Assembly: GCA_021734255.1 (NCBI GenBank)
Contig: JAIPJM010000001.1
Coordinates: 62,001-126,000 of the forward strand
Reading direction: 5' to 3'
Source of the DNA: Fidelibacterota bacterium
GTDB lineage: Bacteria; Fidelibacterota; UBA8477; JABMPR01
Length of the DNA: 64,000 nucleotides
This document shows, piece after piece, positions 1 to 64,000 of this stretch. The notes under the pieces are model-generated. The model made no database searches. It had not been told where the DNA came from and saw only the letters and a program-made list of their open reading frames with translations. Position 1 is the stretch's first letter. The number at the start of each line of letters is the position of its first letter. Made by a program: the position numbers and the translations under genes.

Positions 1-398
1 AAAAGCATGTCTGCCTGAAGCTCCATGCCTTTTATCTGATTCTCTGCCGGCATGACCATCATATAATTGGTATAATAATCGCCCGTGTTGGCATTATTGT
101 AGCCACCGATTAGATCTGTATCGTCATACAGTTCGCGCTGGGTACGGGTTGTGGTCCCGTTGAACAGCAAGTGTTCCAGCATATGACTCATGCCGCTGGT
201 CTCGTAGGTCTCGTAGGCAGAGCCCGTCTTCACAACGACATTTACGCCTACCATGGGCAAGGCTTTATTCTCAACCAGGAGCACATCCATGCCATTGTTC
301 AACTTGTGGATGGAAACGCCTGCCTGGCCAGCTGCCAGTAGGCCTGAAATAGTGGAAATAATGATTGAGGCTAACAGGAGCCCTTTTCTCATGGTCAT
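1..398 (-). CDS. M16 family zinc peptidase, N-terminal fragment
   Basis: The reverse strand encodes about 132 residues that run off the left edge. A hydrophobic N-terminal segment (roughly residues 5-25) looks like a signal peptide, so the enzyme is probably exported to the periplasm. The inverted zinc motif HxxEH is present as HMLEH at residues 72-76, followed by LLFNGT, which is diagnostic for the insulinase/pitrilysin (M16) family. An ATG at 398 has AAAGAG about seven bases upstream; ATG 392 is an alternative. It lies 14 bases downstream of gpmI on the same strand, so the two are probably cotranscribed. The second half, with the remaining zinc ligand, is outside the window. Confidence 0.85.
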   Translation of the reverse strand, partial: MTMRKGLLLASIIISTISGLLAAGQAGVSIHKLNNGMDVLLVENKALPMVGVNVVVKTGSAYETYETSGMSHMLEHLLFNGTTTRTQRELYDDTDLIGGYNNANTGDYYTNYMMVMPAENQIKGMELQADML

Positions 399-412
399 GA
401 TATGCTCTTTCT

Positions 413-1966
413 TTATTGTGCGATTAACTGCTTTGCATCCATCTCTTTAGGCACGTCCAGACCCAAGAGATGCAGGACGGTAACACCAATGTCCGACAAA
501 ACGCCATCCTGGAGACTGGCTTCCGTGTTGTCTCTCGAAATATAAAATAATTCGACCGGATTCAAGCTGTGGCTGGTCCGAACGGACCCTGTTTCGTAGT
601 CGACCATTTGGTCAACATTCCCGTGGTCCGCTGTGATCAGGACCTGGCCGTCTTTTTCAAGAATGGCAGGGATGATCTTGCCCAAACACTCGTCAACGAT
701 CTCAACAGCCTTAACGCCGGCTTCAAAAACACCGGTGTGGCCAACCATATCACCATTGGCAAAGTTCACCATGATGAAGTCGTATTTATCCTGCTCCAGT
801 GCTTCCAGGAAAGCATCGCTTACCCGGTAGGCTTCCATCTCGGGGTGGTCAGCAAAGGATGCGGGATCGAAACGACCCTTGACCTCATTGCGGTCTTCGT
901 TTTCATAGGCTGTGGTCAGCTTGCCATTGAAGAAGCTGGACACATGGGGAAATTTTTGGGTCTCCGCCAAACGCAGTTGATGGAGACCTGCTTTCGCAAT
1001 GGTCTCTCCTACCGTGGCACTGGCCTCATCCGTGTCTGAGCCCACCTCAACCAACAGAAAATTTTTGAATCCATCATAGTAGGCGGTCATACCAGCATAG
1101 ATGATGTCAAGCTTGTCCTTGGGCGCGCCGGGGTAGTCCGATTCAACAAAAGCCTGGGTTAATTGGGTGGCCCGGTCCTGGCGATAATTGGTGTGCAACA
1201 CCACATCCCCGTCGTGGATACCGGTATAACCTTCCATGACATGGGGTGGAATATATTCATCGAACATGTCTTCGCCGCTGGGGGTTTTATCCGAAGCCCA
1301 GGAGGCTTGAATCGCATCTGCGGCATTGCTCATGCTGCGGCCTGTGGCAGAGACAATGGCATCATAAGCTTCATCGGTGATCTTCCAGACCTTACCGCGA
1401 TCCATCCCATAGTAGCGCCCCATGAGCGTCCCGATGGTGACCCCGTCTAAATCGGCCATGACTGCTTCCAGTTTAACCAGGTGCTCCAGAGCACTGTGGG
1501 GAGGTGTATCCCGCCCATCCAGGAAGGGATGGACAACGATCTTGCCTGCAGGAAACTCATCCTTGGCCTGGCGGATAAATTTAAAGAGGTGGTCGTAGTG
1601 GGCGTGAACGCCTTCGTCCTGGAGCAAGCCAAAGAGATGAAAGGTTGAGTCGTTGAGCTGCCATTGGTTCATCATGCCGGTCCAGAGATCGCCGCGATAG
1701 ATCTGACCACTTTCCAGGTGGTCGTTGATGCGTTTCAGTTCCTGGATGACGACACGGCCAGCACCCATGCTCAGGTGTCCTACCTCGCTGGAGCCCTGGA
1801 AACCATCGGGCAGGCCAACGGCTTCACCGGAAGCTCCCAGCAGGCTGCGAGGATAATTTTTTCTATACGCGTCCAGGTTGGGGGTCTTGGCAGCCAGAAC
1901 GGCATTACCTTCGGTCCGCTCCGTGTATCCAACACCATCCAGGACGATGAGTACAACAGGTTTCAT
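413..1966 (-). CDS. gpmI: 2,3-bisphosphoglycerate-independent phosphoglycerate mutase
   Basis: This cytoplasmic glycolytic enzyme interconverts 3- and 2-phosphoglycerate through a phosphoserine intermediate, using two Mn ions. At 517 residues it has the usual family length. The N-terminal VLDGVG supplies the first metal aspartate (D10). QGSSEVGH around residues 57-64 carries the nucleophilic serine (about S60). HPFLDGRDTPP, GRYYGMDR, NFANGDMVGHTG and TADHGN are the expected phosphatase- and transferase-domain motifs. The ATG at 1966 is preceded by AGAAAG. The upstream neighbour on the other strand is a LysE-type exporter. No oddities. Confidence 0.97.
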   Translation of the reverse strand: MKPVVLIVLDGVGYTERTEGNAVLAAKTPNLDAYRKNYPRSLLGASGEAVGLPDGFQGSSEVGHLSMGAGRVVIQELKRINDHLESGQIYRGDLWTGMMNQWQLNDSTFHLFGLLQDEGVHAHYDHLFKFIRQAKDEFPAGKIVVHPFLDGRDTPPHSALEHLVKLEAVMADLDGVTIGTLMGRYYGMDRGKVWKITDEAYDAIVSATGRSMSNAADAIQASWASDKTPSGEDMFDEYIPPHVMEGYTGIHDGDVVLHTNYRQDRATQLTQAFVESDYPGAPKDKLDIIYAGMTAYYDGFKNFLLVEVGSDTDEASATVGETIAKAGLHQLRLAETQKFPHVSSFFNGKLTTAYENEDRNEVKGRFDPASFADHPEMEAYRVSDAFLEALEQDKYDFIMVNFANGDMVGHTGVFEAGVKAVEIVDECLGKIIPAILEKDGQVLITADHGNVDQMVDYETGSVRTSHSLNPVELFYISRDNTEASLQDGVLSDIGVTVLHLLGLDVPKEMDAKQLIAQ

Positions 1967-2136
1967 ATATGTAAATCTTTCTGGTTAGTTCGCTGCTTCA
2001 TTTCGGTGGTAATTTAGTTTTCACAAGGCGTATTGGAATGGCCGAATGACCAAGGTTACGCTTGGGTCATCCTAAGGCCGAGCCATCAGCAAGGGGGCTC
2101 GTAGGACTGACAAAATACTTTAAAGGGGTGCTTTGC

Positions 2137-2153
2137 TCATAAATTTTTTATGA
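2137..2153. promoter_or_regulatory. Seven-bp inverted repeat upstream of the LysE-type gene
   Basis: TCATAAA (2137-2143) and TTTATGA (2147-2153) form a perfect dyad with a three-base spacer in the divergent gap between gpmI and the exporter gene. It could be an operator or part of a promoter region; there is no direct evidence for either. The rest of the 1967-2185 gap shows nothing else I recognise. Confidence 0.3.
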
Positions 2154-2185
2154 TATAAGAGAATCTCGTTCTAAACTGCTCTGAC

Positions 2186-2794
2186 ATGATCGAGTATATC
2201 ATCTTCGGTGCCAGCTATGCTTTTGCTGCGGTGGTGCAGCCCGGTCCGCTACAGGTCTTTTTGATCTCCCGGGTCACCACGGTTGGCTGGAAACGCACCC
2301 TGCCGGCCGTCTTTGCGCCCCTCATCGTTGATGTACCTATCGCCTTTCTCATCCTTACTGTTCTGCATCAAGTGGCTGGCGGTTTCGAGCACATCCTGCG
2401 CGGTGCCGGGGGCGTCGTTCTCTTCTATTTCGCGTATAAGACCTATTTGAGTTGGCGACATTCAAAGATCGAACCGCTTTCAGGAGAGATCGATTCATCC
2501 AGTTCCCTGTTGCAAGCCATGGCGGTCAACGCCTTCAACCCCAACCCTTACATCGGCTGGAGCCTGGTACTGGGACCCATGGTTTTGGAGGCCTGGACCA
2601 GCCGACCCCTTGACGCCGTCGCCCTGTTGGTCTCTTTTTACTCCATTCTGATCCTGGGAACGGCTGCCTTTGTCCTCCTGGTTGGGACCACCTCTTTCCT
2701 GAGCCCGGCCGTGAGACGAAGCCTCATTCTGATCTCTGCTTTTGCTTTGGCTGGATTGGGATTTTTCTCGCTGTACGCTGCCTTTGGTTTATAG
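2186..2794 (+). CDS. LysE/RhtB family amino-acid exporter
   Basis: The 202-residue integral membrane protein has about six hydrophobic segments. Its N-terminus carries the family's conserved PGP turn (VVQPGPLQVFLISR, residues about 17-30). Family members export amino acids or other small metabolites from the cytoplasm; the substrate cannot be told here. It is the first of a tight plus-strand run (next gene starts 3 bases after its stop). The start has no clear ribosome binding site. A perfect seven-base dyad lies about 35 bases upstream and could be a regulatory site. Confidence 0.85.
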   Translation: MIEYIIFGASYAFAAVVQPGPLQVFLISRVTTVGWKRTLPAVFAPLIVDVPIAFLILTVLHQVAGGFEHILRGAGGVVLFYFAYKTYLSWRHSKIEPLSGEIDSSSSLLQAMAVNAFNPNPYIGWSLVLGPMVLEAWTSRPLDAVALLVSFYSILILGTAAFVLLVGTTSFLSPAVRRSLILISAFALAGLGFFSLYAAFGL

Positions 2795-2797
2795 CTT

Positions 2798-3304
2798 ATG
2801 AACATGGTAACCACCTATCACCTTGAGATGTTGGATCGAAATGATCTGCGCCCAAAACCTGCACCGCCAGGATTCGATTTGGTACACGTCGATTCCCCCA
2901 CCCCGACATTGAACCAAAACTTCTATCATAAGGTCGGTGCGGACTGGCAGTGGTCAGGTCGCTTGAAATGGTCGGCAGACAAATGGAGTGAACACGTAAA
3001 CAGCAGCAGGCTGCATACCTTTGTTGGGCAAATGAATGGTCAGCCCATCGGCTACGTGGAGCTGGAGCAACAGGTTGAGAATAGCGTGGAGATCCTTTAT
3101 TTCGGTCTCTTGCCTGATGCGATAGGCAAAGGTCTGGGTGGCGCATTTCTCTCTGGTGTCGTCGAGCAAGCCTGGCGTTTACCGGGCACCCGGCGCGTAT
3201 GGCTCCACACCTGCACCGATGATCATCCACATGCATTGGACAACTATAAGGCCAGGGGTTTCAAATTATTTAAGACAGAAAGGAAGCAGCTTGAAGATAC
3301 GTGA
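2798..3304 (+). CDS. GNAT family N-acetyltransferase
   Basis: The 168-residue protein has the GNAT fold signature: a central strand (SVEILYFGLLP) followed by the acetyl-CoA pyrophosphate loop in the IGKGLGGAFL stretch (about residues 109-118), then a C-terminal YKARGFK segment typical of GNAT motif B. It would transfer an acetyl group from acetyl-CoA to an amine; the acceptor is unknown. It starts three bases after the LysE-type gene and its stop overlaps a possible GTG of the next gene, so it belongs to the same operon. Confidence 0.85.
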   Translation: MNMVTTYHLEMLDRNDLRPKPAPPGFDLVHVDSPTPTLNQNFYHKVGADWQWSGRLKWSADKWSEHVNSSRLHTFVGQMNGQPIGYVELEQQVENSVEILYFGLLPDAIGKGLGGAFLSGVVEQAWRLPGTRRVWLHTCTDDHPHALDNYKARGFKLFKTERKQLEDT

Positions 3305-3351
3305 CCAAATTAATTCTAGTTTCACCTTTCACGTTTCGTTTTTCAAATAAG

Positions 3352-3720
3352 ATGGGGTCACATCCGCTTAACCTGGCTATTCGCTTCCTGTTAGAACTGG
3401 CAACCCTGTATGCCATGGGGTTCTGGGGCTGGCGTCAAGGTGAGGGCTGGCTCCGGCCAGTGCTGGCTATTGGGGTTCCCCTCTTGTTTGCCATTGCCTG
3501 GGGCACTTTTGCGGTGCCGGATGATCCCAGTCGATCAGGGGGCGCTCCTGTTCCCATACCCGGTTTGTTAAGACTGGTCTTGGAGTTGTTGTTTTTTTCC
3601 GTGGGAGTGTTGATGATGTATCAGTCTGGTTATCACACACCTGGTTTTATATTTGGGATCGTCATCATTGTTCATTATATGGCATCTTATGATCGGATCG
3701 TGTGGTTGATCCAACAATGA
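3352..3720 (+). CDS. YrdB/DUF2568 family small membrane protein
   Basis: The protein has four predicted membrane segments in about 122 residues. The opening NLAIRFLLELATLYAMGFWGWR matches the pattern I associate with YrdB/DUF2568 proteins of unknown function. An in-frame GTG at 3301 overlaps the GNAT stop and would add 17 residues, but family members normally begin just before the LNLA stretch, so I prefer the ATG at 3352. It overlaps the next gene's start (ATGA at 3717), suggesting translational coupling. Confidence 0.75.
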   Translation: MGSHPLNLAIRFLLELATLYAMGFWGWRQGEGWLRPVLAIGVPLLFAIAWGTFAVPDDPSRSGGAPVPIPGLLRLVLELLFFSVGVLMMYQSGYHTPGFIFGIVIIVHYMASYDRIVWLIQQ

Positions 3721-4454
3721 TCCCCCGACACCAAACACCCCTTCCAGAATTGACGGTCAGTCAAATGATGGAAGTAGACCGGATCATGATCGAAGACTAT
3801 GGCATCACCCTTGTTCAGATGATGGAAAATGCCGGTTATAGTCTCTCCCTGCTAGCAAAAGAACGATTCCTACTGCATGATCTCCAAAGGTCGCAAGTGA
3901 TCATTTTGGCAGGTAGTGGTGGAAATGGTGGAGGCGCTCTGGTTGCTGCCCGACGCTTGGCAAACTTCGGAGTCAATGTTCAGGTCTGGTTGTCCAAGCC
4001 CAGCCATGAATTCAAAGGGGTCCCCGGGCATCAACTCAACATCCTTTTTCGCCAGGGGGTGGCTATCATTGACCCCCCGGACCGACCAAAAAAGTCTATT
4101 GTCAATCTGGTCATCGATGGGCTCATTGGTTATAGCTTGAAAGGTGATCCCCGAGGTTTGACCGCAGAAATGATCACTTGGGCGAACCACCAAACGGCGG
4201 ACATCCTTGCGCTGGATGTTCCCTCGGGATACAACACCACCTCAGGCGTGGCCTCTGAAACGGTGGTCGAAGCCATAGCAACCATGACCCTGGCTTTACC
4301 AAAGCTTGGACTCTCAGCTGTTACCAACAAGCCCTTCGTTGGTGAGCTCTACCTGGCTGACATCAGCGTTCCCCCGCGATTATATAAAGAGCTGGGAATA
4401 GACCTGGGCGGGTACTCGCTCTTCGCTGAAAAAGCGGTCGTTCGAATAGATTAA
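3717..4454 (+). CDS. nnrE: NAD(P)H-hydrate epimerase (YjeF_N domain)
   Basis: This 245-residue protein matches the YjeF N-terminal domain that epimerises damaged NAD(P)H hydrates. Visible features are an N-terminal helix with VDRIMIEDYGITLVQMMENAG, a Rossmann-like VIILAGSGGNGGGALVAARRL loop (about residues 61-81) and the DGLIGYSLKGDPRG and ALDVPSGYN segments. The dehydratase (NnrD) half found fused in many bacteria is absent, so this is a stand-alone epimerase. The chosen ATG forms an ATGA overlap with the previous gene; a GTG at 3702 would add five residues. Confidence 0.88.
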   Translation: MIPRHQTPLPELTVSQMMEVDRIMIEDYGITLVQMMENAGYSLSLLAKERFLLHDLQRSQVIILAGSGGNGGGALVAARRLANFGVNVQVWLSKPSHEFKGVPGHQLNILFRQGVAIIDPPDRPKKSIVNLVIDGLIGYSLKGDPRGLTAEMITWANHQTADILALDVPSGYNTTSGVASETVVEAIATMTLALPKLGLSAVTNKPFVGELYLADISVPPRLYKELGIDLGGYSLFAEKAVVRID

Positions 4455-4563
4455 TCTGAAGTTCAGGTTCCTCCTTTTTTTAGCCCATTCTGTGTTATGT
4501 TGTCCGGGCATTATCGTCCCATGAAGAATACAGTTTACAGTCGGGGGTAGAACGGAACGCAGT

Positions 4564-5220
4564 ATGAGTCAACCGAGAATGAATATTTTTAATTTCACCC
4601 ACAAAGGATTGCGTCTAGCCTTATCCCGCCTGACGGTACTCTCCGGAAAAACAGATGTCACCAATGAGGCATCCTTGTCTGCTCTCAAAAACCTGACAAA
4701 AGAGGTGGTGAACCTTTTGGATATTCACGCCCACGCAGAAGACTCCATTATACTGCCAGCCCTAGAAGAAAAGGCGCCCGGGAGTACAGCCAGAATTCTT
4801 GCCGATCACAAGACTCTGGATAAGAGCATTTCTGTTTTTGCTTCCCAGGTCGCGGCGATGACCCCTAATTCGCCTGCCGCCCAAAGCGCATCTGTGTATA
4901 CCTCATTATTCAATTTTTTTGCGAACTACATCATCCACATGGCCATGGAAGAGCATGATATCAACCGCCTCATCTGGGAACATTTTACGGATGATGAGAT
5001 CATGGCTTGGCAGGGGCAGATCATGGCCGGTTTCACGCCAGACCAGATCCTTTCTTTTTATAAATACATGATCCCAGCCCTGAACCCTTTTGAACAAAAG
5101 ATATTGCTTGGTGGGTTCAAATCGAACGCCCCGACAGATTTTTTTGACTCCGTCATGAACATGCTTGAGCAACAATTGTCAGAAAGTGAGTACTCACAGC
5201 TACGGTCCATGTTGAGCTGA
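4564..5220 (+). CDS. Hemerythrin-like HHE-domain protein
   Basis: The 218-residue soluble protein has an all-helical pattern with spaced metal-ligand candidates: H13, H55 and H57 with E59 (HAHAED), H82 (DHKTLD), H125 and H131 (HMAMEEHD) and H140. This matches HHE cation-binding proteins, which bind a di-iron centre and sense or carry oxygen, NO or iron. The C-terminal part (about 145-218) is extra and uncharacterised. It is followed within 50 bases by a small protein and then a DUF2214 membrane protein. Confidence 0.8.
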   Translation: MSQPRMNIFNFTHKGLRLALSRLTVLSGKTDVTNEASLSALKNLTKEVVNLLDIHAHAEDSIILPALEEKAPGSTARILADHKTLDKSISVFASQVAAMTPNSPAAQSASVYTSLFNFFANYIIHMAMEEHDINRLIWEHFTDDEIMAWQGQIMAGFTPDQILSFYKYMIPALNPFEQKILLGGFKSNAPTDFFDSVMNMLEQQLSESEYSQLRSMLS

Positions 5221-5267
5221 GAGTCTTGCTTGCACGCCCCCTCCTTTTATATATTGCGAGAGAATCA

Positions 5268-5471
5268 ATGCCCCTTATTAAAAACAAACTGAATGGATCG
5301 CTCATTATCCGGCTTGACAGCGGGCGTATGGTTTTCCTTGAACCGAAGGCTGGCATGGAAATTCCAGACAAGGATATGTCCAGCTCCATGCTGGTCCAAT
5401 TCCTGGAAGAGGGGAAGATCGTGGTGAGCGAAGAAATCGATGGTCAGGGTGAAGACGCTGAATGGTCTTGA
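5268..5471 (+). CDS. Small hypothetical protein (67 aa)
   Basis: I do not recognise this protein. The ATG at 5268 has a GAGAGA stretch five to ten bases upstream. A TTG at 5226 would add 14 residues without a good binding site. The sequence is soluble: a basic start (PLIKNKLNGSL), two short beta-like stretches and an acidic tail. Its position between the hemerythrin-like gene and the DUF2214 gene gives no clear role. Confidence 0.6.
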   Translation: MPLIKNKLNGSLIIRLDSGRMVFLEPKAGMEIPDKDMSSSMLVQFLEEGKIVVSEEIDGQGEDAEWS

Positions 5472-5551
5472 GTAAAGTCCTTTATTTATTGGTGGTCATT
5501 TTAAAGCGTGCTGCTCATTAATAACATATACAAACATCTGGAGGTTAACTG

Positions 5552-5986
5552 ATGTGGGATATTATTATTCGCTATTTGCATTTTTTAGGTATAATCGTGC
5601 TGTCTTCCAGCTTGGTGCTGGAACACTTCCTGCTGGAGCTGGAGCTAAGTAATAAACAACTGAAGCGTGTGGTCAGAGTAGATCTTATCTATGGTATATC
5701 AGCTCTCGTTGTTCTAGTGTCCGGCTTGCTCTTGTGGTTTGGCGTGGGAAAGCCGGCTGCCTTTTATACCTCCAACGGGTTCTTTCATATCAAACTTACG
5801 CTTTTCCTGCTGATCGCAGGTCTCTCCGTCTATCCCATGATATTTTTTCTAAAGCACCGGAAAACAGAAGCAGCGCAAATAGCGATCCCTCCGCGGGTCA
5901 TTATGTTCCTGCGTATTGAGCTCGCCCTGCTGGTCATTCTGCCCTTGTTGGGCGTCTTGATCGCCCGGGGTTCAGGGTTGGGTTAA
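5552..5986 (+). CDS. DUF2214-like small membrane protein
   Basis: The 144-residue protein has four hydrophobic helices. The N-terminus (IIIRYLHFLGIIVLSSSLVLEH) includes YLHFLGI, a hallmark of DUF2214 membrane proteins, with histidines inside membrane segments that in related families bind heme or metal. Function is unknown. GGAGG lies eight bases before the ATG. The proximity to a hemerythrin-like gene is suggestive of redox or oxygen biology, but this is inference only. Confidence 0.7.
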   Translation: MWDIIIRYLHFLGIIVLSSSLVLEHFLLELELSNKQLKRVVRVDLIYGISALVVLVSGLLLWFGVGKPAAFYTSNGFFHIKLTLFLLIAGLSVYPMIFFLKHRKTEAAQIAIPPRVIMFLRIELALLVILPLLGVLIARGSGLG

Positions 5987-6062
5987 GCGCGGTTCGAAGC
6001 TCCAGGCGGGAAAGAAGTTCGATCGTTTAAGTCCACCTGTGGATTATATTTAAGGGGGCCAT

Positions 6063-6932
6063 ATGATCTGGTTAATGAGAATCGATCGTGCTTATATCAT
6101 CATGGTTTGTTTTCTGTGCGTTCTGTCCTGTGAAGAGCAGCCGCCAGAAACAGAGCCACCATACCGTTATCCGCTCGCGCTGGGTAATTTTTGGGTCTAT
6201 GATCACACCCAGTCAAATTTCAGATATTCAGATTCTGCCAGTTCTACTCTTTTCGATGACACGACTGTTGTAAAGGCGATCCTTACTGTGACCGTTTCTT
6301 TCCAGGGCTTGTGGGGTGACTCAATGGAGTATTGTGTGCTGAATGGATCGAGTTGTCTGGAAGGGTGTGACGAACACTCCTCGTGGCATTATTATACTCA
6401 AAATGACACCGGCCTGCTCCTCTTTGGGTATAAGTCATCAGTAAATTTAGCCATACCTAAAGGCGCTCATCCAGCCCGGTATAAATGGGGTGGACAGTCA
6501 TTTAACTCCCGGGATGAGCTCCTGTCCCTTACAGCGCCTTCGTTTTTGGCCTGGGTTCCTGCTCGCGATACAATTACGCTTGAAGACCCCATGGTCAAGG
6601 CGCTTGAATATCCTATCTACGAGGGGGCGAACTGGACATATCGGGATAGTGGGAGCCCCTGGAGAATGGAGCGAGAAGTATTATACACCGAAGATGTTTT
6701 GGTAGATGGTGACTCCTTTTCAGCATATGTCATAAGAACTCATTTCGACCGGGATCATGACGGGACTCAAGATAATGATGTGTATATAGTAGATCACTTT
6801 ACCCGGGCAGGTCTCGCCAGGCGGAAAATCTTTATTGATAGTGTCCTTGTCTTTACACCACAGGGGCTTCCAACAGGTCAATACATCCAGATAGAAGATC
6901 TTTATGAGTTGGACAGGGTTAAGATAAACTGA
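6063..6932 (+). CDS. Putative lipoprotein, unknown function
   Basis: The 289-residue protein begins with a signal peptide whose hydrophobic core ends in VLSC (cysteine about residue 23), a plausible lipobox, so it is probably a lipid-anchored periplasmic or surface protein. The mature part opens with a YPLALGNFWVYDHT-type stretch, a pattern common in FCB-group lipoproteins. Four cysteines between residues 90 and 105 (YCVLN, SSCLEGCDE) may form disulfides. AAGGGGG sits just before the ATG. No enzyme motif is visible. Confidence 0.75.
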   Translation: MIWLMRIDRAYIIMVCFLCVLSCEEQPPETEPPYRYPLALGNFWVYDHTQSNFRYSDSASSTLFDDTTVVKAILTVTVSFQGLWGDSMEYCVLNGSSCLEGCDEHSSWHYYTQNDTGLLLFGYKSSVNLAIPKGAHPARYKWGGQSFNSRDELLSLTAPSFLAWVPARDTITLEDPMVKALEYPIYEGANWTYRDSGSPWRMEREVLYTEDVLVDGDSFSAYVIRTHFDRDHDGTQDNDVYIVDHFTRAGLARRKIFIDSVLVFTPQGLPTGQYIQIEDLYELDRVKIN

Positions 6933-6974
6933 TCGTTTGTATAATACACCGGCTCCAAATGACTTGATGGAAAC

Positions 6975-7436
6975 TTAAACGGATTTTTTTAAAGAGTTGA
7001 GAACAAAGTCCCAGGCTTTGTCAAAGTAGTCATAGGTCTCGTCCCATTTATCGCCGTCCTTCCAGCCCAAATGGTCCAGAGTGACTTTGGTCGTTGTCTC
7101 GTTCATTTTAATGAGTTGAATCACTACCCAGGTCCGGTGCTTCTGATTCCTGATCTCAGGTATGGATGGTGGTGCGTTCCAGGAAAAGGACAACATGTCA
7201 TTCGGAAGGAAACTTAATACCTTGTTTCCTTCACCCCCCTTCTCCCCAACGGGCGCATCCATGAGGAAGTAGATCTCAAAGGGGCCACCTGGTGTGAGAT
7301 CGATCTTATTATCACTACCAATAAAGGTCTTTAGTCCGGCATGTGTGGTCCATTTTTTCCACACATCTGCCTTGCCTGCTTCGATCACCCTGTTCTTGTG
7401 GAGAATCTTCTGGCTGGTGATAGCGTGATCATCCAA
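6975..7436 (-). CDS. SRPBCC / AHSA1-like domain protein
   Basis: The protein has the AHSA1 (Activator of Hsp90 ATPase homologue) pattern: RVIEAGKADVWKKWTTHAGLKTF, then DLTPGGPFEIYF, FSWNAP and a C-terminal AWDFVLNSLKK helix. Members bind hydrophobic ligands in a helix-grip cavity; the ligand is unknown. No ATG is available. The TTG at 7436 has GAGGGA nine bases upstream, so I use it (153 residues); another TTG at 7466 would add 10 residues and lacks a binding site. It overlaps the end of the M32 carboxypeptidase gene by eight bases. Confidence 0.8.
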   Translation of the reverse strand: MDDHAITSQKILHKNRVIEAGKADVWKKWTTHAGLKTFIGSDNKIDLTPGGPFEIYFLMDAPVGEKGGEGNKVLSFLPNDMLSFSWNAPPSIPEIRNQKHRTWVVIQLIKMNETTTKVTLDHLGWKDGDKWDETYDYFDKAWDFVLNSLKKSV

Positions 7437-8946
7437 GACTATAGATCCCTCTATATTTTTCCTCAAGATAGTTCAGAAAGGGTTCTGCAGATAATTCTTC
7501 TCCCGTCACATCCATGATGAGTTCACTGGCAGTCACGCTCCGCCCCTTGCTGTGGATCTTTTCCCTCAGCCAGTCCAGAAGAGGAGCGAACTTGCCGTGT
7601 GCATATTGATCTTCAAGGCCCGGGATGTCTTTCCTGGCCTGGTTGTAGAACTGAACACTATACAGGTTGCCCAATGTATAGGTTGGAAAATATCCGAAAG
7701 CTCCGAATGACCAGTGCACATCCTGGAGTACGCCTTCTGAATCATTGGTTGGCCGAATGCCAATATATTCTTCCATTTTGTCATTCCAGAGCGCTGGCAG
7801 TTCAGCCACTGGCAAATCATCATTGATAAGGAGTTGTTCGATCTCGAACCTGAGCATCACATGGAGGTTATAGGTGGCTTCATCAGCTTCAACGCGAATC
7901 ATGCTCGGTCGGACTTTATTCATGGCAGCGTAAAACTGGTCTTTGTCTGTGTCTTTCAGTTGCTCGGGGAAAGTGGCCCGTAGTTTCGGATAGGCGTACT
8001 GCCAGAAAGGGGTACTCAACCCGACCAGATTCTCCCACAACCTGGATTGGCTTTCATGGATTCCGAGAGAAATGTATTCACCCAGGGGATTGCCAAATTC
8101 TTCTGCTGGCAGTCCCATATTGTACAGAGCATGACCGCCCTCGTGAAGGGTTGCTAACAGTGCAGATTTCAGATCGTTCTCTCTTAGCCTGGTTGTGGTT
8201 CTCACGTCCGTGGGGTGGAAGCCGGTTGTAAAGGGATGAGCTGATCTATCCTGCCGGCCATGGTTGAAGTCAAACCCGATAGCCCGAAGTATACCTTCTC
8301 CAAAGGACCATTGTTTATCCAGGTCATAGTTTTTACTCAGGACACTGTTATTCACCCGATGCTTCACTTCCTGGATCTCTCTGATCAAGGGAACCAGTCG
8401 TTGGCGCAAAGCCTTAAAAAGTGATGCTGCCTGTTCAGTTGTCATTCCTGGCTCGAAAAGATCCATAAGGGTATCGTATGTGCTACCACCCAGGCTTAGA
8501 TATCCTGCTTTCTCTTTTTGCAGTTCCACCATTTTTTCTAGATGGGGCTGAAAGGTTACAAAATTGGACTCTTTTCTTGCCTGTGTCCAGGCCTGTTGGG
8601 ACGTAGATGCGTGGTGCGATAATTCTGCCACAAACTTCGCAGGTAGGGCGGCTTCTTTTCTGTAATCCTTCCAGGCTTCTTTTGCCAACCGGGTCTCGCG
8701 CTCGTTCAGCGTGATCGTGCGTAATTCTCCTGTCTGCAGGTCGATGAGCTCGTACAGGGCTTCTTTTAATCGCTCGCTGGTCATTCGCTCATGGATCAAT
8801 CCTGAGAGAAAGGCAATTTGATCTGCCCTGGCAGCTCCTGCACCTGGGGGCATGTAGGTTTCCTGGTCCCATTGCAGAACAGCCTCAGCGCTTTTTAGAT
8901 AGCTCGCTCTTAATAGTTCTTCGCGTATTTGATCAATTGCAGACAT
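7429..8946 (-). CDS. M32 family metallo-carboxypeptidase (Taq type)
   Basis: The 505-residue cytoplasmic enzyme removes C-terminal residues from peptides. The zinc motif HEGGH is at residues 268-272 (HExxH), and HESQSR at about 297-302 supplies the third zinc ligand (E298), exactly as in thermostable carboxypeptidase 1. The length matches the family. VLQWDQETYMPPGA near the N-terminus is also typical. It is followed by the AHSA1-like gene on the same strand and is divergent from the lipid A cluster. Confidence 0.95.
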   Translation of the reverse strand: MSAIDQIREELLRASYLKSAEAVLQWDQETYMPPGAGAARADQIAFLSGLIHERMTSERLKEALYELIDLQTGELRTITLNERETRLAKEAWKDYRKEAALPAKFVAELSHHASTSQQAWTQARKESNFVTFQPHLEKMVELQKEKAGYLSLGGSTYDTLMDLFEPGMTTEQAASLFKALRQRLVPLIREIQEVKHRVNNSVLSKNYDLDKQWSFGEGILRAIGFDFNHGRQDRSAHPFTTGFHPTDVRTTTRLRENDLKSALLATLHEGGHALYNMGLPAEEFGNPLGEYISLGIHESQSRLWENLVGLSTPFWQYAYPKLRATFPEQLKDTDKDQFYAAMNKVRPSMIRVEADEATYNLHVMLRFEIEQLLINDDLPVAELPALWNDKMEEYIGIRPTNDSEGVLQDVHWSFGAFGYFPTYTLGNLYSVQFYNQARKDIPGLEDQYAHGKFAPLLDWLREKIHSKGRSVTASELIMDVTGEELSAEPFLNYLEEKYRGIYSLG

Positions 8947-9104
8947 ATCCCGACCCCTGTAAAGTTTTGCTCTTCCCCTGTGAATGTATGCCGCAACTTA
9001 ACAACGAAATGTTTTTGGCGCATGGTATTTTTTGACGTGCTTCTCGGGACACAGACTTCCTTCTTATCTCTTTTAGAACACCCATTTTCACTTAATTTTC
9101 CAGC

Positions 9105-10085
9105 ATGAGCAATGATACGAAATTACGTGCCTGCCTGGTCGGCGCAGGTCATATCGGGCGGTTTCATACACGGCATCTGAGTCAACATGAAAGCTGGACC
9201 TGTTCTGGAATTTTCGATACGGACGGTGCAAGAGCCGATCAGGTCGGGCAGGAGTTTTCAGTGCCTGTTGCTCAAGATTTTGAGTTCCTGCTTCAGAATT
9301 CCGATGCGGTATTTATCACCTGCCCCACAGCCTACCATTTCCAATATGCCCAGCAGGCATTGAAGGCTGGCAAGCATGTCTTCATCGAAAAACCCATCAC
9401 GCAGACCATAGAAGAAGCCGAACAATTGGTAACCCTGGCTGAACAGGGAGGATTGAAAATTCAGGTTGGACATGTTGAGCGTTTTAATCCGGCCTTGCTC
9501 GCCTTAAATGGTATCGATCTGAATCCTGGCTTTATTGAGGCTCATCGTTTGGTCGGCTTCGTACCGCGTGGAATGGATAATCCTGTCGTTCATGAGAACA
9601 TGATCCATGATATCGATATTATTCTCTCCCTGGTAAAAAGCCCGGTGAAAAGCATTCAGGCAAACGGGGTTGCTGTCGTTTCCAAAAGACCCGACATTGC
9701 CAACGCCAGGATCACCTTCGAAAATGGTTGTGTCGCCAACGTCACCGCCAGCCGCATCTCTTTGAACCCAATGCGAAAAATGCGGATATTTCAACCCGAA
9801 CATTATATCACCATCGATTTCCAAAAAGGCTCAACGGAGCTTTATCGACTCACCGATGACGCCTCCCAGGCCGATGGCGACCAGGTCATACCCATGGAAG
9901 GTTCTGACAAAATTCTTATTTACAGCAACAAGGAATTACCGAAACAGGACGCCATGCATGCTGAACAGACTGCCTTCGCACAGTGTATCTCTGAGAACAG
10001 TATCCCAGTTGTCAGTGGGCAAGACGGACTGGAGGCTTTGCGGATCGCGGAACAGATCAATCAACAGTTACTGGATCAACAATAG
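9105..10085 (+). CDS. Gfo/Idh/MocA family oxidoreductase, lipid A context
   Basis: The 326-residue protein has an N-terminal Rossmann fold (CLVGAGHIGRFH, about 10-21), the catalytic-lysine motif EKP (FIEKPIT, about 93-99), and GHVERFNPA (about 125-133) at the start of the substrate domain. Family members oxidise sugars or related compounds with NAD(P). It sits directly upstream of lpxB, where some bacteria keep gnnA (UDP-GlcNAc 3-dehydrogenase), which with the aminotransferase GnnB makes a 3-amino sugar for amide-linked lipid A. That role is inferred from position; gnnB is not in the window. The TAG stop overlaps the proposed lpxB start. Confidence 0.85.
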   Translation: MSNDTKLRACLVGAGHIGRFHTRHLSQHESWTCSGIFDTDGARADQVGQEFSVPVAQDFEFLLQNSDAVFITCPTAYHFQYAQQALKAGKHVFIEKPITQTIEEAEQLVTLAEQGGLKIQVGHVERFNPALLALNGIDLNPGFIEAHRLVGFVPRGMDNPVVHENMIHDIDIILSLVKSPVKSIQANGVAVVSKRPDIANARITFENGCVANVTASRISLNPMRKMRIFQPEHYITIDFQKGSTELYRLTDDASQADGDQVIPMEGSDKILIYSNKELPKQDAMHAEQTAFAQCISENSIPVVSGQDGLEALRIAEQINQQLLDQQ

Positions 10086-11221
10086 ATACTTCAGCTAGAA
10101 ATTTTCTGCTGGTCGCTGGTGAGGTTTCTGGTGACCACCATGGCGCCCCGGTAATCGCCGCCATGAAAGATCTCGCACCCGCCAGTTCTTTTTGGGGACT
10201 GGGTGGCGATCACATGCTGGCGGAGGGCTTTGATGCCCTTCATCATGTAAAGGATCTAAGTGTCACCGGATTTATTGAGGTCATCAAGCATCTGTCCTAT
10301 TTCAGGCAGGTTATGTCAGAGTTGGTCGCCGCATGTACTGAGAGACCGCCAGATGCTGCCATTCTGATCGATTATCCAGGCTTTAATCTTCGCTTAGGTG
10401 TAAAATTGAAAGCCCTGGGCATTCCTGTTTATTATTATATCTCTCCCCAGGTTTGGGCCTGGAAAAAGGGTCGCATAAAGACCATGCGAACATTCATCCG
10501 CCGCATCTTCGTCATCTTCCCCTTTGAGGAGCAATTTTATCAAGAGCATGATATCCCGGTCACCTTTACCGGCCACCCCCTGGTAGAGAAGACTTTTCCA
10601 ATCACAGCCCGGGATACATTTTTCAAAGATCATGGCTTAAACCCTGAGAAGCCCTTAATAGCCTTACTTCCAGGCAGTCGCCGAAATGAACTGGAACGCC
10701 TGACTGACCCACTGGTCGACGCTATAAAGCGCCTCAAAGCACAACATCTGGACCTCCAGTTCCTTGTAGCTGGCCTTAGTTCCTTGTCCGATGGCTATTA
10801 TCAGCCCTTTGAGTATCTTGACGACGTTGCGGTGGTAAAAGACGATACCTATTCTCTGGCAGCCCACGCAGATGCAGCCATTGTAGCTTCTGGTACGGCA
10901 AGTCTGGAGGTCGCATTTCTTGGCACACCCCTGGTTGTGGTGTATCGCATCGCCCCCTTATCCTATATTATTGGCAAAATACTGGTGGACATCGATCACC
11001 TGGCCATGCCAAACCTCATTCTGGGAGAGCGAGCCATTCCGGAACTGATTCAAGGTGAAGCGAATGGAAAAGCTATATCCGGTGCAATTGATACTTTATT
11101 GAGGGATAGGTCCACCCGAACAACAATGATCAACAAACTTGAAACACTGAAAGATTTGTTGGGCAAACCTGGATGTGCCCGGTCTGTCGCCACTACCATC
11201 CATGAGGAGATCCAGAATTAG
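10082..11221 (+). CDS. lpxB: Lipid-A-disaccharide synthase, apparently without a canonical start codon
   Basis: LpxB (GT19) joins UDP-diacylglucosamine and lipid X into the lipid A disaccharide at the inner membrane. The conserved N-terminal LLVAGEVSGDHHG loop is encoded from about 10103, upstream of the first in-frame ATG (10163). Between the in-frame TGA at 9992 and that ATG there is no ATG, GTG or TTG. An ATA at 10082, overlapping the previous gene's stop as ATAG, would give 379 residues, close to the usual length of about 380. Other visible segments are ISPQVWAWKKGR, TGHPLVE, ALLPGSRRNEL and ASGTASLE. CTG 10103 is the main alternative start. Confidence 0.85.
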   Translation: MDTSARNFLLVAGEVSGDHHGAPVIAAMKDLAPASSFWGLGGDHMLAEGFDALHHVKDLSVTGFIEVIKHLSYFRQVMSELVAACTERPPDAAILIDYPGFNLRLGVKLKALGIPVYYYISPQVWAWKKGRIKTMRTFIRRIFVIFPFEEQFYQEHDIPVTFTGHPLVEKTFPITARDTFFKDHGLNPEKPLIALLPGSRRNELERLTDPLVDAIKRLKAQHLDLQFLVAGLSSLSDGYYQPFEYLDDVAVVKDDTYSLAAHADAAIVASGTASLEVAFLGTPLVVVYRIAPLSYIIGKILVDIDHLAMPNLILGERAIPELIQGEANGKAISGAIDTLLRDRSTRTTMINKLETLKDLLGKPGCARSVATTIHEEIQN

Positions 11222-11902
11222 ATGGGTCTGACACTATCCACGCAGCAAAGAATTGCCAGCCTTGCCAAACGCTTTGGTGGTCTTCTGGTGAATGGCATCG
11301 GAAAAAGTCTGCGGCTTGAGATCCGAGGACTGGAGCGTGTTCTTCATCTTGTCAAGACCAAACAACCCATCGTGTTTCAATTCTGGCACGGGGACATGTT
11401 TATTGCCTGGTACATCACGTCTGCTTTTCAGCCTGCTGCCATTGTCAGCCAGGCTGGCGATGGTGACATCGCGTCGGCTGTACTTGAGGGTTTGGATTAT
11501 GTCACTTTTCGCGGGTCAAGCACCCGGGGTGGACGACGTGCTTTTTCAGGCATGATCCGCTATTTAAAAATGCAGGAGTTTAAAGTTTCCGCTTTTGCAT
11601 CTGACGGCCCCAAAGGTCCTCGTTATGAAATGAAGGCCGGTACGTATGTCACTGCTCAACATCTTGATGGTTTTATTATTCCAGTTGCATCTACATCAAA
11701 ATGGAGTCTTCGAGCGAAGGGCTGGGATAAGTTTTTTATCCCCCTTCCTTTTTCCAAAGCAGTTTTAAGTTTTGGTGACCCCATAAAGGCCAAACCCGGA
11801 CTAAAAAGTGCCGCTTTAGATAAAGAGTTAAAATATGTGAGCGAGATCTGTAAACGTCACCAGGAGGGATTGAACAGAGCTTACCTCCAAGGGGAAGAAT
11901 GA
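11222..11902 (+). CDS. DUF374 lysophospholipid acyltransferase-like protein
   Basis: The 226-residue protein carries the DUF374 signatures QFWHGDMF (about 58-65) and ASDGPKGPRYEMKAG (about 129-143), which resemble LPLAT acyltransferase motifs. GSSTRGGRRAF is a further conserved patch. DUF374 genes often sit beside lpxK and are thought to add acyl chains to lipid A in FCB and other bacteria lacking LpxL; this role is inferred. It starts right after the lpxB stop and overlaps lpxK by four bases (ATGA), so translation is probably coupled. Confidence 0.85.
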   Translation: MGLTLSTQQRIASLAKRFGGLLVNGIGKSLRLEIRGLERVLHLVKTKQPIVFQFWHGDMFIAWYITSAFQPAAIVSQAGDGDIASAVLEGLDYVTFRGSSTRGGRRAFSGMIRYLKMQEFKVSAFASDGPKGPRYEMKAGTYVTAQHLDGFIIPVASTSKWSLRAKGWDKFFIPLPFSKAVLSFGDPIKAKPGLKSAALDKELKYVSEICKRHQEGLNRAYLQGEE

Positions 11903-12894
11903 AGACCCTGATCGACCGAATATTTAGAGCTTCTGTGTTTCTACCTTTGAGAATTTTTCTCTCCTTTTTCTATGCATTGGCCGTCGGTATTCGCAACAAG
12001 TGCTATGACGTCGGAGTGATCAAAACCCAGCATGTTGGAATCCCTATTCTTTCTGTCGGCAACATTTCAGTTGGCGGAACGGGTAAGACAATTCTTTCTC
12101 AGGCCCTCGCCAGGTATTTTCAAGACAAGGGTCAGCGACCGGCTATTTTGTCAAGAGGGTATGGCAGAAAATCACGCGGCCTGCAGATCGTCTCCGACGG
12201 TTCACATGTGATAAGCAGTGTCAGTGATTCTGGTGACGAACCTTTTTTGATGGCTAAAAATCTTCCTGGTGTTCCGGTGCTTGTCGCCGAAGATCGGGTT
12301 GCCGGGGCAAAGCATATAAACGAACATTTTTCCTCCGATGTCATCATCCTGGATGATGCTTTTCAGCATCGCCGCATTCATCGTGATCTTGACATTCTTC
12401 TCCTGGATAACTCGGGACTGGTTAGATCACACGTACTTCCCTGGGGCCATCTTCGCGAAAACATGGACGCCACCAAAAGAGCGGATATGATCCTTACAAC
12501 CAAGAGTGCGATCTCGAACACGGATGATCACGAGTTCTTACTGACACCTGGAAATATGCTTGTTAATTACCAGGGTCAATCGGTCGGGCTGGAAGAGGTT
12601 AGAGGTGGGTTTGGCGTCTTCTCGGGACTGGGCAACAATGCTTACTTTTTTCGGATGGTCGAAGACCATATCGCCGCCCCCTCCTTCATGGTTTCGCTAC
12701 CCGACCACTGCGATTACACTGACGCAGATCTGGCGCGCATTCCTTTCCACAAAACCTCTTTTTGGGTCACGACCCAGAAGGATATGATCAAATTACCGGA
12801 AGCGCTTTGTGATCAACATAACATTCTATATTTAGGGGTAGAGGGAACACTCCCCAGGCCCCTTTTGGCCAGGTTAAAGCATCACTTTAAGTAG
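11899..12894 (+). CDS. lpxK: Tetraacyldisaccharide 4'-kinase
   Basis: LpxK phosphorylates the 4'-position of the lipid A precursor at the inner membrane. The 331-residue protein has an N-terminal hydrophobic helix (about 10-30), a P-loop VGNISVGGTGKT (about 53-64), ILSRGYGRKSRG, GDEPFLMA, AEDR and the catalytic DDAFQHRRIHRD stretch. Length matches the family. It is the last gene of the gfo-lpxB-DUF374-lpxK operon. No kdtA/waaA gene lies here, although it is often the neighbour. Confidence 0.95.
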   Translation: MKTLIDRIFRASVFLPLRIFLSFFYALAVGIRNKCYDVGVIKTQHVGIPILSVGNISVGGTGKTILSQALARYFQDKGQRPAILSRGYGRKSRGLQIVSDGSHVISSVSDSGDEPFLMAKNLPGVPVLVAEDRVAGAKHINEHFSSDVIILDDAFQHRRIHRDLDILLLDNSGLVRSHVLPWGHLRENMDATKRADMILTTKSAISNTDDHEFLLTPGNMLVNYQGQSVGLEEVRGGFGVFSGLGNNAYFFRMVEDHIAAPSFMVSLPDHCDYTDADLARIPFHKTSFWVTTQKDMIKLPEALCDQHNILYLGVEGTLPRPLLARLKHHFK

Positions 12895-12923
12895 TTTTTA
12901 AGGAGCCTAATATTTCTTTTTGC

Positions 12924-12983
12924 TATCGATACGGGTCGTTTTACCCCTCTTTTAAGAGTGTTTAGCCCCGGTTTTATCGATAC
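12924..12983. repeat. Direct repeat pair TATCGATAC in the lpxK-trpF gap
   Basis: TATCGATAC occurs at 12924-12932 and again at 12975-12983, 51 bases apart, each preceded by a T/C-rich run. Between them CTCTT (12947-12951) and AAGAG (12954-12958) form a small hairpin. The second copy is followed by a TTCG-containing stretch and six T residues (about 12984-12997), which could act as a weak terminator for the lpx operon. The role is unknown. Confidence 0.35.
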
Positions 12984-13031
12984 TTCGGTGCTTTTTTCTG
13001 TTTTTAGTCAATTTTTGCTGTTTTAGTGCTT

Positions 13032-13718
13032 ATGACCAAACCAGCATTAAAAATTTGTTGCGTTAAGTCCCTTGAAGAGGCGCTTCTGGCCCTAAACGCA
13101 GGGGCTGATCTTATTGGCCTTGTGTCTGAAATGCCCAACGGACCTGGTGTGATTTCACTGGCTGAGATCTCTGAAATAATTCGCGCATTGCCAGCCGAAA
13201 CAAAGACTGTTTTGCTGACGAGCAAGACCACCGCCAACGAGATCGTTGCTCAACAAAAACAGACCTTGGCCTGGGGGGTACAGGTCGTCGGTCACATATC
13301 GTTTGGGGGGGTGTCCAAACGACGAACGCTGCTACCTGAGGTGACAATTATTAGAGTGGTTCATGTGGCCGATGCGGCTACCGTTGACATAGCCAGCTCA
13401 TATTTTGAGACGGTGGATTATTTACTACTGGACTCTGGATCGCCACTGGCAAAACCAAAATCACTTGGTGGTACGGGTCACGTTCATGACTGGAATATCA
13501 GTCGTCAGATCTGCGAGTTATCTCCCGTTCCGGTCCTGCTTGCTGGAGGCATTCACGTTGGCAATTTACTGGATGCTTGCGCAGAAGTCACACCGTCAGG
13601 AATTGATCTTTGCAGTGGACTGAGGACGAATGATTCTCTCGATCCTGACAAGGTGGCTGCGTTCATTTCTGTGCTCGACCAGCTTGATGATAATTCTCAA
13701 CCTGGAGTTAGAGAATGA
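13032..13718 (+). CDS. Divergent phosphoribosylanthranilate isomerase (TrpF-like)
   Basis: The 228-residue protein has the (beta/alpha)8 TrpF pattern. KICC (C9, C10) matches the start with the catalytic cysteine, LLLDSG supplies the catalytic aspartate, and GGTGHVHDW, LLAGGIHVGN and SGIDLCSGL form the phosphate-binding loops. The usual KSxRxI segment is replaced by MPNGPGVIS, and the VQLHG strand is changed to VQVVGHI, so substrate preference may differ. No other trp gene is in the window. The ATG at 13032 is preferred over a GTG six bases upstream. It overlaps the YjbR-like gene by four bases. Confidence 0.75.
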   Translation: MTKPALKICCVKSLEEALLALNAGADLIGLVSEMPNGPGVISLAEISEIIRALPAETKTVLLTSKTTANEIVAQQKQTLAWGVQVVGHISFGGVSKRRTLLPEVTIIRVVHVADAATVDIASSYFETVDYLLLDSGSPLAKPKSLGGTGHVHDWNISRQICELSPVPVLLAGGIHVGNLLDACAEVTPSGIDLCSGLRTNDSLDPDKVAAFISVLDQLDDNSQPGVRE

Positions 13719-14068
13719 CCTATGATGAGCTGAAAACGTTCCTGCTCGAGTTCCCTGCATCGACTCTTTCATTTCCTTTTGATGAGACGACTGCCGTATT
13801 CAAGGTTGGCGAAAAAATGTTCGCATTGGTGTCGCCGGAATCAGATCCGCTTCGGGTCAATCTGAAGTGTGACCCTCAGGATGCCCAGGCCTTGCGTTTT
13901 CAATTTCCAGCGATCCAGCCTGGTTATCACATGAACAAGGAGCACTGGAATTCTGTCTATCTTGATGGCAGTCTGGAACCATCCCTGGTGAAGGACATGA
14001 TCGCTGATTCTTACCGGCTTGTTCTCAGCTCCTTGAGCAAGAAAAAGCAGCGCGCGATACGGACTTAA
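13715..14068 (+). CDS. MmcQ/YjbR family protein
   Basis: The 117-residue protein shows the MmcQ/YjbR pattern: FPFDETTAVFKVGEKMFALV, NLKCDP, and IQPGYHMNKEHWNSVYLDG. The fold resembles DNA-binding CyaY-like proteins, but its role is not established. The ATG overlaps the TrpF-like stop (ATGA). Its stop codon overlaps the stop of the convergent MauE-like gene by three bases, leaving no room for a conventional terminator between them. Confidence 0.88.
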   Translation: MTYDELKTFLLEFPASTLSFPFDETTAVFKVGEKMFALVSPESDPLRVNLKCDPQDAQALRFQFPAIQPGYHMNKEHWNSVYLDGSLEPSLVKDMIADSYRLVLSSLSKKKQRAIRT

Positions 14069-14511
14069 TTCTTCTCTCTGGGAAAGAGAAGGTCCCGTCC
14101 TCTATACAGAATAATTAAAAGTAACAGGATCAAGATTTTCTGGGCGAGGATAAAGTATTCATCATCTCCAAATAAACCACATCCGCATTCGGATTGTAGT
14201 TTAAATATCAGCGACCACACACTAAGTCCGACGCCGACCGTTGTTAAGGCTAACATAAAGAACACCCCGACAGAAAATATTTTTCTCAACCAAAGGCCGA
14301 CAATACAAACCAACTCTATTATAAGAGCAAGAATACCGTAAAGAGCTATGACGTTTGGAAGCTGATAGGCAACTACCATTTTTCTATAAGGCTCAAGTCC
14401 AAACTGGTTTAGAAATATGATCTTTTGGATGGCAATAAAAATGAGTGCTGTTGACATAAGCCAGCGAATCAACTCAAGGGTCTTTATTTTCGAGGGAGGT
14501 CTATATCTCAT
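14065..14511 (-). CDS. MauE/DoxX-like redox-associated membrane protein
   Basis: The 148-residue protein has four hydrophobic helices and, between the third and fourth, a SECGCGLFGD stretch (C109, C111). This CGC-F/L-G pattern is typical of MauE-like proteins, relatives of DoxX and DsbD-like modules that help form or transfer disulfides across the membrane. It overlaps the stop of the upstream propeller-like gene by four bases (ATGA), so the two are likely translationally coupled. Upstream of both is a small secreted two-cysteine peptide, a possible client. Confidence 0.75.
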   Translation of the reverse strand: MRYRPPSKIKTLELIRWLMSTALIFIAIQKIIFLNQFGLEPYRKMVVAYQLPNVIALYGILALIIELVCIVGLWLRKIFSVGVFFMLALTTVGVGLSVWSLIFKLQSECGCGLFGDDEYFILAQKILILLLLIILYRGRDLLFPREKN

Positions 14512-15674
14512 TCTTGATTCAGTTTCTTATACTGATCGATCGCAGCATCAATAGCTCTTTTTTCTGCCAGACCGTTTAACACGTCTTGAATTGTCATTCC
14601 CACCAGATATAGTTCGTCTGACTCCAGCCAGCCGCCTTTCCTTGAGATCGCAAAGAAGACCCTATTCTCGTGGTCTTCTGTGACCACAGGGTAACTTGAG
14701 ACCATGCTCAGCACGTGTTCTCCAGACATTGTAATTATGTCAATATTATAGGGACCTGCTGGTGGGTCTCCCCCTGCTTGGTTTTGGACAAAGGAAGTTA
14801 AAATGTATGTGTTGTCAGTATAGAGAGCGTATGCTCTTGAATACGATTCACTGGTTGAATTTAGTGATTCAGCCTGTTCTTTAGTCAGCTCTTTAGGAAT
14901 TGGTCGAAAATTCTCATTCCATATATAATATTGTTTTGTCGTTTTATTGGGCCTTCGTAATTCGCTTACCGTGTAACCATCGATGTGGTCGATATAAAAG
15001 ATGGTTCCGTCCTCACTTACGTCCAGGGGAGTTGTGAGGTACAGGCGTTCATAGGCTTCTGCAGCTTCACCCTTCAGGGGTAAAATCGCCGCTGAATCAA
15101 CCAGATTGAAGGAATCATCATAAAACGACAGAGAAAATGCATCGCTAATCTGATACAGCTCTTTGAATTTCCGTTTAGACTGCTTGGTAGGACCAGAACC
15201 GCTTTCATCATCATAGAGATCAAGATATGTGGAATAGAGTGGTCGATAGAGCCCTGCCTGTAATATGAGGCCATCTTTTGTTCTAAGAATTCGTCCACCC
15301 CGCCCGTGTTTTCTTTTGGGTCCACTTAAAATCACGCCATTCATGTTCACGGAACACAAATAGTACATGCCGTCTATACCGAGATAAAACATGACCAAGC
15401 GCCCATCATCATGTAACAAAGACGAAATCGAAAAGTACTTACTGTACTTAATATCCAGAGGGAGTTTTTCAATTCCATCAGGAAACCTTTTATTTTGCGC
15501 GTAGATTCCACCTTTTCCTGCCAAGTAGAGATATGAGTTATCAATAGCAGTAGCTCCGTTCGACAAGGCAAGATCTGAGTATAGTGTTTTGGCGTATTTG
15601 GAAGATAGTTTTACCACCTCTGCCTGGCTAACACCAAAACTAAACCAAAAGAGTATCAGGATGAGAGACTTCAT
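14508..15674 (-). CDS. Secreted beta-propeller-like protein, unknown function
   Basis: The 388-residue protein starts with a signal peptide (MKSLILILFWFSFGVSQA, cleavage near 18-19). The mature part has repeating short strand patterns such as NSYLYLAGKGGIYAQNK, DGRLVMFYLGIDGMYYLC and EDGTIFYIDHIDGYTV. These resemble the six-bladed propeller (BF3164/NHL-like) proteins that accompany small secreted peptides in FCB bacteria. The family call is by pattern only. I chose the ATG at 15674 because it begins the signal peptide and has AAAGGA upstream; the open frame extends 24 codons further. It lies 43 bases downstream of the peptide gene and overlaps the MauE-like gene. Confidence 0.6.
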   Translation of the reverse strand: MKSLILILFWFSFGVSQAEVVKLSSKYAKTLYSDLALSNGATAIDNSYLYLAGKGGIYAQNKRFPDGIEKLPLDIKYSKYFSISSLLHDDGRLVMFYLGIDGMYYLCSVNMNGVILSGPKRKHGRGGRILRTKDGLILQAGLYRPLYSTYLDLYDDESGSGPTKQSKRKFKELYQISDAFSLSFYDDSFNLVDSAAILPLKGEAAEAYERLYLTTPLDVSEDGTIFYIDHIDGYTVSELRRPNKTTKQYYIWNENFRPIPKELTKEQAESLNSTSESYSRAYALYTDNTYILTSFVQNQAGGDPPAGPYNIDIITMSGEHVLSMVSSYPVVTEDHENRVFFAISRKGGWLESDELYLVGMTIQDVLNGLAEKRAIDAAIDQYKKLNQE

Positions 15675-15717
15675 ATTCAATATCCTTTCAAGGAGGGCTG
15701 TAAAAGCCCTCCCATTT

Positions 15718-15951
15718 TCACCACGGAATGCTAAAATCGGCGACAAACCTTATGCACTGCCAATAATCAGTATTAGAGCACTCTCTGCCAAAAGTTGTCT
15801 TTGTCCAAGAGCCGATATAGGCGCCAATTAACGCATCTGTTTCGTCTTGATTTGAGGTGCCGGGGTAACTGCCGGCTGCTTCTCCATTTACCATCCCTAC
15901 CATCAAAAGCGCCACCAGCCCACTTAGAAGGATACGTCTGATCTGTAACAT
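15718..15951 (-). CDS. Small secreted peptide with two cysteines (77 aa)
   Basis: The ATG at 15951 has AAGGA about seven bases upstream. Residues 1-23 form a signal peptide (basic LQIRR, then a hydrophobic core ending in VNG). The mature part is only about 54 residues, is rich in Gly, Ser, Thr and aromatics, and has two cysteines at 58 and 66 (ECSNTDYWQC) that could form one disulfide. I know no family with this exact sequence. It recalls the NVEALA-type peptides of Bacteroidota in size, architecture and propeller neighbour, but similarity is not established. A structured leader precedes it. Confidence 0.65.
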   Translation of the reverse strand: MLQIRRILLSGLVALLMVGMVNGEAAGSYPGTSNQDETDALIGAYIGSWTKTTFGRECSNTDYWQCIRFVADFSIPW

Positions 15952-16020
15952 ATCTTTTTCCTTTCTTTTTGGGGTGGCTGATCCACCAGGTATGAACCAC
16001 TCCCTGTTCGCTTGTTGATT

Positions 16021-16184
16021 GCTCTTACCCATAAAGAGCGTTATGCTTGTCGGTGACAAACCAGACACTTTTTGATAAAAGTGTTTTACCTACAACACTA
16101 TGGGTTGTAGCTACACAAGTTCAGTTTTCTTCTTTAGGTTAGTGCGAAGGTGGTTTGTCTTTCGACAAGCTTATATTAATATAA
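16021..16184 (-). promoter_or_regulatory. Leader region with five perfect inverted repeats upstream of the peptide gene
   Basis: Five perfect dyads lie within 164 bases. They are GCTCTT/AAGAGC (16021-16039, 6-bp stem), CACTTTT/AAAAGTG (16066-16083, 7 bp), CTACAAC/GTTGTAG (16090-16110, 7 bp), TTGTC/GACAA (16155-16168, 5 bp) and the 14-base palindrome TTATATTAATATAA (16171-16184). A predicted promoter overlaps the last one, so the other four would mostly lie in a transcribed 5' leader of about 210 bases. They could be RNA hairpins controlling the peptide operon or protein-binding sites. Confidence 0.5.
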
Positions 16185-16200
16185 CTTGGGCATAATGCAA
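16173..16200 (-). promoter_or_regulatory. Predicted promoter of the peptide-propeller-MauE operon
   Basis: On the minus strand TTGCAT (16200-16195) and TAATAT (16178-16173) are separated by 16 bases. The position fits: just after the terminator of the DUF3078 gene and upstream of the peptide gene. Prediction by eye only. Confidence 0.4.
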
Positions 16201-16202
16201 AT

Positions 16203-16227
16203 AAAAAGAGCCCGCTTTAAACGGGCT
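16203..16227 (-). terminator. Rho-independent terminator after the DUF3078 gene
   Basis: On the minus strand AGCCCG and CGGGCT form a perfect six-pair stem around a seven-base loop, followed by CTTTTTAT. It lies about 25 bases beyond the stop of the DUF3078 gene. Confidence 0.85.
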
Positions 16228-16251
16228 TATAATACTCACCTACAATAAAAC

Positions 16252-17097
16252 TCAAATGAAGGTGTAATTCAAACCAATAGCCATGGTCTGCTTGATCTGC
16301 CGTTTGACTGAGATGTCCTTGTCATACACCAACTTCACGTTCACATTCATGTTGATGTACTCGGAAACCTTCACTGTAAGGATGTTATCATAATTCACAT
16401 CGATTTCATCCAGGCCGCCAAAGTTAGAGAAGAGCTCCAATTTGCCTCTGTACTGAGCCGACTCTGTGACCGGCCAATTGATGTCGGTGACGGATTCTGC
16501 ACCAACCTCACTTCTGAGTGTTTCTATTTCCACGGGTGTGTCCGGGTCATCGCTGTAGCCGGGATAATCATGGGTTACCGTCTGCTTTAGGGCCGCTCCC
16601 AATCGGGTGGTTACCACCTCGTTTAGCTGTACACCGGCACCAAGACTTTCCCTAAAATAACCGGGGTCCATGAAGGCTGAGATCTCTGTCGCCGGTTCGG
16701 TTGTATAATCGAAGCCTTCAGTAAATTGGGTTTCACCGGTTACGGCAGCGTAAGGATTAACAGCAGTCCCCGTTTTGTATGTATATACACTCTCTAGTTT
16801 GATCTCGTCTGCAGATTTAATCAACTCAGTATCACCTATTCTGGCGTTACCATAGGCAAATTTTCCAGTGTTTTTCCAGCTGAATCTCGCATCATTCTTG
16901 ACAAACTGGTAGGTCAGATTCACCTGCCAGGAGAATGCGTTTTCACCACCGGCAGACCAATTGTCAAAACTGGTCTGGGTTAGGTTCAAACCACCAACCA
17001 CAGACTTTTCCCACACAGCGGTGCTGTCCTCTTGGCCTGAGACTTGCGCTATCAGGCTTACTAACAAGAGCATTACGAATGTTTTATTAGTCTTCAG
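16252..17097 (-). CDS. DUF3078 outer-membrane/periplasmic protein, probable CTG start
   Basis: The protein matches DUF3078, an FCB-group family of unknown function: WEKSVVGGLNLTQTSFDNWSAGGENAFSW-type opening with alternating beta strands to a C-terminal aromatic (GLNYTFI), suggesting a small outer-membrane barrel. The first ATG (17073) would give a signal peptide with no basic residues. Reading from the CTG at 17097 adds MKTNKTFV, which completes a normal signal peptide. An AGGAGGG binding site (17104-17110) lies six bases before the CTG but over 30 bases before the ATG. I therefore call 281 residues from CTG. Confidence 0.8.
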   Translation of the reverse strand: MKTNKTFVMLLLVSLIAQVSGQEDSTAVWEKSVVGGLNLTQTSFDNWSAGGENAFSWQVNLTYQFVKNDARFSWKNTGKFAYGNARIGDTELIKSADEIKLESVYTYKTGTAVNPYAAVTGETQFTEGFDYTTEPATEISAFMDPGYFRESLGAGVQLNEVVTTRLGAALKQTVTHDYPGYSDDPDTPVEIETLRSEVGAESVTDINWPVTESAQYRGKLELFSNFGGLDEIDVNYDNILTVKVSEYINMNVNVKLVYDKDISVKRQIKQTMAIGLNYTFI

Positions 17098-17119
17098 GGT
17101 CTTCCCTCCTTTATTACGT

Positions 17120-17380
17120 TTATTTCTTTAATTCCTGCAGTTTTAATTTCATGTCTCTGACTGCAGCCGACAGAAGGGCATCCTCAGCTTTGTTCAGGTT
17201 GCCGGCCGTTTTAAAAAGTAGCGTCTCCAAAATTCCCACCGTCATCTCGGCGGCCTGCAGATTGACCTCTGTTTTTCTGGTTATCGGGTTTGGGGTCATG
17301 CCCAGCTGCATGGAGGCGCTGGCTGAGAGTTGCTGCACCAACAAAGAAAAAAGGTCCTTGGGGTTTATTGTCTGTGTCAT
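17120..17380 (-). CDS. DUF1844 domain protein
   Basis: The 86-residue helical protein resembles DUF1844: an N-terminal LFSLLVQQLSASASMQLG helix, a NPITRKTEVNLQAAEMTVGILETL centre and a C-terminal helix. Function is unknown. Its ATG directly follows the stop of the GroES-like gene with no gap, and the GGTGA inside that gene's last codons serves as binding site, so the two are translationally coupled. Confidence 0.75.
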   Translation of the reverse strand: MTQTINPKDLFSLLVQQLSASASMQLGMTPNPITRKTEVNLQAAEMTVGILETLLFKTAGNLNKAEDALLSAAVRDMKLKLQELKK

Positions 17381-17770
17381 CTATTTCACCAATTTTGACA
17401 GGTCAAAACTTTCATCATCCCGCTCAACGACGAGAATTCCCGACATGGGGACAATGATATATTCTTCTTCCTGGTATTTGATATCAACGGCAAATTTTTT
17501 CATGTACAGGGCATAGTCTCCAACCTCAACCTCAAGGGGAATGTATTTTACCTTTGAGCCATCCTTCTGCTGCCATACATCGGTGTCACCGCTGGTGTCT
17601 GCCAGGGGTGTGCCGGGGCCAACAGCTATCACGTAGCCGCCCTGGACCTCCTCCTTGTCTGTGACGGTAGGAGGTAAATACAGCCCGGATGATGTCTTAC
17701 GTTGACCCGAATCTGGAAATATTAAGACCCGATCTCCGATCACTTTCAGTTTTTCAAATCTACCTGACAT
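17381..17770 (-). CDS. GroES-like co-chaperonin family protein
   Basis: The 129-residue protein has the Cpn10 fold pattern: KVIGDRVLIFPD, the mobile-loop region KTSSGLYLPPT, GYVIAVGPG, EVGDYALYMKKFA and the C-terminal EEYIIVPMSGILVV. It is about 30 residues longer than ordinary GroES (about 95), with extra residues between the GPG turn and the second half and at the C-terminus. No groEL is adjacent, so it may be a specialised paralogue rather than the main co-chaperonin. AAGGT lies ten bases before the ATG. Confidence 0.8.
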   Translation of the reverse strand: MSGRFEKLKVIGDRVLIFPDSGQRKTSSGLYLPPTVTDKEEVQGGYVIAVGPGTPLADTSGDTDVWQQKDGSKVKYIPLEVEVGDYALYMKKFAVDIKYQEEEYIIVPMSGILVVERDDESFDLSKLVK

Positions 17771-17837
17771 TCTTATTTACCTTCTGGTTCGTGACGATGA
17801 AAGTAAAGTTTATTGCCGCTTCGATAAAGGGTTTTTC

Positions 17838-18800
17838 CTAGACCTGTTTTGTCTGCTTGAGGGCGTGCTTCACCCCCCACACACTATAATATTGTAACAT
17901 ATATCGAATCATCCAAAACGCAATCCGTTCTGGCCCAACAAGCCTTAAGCCCCTTGCAATAAACAAGAACGGTTTCGTAAAAAGGGCGGTCATGATAAGC
18001 CGGTAATAAAAGTTAATCGGGGCAAAGCCTGCGATCTTTACAAACCTGCTGGGTAGTTTTCCGTAAACACCTAGATAGATCGACAGGAGCTTTGGAATGC
18101 CCTCCCGCCCGAATTCGTATCGTTTTTTCAGCGCTTCTTTCAAGGGTGCGTGCTGACAAAAAGCAACGGCCTCTTGATCAAACGCGACACGACCCTCTCT
18201 GTTTACTGTGAGCCGGTGGGCAAAATCAATATCTTCAGCTTCATGGTTGTCAATGGTTTCGTCAAACCCTCCACAGCTTTCGTATATTTCTTTTCGAACC
18301 GAGAAGTTGGCCGTGTTAACATAACGCAATGGAGGAGAGCCAGGATCGGATTCACCGGCCCAGCGCCGGATGCTTCTGTAATCACTGTCCAGGAACCTGA
18401 ACCAGCGGTTTTTTTTAATAAAGGGAGGAAGGAATTGCTCTCCCATAACCGCAAAAACATTATCATCAGCATAGTTCTCGGCGTGTCTTTTCAGCAACTC
18501 AGGTGAACATTCAAAGATATCCTCCAAGAACAAAATGATATTGTGTGACGTTAGGGCTGCGCCTTTGTTTCTACCGGCTGCTCTGTTTGAGTTTTTTACT
18601 GCTGGAGCAAGTTTTAATTTATATTTGTGTTCCTGTTCGCGTAAAAGTCGTTCAACTTTATGATTAAGTCCTTTATAGACCAATATAACTTCCAGTCGAA
18701 CCTGGTCATTCACCACCACGTCTAAACTACTTAATAGTCTCACACAACCGTCTGGATTGCTATCACTAAAAATGACCACACTTATATCAGGACGTCTCAT
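17838..18800 (-). CDS. Glycosyltransferase family 2
   Basis: The 320-residue protein begins with the GT2 core strand ISVVIFSDS and has RAAGRNKGAALTSHNIILFLEDIFE around residues 73-97, where the usual DxD is LED. ETIDNHEAEDIDFAHRL (about 180-196) matches the acceptor-site ED motif. A hydrophobic C-terminal stretch (about 255-290) may bind the membrane. It overlaps the preceding GT4-like gene by 14 bases and ends the glycan cluster. Donor and acceptor sugars cannot be inferred. Confidence 0.85.
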   Translation of the reverse strand: MRRPDISVVIFSDSNPDGCVRLLSSLDVVVNDQVRLEVILVYKGLNHKVERLLREQEHKYKLKLAPAVKNSNRAAGRNKGAALTSHNIILFLEDIFECSPELLKRHAENYADDNVFAVMGEQFLPPFIKKNRWFRFLDSDYRSIRRWAGESDPGSPPLRYVNTANFSVRKEIYESCGGFDETIDNHEAEDIDFAHRLTVNREGRVAFDQEAVAFCQHAPLKEALKKRYEFGREGIPKLLSIYLGVYGKLPSRFVKIAGFAPINFYYRLIMTALFTKPFLFIARGLRLVGPERIAFWMIRYMLQYYSVWGVKHALKQTKQV

Positions 18801-19896
18801 TCGGATCCTTATTTAGCCACCCCATCCTGTTATAAATATCATAAACCGACTGCGTCACCGAATCAATGCCATGGGTTCTTTCAACCCAGAGTCTTCCTTC
18901 ACATTTTTTCTTCAGAACCTTTTCCCTATTGTTAACCAGTGTCGACAAGTCGTCATAAAGCGTGTCTTTGTGAATATTTACAAAGGGGTGGTCACCAAGA
19001 AAGGTCTCGTATTTTGGGAGTAAATTCGTACAACAACACAAACCCATGGACAAGGCTTCAACCGAGTTCATGCCGTACCCCCACCCGCCACGGTTGGATA
19101 CTTGATCCAGATAAATGTCACAACCCGCCTTCAGTTCCAGCGTTTTCTCATAAGGCTGGTTCTCGATCAACACAAATTCTACATCATGGGTTTTCTCAAG
19201 TTTTTCACATGCCGCTATGATCGCATCGGACCCTTTCCAATATCGATCCCGGGTTGCATGACAAAGCCTTAAAGGTGAGTTAAGTTCGTAGTGTGCCGCA
19301 TGCTGCTCTACCCGGTATGGAAGAAACACATACTCCATTTCCGGGTGTTTATCCAACAAATCTAGTTCGCTACTTGTGTTCACATCGACGAGCTCATCGA
19401 TCCAGGGAAGAACACCACGCGTTCTCATGTCCACCCCATGATAGTTGGCAATAATATGTTTACCCCTCCGCTTCAGCTCATCAAAGGGCCAGGCTGATGT
19501 TCTAAAGAAGCCATGACCGCCCTCCAGGTGGTAAATATCAAAATCCATGAGTCCATGCTTCTCTATCGCCTTTTTAACCTTTGACCTCCACAACAGATCC
19601 CGAAACTTAAAAAAGAGTTTTCGCCCTGTCGGTGGACGCCACTGTGGTGGAAATCCCTCAGCCTCTGCATACAAGGCGTCCTGGTTTAGAATCGCTTGTT
19701 TGGCTTTTTTAAATGTCTCTGTTTTTGGAAGGAGCGGAAGATCCAAACAAATATCTTCAGGAAACCCTTCTGCTGTTGGAAACAGAGTGACGAACCGGGC
19801 TTCGTTTCCTAGGCGCTTGTGACCCTCTACAAATAAAGACAGGGTTCCGGATGAGTTTTCGGTTCTCAGGTATAATATTTTTAGCGGGCGTCCCAT
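18787..19896 (-). CDS. Glycosyltransferase, GT4-like (GT-B fold)
   Basis: The 369-residue protein has a GT-B pattern: ILYLRTENSSGTLSLFVEGHKRLG at the start, a LRLCHATRDRYWKGSDAI stretch opening the C-terminal nucleotide-sugar domain, and WGYGMNSVEALSMG (about 281-294) carrying the ExxxxxxG-type motif. Sugar specificity is unknown. It overlaps both neighbours by 14-16 bases within the glycan operon. Confidence 0.75.
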   Translation of the reverse strand: MGRPLKILYLRTENSSGTLSLFVEGHKRLGNEARFVTLFPTAEGFPEDICLDLPLLPKTETFKKAKQAILNQDALYAEAEGFPPQWRPPTGRKLFFKFRDLLWRSKVKKAIEKHGLMDFDIYHLEGGHGFFRTSAWPFDELKRRGKHIIANYHGVDMRTRGVLPWIDELVDVNTSSELDLLDKHPEMEYVFLPYRVEQHAAHYELNSPLRLCHATRDRYWKGSDAIIAACEKLEKTHDVEFVLIENQPYEKTLELKAGCDIYLDQVSNRGGWGYGMNSVEALSMGLCCCTNLLPKYETFLGDHPFVNIHKDTLYDDLSTLVNNREKVLKKKCEGRLWVERTHGIDSVTQSVYDIYNRMGWLNKDPNETS

Positions 19897-20765
19897 GCGT
19901 TTCTAACAACCAGGTGAAGATAAAGCCTGTAGATACTATGTGATAGTTTTCTGTTTTTATCAATGGTTTTTGATAGACATCGTTCGATCGCTCGCGTCAG
20001 ACCCAAAATAGCGAGAATTCGCCAGAGCCACTCTTGAGGTAGAATATCCCCTTTTAACTCTGGGTGTTTCTGTAGCAGGTTGGGGAGCCCTGTCCTGCCG
20101 TACTCCCGTAGACGCTTAAGCGTTTGGAGTTTATCTGGAATTTGTCTTCTCTTCAATATAATCTCTTTTATTTCCAGGCGACGGTTAAAGCCGGCTTTAT
20201 CCATACGAAAAATAAAGTCCATCTCATGGCCACCATAGTGTTTCATCTCTGGATCAAACCCCTTGATGAGTTCAAAGGTTTCTCGCTTGATCACTGCGGC
20301 TGTAAACAGGCTCTGTTTAATCGGTAGAAATTCGCCTTTTGCCTTGACTCGTGTGTGTTGGTTGCCAATAAATCGCTGAAATGGATCTAAGCTCTTCTCG
20401 TCAAAAGTGGTGATGGGATGTTGGGCAAAGTCAAACTCCCTATCGGATATAAATTTATTCAGGCTATCGATATAATCCGAAGGGTATGACAGGAAGCTGG
20501 ACATGAAAACCAGATGATCGCCGCTGCTGTCTTCTGCCCCTGTATTTCTGGCTGCCGCTGCACCTCTTTGTTCTTCATGGTGAATGATGCGCCAATTGTC
20601 ATGCTGCCAATTCCCCAAAGACAACTTCTCGTTTGAAGCATCGTCAATAACGATCAACTCCCAAGAAATCTCACCAGCAAATCCATTGATGTCAGCAAGG
20701 AAAACCTCTAACTCTGCCTGGGTTCCGTTGATCGGCAGGATCAGGGAGATATCAACAACGGCCAT
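19881..20765 (-). CDS. Glycosyltransferase family 2
   Basis: The 294-residue protein opens with ISLILPINGTQAELEVFL, then WELIVIDDAS (about 35-44) and RGAAAARNTGAEDSSGDHLVFM (about 68-89), typical of GT2 nucleotide-sugar binding. GFDPEMKHYGGHEMDFIFR (about 168-186) is the acceptor/catalytic ED-type region. A basic C-terminus may sit at the membrane. It starts three bases after the flippase stop. Confidence 0.85.
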   Translation of the reverse strand: MAVVDISLILPINGTQAELEVFLADINGFAGEISWELIVIDDASNEKLSLGNWQHDNWRIIHHEEQRGAAAARNTGAEDSSGDHLVFMSSFLSYPSDYIDSLNKFISDREFDFAQHPITTFDEKSLDPFQRFIGNQHTRVKAKGEFLPIKQSLFTAAVIKRETFELIKGFDPEMKHYGGHEMDFIFRMDKAGFNRRLEIKEIILKRRQIPDKLQTLKRLREYGRTGLPNLLQKHPELKGDILPQEWLWRILAILGLTRAIERCLSKTIDKNRKLSHSIYRLYLHLVVRNAWDAR

Positions 20766-20768
20766 TTC

Positions 20769-22244
20769 TCAGCTACTTTTTCTGGATAAGAGTTGCCGGG
20801 CGGCGGAACGAATTTCGCTTCCAGAGAGGACACCAAAAGCAGAAAGGGCAGGAAAAAACAGCAGGACTGACAGCGCGCCCATTATTACTGTCTGTTCCGG
20901 AAGCACTTGTGGGGTAAAATATAGAACGGCGACTATGAGCCCCAGGCGAAGTATTTTTTTGATCTCATAATCGATGCGATAGAATTTTCTGGAAACCCGA
21001 TAAAGCAGGTAGGATTGTCCCAAATAAGAAAGAATGGCAGCAATACCTGCAGAAACAAAATCGTAACCAAAGTAACCCATGAGAAGAATATTCGTCGTCA
21101 GGTTAATTAACATCCCTGTACCAGTGAAAAGCGGTGACAGATAGGTTTTTTTCTTTATGTACATACCAACGACCAGGTTGACATACACCCCCTGAAAGAG
21201 ATATGCGACCAATATGTAGGGGATGATCCTGAGGCCAGCTTCATAGGCCGGTGTAATAATTGCTTTTCCGCTGATATTGTATGTTAGGACGGGGGGCGCC
21301 AATAATGAGACAAAGAGAAAGATAAACGAGCCAATGATGAGATAAAGCGTGAGGATCCTGGCAAAGGTCGCTTTGGCGTTTTTCTGGTCGGCGATGGACA
21401 AAAAGAAGGGGTGCCAGGCAAACCTGAAGGCGGTAACGACCAGCGCCATGATCATTCCGATCTTATAGCCGGCACTGTAAACCCCAACAGTTTCCTGGCC
21501 CAAAAAATACTTTATCAGAAATCGGTCTCCCAGTGCTACGATCATAGCAAACAATACGGCGGGAACGGTTGGAAGACCAAACTTTAAAATATCTTTCCAG
21601 AGTTTTATCTTCCAGTCAAATTTGAAGTTTTTTAAAATTGCGGGAAAAGCAAAAATGAGTTTTATGGAAGAGCTGAAAATATTCGCTAAAAGAACCCCCT
21701 TCAAGCCCCAACCATAAAACCCGACAAATAGGATATTCAAACTCAGGTTAACCACAACCTCTGCGAATATGATACTCACGTAGCGCAGCGGTCTTTGTAT
21801 GCTTCTATAGTACAGAACCGGCATGAACGCCAGGCCATCAACAGCCAGAATGACAAAGGCCAGAGCGAAGACATCCTTCGCAGGATCATCGCCCAGGATG
21901 AGGGTAGCCAGAGCGTTTTCCGATAGAAACAAAACTGCTGTGATGATGCTTGTCGTTACCAGGATACTGATATAGACAACACTAAAAATCTCCTGCCGTC
22001 GCTTCTCCCCTTTCTCGGGTATAAAAAAGCGCATGAATCCAGCATCCAATCCATACATGTATACCACATTCATCAGAGCAAGAAAAGGATAGATGAGGTT
22101 AAGCGCGCCATATTCGCGGGGGGTCATCATATTGATATAGAGTGGGAGAAGTAGAAAGGTGATGGCGCGATTCAGGATATTACCCAATCCATAGATCATG
22201 GTGTTGCCGGCCATTTTCTTTATATTTCCGCCAACGGTGTTCAT
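20769..22244 (-). CDS. Wzx-type polysaccharide flippase (MATE/MVF superfamily)
   Basis: The 491-residue protein has about 14 predicted membrane segments. Its N-terminus (GGNIKKMAGNTMIYGLGNILNRAITF-type) is typical of O-antigen/exopolysaccharide flippases, which move undecaprenyl-linked sugar units across the inner membrane. It overlaps the GT39-like gene stop by four bases (ATGA). Its presence among glycosyltransferases supports a cluster making a surface or secreted glycan by a Wzx-dependent route; no Wzy polymerase or Wzz is recognisable here. Confidence 0.85.
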   Translation of the reverse strand: MNTVGGNIKKMAGNTMIYGLGNILNRAITFLLLPLYINMMTPREYGALNLIYPFLALMNVVYMYGLDAGFMRFFIPEKGEKRRQEIFSVVYISILVTTSIITAVLFLSENALATLILGDDPAKDVFALAFVILAVDGLAFMPVLYYRSIQRPLRYVSIIFAEVVVNLSLNILFVGFYGWGLKGVLLANIFSSSIKLIFAFPAILKNFKFDWKIKLWKDILKFGLPTVPAVLFAMIVALGDRFLIKYFLGQETVGVYSAGYKIGMIMALVVTAFRFAWHPFFLSIADQKNAKATFARILTLYLIIGSFIFLFVSLLAPPVLTYNISGKAIITPAYEAGLRIIPYILVAYLFQGVYVNLVVGMYIKKKTYLSPLFTGTGMLINLTTNILLMGYFGYDFVSAGIAAILSYLGQSYLLYRVSRKFYRIDYEIKKILRLGLIVAVLYFTPQVLPEQTVIMGALSVLLFFPALSAFGVLSGSEIRSAARQLLSRKSS

Positions 22245-23836
22245 TCAGACGGCCCCCAGACCTCAAACGCGGGTTTATACTGAAGAAAATCCACGGGGTA
22301 ATAGCTTAAGATATTCATTTTTTTCAGAGCAAGGGGTTCGCTTTTTCCATAAAAGGCAAATTTTAATTCCATATCTCTGGCGCTACGAAGTGAGTCGAAT
22401 CGTGCATGGATCTCATTTGAGTCCTGTACTCGTAAATTGTTGCCCTCAAACCAGAATCGATTGACAACAACCCAGTTTTGGGTTTCGTGCTGCCAGGTCT
22501 CTGGATACGCCAATGATCTAATTTTCTTTCCAGAATAACGCTTGGAGGCCCAGACATCCCAACCAGCTCTCAACCAGTCGTCATTCTGTCCTGCATAGTA
22601 GGGTTGTGTAATAATGTTTCCCTCAGGATCCTGCAGGTTCTCGCCGGCCCATCGAAAAGCTTTCTGCATGGTAACCTTGTCCTCGTAATGTCCATACGCA
22701 TGCAGTAGGGATCTCACAAACATGGGAGCGAACAGCACGACAGCCATCACCGTGAACACGGTAACAATGACCGGCCGTGATACGTTCTTGAAGACAGCGA
22801 TCCTCCGCAAAGCGCTAAAGGTTCTCACCACACCTTCTGCCCCAATGAGAAACAGGGGCGGCATGATGGGCATGAGTAATCTGGGTTTTACACCAAAATA
22901 GATAACCGACAAGGTCCCCAGAAGGATCCAGGGAGCAAAAAGCCAGAAGATATCACGGCGTCTTTCTTTCCACAAAGAGACCACTGCCAGGACACCAAAC
23001 ATGGCCAGAAGTGGTGAAAAGAAGTCCCAGGTAAAAAGAACCCGATACACAACTCGAACGATGTTCTTGAGGTAGACCATGATACTAAAAACGAACTGTT
23101 CGCTATAGTCAAGCTGTGCATATCCGATCTTAAGTGGATTACCAAAATGTGAAAAATTTATATACAGCTGTGGGAGTATTCCGATCAGGAACCCTAAAGC
23201 CCCCAGGCCCCAGAAAGAAGGATAGAGGTGGAAAGCCCAGATCCGTCTATCTCCGACCAGGTAGATCAGGAAAAGGGGTAGAAAGAATACGTAATTCCAC
23301 CGAAAAACGAAGGCCAGGCCCAGGAGGAAAAATGACAGGAAGAGATCCTTGGGGCTTTGTGTGTCAAGAAACAGGTGCATGAAATAGACCGCACTTACCA
23401 GCATAGCCAGCGCACCAGGATCAGATGCAGAGTTAATGCTGTGTATAAACGGGCTTTCGGAGAAGGCCAGCAGTATGGCGCCGATGATCCCTGCTGCCGG
23501 ATTAAAAAGGCGCTTGCCCAGGAGATAGGTTGAAGCGACCGCGATATATATGAAGAACAATCCGTGCCAGAAGGCTGCCGTTTCCGCATTTGCCCCAAAC
23601 AGTTTCGCTGTAAAGATGAAGGGCACAAGGGTCGCACTGGTTCCGACTGGCCAAATTGGGACCTTACCATCAATAAGGTATTTTGATTCTTCAAGGATGG
23701 TTTCAGCACCGCTAAAATATGCAACCGGATCACCGTTGTATAAATAAGGCCCCTGAAAAGGAAGGCGTGGAAGCAGAACGAGTGCAAGTAGGCAAAACAG
23801 GACCACGTAATGTTGTTTTCGTGTGAATGATCTCAA
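22241..23836 (-). CDS. GT39-like membrane glycosyltransferase
   Basis: The 531-residue protein has about ten membrane segments and a soluble C-terminus. The first loop contains YNGDPVAYFSGAETILEE (about 33-50), where an acidic residue in loop 1 matches the catalytic position of the PMT/ArnT/GT39 superfamily. These enzymes use polyprenyl-phosphate sugars on the periplasmic face. A TTG at 23836 is the start, with AGGAAAAGAG ahead of it. Substrate unknown. It lies 23 bases after the FemAB-like gene. Confidence 0.75.
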   Translation of the reverse strand: MRSFTRKQHYVVLFCLLALVLLPRLPFQGPYLYNGDPVAYFSGAETILEESKYLIDGKVPIWPVGTSATLVPFIFTAKLFGANAETAAFWHGLFFIYIAVASTYLLGKRLFNPAAGIIGAILLAFSESPFIHSINSASDPGALAMLVSAVYFMHLFLDTQSPKDLFLSFFLLGLAFVFRWNYVFFLPLFLIYLVGDRRIWAFHLYPSFWGLGALGFLIGILPQLYINFSHFGNPLKIGYAQLDYSEQFVFSIMVYLKNIVRVVYRVLFTWDFFSPLLAMFGVLAVVSLWKERRRDIFWLFAPWILLGTLSVIYFGVKPRLLMPIMPPLFLIGAEGVVRTFSALRRIAVFKNVSRPVIVTVFTVMAVVLFAPMFVRSLLHAYGHYEDKVTMQKAFRWAGENLQDPEGNIITQPYYAGQNDDWLRAGWDVWASKRYSGKKIRSLAYPETWQHETQNWVVVNRFWFEGNNLRVQDSNEIHARFDSLRSARDMELKFAFYGKSEPLALKKMNILSYYPVDFLQYKPAFEVWGPSE

Positions 23837-23859
23837 GCTATTCTCTTTTCCTGCTGTCT

Positions 23860-24828
23860 CTACAGCTCTCGTTCAAAGGTGTCTCTAAATACGCCGCTTG
23901 CCCCGAAATTTTCCTTAAATCTTCCCAGGCCAAAATTAGGATCCATGTCCACGGTAAAAATACCAAAATCCAGATATTTGAAGTTGTTGGCCTGGCACCA
24001 CTTGATGATCTCATAGAATAAAAGGTTGACAGCCCTCAACTTCTGGTGAGCTTCATCGTGGCTGATATAAAAGGCCAAGACAACATCCTGGTTTACAGAA
24101 AAATTTACAACTCCCGCCACCATCTTCTTGCCAAGAAATGCAGAAAAGAGTTTTATTCGTTCAGGATAAAGAGTTTTAAGTTTGATTATTTCGTCAAGTG
24201 TGTGGGTTGGATTTACTCCGTGACGAATTTTTAGGTTTGTTTTGAGGATTGAGTAAAACGATCGCCAGTCATCACTCTCGTTTATGGTGACCCCCTGTTT
24301 GATGGCTTTCCGGACAGCTGTTCTGTGAGACGTGCGGAACAGGGCTAGATTTTCTTCAGGGCTGGGCTCAATCGTAAGCATGGAGGAAACATCCCGTTTT
24401 ACGTATTGAAAACCGTGTTTGATCAGAGAGAAGTCGAGATAGTTACTCACCCTGGACTGATATATGGCCGGGGGCAATGTCATTTTGATCTTATGGAGCC
24501 CTTCAGACCGGGTATACCTGATCAGGGCCTCAACTATATCGTAACTATCCCTAATGCTCAGGTCCCTACCCACAACCAGCCCGCCATAAGATGAACCGGG
24601 GTGACTGACAAGAGCTTTGCCTTCCTTTTCTTTTCGCAGTGCTGCCGGGAAAAGCGCTATTGTTTTCCCCTTCTTTTCGAGGATCAGGCTGTGGTCATGA
24701 AATCGGTCGGTTGGGTGATAGGATAGAAATCTTCTCTCGTGAAAGATCGTGCCATTATTGGCCTGGCCAACAAAGCGGTCCCAGTGCTCAAGATCATCTG
24801 GCTGGAATAGTCTGGTCTCGATCGACAT
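23860..24828 (-). CDS. FemAB-like GNAT (peptidoglycan-bridge / BioF2-like acyltransferase)
   Basis: The 322-residue protein contains a FemAB/GNAT-type pattern: GTIFHERRFLSYH, SSYGGLVVG, FRTSHRTAVRKAIKQG (about 163-178) and a C-terminal LDFGIFTVDMDPNFGLGRFKENFG. Proteins with this arrangement occur in exopolysaccharide clusters and may attach aminoacyl or acyl groups. The exact reaction is not visible. It lies six bases downstream of the peroxiredoxin gene and leads the glycan genes. Confidence 0.75.
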   Translation of the reverse strand: MSIETRLFQPDDLEHWDRFVGQANNGTIFHERRFLSYHPTDRFHDHSLILEKKGKTIALFPAALRKEKEGKALVSHPGSSYGGLVVGRDLSIRDSYDIVEALIRYTRSEGLHKIKMTLPPAIYQSRVSNYLDFSLIKHGFQYVKRDVSSMLTIEPSPEENLALFRTSHRTAVRKAIKQGVTINESDDWRSFYSILKTNLKIRHGVNPTHTLDEIIKLKTLYPERIKLFSAFLGKKMVAGVVNFSVNQDVVLAFYISHDEAHQKLRAVNLLFYEIIKWCQANNFKYLDFGIFTVDMDPNFGLGRFKENFGASGVFRDTFEREL

Positions 24829-24834
24829 TCCCGC

Positions 24835-25296
24835 TTATCCGATTTCCCAGTCTTTTACGATGTCTTCTGCGTGGGTTGCCACTTTTACCTTGTCGTAAAT
24901 TTTATCGATAACTCCTGATTCATTGATGAGAAAGGTTTTTCGAAAGGTTCCCATATACTTTCGTCCATACATGGATTTTTCACCCCAAACACCATAATCA
25001 CTTACCATGGTCTTGTCAACGTCAGCCAGTAGTGGAAAGTTCAGGCTTTGTTTCTCAATGAAGTTTTGATGTGATTTTTCGCCGTCAATACTTACGCCCA
25101 GTACGGAAATATTATTTTTTTTGAATGTATCAATATTGTCGCGGAAGCTGCAGGCTTCTTTTATGCATCCAGGCGTCTGATCCTTTGGGTAAAAGTAGAG
25201 AACCAGCTTCTTCCCTTTATAGTCTTCCAGTTTATGCTCTTTCCCGTCTTGATCATTCAATACAAAACCGGGGGCTTTATCTCCTGCTTTCAGCAT
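24835..25296 (-). CDS. bcp: Thiol peroxidase of the Bcp/PrxQ type
   Basis: The 153-residue cytoplasmic peroxiredoxin reduces hydrogen and alkyl peroxides using thioredoxin. YPKDQTPGCIKEAC contains the peroxidatic C44 in the PxxxTxxC motif and the resolving C49 five residues later, as in atypical two-Cys PrxQ. The usual Thr after C44 is Ile. GAAGGAG five bases before the ATG is a strong ribosome binding site. It lies 20 bases after the dnaA stop. Confidence 0.93.
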   Translation of the reverse strand: MLKAGDKAPGFVLNDQDGKEHKLEDYKGKKLVLYFYPKDQTPGCIKEACSFRDNIDTFKKNNISVLGVSIDGEKSHQNFIEKQSLNFPLLADVDKTMVSDYGVWGEKSMYGRKYMGTFRKTFLINESGVIDKIYDKVKVATHAEDIVKDWEIG

Positions 25297-25316
25297 AGGG
25301 TCTCCTTCGGATTTAT

Positions 25317-26672
25317 TTATGATTTAAGTACCGGACCAGAAAGCCTTCTTAATAGGGTTTTGACCTCGGCGTTGAAAATATCATCATCATCCATCTTGCC
25401 TCTTATGGTCTTGCAGGCGTGAATGACGGTTGAGTGGTCCCTTCCGCCAAAGAAAAGGCCGATGGATTTGAGTGAATTGTGGGTGAGTTCCTTTGAAAGG
25501 TACATGGCTGCCTGTCTGGCCAGGGCAACCTCCTGTTTTCGCCCTTTCCCATAAATGTCGTCCTTCTTTACCCCGAAGGACTCGCTGGCAGACTCCACGA
25601 TCTGTTCCATGTTCACTGCTGGCTTTGCAGTCTTTCCGGTAATATCGAGTAGAACACGGTGGGCCAGTTCAAGATTAATATCGCTCTTTGCCAGAGATGA
25701 GTAAGCCAAGAGTCTGATCAGCGCTCCCTGTAGTTCGCGGATATTACTCTCTATGTTAGTCGCCAGGTATTCAATGACATCATATGAGATTTCGATGCCG
25801 CTTTCATCTGATTTTTGTCTGAGGATGGCGATACGCGTCTCGAAGTCTGGCGATTGAATATCCGTTGTCAGCCCGGCAAGAAATCTCGAGGTCAGCCTTT
25901 TTTGGAGTCCTATTTCTCCTGGGGGGCGGTCAGTAGACAGGATGATCCGTTTCCCGCTCATGTGTAATTCATTGAATGTGTGGAAAAACTCTTCCTGGGT
26001 CCGCTCTTTCTTTTTAAAAAATTGGGCATCATCGACGATAAGGAGATCTGCTTTTCGGTACTTTTGACTGAACATGGCAGCTTTGTTCTCACGGATCGCG
26101 TTAATAAAATCCAGCGTGAATTTTTCGGAGGAAACATAGATGACTTGTTTGCCCGGATTATACTGTCGAAAAGCATTCCCTATAGCGTGCAAAAGGTGGG
26201 TTTTTCCCAGGCCGACGCCACCGTAAACAACCAGAGGGTTATACATATTGTTGTCATTCGAGTTAACCACGGCCTCAGCTGCTGCTTTAGCAAATTGATT
26301 GTTTGGACCTTCAACAAAATTTTCGAAGGTGAACTGCTCGTTCAGGTTGGTAGGCAATCTTTCGGGCTTGCGGATCACCGGCTTTTTTTCTTCAAAAAAG
26401 GGTTCAGGTTGCGGGTTTTCCGAATGGTCATCCATGACGACTGAATACTCTACCCGCATGGCTCTACCGCTGACCTCTGCCAAAGTGTCTTGAATGATGT
26501 CTCCGTAGTGAGATTTCATCCAATCATAAAAAAATTGATTGGGAACCTTAAGCGTTAACACCTCTCTGTCAGCGGCGAGCTGTTTCATTGGCTTAAACCA
26601 CGTTTGAAAGGTTTGGTTGGCTACCCGAGATACTAATACTGTCTTTACATCTTCCCAAAGCTCTTGCGCCAA
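25317..26672 (-). CDS. dnaA: Chromosomal replication initiator DnaA
   Basis: DnaA binds origin boxes and opens the duplex. The 451 residues contain domain I (about 1-80), a short linker, the AAA+ domain with Walker A GGVGLGKTH (about 151-159) and Walker B LLIVDDAQFF (about 210-219), and the C-terminal DNA-binding domain with GGRDHSTVIHACKTI (about 409-423). The start codon is TTG at 26672, preceded by GGGGTGA. Two DnaA-box-like 9-mers just upstream suggest autoregulation. It is transcribed away from rpmH, and its downstream genes are peroxiredoxin and a glycan cluster rather than dnaN. Confidence 0.98.
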   Translation of the reverse strand: MAQELWEDVKTVLVSRVANQTFQTWFKPMKQLAADREVLTLKVPNQFFYDWMKSHYGDIIQDTLAEVSGRAMRVEYSVVMDDHSENPQPEPFFEEKKPVIRKPERLPTNLNEQFTFENFVEGPNNQFAKAAAEAVVNSNDNNMYNPLVVYGGVGLGKTHLLHAIGNAFRQYNPGKQVIYVSSEKFTLDFINAIRENKAAMFSQKYRKADLLIVDDAQFFKKKERTQEEFFHTFNELHMSGKRIILSTDRPPGEIGLQKRLTSRFLAGLTTDIQSPDFETRIAILRQKSDESGIEISYDVIEYLATNIESNIRELQGALIRLLAYSSLAKSDINLELAHRVLLDITGKTAKPAVNMEQIVESASESFGVKKDDIYGKGRKQEVALARQAAMYLSKELTHNSLKSIGLFFGGRDHSTVIHACKTIRGKMDDDDIFNAEVKTLLRRLSGPVLKS

Positions 26673-26686
26673 AAGTCACCCCGGAC

Positions 26687-26706
26687 ATATTCACAAGTTA
26701 TCAACA
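26687..26706. promoter_or_regulatory. DnaA-box-like pair upstream of dnaA
   Basis: ATATTCACA (26687-26695, one mismatch to TTATTCACA) and TTATCAACA (26698-26706) lie 15-34 bases before the dnaA start. The second is identical to two boxes in the candidate origin at 39.7-40.0 kb. The position fits DnaA autoregulation. Confidence 0.5.
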
Positions 26707-27037
26707 TTGACTGTAGTTGGTTTTGGTAAATAAACCTGGCCTTAAAGTAATTTGGGGAAATGGTGAGGAAATGATTTTTTCCTTTATGGTGTTACGGCCC
26801 GAAGTCCTTATGTTTTTGCGCTTTAAGCGTTCTTCGTTATTGTTTATTCCAAAAGAGGGAGTGGTGACGAGGTGAGATATAGGTCACTTTTTTTGGGTTT
26901 ATAGCAGAGCGACATCCACGAATTCCCGCCAGCTAATTCACATGCTATAAAATGATAGAATAATTGGTTTTAGTAGACTCTTTATTATATTGGTCGGCTT
27001 TTATGAACATGTTACATATTTGGAGTATTGAGCTAGA
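26707..27037. other. dnaA-rpmH divergent intergenic region
   Basis: This gap (365 bases from the dnaA start) separates the two divergent transcription units. Apart from the box pair next to dnaA and the rpmH promoter, I see no cluster of DnaA boxes and no repeat array. It is therefore a weaker origin candidate than the 39.7-40.3 kb region. Confidence 0.5.
26964..26991 (+). promoter_or_regulatory. Predicted rpmH promoter
   Basis: TTGGTT (26964-26969) and TATATT (26986-26991) are 16 bases apart, 47 bases before rpmH. Prediction by eye. Confidence 0.4.
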
Positions 27038-27178
27038 ATGAAAAGAACATATCAACCAAGTAGACGTAAACGTCGCAACAAACACGGTTTCCGCGCTCGG
27101 ATGAAATCAAAGAACGGTCGTAAAGTATTGGCCCGTCGTCGTGCTAAGGGAAGAAAGCGCCTCACCGTCTCCGGTTAA
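27038..27178 (+). CDS. rpmH: 50S ribosomal protein L34
   Basis: The 46-residue, highly basic protein begins [19 protein letters not shown] and continues with the conserved [22 protein letters not shown] pattern, full length for L34. It is a structural part of the large ribosomal subunit. It opens the rpmH-rnpA-yidD-yidC-mnmE-mnmG run. Confidence 0.98.
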
Positions 27179-27488
27179 AAGAATTCGCCGCCGGCAAGTA
27201 GATGACTACTTGCAGAGCGGCAACCGGATGACAATGCGGGGAATTACATTATATTCGAAACCCACTGATTCTCCGGAGGTGGGTTTTTTAATTAGAAAAG
27301 GTGCTGGCTCTGCCGTACAACGGATCAAAACACGGCGTCTGTTCTGGGGACTTTTTAATAACACCCCGGCACTGCTTCCAAGCGGTGGTGGATACCTATT
27401 TCTCTTCCATCACGACTTCCGCTCCACACAGGACCTGCGACCCCTTGTTGAAACCCTGCTGGCCAGGAGCATAACCCTTGCTGAATAA
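27141..27488 (+). CDS. rnpA: Ribonuclease P protein component, divergent
   Basis: Position between rpmH and yidD and the pattern [21 protein letters not shown] (about 48-68) identify RnpA, which helps RNase P RNA cleave tRNA 5' leaders. The family's RNR-type motif, usually AVxRNxxKRxxRE, is degraded here to [12 protein letters not shown]: the conserved Asn and the final Arg-Glu are missing. The only canonical start (GTG 27141) lies 38 bases inside rpmH, as known for some bacteria with overlapping rpmH-rnpA; no binding site is obvious. The true start could be a rare codon nearer 27180. Confidence 0.8.
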
Positions 27489-27696
27489 ATTGTTTGTTCT
27501 CCTGTTCAAGGGATACCAAGCCCTCATCAGCCCCCTCTTTCCCAGTAGCTGTCGGTTCTATCCGAGCTGCTCGCATTATGCAATTGAAGCATTTGAAAAA
27601 CTACCCTGGTGGAAAGCACTGCCAAAAACGACCTGGCGTGTCCTTCGGTGCAACCCTTATGTTAAGGGCGGCTTCGACCCCGCTGTTAAAGATTAA
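27478..27696 (+). CDS. yidD: Membrane protein insertion efficiency factor YidD
   Basis: The 72-residue protein has the YidD signature: FKGYQALISPLFPSSCRFYPSCSHYAIEA with the conserved cysteines, then LRCNPYVKGGFDP. It assists YidC-dependent insertion at the inner membrane. A TTG at 27478 is the start, with CAGGAG eight bases upstream. It overlaps the rnpA end by 11 bases. Confidence 0.95.
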   Translation: MLNKLFVLLFKGYQALISPLFPSSCRFYPSCSHYAIEAFEKLPWWKALPKTTWRVLRCNPYVKGGFDPAVKD

Positions 27697-27713
27697 AGGA
27701 TCCTAACTCACTC

Positions 27714-29474
27714 ATGTCTGAACAAAACAGAACCTTAGTTGCAATTGGCCTTATGGGTCTCATTCTTATGGTGTTCTTCTCCGATTGGTATCAGGAAAAA
27801 ATGGCCCCGGGAAGCACTCAACCTGCTGATCCCACACCACATATACAGTCTTCTCTTTCACCGGCAGACACCATTTCAGAAGCACCTCCGCTTGTCGCTG
27901 ACCTTCGTGATGACATCGTGGCGCCGCAGCCCATCATTGCAGATTCCATCCAGAAAGAAACAAGCGTTATCGTTTCCACACCACTTCTTGAGCTGCACCT
28001 GTCAAACATCGCTGGCGGCTCTCTGACAAAAGTCTATTTGAATGGGTACTTCAAGAAAGACAGTTCGCGTGTGCAGTTGATCTCACGTGAAGCCCAGGGT
28101 GTGCTGGCAAATGAATTCATTGGCTATGAGGTAGAGAGCTTCAGCACGGCCAAGCTCTTATCTTCCTGCTCGCTCGGCGAAGCGTCCACCTATGAGTTAC
28201 CTGTGTATGGTGAGCCTGTTTCCTTTTCCTTCGAGCTTGCTCTTGGACCAGAGACTCGGTTGACCAGAACTTTCACTTTCTATCCTGACAGTTTTCATTT
28301 CCGCCTGGAGCAAGAGTTGGTCAATTTTGACGACGTGAATGCCGGGCGGTATTTCGCTACAAACTGGTCTGGCGGCATTTCCCCTACAGAGAAGAACCGC
28401 AAGGATGACCTGTATTACTCAGAACTCTACGCGCTGTTGGGAAACGACAAAAGCCCCACTGATTATTCCGCTGACAAAACACTTGAAGTGGAAGTTCAAA
28501 CGGCAACGACCTCCTGGGTTGGTGCTCGATCAAAATATTTTACTGCCATTCTGATCCCCGACGAACCAGTCTCTGAGTTCAAGTCTGAGCGCTATCAAAC
28601 CGCTGCTCCTGATGATCAGTCCGAGAAGCTTTTTAATTTCGAGATCCGGGATTCTTTTGATCGGCGGAGTGACCTGAGCCATTCCAACTATCGTGTTTAT
28701 GTCGGCCCGCTTGATTATGACCGGCTTTCTTCATATGGGCTTTACTTTGAAGAGATGATGAACTGGGGCTGGTTTGGCATCATCGGGAAAGGCGCCCTCT
28801 GGGTCTTTAAGGCGATTCATAAGGTCATTCCAAACTATGGTATTGTCCTTATTATTTTCTCGATCCTGGTAAAACTGTTGCTTCACCCTTTAACGAAAAA
28901 GCAGTTTGCTTCAACCCAGAACATGCAGCAAGCCCAGCCACAGATCACCGCTTTAAAGGAAAAATACAAGGACGATCCCAAGCGCTTGAATGAGGAGACC
29001 ATGAAGCTTTATAAGGAGCTGGGGGTCAATCCGCTTGGTGGTTGTCTGCCGCTGGTGATTCAGATGCCCATCCTTATTGCTATGTTCAACCTCTTCCGCA
29101 CCACGATCGAGTTGAGGGGTGCAGCCTTCAAGGGCTTGGAGTTTTGGATCTCCGACTTGTCACTTCCAGATACAGTTGGAACCATTATGGGTGTAAACAT
29201 CAACCTGCTTCCGGTGATCATGTCCGGTACGATGATCCTGCAGCAAAAACTGATGGCGCCAGCCAGCAATGCAAACCCGCAGATGAAAAACATGCCTTAT
29301 ATCATGACGGCTGTTTTCTTCTTTATGTTTTATACCTTCCCCTCAGGATTAAACCTTTATTACACCCTGTTTAACCTGATGTCGATCGCCCAGCAGGCGC
29401 TGACAAAAAAGAGTTCCCTTCCTGTCGCCGCAGCAATTCAGGCCAAACCGACCGGCAAGAAGAACAAGAAATAA
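27714..29474 (+). CDS. yidC: Membrane protein insertase YidC
   Basis: YidC inserts and folds inner-membrane proteins with or without Sec. The 586-residue protein has an N-terminal membrane anchor (about 8-24), a large periplasmic P1 beta domain (about 60-350), and the conserved C-terminal insertase core with YGIVLIIFSILVKLLLHPLT (about 376-395), KLYKELGVNPLGGCLPLVIQMP and FPSGLNLYYTLFN. AAAGGAT precedes the ATG. It is the Gram-negative form. Confidence 0.97.
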   Translation: MSEQNRTLVAIGLMGLILMVFFSDWYQEKMAPGSTQPADPTPHIQSSLSPADTISEAPPLVADLRDDIVAPQPIIADSIQKETSVIVSTPLLELHLSNIAGGSLTKVYLNGYFKKDSSRVQLISREAQGVLANEFIGYEVESFSTAKLLSSCSLGEASTYELPVYGEPVSFSFELALGPETRLTRTFTFYPDSFHFRLEQELVNFDDVNAGRYFATNWSGGISPTEKNRKDDLYYSELYALLGNDKSPTDYSADKTLEVEVQTATTSWVGARSKYFTAILIPDEPVSEFKSERYQTAAPDDQSEKLFNFEIRDSFDRRSDLSHSNYRVYVGPLDYDRLSSYGLYFEEMMNWGWFGIIGKGALWVFKAIHKVIPNYGIVLIIFSILVKLLLHPLTKKQFASTQNMQQAQPQITALKEKYKDDPKRLNEETMKLYKELGVNPLGGCLPLVIQMPILIAMFNLFRTTIELRGAAFKGLEFWISDLSLPDTVGTIMGVNINLLPVIMSGTMILQQKLMAPASNANPQMKNMPYIMTAVFFFMFYTFPSGLNLYYTLFNLMSIAQQALTKKSSLPVAAAIQAKPTGKKNKK

Positions 29475-29489
29475 TGGTGGCCACCTCTT

Positions 29490-30830
29490 TTGCAGTTGAC
29501 GGACAATGACACGATTGCCGCAATCTCCACACCTCCAGGGTCTGGGGGTATTGCGGTTTTACGTGTTTCGGGTCCGGATGCCCTGGCAGCCATCCACCCC
29601 CTCTTTTCCACGCCTGAAAAACTAGCGCCTCGTCAAGCGGTCTTCGGTCACCTAACCCACCCCGACCTCGGCGAGGGCATTTTCGATGACTGTGTCGTCA
29701 CCTTTTTCAAGGGTCCGAATTCTGTTACTGGCGAGGACCTGGTGGAAATATCCATTCACGGGGGCGCCTATTTACAGCATAAGCTCCTTGATGTACTGGT
29801 TTTATCGCCTTCTGTTCGCCTTGCTGGTGCCGGAGAGTTCACCTTGCGCTCGTTTTTAAATGGCAAAATTGACCTGAGTCGGGCGGAGGCTGTTGCCGAT
29901 CTAATTCACGCCCGGGATGCAGCTGCCCACAAAAATGCGCGCCAGCAATTATCTGGCGGATTGAAAGCGCTGGTCGAATCCTTTGCCGAAAGATTGCGCC
30001 ATATTCTTGTTATTATTGAAGCTGAGTTAGATTTTTCTGACCAGGAGATCAACTTTACCCCCACAGAAAAGCTATTAACTCCAGTGCTCGGCGTAAAAGC
30101 TAAAACACGAGATCTTATCGAAACCTACTTCTATGGTAAACGGCTTGAAGACGGTTTTCGGGTTCCCATTATCGGTTCACCGAACAGCGGAAAGTCGTCG
30201 CTTTTTAACCTCCTGCTTGGACAGGACCGCGCCATCGTCACAAATCAGGCCGGTACAACGCGGGATACGATCGAAAAGGGCTTTATTTTCGCGGACCACA
30301 CGGTCGTTCTTGTAGACACCGCCGGAATTCGAGAAGCCGGTGTCCAGGCCGAGATCTCTGGCGTGGGCAGAAGCAAGGATGAGATCTCACGCGCTGATTT
30401 TATTATCCAGGTAAGTGCACCAGACACAGAGCCGTTATCCCTTGAACTTCCTGAAGACCTTGAAACCATTGACGTTTACAACAAAATAGATATGGACAAG
30501 ACTCCACCAGAAGGTTATGACATCTACCTCTCCTGCAATACACGCCAGGGCCTGGATGAGCTGAAAAAAATGATCTATTCACATGTTGTCAACATTTCTA
30601 ACGCCGGTGTAGACGGGGTTATCATTAGTAGTGAGCGCCACAAAGACGCACTACGGCGTTTCTATACACAGCTTGAGGCCTGTGAGCGTGCTGTTTTGGA
30701 TGCGCTTGGCCCGGAATACATTGCCTCTGATATCAGGCTCGCTCTGGATGTTCTCGGTGAGATCACTGGAGAGACAACACCAGACGACATTCTCAATCAA
30801 ATTTTTGCAGGTTTTTGTGTCGGAAAATAG
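29490..30830 (+). CDS. mnmE: tRNA modification GTPase MnmE
   Basis: MnmE works with MnmG to add carboxymethylaminomethyl (or related) groups to wobble U34. The 446-residue protein begins DTIAAISTPPGSGGIAVLRVSG, has the G domain (GSPNSGKSS at about 229-237, DTAGIRE, NKID) and ends FCVGK, the C-terminal Cys motif (usually CIGK). The start is TTG at 29490. It overlaps mnmG by 14 bases. Confidence 0.97.
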   Translation: MQLTDNDTIAAISTPPGSGGIAVLRVSGPDALAAIHPLFSTPEKLAPRQAVFGHLTHPDLGEGIFDDCVVTFFKGPNSVTGEDLVEISIHGGAYLQHKLLDVLVLSPSVRLAGAGEFTLRSFLNGKIDLSRAEAVADLIHARDAAAHKNARQQLSGGLKALVESFAERLRHILVIIEAELDFSDQEINFTPTEKLLTPVLGVKAKTRDLIETYFYGKRLEDGFRVPIIGSPNSGKSSLFNLLLGQDRAIVTNQAGTTRDTIEKGFIFADHTVVLVDTAGIREAGVQAEISGVGRSKDEISRADFIIQVSAPDTEPLSLELPEDLETIDVYNKIDMDKTPPEGYDIYLSCNTRQGLDELKKMIYSHVVNISNAGVDGVIISSERHKDALRRFYTQLEACERAVLDALGPEYIASDIRLALDVLGEITGETTPDDILNQIFAGFCVGK

Positions 30831-32712
30831 CGCTGTTTCACGTGAAACCTATGATATCATCGTCGTCGGTGGTGGTCACGCCGGGATAGAGGCGGCCTTG
30901 GCTGCTAGCCGCTTACAAAAGCGGACCCTGTTGATCACAATGAAGATCGATGCCTTGGGGCGAGCATCCTGCAACCCCGCCATCGGCGGGCTGGCTAAAG
31001 GCCACCTGGTTAGAGAAATAGATGCCCTGGGGGGCGAAATGGCCAGGGCGACCGATGCCACAGGGATTCAATTCAAGATGTTAAACCGCTCAAAGGGTCG
31101 TGCTGTCTGGTCCCCGCGTGCTCAGATCGACAAACACGCTTACAGTGCCTACATGAAGGTCGTCTGCGAAGAACAGCCCGGGCTCTCACTTTATGAAGAT
31201 GAGGCCGTTGCAGTATTGACAGACCCGCCTGAAACAAAAATTGTCGGTGTTGAAACCAGAGATGGAACGGTTTTTAGTTGTGTAGCCCTTGTACTTACCA
31301 ATGGAACCTTCCTGAATGGTCTGATCCATATTGGGGATAAGAGTTTCTCCGCGGGTCGAATTGGTGAGTCAGCCAGTATCGGGATCACTGAATCACTGGT
31401 GAAGCTGGGTTTTGACACCGGCAGATTAAAAACAGGAACCCCTCCGAGGATCAAAAGAAGCAGTGTTGATTTTTCAAAAACCACCATCCAGGAGGGCGAC
31501 GAAACCCCTGAGCCGTTTTCTTTCACCACGAAAGATTTCAACCCGCCAAATGAAGCCTGTTATATCACCAAGACCAACCCGACAACCCACGACATTATTC
31601 AGGGCGCCATTGAGTTCTCCCCCCTCTTTTCGGGAAAGATCCAGGGGGTCGGTCCCCGCTACTGTCCCTCCATCGAGGATAAGGTGGTTCGCTTTTCCGA
31701 GAAGTCTTCCCACCAGCTATTTTTGGAGCCTGAGTGGACCGATGCTGAGCAGCTCTATGTAAACGGTTTTTCCTCCTCCCTGCCTGAAGAGGTACAGCTA
31801 GCCAGCTTGCGTTCGGTACCCGGCCTTGAAAAGGTTGAGTTCATTCGGCCCGGTTATGCCATCGAATATGATTTTTTCCCGCCATCACAACTAAAGGCAA
31901 GCCTTGAGACCAAACGTGTCTCAGGTCTTTTCTTCGCCGGACAGATCAATGGGACCAGCGGTTACGAAGAGGCAGCAGGCCAGGGATTGATGGCAGGTAT
32001 TAATGCCTCGCTTCGGGTTGATGGTAAGGATCCCTTTATCTTAAAGCGGAGCGAAGCTTATCTGGGCGTTCTGGTTGACGACCTGATCACAAAAGACACA
32101 GACGAACCCTACCGCATGTTCACCTCAAGAGCGGAACACCGCCTGTTGTTGCGATACGACAACGCCCACTTTAGGCTTTCACAGAAAGGCTTTGGGCTTG
32201 GTCTGGTGTCTAGCGATACCTATCAGGCCGTGGCTGAGGATATGGCAACCACCGAGAAAGCTGAAGCCTTCTTGGAGAAAACCTATATCAGGGCTGTCGA
32301 CCTTGAGTCGCTTGGCCTGGAGCAGACCACATCAAAAGACTCTTACTCGCTGGCAAACCTGCTGCGCATGCCCAGGGTTGAAGTTGAGCACTTAAAACCC
32401 CTTTTGCCCGACTGGTTTTCCTCAATTAAACCGTCCCTGTTAAGCCTGATCGCAACCAATAGTAAATATCGGGGCTATATTGAGCGCGAACAGCTACAGG
32501 TTGAGCGGCTATCTCGACATCAAAACACGGCTATTCCACCGCAAATTGATTATATGTCCATCCAGGCCATTTCGGTTGAGGCGAGACAAAAACTGCAGCG
32601 GATACAGCCAGAAACCATTGGCCAGGCGTCACGGATAAGTGGGGTCAGCCCTGCAGACGTATCGGTTCTCCTGATTATCATAAAGAAGATTGTTTCACGT
32701 GAAACATCCTGA
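30817..32712 (+). CDS. mnmG: tRNA uridine-5-carboxymethylaminomethyl synthase MnmG
   Basis: MnmG (GidA) is the FAD partner of MnmE in U34 modification. IIVVGGGHAGIEAA (about 14-27) is the dinucleotide-binding loop; CNPAIGGLAKGHLVREIDALGG, FLNGLIHIG and GTSGYEEAAGQG are strongly conserved. I chose GTG 30817 (AGG five bases upstream, 631 residues) because the open frame upstream is antisense to family expectation and lies inside mnmE. Codons 6-11 lie on a parS-like site, and a second one covers the last codons. Confidence 0.97.
   Translation: MSENSAVSRETYDIIVVGGGHAGIEAALAASRLQKRTLLITMKIDALGRASCNPAIGGLAKGHLVREIDALGGEMARATDATGIQFKMLNRSKGRAVWSPRAQIDKHAYSAYMKVVCEEQPGLSLYEDEAVAVLTDPPETKIVGVETRDGTVFSCVALVLTNGTFLNGLIHIGDKSFSAGRIGESASIGITESLVKLGFDTGRLKTGTPPRIKRSSVDFSKTTIQEGDETPEPFSFTTKDFNPPNEACYITKTNPTTHDIIQGAIEFSPLFSGKIQGVGPRYCPSIEDKVVRFSEKSSHQLFLEPEWTDAEQLYVNGFSSSLPEEVQLASLRSVPGLEKVEFIRPGYAIEYDFFPPSQLKASLETKRVSGLFFAGQINGTSGYEEAAGQGLMAGINASLRVDGKDPFILKRSEAYLGVLVDDLITKDTDEPYRMFTSRAEHRLLLRYDNAHFRLSQKGFGLGLVSSDTYQAVAEDMATTEKAEAFLEKTYIRAVDLESLGLEQTTSKDSYSLANLLRMPRVEVEHLKPLLPDWFSSIKPSLLSLIATNSKYRGYIEREQLQVERLSRHQNTAIPPQIDYMSIQAISVEARQKLQRIQPETIGQASRISGVSPADVSVLLIIIKKIVSRETS
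30834..30849. promoter_or_regulatory. parS: parS-like site at the start of mnmG
   Basis: TGTTTCACGTGAAACC matches 15 of 16 bases of the ParB-binding consensus TGTTTCACGTGAAACA. It lies within codons 6-11 of mnmG and just after the mnmE stop. Confidence 0.85.
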
Positions 32713-35700
32713 CTTTAATGCCGTCATCTCCCGCCTCTACCCCCTGGATGCGGACACTGGCGGTGTTGAGTTGCCGCTGGTTCCGCTTTTAGCTACCGCT
32801 TCATATAGGCAACAACCCCTGTTGCTTGCCGTGCCTGACAAGTCGTCTGCTGAGCGGGTTTTTTCGGATCTGGTGGCTCTGTCGACAGATATCGAGGTGC
32901 ATTTTATAGGTTATAGTCTCATCAGTGGTGTTGATGATGGCCAGGCGACTCGGGCCTTACGCTTACTCTTAGAGGACGTGCCAGGCATTTACCTTACAAT
33001 CGCATCAGACATGCTTGGCGGGTTTCGGCGGGAGGCCCTGGATTTTAATGAATATCATGTCGGCAAACAGTATGTCATGCAGGACGTTGAGGCCTCGTTG
33101 GATGCGTTTGGGTTTGAACGTGTTTCATTTGTTGTTGAACCGGGAACCTTTTCTGTTCGTGGTGGCATTCTGGATGTGTTTCCCGGTGAACAGGAAGCGC
33201 CCTTGCGTATGGATTTTCTGGGAAATATGCTGGAGTCAATGCATGCTTTTGATCCAGGCTCGCAGAGGTCTGGTGTATCCCTGGATCATGTTAGGATATA
33301 TACGAGAAACCCCTATGACACCGAATCAACCAGCTTGCTTCTCGATTTTATACCCTCCCGGTGCTCAATTTTTCACTTCCGGCCACAGTTGGAAGATTCT
33401 CCTTCTGCATCTCTGGCTGACCAGCTCCTGCGAGATCGGCGCAGGGGTACTGTCATGCTTTACCAGGCAAGGGGGGTTGATCCATCGTTTTCAGTTGAAG
33501 TTCAGCCTGAGTTTCACAGGAATCTTGCCGCTTTTCGGGCGCGCCTCTCCTTTCTGAATGAAAACAACTATCAGGTTTTTCTGTGTGCAGACAGTCCTGT
33601 ACAGCTTGATCGTCTAGGGGTTTTGTTTAAGGGGGCCACATTCTCCGGCCTGCCTCTTTCCCTCGCTTCTGGTTTCATCGATCACAACAACAAGCTAGCC
33701 GTATTAACCGACCATCAGATCTTCGGGCGGGGTAGAAAACGAAATGTTATTGCGCGACGATTTCCCGTTAAGCCGGCGACCAGCATTGAGGCTTTTGATG
33801 AGGGTGACGTGGTTGTACACCTGGACTTTGGTGTCGGAAAATATCTCGGCGTTGAGCGTATTCCGTTTAAACAAGGGCATAAAGAGGTCCTGACTCTAGA
33901 ATACGAGCTGGGTGATCGTATATATGTGCCCGTTGATAAAATGAATCGGGTGCACAAGTATGAATCGCATGTCGACCAGCCATCCAAGCTCACGCGATTG
34001 CGCACAACCGAGTGGGAGCAGGCCAAACTCAAGACCAAAAATGCTGTCGACACCTATACAAAAGAGTTAATGGAGCTCTATGCTAATCGTTTTGTGGCTG
34101 CCGGCCATGCGTTCGGTGAAGATGACGAGCTCCAACAGAAGATGGAGGCTGCGTTCGTTTATGACGAAACCAGTGACCAGCTTCAGGCTATTGCTGAGAT
34201 CAAGAAGGATATGCAGTCGCCGTTCCCCATGGACCGTCTGCTCTGTGGTGATGTGGGCTTCGGGAAAACTGAAGTGGCCATGCGGGCCAGCTTTAAAGCG
34301 GTTTCGAATTCACGCCAGGTCGGTGTTTTGGTACCGACAACCATTCTGGCACAACAACACCTTGAGACCTTTTCTGATCGCTTCAAGGACTTTCCCGTAA
34401 GCATCGGGCTCTTGTCCCGGTTTCGCACCAGCAAACAGATTCGTGAGACCCTGGCACAGCTGGAGGCTGGTGAGATCGATATCGTTGTTGGCACTCACCG
34501 GCTGTTATCACAAGATGTTGTTTTTAAATCACTTGGGTTGCTTATTATTGATGAGGAACACCGCTTTGGGGTAAAACACAAAGAGCGGATCAAGGAAATG
34601 ATGACTGCCGTTGACTCCTTATCAATGACGGCCACACCTATCCCCCGCACACTACAGATGTCTCTTATGGGCGCTCGTGATATCTCCACATTGAAAGTGC
34701 CACCAAAGGAGCGACAACCGATTGAAACCCATGTCATTCATTTTGATGAAAAAGTGATCCGGTCGGCGATCCTGCGCGAGGTTGATCGGGGCGGGCAGGT
34801 CTTTTTTGTACATAACCGCGTCGAGTCTATTGGTGTTGTCCTGAGTAAACTTCAGGTGTTGTTACCGGAAGTCAAGTTTGGTGTGGGTCATGGACAGATG
34901 GCTCCACGTGAGCTTGAGCGGGTCATGTTGGGCTTTTTTCACCGAGAGTTTGACGTCTTGCTCTCCACAACCATTGTTGAGTCCGGGCTTGATATACCAA
35001 ATGCCAACACCATGATTGTGAACCGTGCTGATGCCATGGGTTTGTCTCAGCTCTACCAACTGCGCGGTCGCGTCGGTCGTTCTTCCAGAAAGGCCTGGTC
35101 CTATTTTATTACACCCGGGTTTAATCGTTTGAGCGTGACGGCCAGCAGGCGCTTAAACGCGCTTGAGCGGCATGCGCACTATGGCGGTGGGTACGAACTG
35201 GCAATGCGCGACCTGGAGATCAGAGGTTCGGGAAATATCTTTGGGACAGATCAGAGTGGACACATCTCAAACATTGGCTACCATCTGTACACGAAAATGT
35301 TGCAGGAAACCCTGGAACTGCTCCGCGCTGGCGAAGACGAGACAGTACAGACATATCCGCAACCTGAGATAAGCACCGATCGTTCGGCGGGTATACCGCG
35401 AGAATATATCGATGATACCGCTGAGCGAATTGCTGTTTATCGCCGTATTTCGGGTGCCGAGAACAGTACCGACCTGGGCGATCTTCGCAACGAGCTTCGG
35501 GAGCGCTTTGGGGTGCTACCCCGGGAGGTATCCGATCTGCTGGATATCTCACTAATCAAACATTTTGGCCAGGCTCTCGGGCTTGAGCGCCTCAGCATTA
35601 AAGAAAAAAGAGGGCAGGGAGACTTTTTTCAAAAACACGTGGAACAAGCAGGTTCTGTCATCATTAAAAGTTTGTCAAAATCGATGCAAGATTTTGACTC

Positions 35701-35827
35701 CAGGGTTGAGCTAATGAACAACAAATCTTTGACATTTGTTTTTGAGGGCAAGACACGCCAGGATACTGTTTTCGGGCTTAGAAAATTCTTGGAAAGCCTG
35801 GCACATTCATATAAATTTTTTGCTTGA
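32690..35827 (+). CDS. mfd: Transcription-repair coupling factor Mfd
   Basis: Mfd removes RNA polymerase stalled at DNA damage and recruits UvrA. The 1045-residue protein has a UvrB-like N-terminal module (to about 340), an RNAP-interaction CarD-like domain (FDEGDVVVHLDFGVGKYLG, from about 367), a RecG-like translocase with Walker A GDVGFGKTE (about 520-528), DEEHRFG (about 621), SMTATPIPRTL and QLRGRVGR, and a C-terminal TRCF domain. It is roughly 100 residues shorter than the E. coli protein, mostly at the N-terminus. TTG 32690 overlaps mnmG by 23 bases; GTG 32699 inside parS is an alternative. Confidence 0.95.
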   Translation: MFHVKHPDFNAVISRLYPLDADTGGVELPLVPLLATASYRQQPLLLAVPDKSSAERVFSDLVALSTDIEVHFIGYSLISGVDDGQATRALRLLLEDVPGIYLTIASDMLGGFRREALDFNEYHVGKQYVMQDVEASLDAFGFERVSFVVEPGTFSVRGGILDVFPGEQEAPLRMDFLGNMLESMHAFDPGSQRSGVSLDHVRIYTRNPYDTESTSLLLDFIPSRCSIFHFRPQLEDSPSASLADQLLRDRRRGTVMLYQARGVDPSFSVEVQPEFHRNLAAFRARLSFLNENNYQVFLCADSPVQLDRLGVLFKGATFSGLPLSLASGFIDHNNKLAVLTDHQIFGRGRKRNVIARRFPVKPATSIEAFDEGDVVVHLDFGVGKYLGVERIPFKQGHKEVLTLEYELGDRIYVPVDKMNRVHKYESHVDQPSKLTRLRTTEWEQAKLKTKNAVDTYTKELMELYANRFVAAGHAFGEDDELQQKMEAAFVYDETSDQLQAIAEIKKDMQSPFPMDRLLCGDVGFGKTEVAMRASFKAVSNSRQVGVLVPTTILAQQHLETFSDRFKDFPVSIGLLSRFRTSKQIRETLAQLEAGEIDIVVGTHRLLSQDVVFKSLGLLIIDEEHRFGVKHKERIKEMMTAVDSLSMTATPIPRTLQMSLMGARDISTLKVPPKERQPIETHVIHFDEKVIRSAILREVDRGGQVFFVHNRVESIGVVLSKLQVLLPEVKFGVGHGQMAPRELERVMLGFFHREFDVLLSTTIVESGLDIPNANTMIVNRADAMGLSQLYQLRGRVGRSSRKAWSYFITPGFNRLSVTASRRLNALERHAHYGGGYELAMRDLEIRGSGNIFGTDQSGHISNIGYHLYTKMLQETLELLRAGEDETVQTYPQPEISTDRSAGIPREYIDDTAERIAVYRRISGAENSTDLGDLRNELRERFGVLPREVSDLLDISLIKHFGQALGLERLSIKEKRGQGDFFQKHVEQAGSVIIKSLSKSMQDFDSRVELMNNKSLTFVFEGKTRQDTVFGLRKFLESLAHSYKFFA
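32691..32706. promoter_or_regulatory. parS: parS site at the mnmG-mfd junction
   Basis: TGTTTCACGTGAAACA is an exact copy of the 16-base parS consensus. It covers the last codons of mnmG and the first codons of mfd (which reads MFHVKH from it). ParB would spread from here during origin segregation. parA and parB are not in the window. Confidence 0.92.
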
Positions 35828-35872
35828 AACAATGAATTATAAATACAATATAAACAAAAGGTTATTATTACT

Positions 35873-37588
35873 ATGTTCCGACTAAGAAATGCGACCGTAC
35901 TTCTGCTGCTTATCAGTGTGTTCTTTTCCTGTACGTCACTGGATGATTCCACGCTTGCCGTACTTGACGGCGAGATGATTCCACTGGAAGATTTCACAGC
36001 TGTAACCCCTGCTTCTCGATTTGTTGATAAGAGCAACGATGATATTGATGCTGTTGTTGATGATTTCCTTAAACGCGAACTTTTTGTGCATGCCGCTTTC
36101 GAGCGTGGATATGAAAAAGATTCGCTTGTGGCTGAAAGATTAAAAACAACGCAGCGTGGTATTATGATGCAGTACGTCTTCGAAAAGGCGATCCTGGGTT
36201 CAGTTCTCAATGATGATGTTCTGAGGGAAATGTATGACCGTGCAGGTGTCGAGGTGAAAGCGCGACATATCCTGCTGCAGTTTGATGGCGTTGCCCGCTC
36301 TCAATCAACAAGAAGTAAGGCGGAGGCGGTTCGTCTTATGGAAGACATTAAAAAGCGGGTTGCCACCGGTGAGTCTTTTGAAGCGCTTGCCGAGGAATTG
36401 TCAGAAGGTCCTTCTGCTTCAAGCGGTGGTGATCTGGGGTGGTTCGGCTGGGGCAGAATGGTCGGTCCCTTTCAGGAGGCAGCCTTTGCTTTAAAGCCCG
36501 GTGAGTTATCTGGTGTTGTAGAGACAATGTTCGGTCTTCACCTTATAAAGGTTGAAGATCGTCGCGAGATGAACCGGGGGTCTTTTGAAGAAGAAAAACC
36601 GCGTTTGATGCAGCAGGCCAGAAAAGCCATGGAGGGTGAGATCCGGATGAAGGCTGACGGGTTTGTCGCCAACATTAAAAAGGAAGCTGGATTCGAGCTA
36701 TACAAGGACAATATCAGTGTCTTTATTAAAGTTTATAACGGATCCGATCTTCAGAACAAGCCTCTGGATGTTGTGCTTGAATCATTGACTTTTGCCCCGC
36801 CACTTCTGACGCTGAATGGCGAAGAGAAGAATTACCGCTGGGTGCTTGATCAACTAAGGGCCATACCTAAAGCACAGCGGCCGGTCTTCAGTTCTGAAAA
36901 TCACCTGATCAGCATCCTTGACCAGCTCGTGTTTCAGAGCCTGGTAATCGATTATGGATATGCTCAGCAGTACGATCAGGATGAGGCATTCAAAGAAAAG
37001 ACTCGAGGTCTTGCGGAAAACCTGGTCTATAGCACATTTATGGAAAAGGAAGTAACCAATCAGGCCCAGCCTTCTGATGAGGATCTGAAGTCCTATTATG
37101 AGAAACACAAAAAAGATAAATATCTGGACAAACAGAAGGTAAGCGTGAAGGAAATATTTGTAAAAGACAGTCTCTTGGCTGTTGACTTGAAAAAACGTCT
37201 GAATGCTGGTGAGGAGATCGGTTTTCTGGCGAGTCGTTTTTCTGAGAGGAAGACAGGTAAAGACAATGAAGGAAGCCTCCCCCCTTTCCAGGAAGGTCGG
37301 TACGGGGAAATGGGTAAAGCAGCATTTACAATGCAGCCCGGCGATGTTTCAGAGCCGATCCAGCTCGGGAATGGTTACTCCATCATTCAGCTGGAAGAGA
37401 TTATCCCTGAACAACCGCGTCCCTTTGCCCGTGTGAAAAGCCGTATTAAGAACGAGCTTACAAATGACATGAGAAAGAGGCGCGGGGAAGAACTTTTTAA
37501 AGAACTGAAAAAGGAATTCTCTGTTAAGATCAACTATTCTGCTGTTCATGACTTTTATAATCAGGAGCTGAAAGCGGTCGAGGAATAA
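35873..37588 (+). CDS. Lipoprotein peptidyl-prolyl isomerase with two parvulin domains
   Basis: The 571-residue protein starts with a signal peptide ending in the lipobox VFFSC (C about 20), so it is lipid-anchored in the periplasm. A complete parvulin domain occupies about 120-230 (VKARHILLQFDG, GGDLGWFGWGRMVGPFQEAAFAL, GLHLIKVEDRR). A second, more divergent one lies at about 420-515 (KVSVKEIFVKD, GSLPPFQEGRYGEMGKAAFTM, GYSIIQLEEI). It should assist folding of exported proteins. It leads a three-gene parvulin cluster with four-base spacing to the next gene. Confidence 0.88.
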   Translation: MFRLRNATVLLLLISVFFSCTSLDDSTLAVLDGEMIPLEDFTAVTPASRFVDKSNDDIDAVVDDFLKRELFVHAAFERGYEKDSLVAERLKTTQRGIMMQYVFEKAILGSVLNDDVLREMYDRAGVEVKARHILLQFDGVARSQSTRSKAEAVRLMEDIKKRVATGESFEALAEELSEGPSASSGGDLGWFGWGRMVGPFQEAAFALKPGELSGVVETMFGLHLIKVEDRREMNRGSFEEEKPRLMQQARKAMEGEIRMKADGFVANIKKEAGFELYKDNISVFIKVYNGSDLQNKPLDVVLESLTFAPPLLTLNGEEKNYRWVLDQLRAIPKAQRPVFSSENHLISILDQLVFQSLVIDYGYAQQYDQDEAFKEKTRGLAENLVYSTFMEKEVTNQAQPSDEDLKSYYEKHKKDKYLDKQKVSVKEIFVKDSLLAVDLKKRLNAGEEIGFLASRFSERKTGKDNEGSLPPFQEGRYGEMGKAAFTMQPGDVSEPIQLGNGYSIIQLEEIIPEQPRPFARVKSRIKNELTNDMRKRRGEELFKELKKEFSVKINYSAVHDFYNQELKAVEE

Positions 37589-37591
37589 TTC

Positions 37592-38407
37592 ATGCGAAAA
37601 TTCTTCCTGGTCCTTTCCCCCATCCTGTTGCTTGTCGGCATACTGGCCTGTTCTGATAACAGGAGCGATTCGCTGATCGCAGAGGTGAATCACGAGCGAT
37701 TGTTTCTAGATGAGTTACGGTTGATGCACCCTGGTTTTATGCAGCTCGACAGTCTTCAGAAGTCACTTCTTGTTGAAAACTGGATAAGGGAAACCCTTCT
37801 GGCGCAGGAAGCAGAGAAGAATCTCATACATAAGGATCCCGTGTTCAATTATCGTGTCGATACTTACCGGCGCCGCATCCTGGCTGATAATCAACTGGAT
37901 GCCGTTTTGAAGCATCGTGGAAGTGTGACCCGGGCAGAAGTGGAAGCCTACTATAATGAGAATATTTCATCCTTTCAAAGACAGAGTAACGAGTTTTTCG
38001 GTTTCCATGTGCTCTTGGATTCTCGTGATGATGGCCGTGAGCTAGAGCGGGCTATCGAAAGAAATGACCTCGAAAAGAAACAGGCGCTGGTGGCAGACAG
38101 ACCAAAAGAGACCGGTCTATTCAAGGTGGAAAATTTGGTCCCAGAGGTGAAGGAATATCTGCTGAAACGAAAGCGGGCGGGTATTTTTGGACCCGTTAGA
38201 TCGGATCTCGGCTATCACCTGGTAGAAGTAAAAACCTGGTATGATAGGGGATCAACCAAAAGCCTAGATGAAGTCTGGGAGGAAATTGCCGCCCGCCTAT
38301 CGGTTAACCGCCAGAAGAATATTGAATTCATGCTGATAGATAGTTTAAGAAAAGAAGGTAGTATCTTCTTAAATAAAGAGGTTCTCTATGAGATATCTGA
38401 TCTCTAA
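37592..38407 (+). CDS. SurA/PpiC-related lipoprotein
   Basis: The 271-residue protein has a signal peptide with lipobox GILAC (C20) and a SurA-like N-terminal helical region (LIAEVNHERLFLDELRLMH; SLLVENWIRETLLAQEAEKN). The parvulin core appears degenerate: the usual HILL and GGDLGWF motifs are not visible, although a remnant (GIFGPVRSDLGYHLVEVKTW) remains near residues 193-213. It is likely a folding chaperone without strong isomerase activity. It overlaps surA by 20 bases. Confidence 0.75.
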   Translation: MRKFFLVLSPILLLVGILACSDNRSDSLIAEVNHERLFLDELRLMHPGFMQLDSLQKSLLVENWIRETLLAQEAEKNLIHKDPVFNYRVDTYRRRILADNQLDAVLKHRGSVTRAEVEAYYNENISSFQRQSNEFFGFHVLLDSRDDGRELERAIERNDLEKKQALVADRPKETGLFKVENLVPEVKEYLLKRKRAGIFGPVRSDLGYHLVEVKTWYDRGSTKSLDEVWEEIAARLSVNRQKNIEFMLIDSLRKEGSIFLNKEVLYEISDL

Positions 38408-39686
38408 ACATTCAAGGACCTCAACCGTCCTCTTCACCATTTTACTGTTTATTGGCAGTCTGCAGGCCCAGCAGTTGATCGATGGGGTCGCCGCTATTGT
38501 CGGCGAAAAAGCAATTCTTTATTCTGAGGTTGAGCAGGTAACCCAGTTGTTTGCCATGCAGTCAAGAATACCCTCATACTCCTCACCAGAGGTTATCCAG
38601 CAACTCCGCTCCCGTGCCCTTGAGGAGCTGTTGAATCAGCAGGTCTTATTGGAATATGCGCGTCAGGAAACGATTGAAGTCGAAGATCGGGCCGTTCAAA
38701 TGCAGCTGGATCAATCCCTGCAAAGTATTGAGATGCAGTACGGTAGTTTGAACAAGGCTGCTGAGGCTTTTGGTGTTGACCGTTTTAAAATAAAATCCTA
38801 CTACGAAGATCAGATACGCAATAATCTTCTGGTTGAACGGGTGAAGATGGAACTGTTCAGTGATATTAAGGTCAGCCGACGAGAGGTTGAAGATTTTTAC
38901 GAAACCTGGCAAGACAGCTTCCCTGATAAGAACCCACAGGTTGATTTTTCCATTCTCTCCCTCAATGTGGAAATCGGTGATGACGAGATGGAGCAGCTCA
39001 AACGCCAGTTAACGGATATAAAAAAGGATATTAAGGCCGGTACGCTCTCATTTGAGGATGCTGCCAAACAATATTCAAAAGACCCTGGTTCTGCGGCGAA
39101 TGGCGGCGATCTTGGATTTATAGGAAAAGGCGTCTTTGTTAAACCGTTCGAAGAGGCTGCTTTTGCCATGAAGCCTGGCACACTGAGTGGTCCTGTCGAA
39201 ACTCAATTTGGTATCCACCTCCTGAAACTCCACGAAAAAACGGATAATCAGGTTCATGTCTCTCATATTCTTCTTGTTCCGGAGGCAGACGAATCTGACC
39301 GTCAGCGTACGTCGGAGAAACTCCAGGCTATACGGGACCTGATCATCTCCGGTGATAGTACCTTTGTGGATATGGTCAATGCCTATGCCACTGACGATAT
39401 GGTAATCGCCCGTGACGGACGGATGGGGATGACTGATATTTCTCTTTTACCAGAGGACATACATGATCTCCTCTTAAATATTCCCCTGGAAAGCCTCTCT
39501 ATGCCAGTTTTCAGTGCTGATCAGTATCATATTATCAAGGTTCACGAGCGAACCCCAGGCGGTAAGGTGAACTTGGATGATCATTGGGCTGAAGTGGAGA
39601 CCATGGCAGTTGAATTTAAAAAACGGGATCGTTATGAATACTGGATCAATGATCAGCGCGCCAGGATGTATATCCAGATAAAATAG
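38388..39686 (+). CDS. surA: Periplasmic chaperone / peptidyl-prolyl isomerase SurA
   Basis: The 432-residue protein has an N-terminal signal peptide (ending QAQQ), the SurA chaperone segment (IDGVAAIVGEKAILYSEVEQ, residues about 32-51) and two parvulin domains. The first is canonical (QVDFSILSLN, GGDLGFIGKGVFVKPFEEAAFAM, GIHLLKLHEK). The second begins HVSHILLVPEADES. It escorts outer-membrane proteins. Third of three linked folding factors; its end borders the candidate origin. Confidence 0.9.
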   Translation: MRYLISKHSRTSTVLFTILLFIGSLQAQQLIDGVAAIVGEKAILYSEVEQVTQLFAMQSRIPSYSSPEVIQQLRSRALEELLNQQVLLEYARQETIEVEDRAVQMQLDQSLQSIEMQYGSLNKAAEAFGVDRFKIKSYYEDQIRNNLLVERVKMELFSDIKVSRREVEDFYETWQDSFPDKNPQVDFSILSLNVEIGDDEMEQLKRQLTDIKKDIKAGTLSFEDAAKQYSKDPGSAANGGDLGFIGKGVFVKPFEEAAFAMKPGTLSGPVETQFGIHLLKLHEKTDNQVHVSHILLVPEADESDRQRTSEKLQAIRDLIISGDSTFVDMVNAYATDDMVIARDGRMGMTDISLLPEDIHDLLLNIPLESLSMPVFSADQYHIIKVHERTPGGKVNLDDHWAEVETMAVEFKKRDRYEYWINDQRARMYIQIK

Positions 39687-40313
39687 TTTTTAGCTTAGGG
39701 TAGACTTATCAACAGGGTTTGTGGTGCGCTCTGGCGCCTTCCTCCTGTGTTTTTTTTGGATTTAAGCTATTTTTCATATATCTATTCTATTTATTCACAC
39801 ACCAGCTTATCGACATGGGTTAAATTTTAGCTTAAATAACAAGGCCTGTCAATAAGTACTTGCCTTTTTAACCTCCTATTAACCACTATCAACGTCAATT
39901 CGTAACTTACCAACAGATAAATAATTTATTTAAATCGCTGTAATTATTTTAATTAATACTATTTTACAATAAGTTATCAACATTATATTTCAACACTACA
40001 ACAGCTACTATTATTAATATACTATATAACTATTAGTATTATATGACCCCTCGGTCAGTGGGATGACGTGTTAGTATTCACCTTAAATCGATTTTCAGTA
40101 GTGAACAATAATGCACTCCAAGATTGGTTTTAAGCTCTGCTTTCAGAAAACTTTACAGGTATTGAGATATACTGTTTTAGACTCAATTTCAATATGAGCC
40201 ATCTTTTTTGTATGTGGGCTATTTTGTATTTTGTTAGAATTCTAATCTGGTCAAATTAATCGCAATTGAAGTCTGTAATACTAAGACAAACGAAATTGTG
40301 ATGAGGGCAATGA
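39687..40313. other. oriC: Candidate replication origin (oriC) region
   Basis: This 627-base gap has no gene. It holds DnaA-box-like 9-mers at 39706 (TTATCAACA), 39791 (TTATTCACA, exact consensus TTATNCACA), 39807 (TTATCGACA), 39847 (reverse, TTATTGACA), 39907 (TTACCAACA) and 39974 (TTATCAACA). The stretch 39916-40050 is almost entirely A/T with few G, like a duplex-unwinding element. TTAGAATTCTAA at 40234-40245 is a perfect 12-base palindrome near the next gene. The rest (40050-40230) shows nothing I recognise. Two parS sites lie 7-9 kb to the left. Origin call is by pattern only. Confidence 0.65.
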
Positions 40314-41411
40314 GTGAAATCTGAAACACGCCAAAAGTTACTTCAGATCGTCATGGTTATATTGACGATATATTTTTTCCTTCTGAGTATCAAATTACTC
40401 GGGCATAGCTTTAAACTGTTTGGAAAAGATTTTGCTGAAGCGATGCTCAGCACCACATCAGATCCATTTGCAGGCTTGATTATTGGGATTGTGGCTACAT
40501 CCTTAATTCAAAGTTCTTCAACAACCACATCGATTGTTGTAGGTCTGGTAGCAGGTGGTGTCGTGACCCTTGAAAATGCCATCCCAATTATTATGGGTGC
40601 CAATATAGGGACGACCGTCACGAACACACTCGTATCTTTAGGTCACATGGGTAGGCGTCTGGAATTTAAACGCGCTTTTGCTGCCGGTGTTGTCCATGAC
40701 TTTTACAATATTTTATCCGTGATAGTTTTATTTCCTTTAGAATTAAAGTTTCATATGATTCAAAAATCAGCTCTGTTTCTTGACAAACAGTTCGAAGGGG
40801 TTGGCGGTATGAAACTCTTTAATCCGCTAAAAGCAATTCTAGCTCCCGTTATTTCATTTATAGACAAACTTTTTGAAAACGTTCCGTATAATGACATTCT
40901 GCTAATGGTTATCTCTATCGTAACCATGTTCGTAGCCCTGGCATTTTTAATAAAAACGATCAGATCCCTGGTTCTCGATAAGATCGAAATCATCATAAAT
41001 AAATATCTATTCAAAAATGATTTTCTCGGTGTGATCTGGGGAGCAGGTATGACGTTTATCGTTCAGAGTAGCTCGGTAACAACGTCACTAATTGTTCCAC
41101 TGGCAGGTGCAGGTGTTGTGAATCTGAGGAAAATTTTCCCTTATACCCTGGGTGCGAATATAGGAACAACAGGTACAGCCCTGTTAGCAGCTCTGGCTAC
41201 TACTAACCCAGTTGCCGTTACTGCTGCTTTTGCACACCTGGTATTTAATATTTTTGGGATTGCGATATTTTATCCGCTGAAAGCAATCCCAATAGGATTA
41301 GCTGAAAGAATCAGTGAGTATGTATCAATTTCAAGACGGAATCTCATTATGTTTCTGGTGGGTTACTCTATGATATATTTCATACCAATTTTATTTATAA
41401 TTTTATTTTAA
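40314..41411 (+). CDS. Na/phosphate cotransporter family protein
   Basis: The 365-residue membrane protein has about nine hydrophobic segments and the duplicated PNaS-family signature: LIQSSSTTTSIVVGLVAGG with GANIGTTVTN (about 63-107), and again FIVQSSSVTTSLIVPLAGAG with GANIGTTGTA (about 247-290). These QSSS repeats bind Na+ and phosphate. Start is GTG 40314 with GAGGGC upstream. A PhoU-like gene follows 15 bases later, supporting phosphate transport. Confidence 0.9.
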   Translation: MKSETRQKLLQIVMVILTIYFFLLSIKLLGHSFKLFGKDFAEAMLSTTSDPFAGLIIGIVATSLIQSSSTTTSIVVGLVAGGVVTLENAIPIIMGANIGTTVTNTLVSLGHMGRRLEFKRAFAAGVVHDFYNILSVIVLFPLELKFHMIQKSALFLDKQFEGVGGMKLFNPLKAILAPVISFIDKLFENVPYNDILLMVISIVTMFVALAFLIKTIRSLVLDKIEIIINKYLFKNDFLGVIWGAGMTFIVQSSSVTTSLIVPLAGAGVVNLRKIFPYTLGANIGTTGTALLAALATTNPVAVTAAFAHLVFNIFGIAIFYPLKAIPIGLAERISEYVSISRRNLIMFLVGYSMIYFIPILFIILF

Positions 41412-41426
41412 GTGATAGGTGAAGAT

Positions 41427-42092
41427 ATGTGGAAAGAATTAAAACAAATCTGGTTTGGTGATGATCTTTTAAGTGAGGCGTGGGATATGACATATGAAGC
41501 GCTGAATATTGATTCTGAAATGTTTGACGATGCTGTGACTGCCTTATGGGGAGATAGCAAGATAGCCACACAGAAACTTATTTTCAAAAAAGACAAATTG
41601 ATAAATAAGTATGAGCGTGATATTCGCAGGAAGATCATTACGCATCTATCTGTTCAGCAAGGAGAAGGACTTGCAGCTGGAATGGTGCTCTCAACAGTGA
41701 TCGTTGATGTGGAACGGATCGGAGATTACATAAAAAATATTGTCGATCTCACAGAGATGCACCCGGGAGATCTAAAAGATAAAGATGTAAAACAGGTGCT
41801 TAATGAAATGGAAAACTCCATTAAAAACCTATTCAAGGTAACACGTGAGTGTGTTGAGGATGGCGATGAAGATATTGCCCTTGAGTTATACTATACGACG
41901 AAAGAACTGGGACGTATGTGTGATGAAAATATACGTGACATACTAACATCCGGAAAGTCTTACGAATCAAATTCAACCGTTTATGCACTCTACTTCAGAT
42001 ATTTAAAGCGCATCAGTGCTCATCTCAGGAACATAGTTTCAAGCGTTATCAACCCATATGACAGGATAGGATATAAACCTAAAAACGTGTAG
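41427..42092 (+). CDS. PhoU-like regulator of phosphate transport
   Basis: The 221-residue helical protein has the PhoU repeat pattern VIVDVERIGDYIKNIVDLTEMHPGD (about 96-120) and a second RYLKRISAHLRNIVSSVINPYDRIGY near the C-terminus. PhoU-type proteins bind metal clusters and control phosphate transporters. The ATG at 41427 has AGGTGA five bases upstream; a GTG at 41412 would add five residues. It pairs with the Na/Pi cotransporter gene. Confidence 0.85.
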   Translation: MWKELKQIWFGDDLLSEAWDMTYEALNIDSEMFDDAVTALWGDSKIATQKLIFKKDKLINKYERDIRRKIITHLSVQQGEGLAAGMVLSTVIVDVERIGDYIKNIVDLTEMHPGDLKDKDVKQVLNEMENSIKNLFKVTRECVEDGDEDIALELYYTTKELGRMCDENIRDILTSGKSYESNSTVYALYFRYLKRISAHLRNIVSSVINPYDRIGYKPKNV

Positions 42093-42097
42093 CTGAT

Positions 42098-42547
42098 ATG
42101 TATAAAGTTATCCTGGCCAAAAATGAACATATCGAGATCATCGCAGAGTTTAACCGACAAATGGCATTGGAAACAGAGACTATCGAACTCAAACCGGAAA
42201 CGATACAGGCTGGCGTCAGCGCTGTTCTAAAAGATCCCACAAAAGGATTCTATCTTGTTTGTGAATCTGAATCTGAAGTCGTGGCTTGTCTGATGATCAC
42301 GACAGAATGGAGCGATTGGAGAAACGGGGATATCTGGTGGTTACAGAGTGTATACGTACATCCTGACCATCGCCAGAAAGGTGTCTTCAGCCTCCTGTAT
42401 AAACATTTGAAAGAAATGATCAGAGAACGAGAGGATATCGCTGGACTGCGTCTCTATGTGGATGAACACAACCAGACAGCCATTAAGACCTATATTGCCC
42501 TGGGAATGGAAACCAGCAACTATCAGATGCTGGAATTCATGAAATAG
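42098..42547 (+). CDS. GNAT family N-acetyltransferase
   Basis: The 149-residue protein has the GNAT acetyl-CoA loop WWLQSVYVHPDHRQKGVFSLLYKHL (about 87-111, Q/R-x-x-G-x-type) and GLRLYVDEHNQTAIKTYIALGME near the C-terminus. The acceptor is unknown. It starts five bases after the PhoU-like gene, but may be unrelated in function. Confidence 0.88.
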   Translation: MYKVILAKNEHIEIIAEFNRQMALETETIELKPETIQAGVSAVLKDPTKGFYLVCESESEVVACLMITTEWSDWRNGDIWWLQSVYVHPDHRQKGVFSLLYKHLKEMIREREDIAGLRLYVDEHNQTAIKTYIALGMETSNYQMLEFMK

Positions 42548-42608
42548 AACCCCATAAAAACCACCTATAGTAAATAATTACATTAATTAATATTGACTTA
42601 TTTCTTGC

Positions 42609-42637
42609 TTGCAATGCAACATGAGGAAATTTATCAT
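42609..42637 (+). promoter_or_regulatory. Predicted promoter of the sco-cox operon
   Basis: TTGCAA (42609-42614) and TATCAT (42632-42637) are 17 bases apart. The -10 is followed by GTTTGC. The same 12-mer TATCATGTTTGC occurs at the predicted act-operon promoter. TTGCAATGCAA at 42609-42619 is a near-palindrome overlapping the -35. Prediction by eye. Confidence 0.55.
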
Positions 42638-42667
42638 GTTTGCGCTAACAGCGAGATCGAAAGCGGG

Positions 42668-43480
42668 GTGACTGTGACATTCAAAAAATATATTTACGTA
42701 ATCATTCTGGGTACTTGGCTCATTTCGGGAGCAAATGCTGAAGAAGCCACAATCGGCATTGATGATAGTGTTCTTGGGGATACTGTTGCAATGGATCTGG
42801 AGTTCTATGATGAAAAAGGCGAAGTGATAACCCTGGCAGAGGCGAGTGAGGGAAAACCAACAGTTCTTGCTCTGGTTTATTACAACTGTACATCAATTTG
42901 TAATCCATTCCTGAATGCCATTGTTGATGTGGTTAACCAGTCGCCAGAGGCATTTCTCCCAGGAGATAAATATAATATTGTCGCTGTCAGTTTTGACCCT
43001 GAAGAGAAAGCAGACCTAGCAGCTGAAAAAAAAGAATCGTACTTTAACCAGTTCGAACGTGACAACCCAATACCAGCACCTTCTTTTCGATTTCTGACAG
43101 GTGATTCTGCCAACATCCGCACACTTACAGAGTCTGTTGGCTTTCTCTATGATGAAGATGGTCAGGGGGGCTTCATGCACGCCTCTTCCATAATCATCTT
43201 ATCACCCAGTGGGGTTATATCGAGATACATCAGGGGATTATCATTTCTGCCTGTAGAGATCATGGTTTCAGTAACGAATGCCATGGAGGGTAAATGGGCG
43301 CCAACAATTAAGAAGATCGTAAAATTTTGTTTTGCTGAAGAGCCTGATGGAAGAGGGTACTATTTCGACTTCTTAAAGGTAACAGGCGTTTTAATTCTAT
43401 TATCAATTATAACAACGACGCTGGTGCTGACGGTTATTGTGAAGAGAAAAGCACCGGCAAAAGCAGAACCTGAGGAATAA
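42668..43480 (+). CDS. SCO1/SenC family copper chaperone, membrane-anchored
   Basis: Sco proteins deliver copper to the CuA site of cytochrome oxidase subunit II. The 270-residue protein has a signal peptide, the thioredoxin-fold motif NCTSIC (C74 and C78, CxxxC) and the conserved histidine GFMHAS (H171). A C-terminal membrane helix (about 235-258) is an extra anchor. GTG 42668 is chosen because it opens the signal peptide and lies after the predicted promoter; GTG 42674 is equally possible. It heads the oxidase operon. Confidence 0.9.
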   Translation: MTVTFKKYIYVIILGTWLISGANAEEATIGIDDSVLGDTVAMDLEFYDEKGEVITLAEASEGKPTVLALVYYNCTSICNPFLNAIVDVVNQSPEAFLPGDKYNIVAVSFDPEEKADLAAEKKESYFNQFERDNPIPAPSFRFLTGDSANIRTLTESVGFLYDEDGQGGFMHASSIIILSPSGVISRYIRGLSFLPVEIMVSVTNAMEGKWAPTIKKIVKFCFAEEPDGRGYYFDFLKVTGVLILLSIITTTLVLTVIVKRKAPAKAEPEE

Positions 43481-43484
43481 CGAT

Positions 43485-45182
43485 ATGGAACCATCCCAAA
43501 GCGGCAGTTATCTCCAAAGCCACACGAGCTCCAGATGGACAAAAGGATTTATGAGTTGGTTTATGTCAACGGATCACAAACGCATTGGCATAATGTATGG
43601 CGTGAGTATGTTCTCTTTCTTCGGTCTCGCCGTCCTGTTGGGATTTTTTATTAAACTTCAGAAACTCTTCCCGGCTGCCAGTGGATGGGAGATCATTCCG
43701 CCCGAGCTATATGGGAGTTTCTTCACCCTCCATGCAGTCATTATGATCTTTCTATTTATCGTACCTGGAGCACCAGCCATTCTTGGTAACTTTTTCCTCC
43801 CGCTCCAGATAGGGGCAAAAGATGTGGCCTTCCCAAGGGTAAACCTCCTGTCATACTGGCTATACCTGTTCGGTGCGGTCATGGCTGTCGCCGGGATTGT
43901 TTTGGGCGGCGCCGATACTGGCTGGACCTTTACGCCGCCATATTCTGTAACCACAAAAACCATTTCTCTATTTGGCTTCACGGTCGACTCAGTATCGTGG
44001 ATGCTTGTAGCCACTTTTATTTTGGGCTGGGGAACTATTCTGACAGGGATCAACTTTATCGTTACCATTCACAGAATGAGGGCCGAAGGCATGACCTTCT
44101 TTAAAATGCCCCTGTTCACCTGGTCTATTTATGCAACCTCCTGGCTTCAGGTGTTAGCCACACCCGTCGTAGGTATTACCCTGTTGATGATCGTCATTGA
44201 AAGGATATTGCCGGTCGGCTTCTTTGATCCAGCCAAGGGTGGAGATCCTATTTTGTTTCAACATCTGTTCTGGATCTATTCACACCCCGCTGTGTATATC
44301 ATGATCCTGCCGTCCATGGGATTGATCTCGGAAATCATTCCGACCAACAGTCAGAAATCGATCTTTGGATATAAAAGCATTGCCATCGCATCCTGTAGTA
44401 TTGCTGGCGTTGGATATCTTCTGTGGGCTCATCACATGTTCACAACGGGGATATCGGACTTTGCAGCGATCCTGTTTTCGTTTCTCACATTTTTAGTAGC
44501 GATACCAACAGCCATAAAAGTATTTAACTGGACCGCCACTCTGTATAAAGGCTCCATAGTTTTAACGCCACCCATGCTGTTTGCTCTGGCATTTATTTTT
44601 AATTTCAGTATTGGCGGGTTGACCGGTATGTTTTTGGGGTCACTTTCAACAGACATACATCTTCATGACACAGACTTTGTTGTTGCTCATTTTCACTACA
44701 CCATGTTTGGTGGCGCTGCTTTTGGGATCATCGCTGGTATTTACCATTACTTCTCAAAAATGTTTGGCAAGATGTATTCGATGAAGTGGGCGAACCGCTC
44801 ATTTATCTTTATGTTCATCGGGTTTAATACGCTTTACTTCCCCATGCTTATTCTCGGCTTCTTTGGAATGCCGCGTCGCTATCACACCTACCCCGACATC
44901 CCGGTTTATAACAACCTTCAGATGCTGTCGACTTTTGGTTCATGGATACTGGTGACTGGAGTTGTGCTGGTCCTCGGTACCTGGATCCATGGTCTTATAA
45001 AAGGCAAAAGGACAACAGAGCAGAACCCCTGGAACTCGTCTACGCTTGAGTGGCAAACAGCCACCCCCCCCACCCTCTTTAACTTTGAGGAGGCGGTGGT
45101 TGTGACTCGAGAGCCTTATGACTATCACGGATTCAGAGAAGATGTTAAAAATGGAAAAGCGGCAGGAGTGATCCATGACTGA
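43485..45182 (+). CDS. coxA: Cytochrome c oxidase subunit I (A2-type)
   Basis: Catalytic subunit with heme a, heme a3 and CuB in the inner membrane. The 565-residue protein has 12 predicted helices, the FFTLHAVIMIF low-spin heme histidine, LFWIYSHPAVYIMILP (about 260-275), WAHHMFTTG and VVAHFHYTMFGG. The helix VI glutamate of A1 oxidases is absent; instead YSHP is present, the hallmark of the A2 subclass (as in Rhodothermus caa3). It lies four bases after sco and overlaps coxC. Confidence 0.97.
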   Translation: MEPSQSGSYLQSHTSSRWTKGFMSWFMSTDHKRIGIMYGVSMFSFFGLAVLLGFFIKLQKLFPAASGWEIIPPELYGSFFTLHAVIMIFLFIVPGAPAILGNFFLPLQIGAKDVAFPRVNLLSYWLYLFGAVMAVAGIVLGGADTGWTFTPPYSVTTKTISLFGFTVDSVSWMLVATFILGWGTILTGINFIVTIHRMRAEGMTFFKMPLFTWSIYATSWLQVLATPVVGITLLMIVIERILPVGFFDPAKGGDPILFQHLFWIYSHPAVYIMILPSMGLISEIIPTNSQKSIFGYKSIAIASCSIAGVGYLLWAHHMFTTGISDFAAILFSFLTFLVAIPTAIKVFNWTATLYKGSIVLTPPMLFALAFIFNFSIGGLTGMFLGSLSTDIHLHDTDFVVAHFHYTMFGGAAFGIIAGIYHYFSKMFGKMYSMKWANRSFIFMFIGFNTLYFPMLILGFFGMPRRYHTYPDIPVYNNLQMLSTFGSWILVTGVVLVLGTWIHGLIKGKRTTEQNPWNSSTLEWQTATPPTLFNFEEAVVVTREPYDYHGFREDVKNGKAAGVIHD

Positions 45183-45840
45183 ACAGACCGCAACAGTGGA
45201 AATTCCCCACCATCACGATGAAACCGGTACACGGCTGGGCTTCTGGCTCTTTCTCTACACAGAGCTGTTCCTGTTTGCTGCCTTTTTTCTCATTTATGCT
45301 GTTTACCGCTCGAACTATCTCGTTGAATTCAGGACTGCGGCTGAAAGCCTGAATACAGGCATCGGGACCCAAAACACCATCATCCTGCTTGCCAGTAGTT
45401 TGACCATGGTGCTTTCCCTGAACGCATTGAAAGCAGGTAAGGCCAGAATGGCGAAGACCTTTCTTCAGTTCACCATCACCCTGGGCCTGGCCTTTCTTGT
45501 GATCAAAGGATTCGAGTGGGGTGCGAAATTTGACCACCACCTGTTCTTACAAACGACGAAAGGAATTGCCGCAGGTGAAGGCTCACTTCTGTTGAACCCC
45601 AGCGCTGAGATGTTACCGGTGGGACAGGTTCTATTTTTTGGTCTATATTTCATCATGACCGGAACGCACGCCCTCCATATTGTGATCGGCCTGATATGGA
45701 TGATCATAGTTTATGTCTGGATCTCAAAAGGGTCTATTAACCCGGATAATTATGGAACACTGGAAAGGTGTGGTCTGTACTGGCACCTGGTTGATCTCAT
45801 CTGGATATTTTTATTCCCCCTCTACTACCTGGTTGCTTAA
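45175..45840 (+). CDS. coxC: Cytochrome c oxidase subunit III
   Basis: The 221-residue membrane protein has five to seven helices and the subunit III patterns LGFWLFLYTELFLFAAFF (about 17-34), GTHALHIVIGLIWM and RCGLYWHLVDLIWIFLFPLYYL. It stabilises the catalytic subunit. It overlaps coxA by eight bases. Confidence 0.95.
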   Translation: MTEQTATVEIPHHHDETGTRLGFWLFLYTELFLFAAFFLIYAVYRSNYLVEFRTAAESLNTGIGTQNTIILLASSLTMVLSLNALKAGKARMAKTFLQFTITLGLAFLVIKGFEWGAKFDHHLFLQTTKGIAAGEGSLLLNPSAEMLPVGQVLFFGLYFIMTGTHALHIVIGLIWMIIVYVWISKGSINPDNYGTLERCGLYWHLVDLIWIFLFPLYYLVA

Positions 45841-45851
45841 AGGGACGCATT

Positions 45852-46145
45852 ATGAAAGATATATTTAAATCTATAAATGTTTTAAATCCGAGTATCGTGT
45901 TTATTGTTCTGGTTCTATTGACGATAACAACCGTTTTGCTTTCAGGTATCGATGTAAGCGATTCTACAGCTGTGATTATTGCTCTTGCTGTAGCTTCAAT
46001 TAAAGCAGCCCTGGTGCTTACCTATTTTATGCACTTGAATCATGAACCACTGGTGTTCAAAGTGTTCCTGGGGGTTGCCTTTTTTACGTTATTGGTCATC
46101 TTCCTTCTCACCTTTTCTGATTATTCATTCAGGGAGATGTCATGA
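45852..46145 (+). CDS. coxD: Cytochrome c oxidase subunit IV family protein
   Basis: The 97-residue protein has three hydrophobic helices, including VIIALAVASIKAALVLTYFMHLNHE, typical of CoxD/CyoD-type small subunits. It starts 11 bases after coxC and overlaps coxB by four bases (ATGA). Confidence 0.88.
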   Translation: MKDIFKSINVLNPSIVFIVLVLLTITTVLLSGIDVSDSTAVIIALAVASIKAALVLTYFMHLNHEPLVFKVFLGVAFFTLLVIFLLTFSDYSFREMS

Positions 46146-47092
46146 ACGGAGCAACCTCAGTTTTCGTGAGCGATGTAGATTTCAGCTTTTGGCTGATCTT
46201 TATCATTTCAGCGCTATGTCTGGTAGGGATCACCGGCTTTGTCATTTTCAGTATAATCAAGTATAACAGAAAGAACAATCCAGAGCCGACACATATTGAG
46301 GGCCATACGGGCCTTGAGATCGTTTGGACTGTTATCCCAACCATCCTGGTCATGTTCATTTTCTATTTTGGAATGAAGGGCTTCATAAAAATGCGATCAG
46401 TTCCAGAGAACGCGATGGAGATCCAGGTTGACGCTGGCATGTGGTGGTGGAAGTTTACCTACCCGAATGGTCTTGAGCAGACAACGGGCCAGGGCTTAAC
46501 CGTGCCTGTAGACACACCGATCTACTTACCGCTTCATTCAGTGGATGTCATTCACTCTTTCTATATACCGGCATTTCGCGTAAAAATGGATGTCGTACCA
46601 AAGGCGGAAGGAGAAAAACTGAACTACACCTGGTTTGAAGCAGGAAAGCCCGGCGATTACGATCTGTTCTGCGCTGAGTATTGCGGACTGAACCATGCGC
46701 AGATGCTTAGCAAGGTTCATGTTTTATCTCAAGAAGACTATGACGCGTGGTTTGCTGAAGCCAGCAAGGCTCAGGCAAAACTCAAATCTGAGTCTCCCGG
46801 TAAAGCGTTACTCATATCAAAGGGCTGTATTGCCTGCCACAGTACCGACGGATCAAAACTGATCGGACCAAGCCTGAAGGGATTGATCGGCAAAACAGAG
46901 ACCGTTCTCACCGATGGTGCAGAGCGAACGATTACAGTTGATGACACGTATTTGAGGCGCTCTCTCAACGAACCTGCAGCCGACATTGTTAAAGGGTTTC
47001 AGCCACTCATGCCCCCTTTACCGCTCACCCCTCAAGAGGTCGATGATCTCATTCAGTATATCCATGAATTATCAGAGGAAACTGCAGAGTAG
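46142..47092 (+). CDS. coxB: Cytochrome c oxidase subunit II with fused cytochrome c (caa3 type)
   Basis: The 316-residue protein has two N-terminal membrane helices, a cupredoxin domain with the CuA ligands (HSFYIPAFRVKMD; CAEYCGLNHAQM, C177 and C181), and a C-terminal cytochrome c domain with CIACH (C229-C232-H233) and the axial-Met candidate in PLMPPLPLT. This fusion is the caa3 arrangement. The heme domain accepts electrons, probably from ACIII or its cytochromes. Its end is nearly touching ctaB. Confidence 0.96.
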   Translation: MNGATSVFVSDVDFSFWLIFIISALCLVGITGFVIFSIIKYNRKNNPEPTHIEGHTGLEIVWTVIPTILVMFIFYFGMKGFIKMRSVPENAMEIQVDAGMWWWKFTYPNGLEQTTGQGLTVPVDTPIYLPLHSVDVIHSFYIPAFRVKMDVVPKAEGEKLNYTWFEAGKPGDYDLFCAEYCGLNHAQMLSKVHVLSQEDYDAWFAEASKAQAKLKSESPGKALLISKGCIACHSTDGSKLIGPSLKGLIGKTETVLTDGAERTITVDDTYLRRSLNEPAADIVKGFQPLMPPLPLTPQEVDDLIQYIHELSEETAE

Positions 47093-47096
47093 CACG

Positions 47097-47951
47097 ATGG
47101 TCCAAGCCTACATACAGCTGTTCAGGTTAAAACCCATCGGACTTATCATGTCCATGGTCATCTTCGCCCATGTCTATGCACTTAATGAAACAGGACTCTC
47201 TTTCAGGTGGGGTCCTGCCATTATTTTATTTCTGACCACAGCGCTGGCGAATGCGGCTGTTTTTGCCCTCAATCAATATTATGAGCGTGAAGCAGACGCC
47301 AAAATGGAAAGAACCAAAAACCGACCCATACCGTCAGGTCAGATTCCGGCTCAATTCGCGCTTTGGGCAGGAATGGGTTTGTTTGTCTTTTCTATCGCAG
47401 CTCAATACTTTTTGATCAACACGAGCACTGCTATAGCAACATTCACCTGTGGAGCCCTGTATGTCTGGACCTATACACCGCTAAAGAATCGATCCAGTTT
47501 GAGTACACTGGTCGGATCTCTACCGGGGGCCACGCTCCCGTTCATTGGCTGGTACTCTGTTACCCAGGGGCTAGACCTGATGATCATCTGGATGTCGATC
47601 ATGATCTTTCTATGGCAAACACCACACACCTTTGCCATCGTTTACCGATACAAACGGCAATTTGAAGCAGCTGGCGGTAAACAGCTGGAACTGGTGGCAG
47701 GAGAAGACGCTTCATTCAGACAGACCGCCTGGTATACGGTCGTGAACTTTCCCCTTATTCTCATTCCGGCTGTGTTTAAAATATCTGGGGATGTATATGT
47801 AACGATTGCAGCCCTGTTCACGGTGGTCGCCACATACTTTATGGTAAAATTCTACAGAGAAAGAAGTGAGGGTAGCGCCAAACGCTACTTTTATTTTATG
47901 CTAAGCTATCTGCCCGTGCTGTTTACGTTTATGGCCTGGAACAGAGTTTAA
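47097..47951 (+). CDS. ctaB: Protoheme IX farnesyltransferase (heme O synthase)
   Basis: CtaB adds a farnesyl group to heme B for heme O/A synthesis. The 284-residue UbiA-family protein has about eight helices and NQYYEREADAKMERTKNRPIPSG (about 60-82), the DxxxD-type prenyl-diphosphate site; the usual first Asp is Glu or Tyr here. MWQTPHTFAI-type WQTPHTFAIVYRY is also conserved. The ATG at 47097 is preferred because family proteins begin near YIQLFRLKP. No ctaA is in the window. Confidence 0.9.
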   Translation: MVQAYIQLFRLKPIGLIMSMVIFAHVYALNETGLSFRWGPAIILFLTTALANAAVFALNQYYEREADAKMERTKNRPIPSGQIPAQFALWAGMGLFVFSIAAQYFLINTSTAIATFTCGALYVWTYTPLKNRSSLSTLVGSLPGATLPFIGWYSVTQGLDLMIIWMSIMIFLWQTPHTFAIVYRYKRQFEAAGGKQLELVAGEDASFRQTAWYTVVNFPLILIPAVFKISGDVYVTIAALFTVVATYFMVKFYRERSEGSAKRYFYFMLSYLPVLFTFMAWNRV

Positions 47952-48036
47952 ATAAATTGCTATAAATTTTTCCACAGCCGCAAACAGGACAAACATTAAT
48001 CTCGAGTTGTTGCAACCGGGGACAAAAAATAAAGGT

Positions 48037-49503
48037 TTAAGTTTTATCTTCTTTGTATTCAAGCGGCAGTCGAACAGTGAACGAGCTGCCCTTCCCGAAT
48101 TTGCTTTCAACTTTTATTGAACCACCAAGAAGCTCTGACAGTTTTTTGCAGATCGAAAGCCCAAGACCCGTGCCTTCAATGTTTGCGCTATTGTCTCCAC
48201 CCACCTGTCGGAAGGTGCTGAAGATCGTGTCAAAATCCTCTTCCTTAATTCCGATGCCAGTATCAATTACCTTCACAACAAGAAACCCATCGTCAGGGTA
48301 ACAGTAGACTTTAACACCACCGGTCTCGGTGAATTTGATCGAATTGTTGATGAGGTTGATCACGATCTGCTCGACCCGACGCTTATCACTATAGATGTCG
48401 GGAATATCTGGCTCTATATCATATTCAAGCGAGAGCCCTTTTTTATCCGCAAGCGGCCTGAGTGCGCTACAAGCCATTCCCACCCAGAGATCAACATTAA
48501 AGGTCTCGGGGTTGATCGTGATATGTCCGCTCTCGATCTTGGAAATGTCCAGAACGTCATTGATCAGATCAAGGAGATGAGTAGAGCTGTTCCGCACAAT
48601 ATTCAACTGCTCCTTTTGCTCCTCATTTAGTTTGCCCGCTTTTTCCTGAAGCAAGATACCGGAAAACCCGATAATAGAGTTTAATGGCGTCCGAAGTTCG
48701 TGAGACATAGACGCAAGAAAGGCTGACTTCAGGTGGTCGGACTCTTCAGCTCGAAGCCTCGCTGCCTCAAGGTCCCGGGTCCTTTCCTGGACCATTTTCT
48801 CCAGGTTTTTCTCTGTGTCAGAGATCGTTGCCATCATATCGTTAAACCCAGATATCAAGGTGCCAATCTCATCGTTTGTTTTGCGTTCAATGCGTTGAGA
48901 ATAATCTCCGCTATCACGAACACGCTTGGTCAGAGCTGCCAGAGAAAGAATGCCCTCAGTTACAGGCTGTTGCGTTTTTAGCGAGATAAAGAACACAAAG
49001 ACAAGCCCCGCAGCGAACAAAAGAAAGGTTGAGAGAACCACCGTTCTTACTTGACCTGCTTGAATGTCGGGATCCAGGCGCAAGGCGATGGAGCCTATCT
49101 CGGAGCCATCGAAAAGAATGGGTCGATGGAGAATCAGGTGACCATCTTTTCGATACTCACCGTAATCCACGTCACGGTTTAACTGATGCGTCAACCCCTG
49201 GCGGTATTCGGCAAACAGGGAATCATTGTGGTCAAAAATAGCCGCCGTTAAAATATCAGGTTGCGTTGATAAAGATTCCAGGACGTCGTTTGCAGCAGCG
49301 TTGTCGAAGAAAAGCAGTGCGGAGATACTGTTCGATCCAAGGACATCCGCCAGAATAGTCATACGGGCATATGTGTTTTCTTCAAGGTGTCGATACTCAC
49401 TTACCGTATATACTCCGAGAAAAAATACAAGGGTCAGAACGAGTCCAAAGACCTGAGTAGAGATAAACTTGGTTTTTATGGAGAGATCATTAAAACTATT
49501 CAT
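48037..49503 (-). CDS. Membrane sensor histidine kinase with CHASE8-like sensor
   Basis: The 488-residue protein has an N-terminal helix (about 18-38), a periplasmic sensor with SALLFFDNAAANDVLESLSTQPDIL and DHNDSLFAEY (CHASE8-like), a second helix (about 155-175), a HAMP domain, a HisKA domain with SMSHELRTPLN (H268) and a HATPase domain (NLINNSIKFTE, DTGIGIKEED, GTGLGLSICKKL). No response regulator is adjacent. It overlaps the YfiR-like gene by eight bases. The open frame extends 10 codons upstream, but ATG 49503 is chosen as the first coupled start. Confidence 0.9.
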   Translation of the reverse strand: MNSFNDLSIKTKFISTQVFGLVLTLVFFLGVYTVSEYRHLEENTYARMTILADVLGSNSISALLFFDNAAANDVLESLSTQPDILTAAIFDHNDSLFAEYRQGLTHQLNRDVDYGEYRKDGHLILHRPILFDGSEIGSIALRLDPDIQAGQVRTVVLSTFLLFAAGLVFVFFISLKTQQPVTEGILSLAALTKRVRDSGDYSQRIERKTNDEIGTLISGFNDMMATISDTEKNLEKMVQERTRDLEAARLRAEESDHLKSAFLASMSHELRTPLNSIIGFSGILLQEKAGKLNEEQKEQLNIVRNSSTHLLDLINDVLDISKIESGHITINPETFNVDLWVGMACSALRPLADKKGLSLEYDIEPDIPDIYSDKRRVEQIVINLINNSIKFTETGGVKVYCYPDDGFLVVKVIDTGIGIKEEDFDTIFSTFRQVGGDNSANIEGTGLGLSICKKLSELLGGSIKVESKFGKGSSFTVRLPLEYKEDKT

Positions 49504-50071
49504 TAATGATAACATCTCCTTCCTCTCCGACAAGTTCAGCCAGTTTTAACAATTGAGAGCTGGCAACCAGATTGGCTTCTCTCAGCGCTTCACGGTTGAT
49601 CTCAAGTTTTATTTTCCCCTGGCGTTTCACAAAATTTATTGCGCCATCACTGGTTGCAAACCCGAGAGACTCCCCCACATAAAGAATATTCACTTCAGGG
49701 TATTCGGGTCTGCGCTCGTGAAAAACCTCCGCCTGTGAGACAGGAACAAAGAGAATGTCGCATGACTGAACCTCTTCAGGGGTCTCAGTCTTTTGAACCA
49801 GAATGGTTTGACCACCCGTTTCGCGTTCCCGGGCAAGCTGACGCAGGGGGACAAGGATATCATCAAGACCGTAAACCCCAATGGTAAATGTCTTCGCCGA
49901 GTCAAGCGTGGTCCAACTGATGTAACGGGTGAAGTTCATCAGGAAGACAGCCTTCATGCGCGCGTCCGGATTAACCTGTACTCTTTGGGCTTGAACGCCC
50001 GCACCCGAGAGGAGAAAAACAAGCAGAAACAATTGGCGGAGATGTTTTATTCTGTTGGGTTTAGATACCAC
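49496..50071 (-). CDS. YfiR (DUF4154) family periplasmic protein
   Basis: The 191-residue protein has a signal peptide ending near VQAQ (about 29) and the DUF4154 pattern MKAVFLMNFTRYISW, FTIGVYGLDDIL, CDILFVP, VNILYVGES and GAINFVKRQGKIKLEIN. In Pseudomonas YfiR binds and inhibits YfiN, a diguanylate cyclase with a CHASE8 sensor. Here it is coupled to a histidine kinase with a similar sensor, so a signal could be relayed by phosphotransfer instead. That partnership is inferred. Confidence 0.85.
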   Translation of the reverse strand: MVSKPNRIKHLRQLFLLVFLLSGAGVQAQRVQVNPDARMKAVFLMNFTRYISWTTLDSAKTFTIGVYGLDDILVPLRQLARERETGGQTILVQKTETPEEVQSCDILFVPVSQAEVFHERRPEYPEVNILYVGESLGFATSDGAINFVKRQGKIKLEINREALREANLVASSQLLKLAELVGEEGDVIINE

Positions 50072-50240
50072 GATTGGTCTAAGCTCCTTAAGTGTTTAAA
50101 TGAATCTAAACGCATAAAGTTTGATTCAAATATCGAATTCGAATGGTGAAGATCACCCGCTGTATTGAAAATTCAAAAGAAGACGCTTGCCAGAGCTCTC
50201 CAGGTAGTACATTTTGTCAATGAAGGGAGACCGCGTCTGT

Positions 50241-50696
50241 ATGGAAACTACAAGACACTTTACGGCCACAACATTTGTTGTATATAAAGATAAAACACTG
50301 CTCCATAAACATATGAAGCTGGATATGTGGCTTCCGCCTGGTGGACACATCGATAGAGATGAGTTACCTCATGTGGCGGCTAAGCGAGAGGTTTTGGAAG
50401 AAACCGGGCTGGAGGTAGAGATCATTCATGATGAACCCGCGATCTTTTCTGACAACGCCAGGGAGATTCCCGGACCAAGGCACCTCCTTCTGGAGAATAT
50501 CAATCCATTTCACCAGCACATTGACATGATCTATTTTGCCCTGGCGTCCTCTTTTGATGTAAAGCCAGACGCGAACGAAAGCCAGGTTCTCAAGTGGTTC
50601 TCCATAGCAGACCTGCAAAGCAGCGATATAGAGAACGATATTCGAATCCTTGGTGAAGAAGCAGTCAGGGCGCTTGCAGAAGCATGGAGGGCGTAA
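50241..50696 (+). CDS. NUDIX hydrolase
   Basis: The protein has the Nudix box GGHIDRDELPHVAAKREVLEETG (about 33-55, G-x5-E-x7-REUxEExGU) in a 151-residue fold. It would hydrolyse a nucleoside diphosphate linked to another moiety; the substrate is unknown. The ATG at 50241 is preferred because homologues begin METTRHFTAT; GGGAG lies about 11 bases upstream. ATG 50220 is an alternative. It overlaps the MFS gene by 13 bases. Confidence 0.85.
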   Translation: METTRHFTATTFVVYKDKTLLHKHMKLDMWLPPGGHIDRDELPHVAAKREVLEETGLEVEIIHDEPAIFSDNAREIPGPRHLLLENINPFHQHIDMIYFALASSFDVKPDANESQVLKWFSIADLQSSDIENDIRILGEEAVRALAEAWRA

Positions 50697-51925
50697 CCAC
50701 GAAAAGAAACTATTACGCTTTCGTCTGGCATGCCATTTTGCTGGCGTTTACCACAACATTTACTGAGATCAATACGGTGCTGCCTGGAATGATCGTCAGA
50801 TCCGGCGGCGGTCATATACATGTGGGGGTTTTAACGGCCATTATGGTGGGCGCACCCATGTTGAGCCAGCTGCTCTTTGCCGGCCTGCTGACACCAAAGC
50901 CAAGGAAGAAACCCTTTCTCTTGCTTGGTATTTACCTCAGGGTGGGCGCCTTGTTGGGCGTGGCCTGGACCCTGGGTAGGCTAAGCGAAACAGACCCGGC
51001 GGTCACAATAGCGCTGGTGTATGGCTGGATGCTGCTTTTCGCAACAAGCGGGGCCTTCGCAGGTGTTTCATATACAGATATTCTTGGAAAAAGCATCGCC
51101 GGTGAGGAAAGAAAACGATTTTTTGTTATTCGCCAAACACTGTCTGGGTTTGGGGTGCTTGTTTCGGCCTTGATCACAAGGGAGATTCTCAAGCGCCTGG
51201 ACTACCCCCAGAATTATGAGTGGTTGTTTACAGTTGCCGCCATCGCCCTTTTTGTTGCCGCCTTTGGCTTTCTGGCCATTCGAGAGCAATCAGTTCGTAG
51301 TCGCTTCGAGGGCAGTTCCATACTGACCACCCTGAAATTTATACCATCCTATCTGAGAGAGGATGGAAACCTGCGTAATTTCATCATTATGAACAACCTG
51401 ACCGGCTTTGCGACCACCCTGGTACCTTTCTATGTCATCCTGGCAAGGGATGCGTACTCCCTGGATGTTGGCGATATTGGAAATTTTCTTCTGGTACAGA
51501 TCGCTGGCATGATCCTGTCAAACATTGTCTGGTCACGGATCGTCAAGCAACACGCTTTCAAGGGCGTACTCTTTGCCTGGATCGCCATTGGCACATTTCT
51601 ACCCCTCCTGGCGCTGATCACCAGTAGCTGGCTGGGGGAAAATATGTTTCTGGCCGTCTTTTTCTTCAGCGGCTCTGCCATGAGTGCCCGAAAGATCGCC
51701 CTGGATGGTGTTCTCCTGGAGATATCAGAAAATGACACCCGGGCTCTGTATTCGGGTATCAACGGGGCTTTCAACCTGACCACCGCCCTGTTTCCGCTCA
51801 TGTCCGGTATCATTATCAGTTTAACAGGTTATACCCCGGTCTTTATTCTGGCATCAGTATCCATGCTGGCCTCTGTATACTTTATCCGTCAACTCGATTG
51901 CGGCTGGGAACGACATGCTCAATAA
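50684..51925 (+). CDS. MFS transporter
   Basis: The 413-residue protein has about 12 hydrophobic helices with a central cytoplasmic loop (about 195-220) and patterns of the Major Facilitator Superfamily. Substrate unknown. It overlaps recO by 11 bases and the NUDIX gene by 13, so the three are probably one transcript. Confidence 0.82.
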   Translation: MEGVTTKRNYYAFVWHAILLAFTTTFTEINTVLPGMIVRSGGGHIHVGVLTAIMVGAPMLSQLLFAGLLTPKPRKKPFLLLGIYLRVGALLGVAWTLGRLSETDPAVTIALVYGWMLLFATSGAFAGVSYTDILGKSIAGEERKRFFVIRQTLSGFGVLVSALITREILKRLDYPQNYEWLFTVAAIALFVAAFGFLAIREQSVRSRFEGSSILTTLKFIPSYLREDGNLRNFIIMNNLTGFATTLVPFYVILARDAYSLDVGDIGNFLLVQIAGMILSNIVWSRIVKQHAFKGVLFAWIAIGTFLPLLALITSSWLGENMFLAVFFFSGSAMSARKIALDGVLLEISENDTRALYSGINGAFNLTTALFPLMSGIIISLTGYTPVFILASVSMLASVYFIRQLDCGWERHAQ

Positions 51926-52670
51926 GACAGAAGCAGTGGTTTTGAAAACCCTGAACCATGGTGATACCAGTAAAATCATCACCTTGTATTCCAAAGACAC
52001 AGGCAAGCTTAAGCTTATAGCTAAAGGCGTTCGCTCCCCAAAAAGTAAGGCTGCCGGGCTGTTTCAGCCAACCCGCCACCTTCAGGTGGTTTACTATGAA
52101 AAACAGCGTTCAGAGCTGCAATTGTTTAAATCGGGAGAGCTAATCAGTGGATTTTTCGGCCTGGAGGGTGATTTTGACAGGCTAACCCTGTCACAGGTCA
52201 TGGTTGAGTTGCTGGACAGGGCCACAGAAGATGAAGAATTACACGAATCGATCTTTCTCCTGGTGACAGACGACCTGAGGCACTTGAGTGAAAAAGCCTA
52301 CCCGCCTGCCAGCGTCTACTGGCATTTTCACCTCCACTTGCTCAGGGAGCTGGGTTATCGTCCCAACCTGAGTCATTGTTCCAGCTGTAACGCTGAATTA
52401 AAGGGCGGAGGCTCGCTGGGCCGGTCAAGTTCGCATCTGGAATGTGCCGCCTGTCATCTTCCAAGCCCGGACTCTATCTTTGTTTCAGACAACACAATCG
52501 CATTGATCAACCAGATCCTTGATGAGCCAGAGAAAACAAAGAACGATCTGGATCTGGCCCCCAAAGAGAGGCGTTCGCTCTGGAATTTTCTGTGGAGATA
52601 TACTTTTTACCACATCGAGTCAACGCGCGGTATGCGCTCACTGAAAGTTCTGAACCAGCTGTATTCCTGA
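51915..52670 (+). CDS. recO: DNA repair protein RecO
   Basis: RecO loads RecA with RecR in RecFOR repair. The 251-residue protein starts with the OB fold (AVVLKTLNHGDTSKIITLYSKDTGKLKLIAKGVR, about 7-40) and has a zinc-binding CSSC (C155, C158) and CAAC (C177, C180) pair in the C-terminal domain. Length is normal. It is convergent with the AI-2E gene, 16 bases apart. Confidence 0.95.
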   Translation: MLNKTEAVVLKTLNHGDTSKIITLYSKDTGKLKLIAKGVRSPKSKAAGLFQPTRHLQVVYYEKQRSELQLFKSGELISGFFGLEGDFDRLTLSQVMVELLDRATEDEELHESIFLLVTDDLRHLSEKAYPPASVYWHFHLHLLRELGYRPNLSHCSSCNAELKGGGSLGRSSSHLECAACHLPSPDSIFVSDNTIALINQILDEPEKTKNDLDLAPKERRSLWNFLWRYTFYHIESTRGMRSLKVLNQLYS

Positions 52671-52686
52671 AAATATGTGTTGCGGC

Positions 52687-53730
52687 TTAGCGCTTCACGA
52701 TAGAATTATCAAGCAATTTTGAGATCCAGCGAGTTTCCTCAAAGCTCATGAGGGCGATCTTCATTGACATGGTCAGAGGAACCGATAATATCATCCCCAC
52801 CGGTCCAAGCACCCACCCCCAAAACAGAAGCGAGAGAAAGACAACCAGCGTGGAAAGACCCAGTCCGCGTCCCATGACACGAGGCTCCAGAAAACTACCG
52901 ATCGCTGTATTGACCGCTAAATATCCGAGCCCGACGCCGAGGGCGGTCCAGGGGGTCTGGGTTATCAAGGCCAAAAGCACTGGTGGTATGGCAGCCAGGA
53001 TAGACCCGATATTTGGTACATAATTCAGCGTAAAGGTGAGAATACCCCAGAGCAGGGCATAATCAACCCCAAGAATAGTTAACCAGATCGTGATGATCGT
53101 ACCCGTCCCTAGGCTGGTCCAGGTCTTGATCACCATGTACCGATTAATGTTCTTGAGAAAAGACCCCAGACCATCGATCTCTTTGGTGTTCTGGTCTACC
53201 ACTGCGCTGAGTTTGTCACCAAATGTTGCAGCCTCAAGCAGCATGAAGACCACAACCAACAGGATGAGGAAGGTGTCCCCTAACAGGTTTCCCATACCGG
53301 TGAGCAGGCGTGAGGTGAAACGCATGGCCGCTCCTGGATTAATGAATTCAGCAAAGGTCTGGTCCGAGACAACCACCCCTTTATGTTTTAGCCAGCTCTG
53401 CACATCCTGCGTCATTTTCGCTAAGCCCGACTGATAAGCAGGCAACTCACGGGTAAAGTCTGTAAAAGAAGAACCGACCATAACAGCCACAATAAACCCG
53501 ACACTAATGATAATGAGCAGAATGATCAGAATTGCCACAACCGTGGGAATTCTCTTTGCTTTCAACCAGTTTAGCAGAGGATAGACGATGATGGCGATGA
53601 ACAGGGAGAGCAGAAAGGGAATAAGAATATCTGTCGCCGATTTCATTCCGGCGACAACGACTACAAAAGCTGCGGCCGTCAGCAATATTCGCTGAGCTCG
53701 ATTGAAATCTGAACTTATACCATCACTCAA
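52687..53730 (-). CDS. AI-2E family transporter
   Basis: The 347-residue membrane protein has the AI-2E transporter pattern: ILIPFLLSLFIAIIVYPLLNWLK (about 30-52), NYVPNIGSILAAIPPVLLALI (about 233-253) and EPRVMGRGLGLSTLVVFLSLLFWGW (about 282-306). Family members export AI-2 or other solutes. TTG 53730 is the start, with AGAGGT upstream. No quorum-sensing gene is nearby. Confidence 0.88.
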   Translation of the reverse strand: MSDGISSDFNRAQRILLTAAAFVVVVAGMKSATDILIPFLLSLFIAIIVYPLLNWLKAKRIPTVVAILIILLIIISVGFIVAVMVGSSFTDFTRELPAYQSGLAKMTQDVQSWLKHKGVVVSDQTFAEFINPGAAMRFTSRLLTGMGNLLGDTFLILLVVVFMLLEAATFGDKLSAVVDQNTKEIDGLGSFLKNINRYMVIKTWTSLGTGTIITIWLTILGVDYALLWGILTFTLNYVPNIGSILAAIPPVLLALITQTPWTALGVGLGYLAVNTAIGSFLEPRVMGRGLGLSTLVVFLSLLFWGWVLGPVGMILSVPLTMSMKIALMSFEETRWISKLLDNSIVKR

Positions 53731-53805
53731 ACCAAGACCTCTTTCTGAAGGGTTTCTGCCACCAAGTTAGTATAAAATCGGGAGAGGAAAGCAAGAATTG
53801 CTCTT

Positions 53806-54633
53806 TCAGCCGACCTGTCTGCGGAGAAAAGAGTAGGTTAAGCCAGCGCTTATACTGGTTACGAGCAGGCCAATAGCCGTACCCCAAAACAAATTGAAGT
53901 GTTGATAAGTAAAGTGGACAACAAAGGAGTAGACCCCCACGTTTACCATGGCACTGACCATGAGCGTTTTTGCTACAGCACGGGAAAACTCTACCCCGCC
54001 AGTACGGTAGGTGATATAAAGAGTGGACATAAAAATTACGGGAAAGTTGGCAAAGACACCACCGACGACTGGCCCGGTCAGGCGGCTAATGAGCACAGCT
54101 GTTGAGATGATCAAGCCACTGACAAGCCCACGGGCAAGGATCTGTTTTAATGTATAAGGGACCCGGACACCACCTTTGTGGCCAATATCCAGCACATATT
54201 CTGAGAGATAGTAGAAAAGAACAAGAGAAAGAGACCAGACCAGGAGTGACAGAAAAGCACTTTCTGCGCCGGTCCAGATCACAAACCCAATGATCACGAA
54301 CCAGACCAGCAAAGCCAGGAGGATGGTCCGAACGAGCCCCGTGTGAATACGAACCTGGTAGATCATAATGAAGAACCCGTTCACGCCCATTACCAGCGGG
54401 ATCATTACAGCCGCTCGAGACGCGTCACTGTTACCCTGGGTGAGGCCGATGAAGATCAAAGCCACGACAACGGTAGAGGGCAGGCCGCCGATAAATCCGC
54501 CGATCTTGCTGCCGAAGCGTTCTGCAATAACGGTGACAGTGGTGACCCAGGTGGCGCCCACTAAAAAACTGAGAAGCAGTTTCCATACAAATGTCTGATC
54601 CATTCCAGCCATGGACACAGAATAATGATCCAT
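53806..54633 (-). CDS. Uncharacterised membrane protein with two internal repeats
   Basis: I do not recognise this family. The 275-residue protein has about ten hydrophobic helices in two halves that look like a tandem duplication: the first contains GGFIGGLPSTVVVALIFIG (about 46-64), the second GGVFANFPVIFMSTLYITY (about 196-214). Such duplicated helical hairpins are common in transporters. The start is uncertain (ATG 54633, 54612 or 54603); I keep the longest. It is divergent from the ABC permease genes. Confidence 0.6.
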   Translation of the reverse strand: MDHYSVSMAGMDQTFVWKLLLSFLVGATWVTTVTVIAERFGSKIGGFIGGLPSTVVVALIFIGLTQGNSDASRAAVMIPLVMGVNGFFIMIYQVRIHTGLVRTILLALLVWFVIIGFVIWTGAESAFLSLLVWSLSLVLFYYLSEYVLDIGHKGGVRVPYTLKQILARGLVSGLIISTAVLISRLTGPVVGGVFANFPVIFMSTLYITYRTGGVEFSRAVAKTLMVSAMVNVGVYSFVVHFTYQHFNLFWGTAIGLLVTSISAGLTYSFLRRQVG

Positions 54634-54749
54634 GGAAAACGATGAAGTAAAAAAAGAGGTAGCGATCAGTAGACACTATTCGGGAGTGGTGAACACGTTA
54701 CCCGAATTTCCAGGTTCCTATTTCAAGTTTCAACCTCTATACTACATCA

Positions 54750-55676
54750 ATGCTTCAATATTTTCTGAAACGATCAGCACAGCTGGTGCCAGTGATCCTT
54801 GGTATCATCCTGTTGACCTTTATCCTCATGTACATCGTTCCTGGCGATCCGGTTCTTTCCATGGTCGGTGAGCGGTATGAGGAAGAAACCCTGGAGCAGT
54901 TGCGGGAACAGTTTCACCTGAACGATCCACTCTGGAAACAATTTGGTCATTATCTTTGGGGCTTATTCCATGGCGACCTGGGCGTGTCCTTTATCTCTCA
55001 GCGCCCGGTAAGCGAAATGATACTCGAACGATTTCCCGCGACGATGCTGCTGGCTGTCGGCGCCATGGTCATTTCCATTCTTCTTGGTATTTCTGTGGGG
55101 GTCCTCTCATCGATCAAACCTCATTCCTGGTTGGACCGAACGACCATGGGAGTTGCCCTTATAGGTATCTCAGCTCCCGTATTCTGGGTGGGACTTTTGC
55201 TAATCATTGGCGCCCGGGCAGTAGGTTGGCCTTATTTGACAGGGTACGGCTGTCTGCCTTATCTCATACTTCCGGCAATAACCCTGGGCACCAGAAGCGC
55301 AGCATTTCTAGCAAGAGTAACGCGGGCCAACATGTTGGAAGTCTTATCTCAGGATTATGTAAGAACAGCGAAAGCCAAGGGTTTGTCAAACTTTGTCGTG
55401 GTTGTCAAGCATGCCCTGAAAAACACCTTGATCCCGGTGATCACCATCATTGGTGTGGATTTCGGGTCCTATCTATCAGGAGCAGTACTCACAGAATCAA
55501 TTTTTAACTGGCCCGGGATCGGACGGCTGGCTTTGAATGCCATTTTAAAAAGAGATTTTCCTGTTATTCAAGGGGCTGTACTGGTGACCGCCCTCATCTT
55601 CGTTACCGCCAACTTTATTGTGGATCTGCTTTACGGTGCCCTTGACCCACGCATTCGATTGGGGAAGAAGCAGTGA
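54750..55676 (+). CDS. Oligopeptide/nickel-type ABC permease (DppB-like)
   Basis: The 308-residue protein starts with the OppB/DppB pattern KRSAQLVPVILGIILLTFILMYIVPGDPV and has the EAA loop DYVRTAKAKGLSNFVVVVKHALKN (about 208-231) that contacts the ATPase. It should form a channel for peptides or similar solutes. It is followed 87 bases later by a DppC-like gene, but no binding protein or ATPase gene is nearby. Confidence 0.9.
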   Translation: MLQYFLKRSAQLVPVILGIILLTFILMYIVPGDPVLSMVGERYEEETLEQLREQFHLNDPLWKQFGHYLWGLFHGDLGVSFISQRPVSEMILERFPATMLLAVGAMVISILLGISVGVLSSIKPHSWLDRTTMGVALIGISAPVFWVGLLLIIGARAVGWPYLTGYGCLPYLILPAITLGTRSAAFLARVTRANMLEVLSQDYVRTAKAKGLSNFVVVVKHALKNTLIPVITIIGVDFGSYLSGAVLTESIFNWPGIGRLALNAILKRDFPVIQGAVLVTALIFVTANFIVDLLYGALDPRIRLGKKQ

Positions 55677-55763
55677 CCTGTCGCCGGATAATCAAAAGGG
55701 CATGTTGGGGAGGAACGTTGCACACGACGCTCCCATCTACCCGGGTAGAAGACAGGAGCTCAA

Positions 55764-56627
55764 ATGCGCGGTAGCATCACCTCCGAAACGTTTCGACAGT
55801 TAAAAAGAAACAAAACAGCGCTGTTTGGGCTTGCCCTGGTGGTTCTGCTTGTTTTTGTTGGTGTCTTCGCGCCCTGGGTTGCCCCCTACGATCCTTACGA
55901 TGCAAATCTGGATATCAGTCTGCAGCCACCATCCTCAGACTATTGGCTGGGTACCGATGAAGAAGGCCGGGATGTCCTGTCCAGGATCATTTATGGTGCA
56001 AGGATATCGCTAAAGGTCGGGATCATTGCCAGCTCGATCTCTCTGTTTCTCGGCGCCTTCCTCGGTTTGATAGCCGGATTTTTCAGGGGCTGGACAGAAA
56101 CCTTTATCATGCGTTTCACCGATGTCATGTTTGGTTTTCCCGCCCTGTTGTTCATGATCGGCATCACCGCTGCCGTACCCCGACCCAGTATTGAGGTTGC
56201 CATGTTGGCGATCGGTCTGGTCAGCTGGCCAAGCATGGCCCGGATCATGCGCTCGCAGGTGTTGACCGTCGCCAACACTGAATATGTGGCCGCAGCACGT
56301 TCTCTTGGCTACTCTAAGATGCGGATCATGATGCGCCATGTGCTTCCAAATTGTCTCGCTCCAGTGGTGGTTGCTTTTACCATGAGTATTGCTGGTGCAG
56401 TTATGGCCGAAGCCTCGCTTTCCTTTATCGGCTTAGGAGCCCAACCACCAGAGCCTAGCTGGGGCTCCATGATCGCCTTTGGTCGCGTTCACCTCAGGGG
56501 TGAATGGTGGATATCTGTCTTTCCAGGTCTGGCGGTGGCGGTCATGGTCGTTGGGTTTAATCTCTTTGGTGAAGGGTTGAGAGACGCTCTGGATCCCACC
56601 ATGCGGGGCAGAACCAAACATAAATAA
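55764..56627 (+). CDS. Oligopeptide/nickel-type ABC permease (DppC-like)
   Basis: The 287-residue protein has the DppC pattern: an N-terminal helix with NKTALFGLALVVLLVFVGVFAPWVAPYDP, HWLGTDEEGRDVLSRIIYGAR-like segment (YWLGTDEEGRDVLSR, about 55-69), the EAA loop EYVAAARSLGYSKMRIMMRHVLPN (about 173-196) and ASLSFIGLGAQPPEPSWG. It pairs with the DppB-like permease. AGGAG sits seven bases before the ATG. Confidence 0.92.
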   Translation: MRGSITSETFRQLKRNKTALFGLALVVLLVFVGVFAPWVAPYDPYDANLDISLQPPSSDYWLGTDEEGRDVLSRIIYGARISLKVGIIASSISLFLGAFLGLIAGFFRGWTETFIMRFTDVMFGFPALLFMIGITAAVPRPSIEVAMLAIGLVSWPSMARIMRSQVLTVANTEYVAAARSLGYSKMRIMMRHVLPNCLAPVVVAFTMSIAGAVMAEASLSFIGLGAQPPEPSWGSMIAFGRVHLRGEWWISVFPGLAVAVMVVGFNLFGEGLRDALDPTMRGRTKHK

Positions 56628-56650
56628 TTTCACCCGCTTCAAGAAAATGC

Positions 56651-56681
56651 TTGACCCTCACCTGGCGTCATAGCCTATAAT
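56651..56681 (+). promoter_or_regulatory. MerR-type promoter with 19-bp spacer
   Basis: TTGACC (56651-56656) and TATAAT (56676-56681) are separated by 19 bases instead of 17, as in promoters twisted by MerR-family activators. TGAC (56652-56655) and GTCA (56667-56670) form a partial dyad in the spacer. It lies 30 bases before the MerR-type gene, suggesting autoactivation. Confidence 0.7.
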
Positions 56682-56711
56682 AAGCACCGATGAAAGGACG
56701 AGGGGTTAGCA

Positions 56712-57476
56712 ATGAGCAAACAGTATAGTGTTAAACAGTTGGCGGAATTGTCAGGAGTGACAATTAGAGCGCTCCACCATTACGATCATATCGGTCTATT
56801 AAAGCCTGCTGTGAGAACAGAAAAGAAATACCGGCTCTACGACCATGGTGATTGTTTGCGTTTACAGCAGGTCCTGTTCTACAGAGAGTTAGGCTTTTCT
56901 CTGCTAGAGATCAGGGATCTTCTTGACGACCCGGATTTTAACACGGCTGTAGCACTGCATGACCATCGTAAAAAACTTGTTCAGAGACAAAAGCACATGA
57001 CGTCGCTGATCCAGACAGTGGATAGAACCCTGGCGTTAATGGAAGGAGAAGACACGATGACCTTAAAAGATAAAGATCTCTATCAGGGTTTCGATCGGGA
57101 AAAGATCGACCGCTGGAATAGAGAGGTTGAAGAGAAATACGACCCCGAGACCGTCGAGGAGTCACGGTCGAATCTCAGCAAGATGTCCAAGGCTCAGTTT
57201 GCAGAAGTGCAGAAACAGGGTGATCGGGTAACGCTGGCCATTGCAGAGTTAATGGATAAAGAGCCAAACGACCCTGATGTTCAAGCTCAGATCAAGCTGC
57301 ACCACGCCTGGGTCGAGAATTTCTATGAATGCCCGCTGGAGATGTACAGAGGCCTGGGACAACTCTACATAGAGAATCCAGAGTTTACTGCCTTCTATGA
57401 GAAAATCAAGCCGGGTCTGGCAACATTCATGGCAGAAGCCATGGCTCATTTTGCGGACAACGAAATGAGATATTGA
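56712..57476 (+). CDS. MerR family regulator with TipAS effector domain
   Basis: The 254-residue protein has an N-terminal MerR winged helix (YSVKQLAELSGVTIRALHHYDHIGLLKP, about 5-32; YRLYDHGDCLRLQQVLFYRELGFSLLEIRDLL), a dimer coiled coil (about 75-115) and a C-terminal TipAS-like domain (from about 140; LHHAWVENFYECP, LGQLYIENPEFTAFYEKI). TipAS domains bind bulky antibiotics or drugs and trigger transcription. Its promoter has the matching 19-bp spacer. The next gene, a small membrane protein, may be a target. Confidence 0.9.
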   Translation: MSKQYSVKQLAELSGVTIRALHHYDHIGLLKPAVRTEKKYRLYDHGDCLRLQQVLFYRELGFSLLEIRDLLDDPDFNTAVALHDHRKKLVQRQKHMTSLIQTVDRTLALMEGEDTMTLKDKDLYQGFDREKIDRWNREVEEKYDPETVEESRSNLSKMSKAQFAEVQKQGDRVTLAIAELMDKEPNDPDVQAQIKLHHAWVENFYECPLEMYRGLGQLYIENPEFTAFYEKIKPGLATFMAEAMAHFADNEMRY

Positions 57477-57531
57477 CGACTTTTCAGTACCGGTATCGTA
57501 TATTCTCTCCAAAATAAAGGGAGGGAATGCC

Positions 57532-57906
57532 ATGGAGCTATCAATACTGATCGCCCGAACGATTTCAATTATATATGTCTCAACGGGCATTGCCGTGATC
57601 ATTGGCACGCTTGACTATAATAAGATCGTCAAGGGCCTGATCGACTCACAAGCGCTTAACTTTTTTTTTGGCGCTGTGGCGATAACGGCAGGCGTCTTCC
57701 TGGTCGAGCATCACAATCTGTGGGAGCAAAACTGGACGCTTATCATAACGCTGATCAGCTGGGGCTTATTGCTGGGAGGGATCCTTGTTGTCATTTTCCC
57801 CAAATTTCTCGCACGCTATAACCAGCTGATAAAAAACTCTCGCCTGCTTGGTGCTTTCATGACCCTCTTTGGCCTGTTGATGGGCTATTTTGGGTTTTTT
57901 AAATAA
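57532..57906 (+). CDS. Small membrane protein (124 aa), unknown
   Basis: Four predicted helices with charged ends; no family recognised. GGGAGGGAATG precedes the ATG. It follows the MerR/TipAS gene by 55 bases and could be part of that regulon. A nested hairpin (57931-57965) lies downstream. Confidence 0.65.
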   Translation: MELSILIARTISIIYVSTGIAVIIGTLDYNKIVKGLIDSQALNFFFGAVAITAGVFLVEHHNLWEQNWTLIITLISWGLLLGGILVVIFPKFLARYNQLIKNSRLLGAFMTLFGLLMGYFGFFK

Positions 57907-57930
57907 ACGGCCTCCAAACAAAACAGACAG

Positions 57931-57965
57931 GTGTTTCCCAGAGACGCTCCCTGGGCGGTCAACAC
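57931..57965 (+). terminator. Possible hairpin downstream of the small membrane protein gene
   Basis: GTGTT (57931-57935) pairs with AACAC (57961-57965), and CCCAG (57937-57941) with CTGGG (57951-57955), a nested stem with an uneven internal loop. There is no following T-run, so terminator function is doubtful. The remaining 57966-58018 stretch shows nothing clear. Confidence 0.25.
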
Positions 57966-58018
57966 TTGTCAATAACAGGCTTTGAGGCGCTTTTTGGAGA
58001 GCAAACAGGAGAATCTGC

Positions 58019-58047
58019 TTGTCATTTTTTGGGACAGCATGTATCAT
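58019..58047 (+). promoter_or_regulatory. Predicted promoter of the alternative complex III operon
   Basis: TTGTCA (58019-58024) and TATCAT (58042-58047) have a 17-base spacer. The -10 is followed by GTTTGC, the same 12-mer as at the sco-cox promoter. Leader of about 90 bases to actA. Confidence 0.6.
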
Positions 58048-58141
58048 GTTTGCCATAAAGAATTAGACGTTAGACAGGCTGCGTGCACAGCTTTTGAACG
58101 TCTCTAATGAACCAAATATGATAAAAAAAAAGGGATAGATC

Positions 58142-58798
58142 TTGGCTCAGATATTCCCCCAATGGACGAATAAAGCACCGTTTGTTGTTCTTGCCGGTGT
58201 TGGCTTTAGTCTTGTCGTTGTGGTTGGTCTTGTCTGGTACTATGCTTCACCCTGGAATACAGATGTGGGTTATAGACCGATACAGCCAGTTCCATACAGC
58301 CACAAACTACATGCAAATATAGACAGCCTCAGTCTTGACTGTCGCTTCTGTCATACCGGCGTGGAAACATCACCGGTGGCAGGGATACCGCCTACACAGA
58401 CATGTATGAATTGTCATAACATGATCAAGGCAGATAGCGATAAGCTGGCGCTTGTTCGAGAAAGCTTGAAATCAGGAACGCCAATTGCCTGGGTGCGGGT
58501 ACATAAATCCCCGGACTATGTCTACTTTGACCATTCTGCCCACCTAACAGCAGGGGTGGGTTGTGCCAGTTGTCATGGCAGGATCGATGAAATGGAAGTG
58601 GTTGCACAAGCCAAACCCTTAAGCATGGGCTGGTGTCTGGAATGCCATAGGAATCCAGATGACCACCTGAGACCTGCTGGCGAGATCACCAATATGAATT
58701 GGACCCCTGGAGCAAATCAGGCTGAATTCGCTAAGAAGCAAAAACAGTTTCTGGATATTCAGGCACCAATAACAGACTGTACAGGATGTCACCGATGA
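58142..58798 (+). CDS. actA: Alternative complex III subunit A, pentaheme cytochrome c
   Basis: ActA is a membrane-anchored multiheme cytochrome that passes electrons within ACIII. The 218-residue protein has an N-terminal helix (about 13-32) and five CxxCH sites: CRFCH (67), CMNCH (88), CASCH (141), CLECH (165) and CTGCH (213). Start is TTG 58142 after AAGGGAT. The stop overlaps the actB start by four bases. Confidence 0.95.
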   Translation: MAQIFPQWTNKAPFVVLAGVGFSLVVVVGLVWYYASPWNTDVGYRPIQPVPYSHKLHANIDSLSLDCRFCHTGVETSPVAGIPPTQTCMNCHNMIKADSDKLALVRESLKSGTPIAWVRVHKSPDYVYFDHSAHLTAGVGCASCHGRIDEMEVVAQAKPLSMGWCLECHRNPDDHLRPAGEITNMNWTPGANQAEFAKKQKQFLDIQAPITDCTGCHR

Positions 58799-61700
58799 GT
58801 AGCAACACGACAAAATCAGTACAGGATAAAACTTACTGGCGAAGCCTTGATCACCTGGCTGAGACCCCTGAGTTCAAGGAGCTGGTGGAAAAAGAGTTCC
58901 CTGAAGGAGCCTCTGAGTTAACGAATCCTGTATCACGTAGAAAATTCTTAAGTCTCATGGGGGCTTCCATGGCGCTGGCTGGGCTGACCAGTTGTCGCCG
59001 ACCCGTTGAGAAGATCATTCCTTATGTGGTGAAGCCGGAAGAGATCATTCCTGGGAAGCCGCAGTATTACGCCACCAATATGCCCTTTGGAACCCAGTCT
59101 TTTGGACTGTTGGTGGAGAGTCATGAAGGCCGTCCGACCAAGATAGAGGGCAATAAAAATCACCCGGGAACGGGTGGCGCATCGAATGTGTTCATGCAGG
59201 CTGAAATGCTGAACCTGTATGATCCGGATCGTTCCAAATTGATTCTGAAGAACGGTAGGGCCTCGTCCTGGAGAGCGTTCACTGCCGTCATGAAAAATGA
59301 GCTGGAGAAACACCAGGAGAATGGTGGTGAGGGGCTGGCTGTTTTGACGGAAAGCTTTACCTCTCCAACATTAAAGCGGCTTTCTGAAGAATTTGGTCGT
59401 CGCTATCCGAAGGCTAGCTGGGTGAGTTACGACAGCATCAGCGATGAGAATATTCAGGCGGGCTTGACGGCTGCAAGCGATAACAGCGCACTACCGGGTT
59501 ATGATTTCAGCAAGGCGAAAGTCATCCTTTCCCTGGACTCTGACTTTATGCAGATGGAAAGTGATGATCTGCAGAATGCCCGGGGTTTTGCCAGTGGTCG
59601 TCGTGTCGAATCTGAAGATGACACGATGAATCGACTGTATGTCGTTGAGGGCACTTATAGCCTCACAGGCGGAATGGCCGACCACAGGTTGAAAGTCCAA
59701 AGCGGTCAGATCGCTACGTTCACGGCAGCGCTTGCCGGTGAACTGGCAGCACAAGGCCTGGCAATCGGCGCACCGGAGGTAAATACTTCATTTGACAAGG
59801 AGTGGCTGAAAGCAGTCGTCGCTGACCTGCTTGCCAACAAGGGTCAGTCTTTGATCGTGGCTGGAAAACGTCAACCGGCCCATGTTCACACCCTGGTAGC
59901 GTTGATCAATGAGATCTTGGAAAATAGTGGCAGTACGGTGAATTATCATGAGAACCAGGATATGATTGGATCGAGCCTGGAGTCCCTGGTCTCGTTGACA
60001 AACGACATGCGCTCAGGCAAGATCAAAACGCTTGTGATCCTGGGTGGAAACCCGGCTTATCAGGCTCCTTCAGATCTAAAATTCGCTGAAGCTCTACGCA
60101 GGGTTGCCTTCACAGCCCAGGTCAGTCTCCAGGTGGATGAAACCGCAAAGCATGTTGACTGGCACATCCCGGCCGCTCATTTCCTTGAAAGCTGGGGTGA
60201 TGTATCTGGTAGTGGTGGAGCCGGGATCATTCAGCCCCTCATTGCCCCCCTCTTCGATGGAAAAAGCGCGATTGAGATGGCAGGTGTATTGCTCGGCAAT
60301 GACGAAATGTCTGGGTATGAGATGGTTCAAGAGACCTGGAAAGGTATTCTGGGAAAGAATAATTTTGAGAAAAAATGGCGGCGCGTCGTTCATGATGGAT
60401 ACACGGATATCAGCCGTGAACGGGCTGTGGCGATCAATAAGAGTAGAGCCCAGGCAAGCGTAGACGCAAGTGATTACAATTCTACACCAGCCAGTCCCGA
60501 GAAGATGGAAGTTGTTTTTACAGCATCCTTCAGCAACCTGGATGGTCGTTATGCCAACAATGGCTGGATGCAGGAGCTTCCCGACCCTATAACAAAAGTT
60601 ACCTGGGATAATGTGGCGCTCATGAGCGTGAACACCGCCAACACCCTGAATGTGAAGAATGAGAAGCTGGTAAAGATCCAAAAAGATCAGGATGAGATCA
60701 TTCTTCCGGTCTGGATCCTGCCCGGTATCGCTGACAACACAGTAGTTGTTGAACTGGGGTTTGGCCGGCACGTCGGTCGCGTTTCAAACGGCGTTGGCGT
60801 TGATGTCAACCCCTTGAGAAAATCAACCGCCCCCACTTTTGCCGCCGGTTTCACCGTTCGAAGAGCGTCTGGCGAACACAGCATCGCCTGCGTACAGGAC
60901 AATCACGGACTGGATGAAGAGAAGCTGGCTTCTGATGCTATTCAAGACCGGCTGCCTGTCATCGTGCGGGAAAGCACCATGGATGACTACCAGCGAGATC
61001 CGGCATTCGCCATGGGTCTGGCTGAGAAGGAAGAACTTCGGTCTATGTGGGTTGAGCATGACTACGGCGAGGGAAACCAGTGGGGTATGACCATTGACCT
61101 GAACACCTGTTCCGGTTGTAGCGCCTGTACCATTGCCTGTCAAAGCGAGAATAATATTCCGATCATTGGTAAAGAAGAGGTCTCAAACGGTCGTGACATG
61201 AGTTGGATCCGACTGGACCGCTATTTCAGCGGCGATGTGGAAGACCCGGAAATGGTCTTCCAGCCCGTTGCCTGCCAGCATTGTGAAATGGCACCCTGCG
61301 AAGGTGTTTGTCCGGTTGCCGCGACAACCCATAGTTCGGAAGGCCTCAACGAAATGGCTTATAACCGCTGTATTGGAACCCGTTATTGTTCCAACAATTG
61401 TCCCTATAAGGTCAGGCGCTTTAACTTCTTCAACTATAGCAAGGACATGCCAGAGATCATCCAGATGGCCATGAATCCCGATGTATCGGTGCGCTTTAGG
61501 GGTGTTATGGAGAAATGTACCTATTGTGTACAGCGCATCAATGTGGCCAAGATCGAAGCCAAGAACGATGATCGAGAACTGGTTGATGGTGATATCACGA
61601 CAGCCTGTGAGCAGGCCTGTCCGACCAACGCCATTGTTTTTGGAAACATCAATGACCCGGAAAGCAGGGTTTCAAAATTGAAAGCACAAAACCGTGACTA

Positions 61701-61812
61701 TGCATTGCTTGGAGAGTTGAATGTTCAGCCAAGAACAAGTTACGGCGCCAAGCTGCGCAATCCGAATCCGGCCCTGGTTGACGGTGGACACGCAGACGGC
61801 GGTCATGCATGA
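58795..61812 (+). CDS. actB: Alternative complex III subunit B, molybdopterin-oxidoreductase-like with Fe-S domain
   Basis: ActB combines a molybdopterin-oxidoreductase-like module (without a visible cofactor-binding Cys) and a C-terminal Fe-S domain. The 1005-residue protein has a twin-arginine-type start VSRRKFLSLMGA (RR 48-49) followed by the lipobox LTSC (C67), fitting the lipid-anchored ActB seen in known ACIII structures. The Fe-S domain begins CSGCSACTIAC (about 772) with further clusters CQHCEMAPCEGVCP, CSNNCPYKV and CTYC. It likely holds several iron-sulfur clusters. I chose ATG 58795 (ATGA overlap) over ATG 58786. Confidence 0.95.
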   Translation: MSSNTTKSVQDKTYWRSLDHLAETPEFKELVEKEFPEGASELTNPVSRRKFLSLMGASMALAGLTSCRRPVEKIIPYVVKPEEIIPGKPQYYATNMPFGTQSFGLLVESHEGRPTKIEGNKNHPGTGGASNVFMQAEMLNLYDPDRSKLILKNGRASSWRAFTAVMKNELEKHQENGGEGLAVLTESFTSPTLKRLSEEFGRRYPKASWVSYDSISDENIQAGLTAASDNSALPGYDFSKAKVILSLDSDFMQMESDDLQNARGFASGRRVESEDDTMNRLYVVEGTYSLTGGMADHRLKVQSGQIATFTAALAGELAAQGLAIGAPEVNTSFDKEWLKAVVADLLANKGQSLIVAGKRQPAHVHTLVALINEILENSGSTVNYHENQDMIGSSLESLVSLTNDMRSGKIKTLVILGGNPAYQAPSDLKFAEALRRVAFTAQVSLQVDETAKHVDWHIPAAHFLESWGDVSGSGGAGIIQPLIAPLFDGKSAIEMAGVLLGNDEMSGYEMVQETWKGILGKNNFEKKWRRVVHDGYTDISRERAVAINKSRAQASVDASDYNSTPASPEKMEVVFTASFSNLDGRYANNGWMQELPDPITKVTWDNVALMSVNTANTLNVKNEKLVKIQKDQDEIILPVWILPGIADNTVVVELGFGRHVGRVSNGVGVDVNPLRKSTAPTFAAGFTVRRASGEHSIACVQDNHGLDEEKLASDAIQDRLPVIVRESTMDDYQRDPAFAMGLAEKEELRSMWVEHDYGEGNQWGMTIDLNTCSGCSACTIACQSENNIPIIGKEEVSNGRDMSWIRLDRYFSGDVEDPEMVFQPVACQHCEMAPCEGVCPVAATTHSSEGLNEMAYNRCIGTRYCSNNCPYKVRRFNFFNYSKDMPEIIQMAMNPDVSVRFRGVMEKCTYCVQRINVAKIEAKNDDRELVDGDITTACEQACPTNAIVFGNINDPESRVSKLKAQNRDYALLGELNVQPRTSYGAKLRNPNPALVDGGHADGGHA

Positions 61813-61846
61813 AATCTAAACCCATGAAATAATACGGAACGCTAAC

Positions 61847-63262
61847 GTGAGCATTTTAAACAAAAAACCTGAAAGAGATCCTGGAGCAGCAGAAGCTGTC
61901 GCTGGCGACGAATTACTGGTCACCGGCGGACATACTTTTTCAAGCCTGACTGATAAAGTTAGTGGGATCGTTGAGAAAAAGACGCCACAGCAGTGGTACC
62001 TCCTGTTTGCCATGGCCGTATCTGGTCTCATGGTCTTATTGGGCTCTATTGGATGGCTGGTATGGGAAGGAACCGGTATCTGGGGTCTCAACAACCCGGT
62101 TGGCTGGGGCTGGGCCATTGTAAACTTCGTGTTCTGGGTCGGTATCGGTCACGCAGGCACCCTGATCTCTGCTATTCTTTTTCTACTTCGCCAACAATGG
62201 CGAACTGCCATTAACCGATTCGCCGAAGCCATGACGATCTTTGCCGTGATCTGTGCCCTAATGTTTCCGGGTATTCACGTCGGGCGTGTCTGGTTGGCCT
62301 ATTATATGTTTCCTATACCAAACCAGATGCTGATCTGGCCAAACTTCAGAAGCCCGCTATTGTGGGACATTTTCGCTGTTGTAACCTATTTCACAGTATC
62401 CACTCTCTTCTGGTACGTGGGTTTGATCCCCGACCTGGCAACCCTGAGAGATCGGGCCAAAAACCTGCGCAAAAAGGTCCTGGGTCTCTTTGCTTTAGGC
62501 TGGAGGGGCGGCAACCGCCAATGGCAGCATTATGAGAAGGCTTATCTCATGCTGGCTGGCCTGGCAACGCCTCTGGTGCTGTCGGTGCACTCGGTTGTTG
62601 CGACAGACTTTGCCACAAGTCTCATCCCGGGCTGGCACACGACGATCTTTCCCCCGTATTTCGTAGCCGGGGCGGTGTTCTCTGGTTTTGGAATGGTCAT
62701 GACCCTGGCCTTGATCGCTCGCAAGATCTACGGCCTCCAAGATATTATTACCCTGAACCATTTGGAAAAGATGAACAAGATTATCCTGGTAACAGGCTCG
62801 ATGGTGGGTTATTCCTACATCATGGAGTTCTTTATCGCCTGGTATTCAGGAAATGAATTTGAGTATTTTGCATTTATCAACAGGGCTCTAGGCCCTTATG
62901 CCTGGGCCTATTGGATCATGTTCCTGTGTAACGTGATCACACCCCAGATCTTCTGGTTCAAAAAACTGCGGAGAAGCATCCCGGTCATGTTCGTTGCCAG
63001 TATTTTTGTGAATATTGGCATGTGGTTCGAACGGTTTGTGATCACAGTGACATCATTATCGCGTGATTTCCTGCCTTCTTCATGGGACTACTACACGCCT
63101 TCGATCTGGGATATGCTGACCTTCATAGGAAGCTTTGGGCTTTTCTTCACCTTTTTCCTGCTGTTCCTGCGCTTTCTTCCTATGGTGGCATTGGCTGAGG
63201 TCAAAGGGACCTTGCCGGAGGCAGACCCCCATAATTATCACAAGGAAGGAGGTGACAAATGA
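61847..63262 (+). CDS. actC: Alternative complex III subunit C, NrfD/PsrC-like quinol-binding membrane protein
   Basis: The 471-residue protein has about ten membrane helices and resembles PsrC/NrfD, which binds quinol. Conserved-looking segments are [25 protein letters not shown] (about 95-119) and [20 protein letters not shown]. It should be the quinol-oxidising subunit. GTG 61847 is the start. Overlaps actD by four bases. Confidence 0.93.
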
Positions 63263-63792
63263 GCAAACCGCTTGGCGTACTCGCGCGCTTCTCAAATCCG
63301 GCTGAATTGATCGATGCAGCCAAGAAGGTTCGTGATGCCGGTTATCAGAAATTTGATTGTCACTCTCCCTTCCCTATTCACGGGATGGATGATGCCATGG
63401 GGATGAAGCGCTCACCCCTGGGTTTCATTGTTGGCGCTATGACCCTGACAGGGGCTGCTGTTGGCATGGGTCTCCAGTATTGGACATCCACTATCGAATA
63501 CCCCTTGGTGATCTCGGGCAAGCCCTTCTTCAGCTGGCAAGCCTTTATCATCGTCACCTTTGCTCTCTTTGTGCTGTTCGGTGCTTTTGGGGCCGTCTTT
63601 GGCATGTTCCATTTGAATCGGCTACCCCGACTACATCACCCGCTGTTCTACTCGAAGCAGTTCGAAAGCGTGACCGATGATGCCTTTTTTGTGAGTATAG
63701 AAGCGGAAGACGAGAAATTTGACGCAACACAAACCCAGGCATTTCTGAGTTCCATTGGGGGATCAAATGTCGAAGTCATTACAGGCGAATAG
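63259..63792 (+). CDS. actD: Alternative complex III subunit D (DUF3341)
   Basis: The 177-residue protein is DUF3341: [35 protein letters not shown] (about 12-46) and two helices (about 55-75 and 92-115). An excellent AAGGAGGTGA binding site precedes the ATG. It is a structural subunit of the complex in the membrane. Confidence 0.93.
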
Positions 63793-63802
63793 GAGGTAGA
63801 TG

Positions 63803-64000
63803 ATGAGACAGATACGATTATTACCTCTTGTTGCCCTGATGGTCACCCTGATGTTTGTTGTGTCCTGTGGTCGTGGTGGTTATTCAGAAAAACCACCGAT
63901 CCACCCCAACCCGAACATGGACTCTCAGGATAAACTCAAAGCACAATCCGAACACACCTTTTTCCCTGACGGTGCCTCCATGCGCACTCCTGTTGAAGGA
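63803..64000 (+). CDS. actE: Alternative complex III subunit E, lipoprotein cytochrome c (partial)
   Basis: The first 66 residues are present before the window edge. A signal peptide ends in the lipobox VVSC (C22), matching the lipid-anchored ActE. PPIHPNPNMDSQDKLKAQSEHTFF is the typical ActE start; the CxxCH heme site is expected beyond the edge. AGGAGG lies six bases before the ATG at 63803; an ATG three bases upstream is in frame. Confidence 0.9.
   Translation, partial: MRQIRLLPLVALMVTLMFVVSCGRGGYSEKPPIHPNPNMDSQDKLKAQSEHTFFPDGASMRTPVEG

Follow-up and report, generated by a model that had tools for sequence, protein, structure and literature searches.

In the NVEALA loci of Bacteroidota, a small secreted peptide made of a conserved leader and a variable, cysteine-containing tail is encoded adjoining an exported propeller. 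Proteins of the MauE family (PF07291) belong to methylamine utilisation, where they are partners of MauD. The agr locus of Staphylococcus is a polymorphic peptide-signalling locus. Polymorphism and pherotypes have been described for the ComQXPA system of Bacillus (PMC4408185).

Here we analyse a locus of a genus of uncultured marine bacteria, contained in a 64,000-nucleotide stretch of DNA (hereafter the window), in which genes for a two-cysteine peptide, a propeller and a MauE-like membrane protein follow a structured 5′ RNA. A literature search on NVEALA, on propeller/MauE loci and on Marinimicrobia riboswitches found nothing on this system. We see about an even chance that the locus is a polymorphic, RNA-gated disulfide-ring peptide system built of two modules and including a propeller partner, for which group-specific recognition would be the likeliest role. 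Its most informative features are the RNA leader and the exchange of the cassette, both absent from the preliminary description of this DNA.

Gene organisation and conservation

All the features given below, the three genes among them, are on the minus strand. The arrangement given in the preliminary description was confirmed, including the 4-base overlap (14508-14511) between the start of the MauE-like gene and the stop of the propeller gene. Once contig ends are allowed for, 16 genomes of the genus share the gene order peptide, propeller, MauE, so that the trio is a genuine conserved unit rather than a chance arrangement, and related loci occur in 2 further genomes belonging to other families; all genomes compared were MAGs. 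Across the phylum Ca. Neomarinimicrobiota the propeller was detected in 18 of 245 genomes and this MauE subfamily in the same 18. All 18 carry a small two-cysteine secreted peptide at the locus, and a search among them for a propeller or MauE gene lacking such a peptide found none. That the trio forms a single transcript, as had been claimed, is plausible from the upstream terminator, the conserved promoter-like region and the tight gene order in relatives.

The peptide gene (15718..15951) encodes 77 residues, with a conserved leader (codons 1-24) followed by a variable mature part. Its ATG start, signal-peptide-like N terminus and exactly two cysteines agree with the secreted two-cysteine product predicted earlier. 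The frame is conserved in 16 orthologues, found in 16 genomes of the genus, with both cysteines invariant, and three relatives were found in two other families. In all 19 peptides the only two cysteines are seven residues apart, a C-x7-C element that in the window reads C58-SNTDYWQ-C66 (15754..15780). The ring is far more variable than the leader (entropy of 2.29 vs 0.44 bits). Structure prediction for the peptide was poor (pLDDT 56) and uninformative; the mature peptides have a hydrophobic, beta-prone C terminus, for which this model is weak. The window peptide had no match in Pfam up to an E value of 10, and 14 of its orthologues had no meaningful match there; NCBIfam returned no match and PHROG no credible one. 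Viral contigs scanned with the peptide contained no relative, and phage carriage was set aside. The leader was also searched for elsewhere in each genome, as the mark of a silent cassette or shared regulator, and was found in one copy per genome only.

The adjacent gene (14508..15674) encodes a propeller of 388 aa with a signal peptide predicted at its N terminus. By sequence, nothing was found in Pfam, NCBIfam or the PDB, nor did the TolB_like and DUF5128 models match, and the fold search alone was informative. The AlphaFold2 model (pLDDT 85.8, pTM 0.85) has propellers as its leading Foldseek matches, the top one being 4RAA, the exported propeller BF0058 of Bacteroides fragilis (E 3.9e-8). 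The modelled structure thus upholds the earlier label "propeller-like" for what is, by sequence comparison, a new family with a ligand- and peptide-binding fold. The likeness to NVEALA/propeller loci that the preliminary description had drawn is reasonable for the propeller, through the match to BF0058 and through the TolB_like/DUF5128 propellers that the distant loci G021 and G028 also contain. It does not extend to the peptide, which we rejected as a member of NVEALA (PF14055) or of another catalogued family because no profile matched and because the NVEALA motif is missing from the leader end (...LVALLMVGMV-x-A-G-D).

The third gene (14065..14511) encodes a membrane protein of 148 aa that scored 33.7 bits with PF07291, for which the cut-off is 27 (33.3 bits when the genome was searched), in line with its earlier identification as a MauE-like protein with a CGC motif. 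Hydropathy and a positive-inside reading predict four transmembrane helices and place this motif (C109-G-C111, 14179-14187) on the periplasmic side. Among 15 MauE sequences the motif is present in all, and C109, C111, K30, E66, W74 and K125 are invariant. A second, more typical MauE is encoded elsewhere in the genome, adjoining a rhodanese-like gene; VKOR was looked for in the same genome and is absent. The cassette holds no exporter gene; for export of the peptide, Sec via the leader would suffice.

A structured RNA and its proposed extension into the coding region

The conserved upstream neighbour, an outer-membrane protein (OMP) gene (DUF3078 + DUF481, 16252..17073), adjoins the peptide gene in every genome whose contig reaches that far and lies outside the exchanged cassette, with a mean identity of 69% vs 36% for the propeller. 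A predicted intrinsic terminator (16209..16227), consisting of an 8-pair stem and a T-run and matched by a terminator-like stem at the same site in most relatives, would set the OMP gene apart from the peptide transcript. Beyond it lies a promoter-like region (16170..16201) composed of TTTGCAT (16195-16201), kept at constant spacing in nearly all of 14 genomes, and a -10-like element (16170-16179) that reads TTAATATAAG in the window and TTAACATAG in most relatives. The promoter type is uncertain because a sigma-70 scan did not list this region.

The 5′ region of roughly 300 nt is a structured RNA, which the span of the preliminary description, extending to 16200, had taken in and left undescribed. 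In its P1-P5 domain (16012..16169), supported by covariation, RNAalifold and the fold of the window RNA, a long-range helix P1 closes a multiloop that holds P2, P3 and P4, and hairpin P5 follows. MAFFT misplaced P1 in a divergent group, and the RNA was realigned by hand and with a covariance model. The covariation score was 0.442 vs 0.210 (sd 0.016) in shuffles, a value obtained with A8 fitted to the model and with which RNAalifold and slide controls agree. Compensatory changes on both sides were found for 24 of 35 pairs, and 91.8% of cells are paired; P1, P2, P4 and P5 were recovered independently by RNAalifold, and the fold of the window RNA has a z of -5.5. Searches of Rfam 15 gave no match at the gathering score and nothing credible at E values up to 5. 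The RNA model R1 matched once per genome, solely before this peptide gene, and on the strength of this single copy a regulator shared with other genes was discounted. With covarying helices in a 5′ UTR across species, the RNA is of a structured cis-regulatory kind, and it may act as a switch.

A hairpin just 5′ of the Shine-Dalgarno sequence (15974..16000) was judged by eye from the alignments. Its stem reads GUGGUUCAU...GAUCAGCCAC in the window and AGUUUUAUC...GAUAAAACU in most relatives, the window having mostly G-C pairs at positions that are A-U in the relatives; it carries no score because MAFFT misaligns it. The Shine-Dalgarno sequence itself, AGAAAGG (15960..15966), is predicted to pair with codons 7-9 of the peptide gene, and pairing with codons 7-11 was predicted at >0.6 in 10 of 14 genomes. 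Codons 7-19 (15895..15933), the proposed coding arm of the expression platform, are complementary in a nested manner to the Shine-Dalgarno region and the upstream UTR. They are frozen at the nucleotide level: 88% of four-fold degenerate sites are identical here, whereas the value is 31% for the mature peptide, 33% for the propeller gene and 31% for the MauE gene. The nested Shine-Dalgarno/codon pairing holds in 94% of cells and shows no covariation because both of its sides are nearly invariant. Since in most genomes the energy of the duplex did not stand out from that obtained with shuffled UTRs, the case for this part of the model is made by its conserved position and by the freezing of synonymous sites.

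Exchange of the cassette

The mature peptide, the propeller and MauE together act as a cassette that can be exchanged. Genomes G018 and G009 are 86% identical in the flanks and RNA and 100% identical in the leader, compared with 22% in the mature peptide and 34% in the propeller, and identity falls where the leader ends. AU tests rejected the topology of the neighbouring genes (p from 1e-90 to 5e-5, all <1e-4), and a second exchange is seen in G009/G014 vs G013/G014. Conflicts arose independently several times (G018, G017, window/G008 and G013/G014). Distances between mature peptides correlate with those between propellers (Mantel r 0.82; partial r 0.77 with OMP distance removed; p 2e-4), a correlation that neighbouring genes can also acquire by being transferred together, with no binding involved.

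Proposed mechanism and alternative readings

In the mechanism that we propose, a fixed module of promoter, structured RNA and peptide leader would be combined with an exchangeable module of mature peptide, propeller and MauE. The 5′ RNA would adopt the P1-P5 fold shown by covariation, and its downstream part would pair the Shine-Dalgarno region with the early codons of the peptide and thereby keep translation off or low. A signal, whether a ligand, a protein or a physical cue, would change the RNA fold, and translation would rise. The peptide would be exported by Sec via its leader, which would then be cleaved, and its two cysteines would form a disulfide closing a nine-residue loop. MauE, to judge from its family and its gene linkage, may supply or reset periplasmic redox equivalents through the CGC motif. 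The secreted propeller would bind its cognate peptide, as their joint divergence and movement suggest, and the locus would serve as a self-marker or as a signal akin to a pherotype, not in housekeeping. Group-specific recognition is the likeliest role, given a hypervariable ring and propeller that are swapped as a block between species while the flanks stay fixed. A signalling output is not visible, as the cassette lacks a receptor kinase, a regulator and any response gene.

The foremost alternative is antagonism driven by a toxin-immunity arms race, with the mature peptide as a bacteriocin-like weapon, the co-inherited propeller as its immunity or binding protein and MauE maturing the disulfide. 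A small, hypervariable two-cysteine secreted peptide swapped as a block with an equally variable partner would suit such a race, as would the tandem peptide/propeller pairs of the distant locus G021. However, the cassette has no dedicated exporter, the peptide matches no bacteriocin family, a secreted propeller is atypical as an immunity protein, and it is unusual for bacteriocins to occur almost throughout a genus as one copy in a fixed position. We consider antagonism somewhat unlikely and favour signalling; the function, the RNA trigger and peptide-propeller binding are what we infer from the evidence above.

The peptide could instead be a structural or accessory component of the surface or periplasm, with the propeller as its chaperone or anchor and escape from phages or predators driving the variability. 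Surface diversification through exchange is common, and both the ever-adjoining OMP gene and the hydrophobic, beta-prone C terminus of the mature peptides are in keeping with such a role. A terminator nevertheless sets the OMP gene apart, this gene has not diverged as the cassette has, and a ring as tight as C-x7-C points to a discrete ligand, all of which makes an envelope component an unlikely reading.

The preliminary description had proposed a possible system of peptide export and disulfide formation. On that view MauE would simply oxidise a secreted client of the usual kind, and neither special recognition nor control by RNA would be involved. The strict linkage of MauE and the invariance of both the peptide cysteine pair and the CGC motif are consistent with this, but it leaves the structured RNA, the frozen codons and the cassette exchange unexplained, and the cassette is without export machinery; we regard it as very improbable. 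Least credible of all is an assembly artefact in which strains were wrongly joined at the leader, a possible misjoin point because several species have DNA 92-100% identical there for about 70 nt, all records being MAGs. Two misjoins would be needed where both G018 flanks agree (OMP and M16 peptidase, 86%), the conflicts are several and independent, and even the nearest known relative of the G018 propeller reaches no more than 45% identity. The conservation of the RNA and of the trio is independent of this question.

Within the favoured reading of RNA-gated recognition, a bolder statement can be made, which we hold to be possible though less than probable: that regulatory RNAs of a class not described before, whose sequence takes in the opening codons of their target gene, gate a new family of disulfide-ring signal peptides, and that ring peptide, propeller receptor and redox protein are swapped between species as a kinase-less pherotype system of an uncultured marine phylum. 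If true, this would add a new regulatory RNA class whose single natural target makes the trigger tractable, together with a defined set of related, naturally occurring C-x7-C peptides and a candidate binding protein. It would also mean that an uncultured ocean phylum maintains a recognition-like locus exchanged between species, and would offer a testable model for poorly described peptide/propeller/MauE loci across the wider FCB group.

Comparison with known systems

Like the NVEALA loci (PF14055 with PF15869 or DUF5128), the locus places a leader/tail peptide beside an exported propeller; it differs from them in a peptide with neither a PF14055 match nor the NVEALA motif, in its phylum, and in its structured RNA leader and cassette exchange. 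The propeller has its fold in common with TolB_like, DUF5128 and NHL propellers, none of whose models match it by sequence. The window protein resembles the MauE family in its PF07291 match, four transmembrane helices and conserved CGC motif, but it has no methylamine dehydrogenase or MauD neighbour and is linked to a small peptide. With translational riboswitches and other cis-regulatory RNA leaders, the RNA shares a single-copy 5′ UTR domain in which a covarying multi-helix core precedes a predicted Shine-Dalgarno-sequestering element; unlike these, it matches no Rfam 15 family, stands before one gene only and has a proposed expression platform that takes in some 11 codons of the gene that follows. 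Finally, as in ComQXPA and agr, a variable block of peptide and partner lies between conserved flanks, with a tree that conflicts with those of its neighbours. In contrast to these systems, the cassette comprises peptide, propeller and MauE only, without histidine kinase or response regulator; its partner protein is a propeller, a structured RNA and a leader form the conserved module, and the exchange takes place between species.

Gene organisation and conservation

The window is part of a Candidatus Neomarinimicrobiota (Marinimicrobia) genome, and the nearest named records bearing the trio are without exception MAGs, almost always labelled Ca. Neomarinimicrobiota. The genes for the two-Cys peptide (77 aa, 15718-15951), the secreted propeller (388 aa, 14508-15674) and the MauE-family (PF07291) protein (148 aa, 14065-14511) lie on the minus strand, the last two sharing 4 bases as the preliminary description had claimed. 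The upstream neighbour of the peptide gene encodes an outer-membrane protein (OMP; DUF3078 and DUF481; 16252-17073) and ends in its own terminator. Order is partly kept in relatives, about 6 kb upstream of the OMP gene, for a GroES-like gene (17381-17770) and glycosyltransferase-like genes (together 17381-20765 in the window).

The propeller was present in 18 of 60 relatives. The preliminary description had proposed searching for the trio in FCB genomes; profiles of the propeller and of the MauE subfamily, run against 245 genomes of the phylum, matched the identical 18 genomes. Allowing for contig ends, the order peptide, propeller, MauE was constant in the genus with the same OMP gene ahead, the peptide start and OMP of relative G011 being on a separate contig. 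Four genomes (G003, G004, G015 and G019) lacked the trio and also the OMP gene, and their entire locus is therefore missing or unassembled. Relative G017 has intact RNA, peptide and MauE, but two in-frame stops break its propeller gene (L077:669-1835); this is either a recent pseudogene or a sequencing error.

Related loci were found in two genomes of other families, G021 and G028. When 916 stop-to-stop frames from these loci and four control loci were searched with the genus-peptide profile, ranks 1, 2 and 3 were small ORFs beside the G021 and G028 propellers (E 1.4e-7, 7e-4 and 1.5e-3). The G021 locus (L079:8662-13124) contains, in tandem, two C-x7-C peptides with a separate propeller after each, followed by a TolB_like propeller and a single MauE, and looks like a duplication of the peptide-propeller pair. 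The distant G028 locus (L080:8685-12956) comprises peptide, propeller, DUF5128 propeller and MauE (C-G-C-G-L-P), with a further secreted propeller-like protein, without Pfam match, upstream.

A structured RNA ahead of a variable peptide

The peptide has a near-constant leader (codons 1-24; MxRxRxILLSGLVALLMVGMVxAGD) and a variable mature part. Exactly two Cys, seven residues apart, were present in 19 of 19 peptides, and the seven ring positions between them were the most variable (2.29 bits; leader 0.44, remainder 1.82). At four-fold degenerate sites, codons 7-19 were 88% identical between genomes; the corresponding values were 31% for the mature part and for MauE and 33% for the propeller, regions in which these sites are saturated. 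The constraint on codons 7-19 acts on nucleic acid and not on protein.

Roughly 300 nt of near-constant length, conserved block-wise across relatives, separate the OMP terminator from the peptide start. Individual-sequence folding, hand alignment and covariance-model alignment (15 sequences) gave the same domain, in which a long-range helix P1 encloses P2, P3 and P4 and is followed by P5. In the covariance-model alignment, which was fitted to the structure, 91.8% of paired cells were pairable, 24 of 35 pairs showed changes in both partners, and the covariation score was 0.442; shuffles scored 0.210 (sd 0.016) and slid structures no more than 0.121. RNAalifold independently recovered P1, P2, P4 and P5; P2 is invariant and hence neutral as to covariation. 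For the domain in the window, the folding z-score was -5.5. Rfam 15 gave no match, and across 245 genomes the RNA model found a single copy per genome, always ahead of this peptide and nowhere else (the G017 copy by locus-level search only; the G005 contig ends within the leader). The RNA is a candidate new family within a known kind.

Segments of the UTR past P5 (AUCAAA-n-AGCG, CAG, CCCA and the Shine-Dalgarno GAAAGGA) are able to form nested pairs with codons 7-17; in the first, indels and substitutions cluster close to an unpaired bulge. Shine-Dalgarno pairing with codons 7-11 was predicted at a probability >0.6 in 10 of 14 genomes. Because the two sides of this pairing barely vary, it showed no covariation, and in most genomes its duplex energies were unremarkable when compared with shuffled UTRs; sequestration of the Shine-Dalgarno by the early codons is therefore a supported hypothesis and not a demonstration.

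Probable exchange of the mature-peptide cassette

Mean identity within the genus was 82% for the leader, 69% for OMP, 45% for MauE, 36% for the propeller and 32% for the mature peptide. Mature-peptide and propeller distances were correlated (Mantel r 0.82) and remained so once OMP distance was controlled for (partial r 0.77, p 2e-4), although shared divergence of neighbouring genes that were transferred together is no proof that the two proteins bind. G018 is sister to G009 in the OMP tree and grouped with G005 in the propeller tree; G017 falls with G001 and G002 by OMP and with the G007-G014 group by propeller. AU tests on propeller data rejected the OMP groupings G009+G018 (p 1e-26), G001+G002+G017 (p 3e-90), window+G008 (p 1e-40) and an eight-genome clade (p 5e-5), the p values being indicative as groups were picked after viewing the trees.

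G018 and G009 share 86% identity in OMP, in the RNA and in the M16 peptidase downstream, while DNA identity between them falls, where the leader ends, from about 0.9 to roughly 0.3-0.5. G009 and G014 have a common cassette (mature part 87%, propeller 87%), yet G014 and its closest species by OMP, G013 (95%), differ in theirs (46% and 64%). The breakpoint therefore lies just past the RNA-constrained codons, dividing a fixed RNA-plus-leader module from an exchangeable module of mature peptide, propeller and MauE. The tree conflict is unlikely to come from MAGs being misassembled at the near-identical leader, since the sequences on either side of the cassette agree and there are several cases.

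In most of the genus the cassette is flanked by a gene for a PreP-like M16 peptidase in convergent orientation (e.g. L070:10233-13202 in G009), replaced by YjbR/TrpF/LpxK in the window and G008; an HD-domain protein (HD_5 and DUF3391) adjoins the peptidase in G016 (L076:13078-14079), G001, G002 and G011.

Proposed function and comparison with known systems

The window propeller was modelled as a confident beta-propeller (pLDDT 85.8), for which the best solved structural match was B. fragilis BF0058 (4RAA); its sequence matched no family in Pfam or NCBIfam and no PDB sequence. MauE has four predicted TM helices and an invariant CGC predicted to face the periplasm, and its linkage to the peptide gene suggests redox action on the peptide. 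No VKOR match was found in the same genome. Its contig C37 carries a second, more typical MauE (L150:1050-1565; 94.9 bits), probably a general member, adjoining a rhodanese-like gene.

As the best reading, we propose that the peptide would be made under RNA gating, exported by Sec and closed into a disulfide ring, with a co-inherited propeller partner and redox protein, and would serve group-specific recognition. The analysis established the linkage of the genes, the peptide family, the structure of the RNA, the frozen codons and the conflict between trees; RNA switching, the disulfide and its dependence on MauE, binding of peptide to propeller and the biological role are inferred.

The trio was initially likened to the NVEALA-peptide/propeller loci of Bacteroidota. 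The likeness holds for the arrangement and probably extends to relatedness through the propellers. It does not extend to the peptide: assignment to the NVEALA family failed, with no Pfam match for the window peptide and no meaningful one for its orthologues, and NCBIfam models likewise gave no credible match. ComQXPA is a pherotype locus (PMC4408185); the trio locus, although without a sensor kinase, is alike in its pattern of exchange.

Follow-up and report, generated by a model that had tools for sequence, protein, structure and literature searches.

The conserved element downstream of surA in the window, the 64,000-nucleotide stretch of DNA analysed here, is highly likely to be the chromosomal replication origin (oriC), of an ordinary single-part, DnaA-dependent, basal-unwinding type, and comparison of sequences suggests that the same surA gap has very probably remained the origin throughout the phylum. 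The window belongs to contig C14 (230 kb) of a draft genome (G000; 2.87 Mb, 59 contigs, 91% complete) from an uncultured marine bacterium of the phylum Neomarinimicrobiota (SAR406). Its genes run from dnaA on the minus strand through rpmH (27040, plus strand), yidC, mnmE, mnmG, mfd and three peptidyl-prolyl isomerase genes, the last of which is surA-like, to the gap, a Na/phosphate cotransporter gene and a PhoU-like gene (Table 1). An earlier note on this DNA had placed a candidate oriC in a gene-free gap after surA, about 13 kb from dnaA and beyond the parS sites. The gap is indeed free of genes between the surA stop at 39686 and the next gene from 40314, the dnaA start (26672) and the first box of the gap are 13.0 kb apart, and an origin beyond the parS sites is supported by box conservation in relatives and by the corrected skew of three of them. 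Both parS sites fall between dnaA and the candidate origin, where they lie inside the mnmG and mfd reading frames or at the beginning of these.

Table 1. Features of the candidate origin and its surroundings (window coordinates).
Feature	Position	Strand	Remark
dnaA	25317..26672	-	TIGR00362, E 1e-155
Box pair ATATTCACA/TTATCAACA adjoining dnaA (26687/26698)	26687..26706	+	probable autoregulatory site
parS-like site	30834..30849	.	one mismatch
parS site TGTTTCACGTGAAACA	32691..32706	.	exact
surA (peptidyl-prolyl isomerase)	38388..39686	+	constant left neighbour of the gap
Candidate oriC, entire conserved element	39705..40059	+	exact match of profile R1 (built from ten further congeneric genomes)
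DnaA box TTATCAACA (box A)	39706..39714	+	at most one mismatch to TTATCCACA; TTATNNACA in relatives
Conserved T-rich element	39748..39757	+	TTGTTTTTT in relatives
DnaA box TTATTCACA	39791..39799	+	at most one mismatch to TTATCCACA; CTATNNACA in most relatives; next box 15-16 nt on
DnaA box TTATCGACA	39807..39815	+	at most one mismatch to TTATCCACA; perfect TTATCCACA in most relatives
Weak DnaA box TTATTGACA	39847..39855	-	TGTTAACAAG block in relatives
Weak DnaA box TTACCAACA	39907..39915	+	ATATCAACA in relatives
DnaA box TTATCAACA, directed into the trio	39974..39982	+	at most one mismatch to TTATCCACA
DnaA-trio run CAA CAG (degenerate) CTA CTA TTA TTA	39999..40016	+	begins 16 nt past the box; in register with CTACCACTACTA of relatives
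Probable unwinding element, 88% A+T	40005..40046	+	past the last box
Inverted repeat GACC-CCTC-GGTC	40045..40056	.	GAC(C/T)-N4-GGTC in relatives
TGAACAATAATGCA	40102..40115	.	in the place of the TGCA-N6-TGCA motif of relatives
Na/phosphate cotransporter	40314..41411	+	right neighbour of the gap in the window's genus only; dnaN outside the genus

In an oriC, intergenic DNA is expected to hold DnaA boxes clustered beyond chance, and the surA gap holds four boxes within one mismatch of TTATCCACA, all on the plus strand, a number that 2000 dinucleotide shuffles of the 374-nt stretch never reached (mean 0.15). No denser box cluster is present across the 230-kb contig. Six box-like 9-mers, one of them exact, had previously been counted: four within one mismatch and two weaker ones were recovered, but TTATTCACA is exact for the looser consensus TTATNCACA only, and no perfect TTATCCACA was found within the window. 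Likewise, TTATCAACA is present at the three sites of interest that had been singled out (26698, 39706 and 39974), but the 9-mer is by itself unspecific since it also occurs at 36022, 53900 and 62874, making six occurrences in the window. The T-rich element always stands at the same point between the first and second box groups, and the gap of the sister family (L016, L018) contains a similar TTGTTTTTG.

The second expected feature is an A+T-rich unwinding element at one end of the box cluster; past the last box, 40007-40046 is 88% A+T and is probably this element, and the whole resembles the Bacillus subtilis-type basal unwinding system (BUS), in which the last box faces a CTA/TTA run (3'-GAT-5' on the other strand) by an A+T-rich stretch (PMC6669920, PMC8287927). 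Between the last box and the first CTA, ten relatives have a 16-nt spacer and one has 17 nt, and four repeats, mostly CTA, follow. In the general BUS pattern the spacer may measure at most 16 nt (PMC8287927); a box, a spacer within this limit and at least three DnaA-trios were found in the relatives apart from the single 17-nt case, their usual 16 nt being the published maximum. The window copy is weaker, with no perfect box and with its first two repeats degenerate: it keeps the trio register of the relatives, but the clean run starts 22 nt after the box, and the copy fits the 16-nt limit only if the two degenerate trios are counted. It further differs from the Bacillus subtilis-type BUS in having one strong box ahead of the trio, with no clear second tandem box, and in not adjoining dnaA. 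Directly past the A+T stretch lies the GAC(C/T)-N4-GGTC repeat, which every congeneric relative with a complete gap retains and to which an unknown origin protein may bind; as an origin-specific signal it was rejected, GACC-N4-GGTC being present 45 times in the own genome. An RNA element in the stretch was also rejected, with no Rfam match and a fold barely better than shuffles (z -1.3).

Across 14 genomes of the genus (own genome included), the first 460 nt past surA, or less where a contig ended, contained 36 boxes with at most one mismatch compared with 2.6 in shuffles, and 11 perfect boxes compared with 0.1. The genus alignment shows conserved islands where the boxes lie, set in sequence that drifts; these are, in order, box A, the TTGTTTTTT element, a box pair 15-16 nt apart whose second member is a perfect TTATCCACA in most genomes, the TGTTAACAAG block, ATATCAACA and TTATCAACA, after which come ACTACCACTACTA or ACTACTACTACTA, an A+T stretch and GAC(C/T)-N4-GGTC. 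The constant core in relatives comprises the box, the 16-nt spacer, CTACCACTACTA or CTACTACTACTA, the A+T stretch and the GAC(C/T)-N4-GGTC repeat. In whole-genome scans, box, spacer and trio were found at the surA gap wherever this stretch was assembled, while nearly all other matches to the loose box-spacer-trio pattern were without the repeat. A profile (R1) made from sequence only, from ten congeneric genomes with the window excluded, matched 39705-40059 with an E value of 6.3e-22 in a search of the window, nearly the limits drawn in the earlier note. The second-best match in the window was the box pair adjoining dnaA, and the search of the 2.87-Mb genome returned no second match up to an E value of 10. 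In every genome of the genus with the gap assembled, the strong R1 match fell there. In two genomes (G018:C99 and G016:C75) the assembly breaks within the origin gap.

Gene orientation switches between dnaA and rpmH, and the block from rpmH to surA would therefore be transcribed against the fork if the surA gap is the origin. This switch favours placing the origin in the dnaA-rpmH gap, the common place, with the surA gap as an accessory DnaA-binding locus of, for example, a DnaA-titrating or reactivating kind; such an arrangement is nonetheless unlikely. It agrees with the neutral skew of the window's own contig and with the presence of three or four boxes before dnaA in some families, namely f6 and f8. 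In the window's genus, however, the gap keeps only a box pair, ATATTMACA-AG-TTATCAACA, directly before dnaA, as had been noted for the window (26687/26698). This pair is common to the 14 genomes (own included), its first box varying slightly, and a promoter-like block before rpmH is common to the genomes reaching that far; no trio, no conserved A+T stretch and no further box cluster were found in the gap in this genus, the trio instead adjoining the surA boxes. The pair probably serves the control of dnaA by its own product. Four-box clusters before dnaA occur in family f6 near position 2788342 of G036 and near 107586 of G026:C41, besides the boxes after surA.

GC skew, whose switch is expected at an oriC, also bears on the choice between the two gaps. 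The raw cumulative skew minimum falls in the surA gap in G026 (0.3 kb past surA) and 2.1 kb past surA, 15 kb from dnaA, in the single-contig G036, around which sparse skew samples were, apart from some exceptions, mostly above zero on one arm and below it on the other. For G009, G028, G029 and the own contig, the raw minimum lies between dnaA and surA (at 32744 in the window, 7 kb from the surA gap), and the raw skew of these four did not separate the candidates. Because the rpmH to surA block is transcribed away from dnaA, a correction for gene strand was made by fitting skew from stretches of the genomes with gene strand and replication side, a fit which is approximate because its genes were open reading frames chosen by length. 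Only this fit separated the candidates, favouring the surA gap over dnaA by 22.7 (G029), 13.1 (G026) and 9.1 (G036) log units in the three relatives with a strong signal, which argues against an origin at dnaA-rpmH; G028 (+1.0) was undecided, as were the own contig (-1.0) and G009 (-0.25), where the signal is weak. Third-position skew was too noisy to use. The skew check called for in the earlier note thus does not point to an origin elsewhere: once corrected, it favours the surA gap in three relatives and is neutral for the contig on which the gap had been proposed.

With three or four boxes on the dnaA side in families f6 and f8, a helper role of these boxes is conceivable, and a two-part origin has accordingly to be weighed, in which the unwinding site would be at the surA gap and the boxes upstream of dnaA, 13 kb off, would act as a helper cluster via looping. 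Two conserved box groups do exist, the one before dnaA numbering up to four boxes in f6, and the known split origins of B. subtilis and H. pylori join two box clusters with dnaA as the usual spacer (PMC4285127). These known origins, however, span up to about 2 kb (PMC4285127), and the dnaA group of the window's genus is reduced to a mere pair of boxes, as autoregulation would predict; a two-part origin is accordingly quite improbable. A bolder form, a looped split origin with a 13-kb spacer in which an unknown origin protein of the lineage would also bind at GAC(C/T)-N4-GGTC, is improbable as well; if true, its halves would be several times farther apart than those of the split origins in the cited papers.

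The position of the gap is conserved across relatives, as would be expected of an oriC. Outside the genus, whether in the same family (G019), in the same order (G020-G022) or in the other families, dnaN comes next after the surA gap, with recF, gyrB and gyrA beyond it where further genes were read (L072-L074, L177); dnaN was called by a Pfam beta-clamp match or its first residues, and recF, gyrB and gyrA by first residues only. Nearly all surA-dnaN gaps outside the genus carry boxes, from one to seven, many of them near-perfect; in family f3 the surA-gap boxes are eroded, and a CTA/TTA run in the reduced family f7 is closely preceded by a box that is perfect or nearly so. A strict search, which required at least four [CT][CT]A repeats 0-25 nt downstream of a box, recovered the site in G000 and G009 and nothing in families f3, f6 and f8, whose trios are shorter or follow weak boxes. 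Where both genes are on one contig, dnaA is read the other way and precedes the end of surA by 5-14 kb in most cases (about 52 kb in G052). Box conservation, a refuting point in the earlier note had it been absent, is strong in the genus alignment, the R1 profile and the gaps of the phylum, and the DnaA-trio and the dnaN neighbour of the relatives, both of which that note had missed, make the case for an origin much stronger.

In the window's genus, dnaN, recF, gyrB and gyrA are located together elsewhere (G000:C21; also in G013 and G009). An origin that had moved along with dnaN was rejected, as the 4 kb before the relocated dnaN in the own genome contained no box with at most one mismatch. 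The dnaN block thus lies elsewhere without boxes and the surA gap retains them, so the origin-like sequence tracks surA rather than dnaN or dnaA. It is scarcely credible that the gap is no origin but a DnaA-controlled promoter of the downstream gene, for although it precedes dnaN in most families and dnaN can be DnaA-controlled in other bacteria, the boxes, spacer and trio were kept in the genus after dnaN had gone and a phosphate transporter gene had come to follow, and a promoter has no need of a DnaA-trio.

With the surA gap as a single-part origin, it is proposed by analogy with the tested B. subtilis-type system that DnaA would bind the box array from 39706 to 39974, most of whose members face one way, that the last box would guide it onto the single-stranded trio repeats 16 nt on, and that DnaA would then open the A+T-rich stretch, where the helicase would be loaded. 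Passage of DnaA from boxes to the trio strand and opening of A+T DNA are known in other bacteria (PMC6669920, PMC8287927). The separation of the origin from dnaA is probably due to an ancient inversion, as gene order suggests. Early in the phylum, the block from dnaA and rpmH through mnmG and mfd to surA was probably flipped with respect to dnaN, one of the breakpoints falling between dnaA and the dnaA-dnaN gap; with the piece ending in dnaA turned round, that gap would have stayed by dnaN and surA would have been brought alongside. Later, in the window's genus, the dnaN-recF-gyrB-gyrA block would have left too, the origin remaining between surA and the phosphate transporter gene.

The kind of origin is known already, and its place after surA is apparently undescribed for the phylum; no description of a Marinimicrobia or SAR406 replication origin was found in the open-licence literature, where matches were judged by title. 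Cyanobacterial origins are usually beside dnaN and away from dnaA, and that of Synechococcus lividus is far from both (PMC7198777, PMC6323995). Most of the phylum likewise has its candidate origin by dnaN and not dnaA, and the window's genus resembles Synechococcus lividus, although the cyanobacterial box is TTTTCCACA as opposed to the TTATCCACA-like box here, and what separates the candidate origin from dnaA here is a short conserved block, surA being the constant neighbour. Gammaproteobacterial oriC, at gidA/mnmG (PMC6323995, PMC10225481), is similarly single-part and apart from dnaA, with mnmG in the general neighbourhood, but the present candidate lies after surA rather than beside mnmG. 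The surA gap offers a precise, testable origin for a widespread and almost wholly uncultured marine phylum, in which starting the chromosome map at dnaA would mislead by 13 kb. It also provides a natural experiment, in that first dnaA and later dnaN probably departed while the box-spacer-trio core remained, revealing which parts are held by selection and which gene neighbours are dispensable.

Further observations concern other genes. The relocated dnaN-recF-gyrB-gyrA block of the own genome occupies 8139-15266 of L176 (G000:C21:52000-70000). In G017 an extra 415-aa open reading frame lies between the gap and the phosphate transporter gene (L075, 632-1879 after surA). A second, weak DnaA-domain match (47.7 bits) was found in the own genome at G000:C28:197-499, in a 258-aa frame which is perhaps Hda-like.
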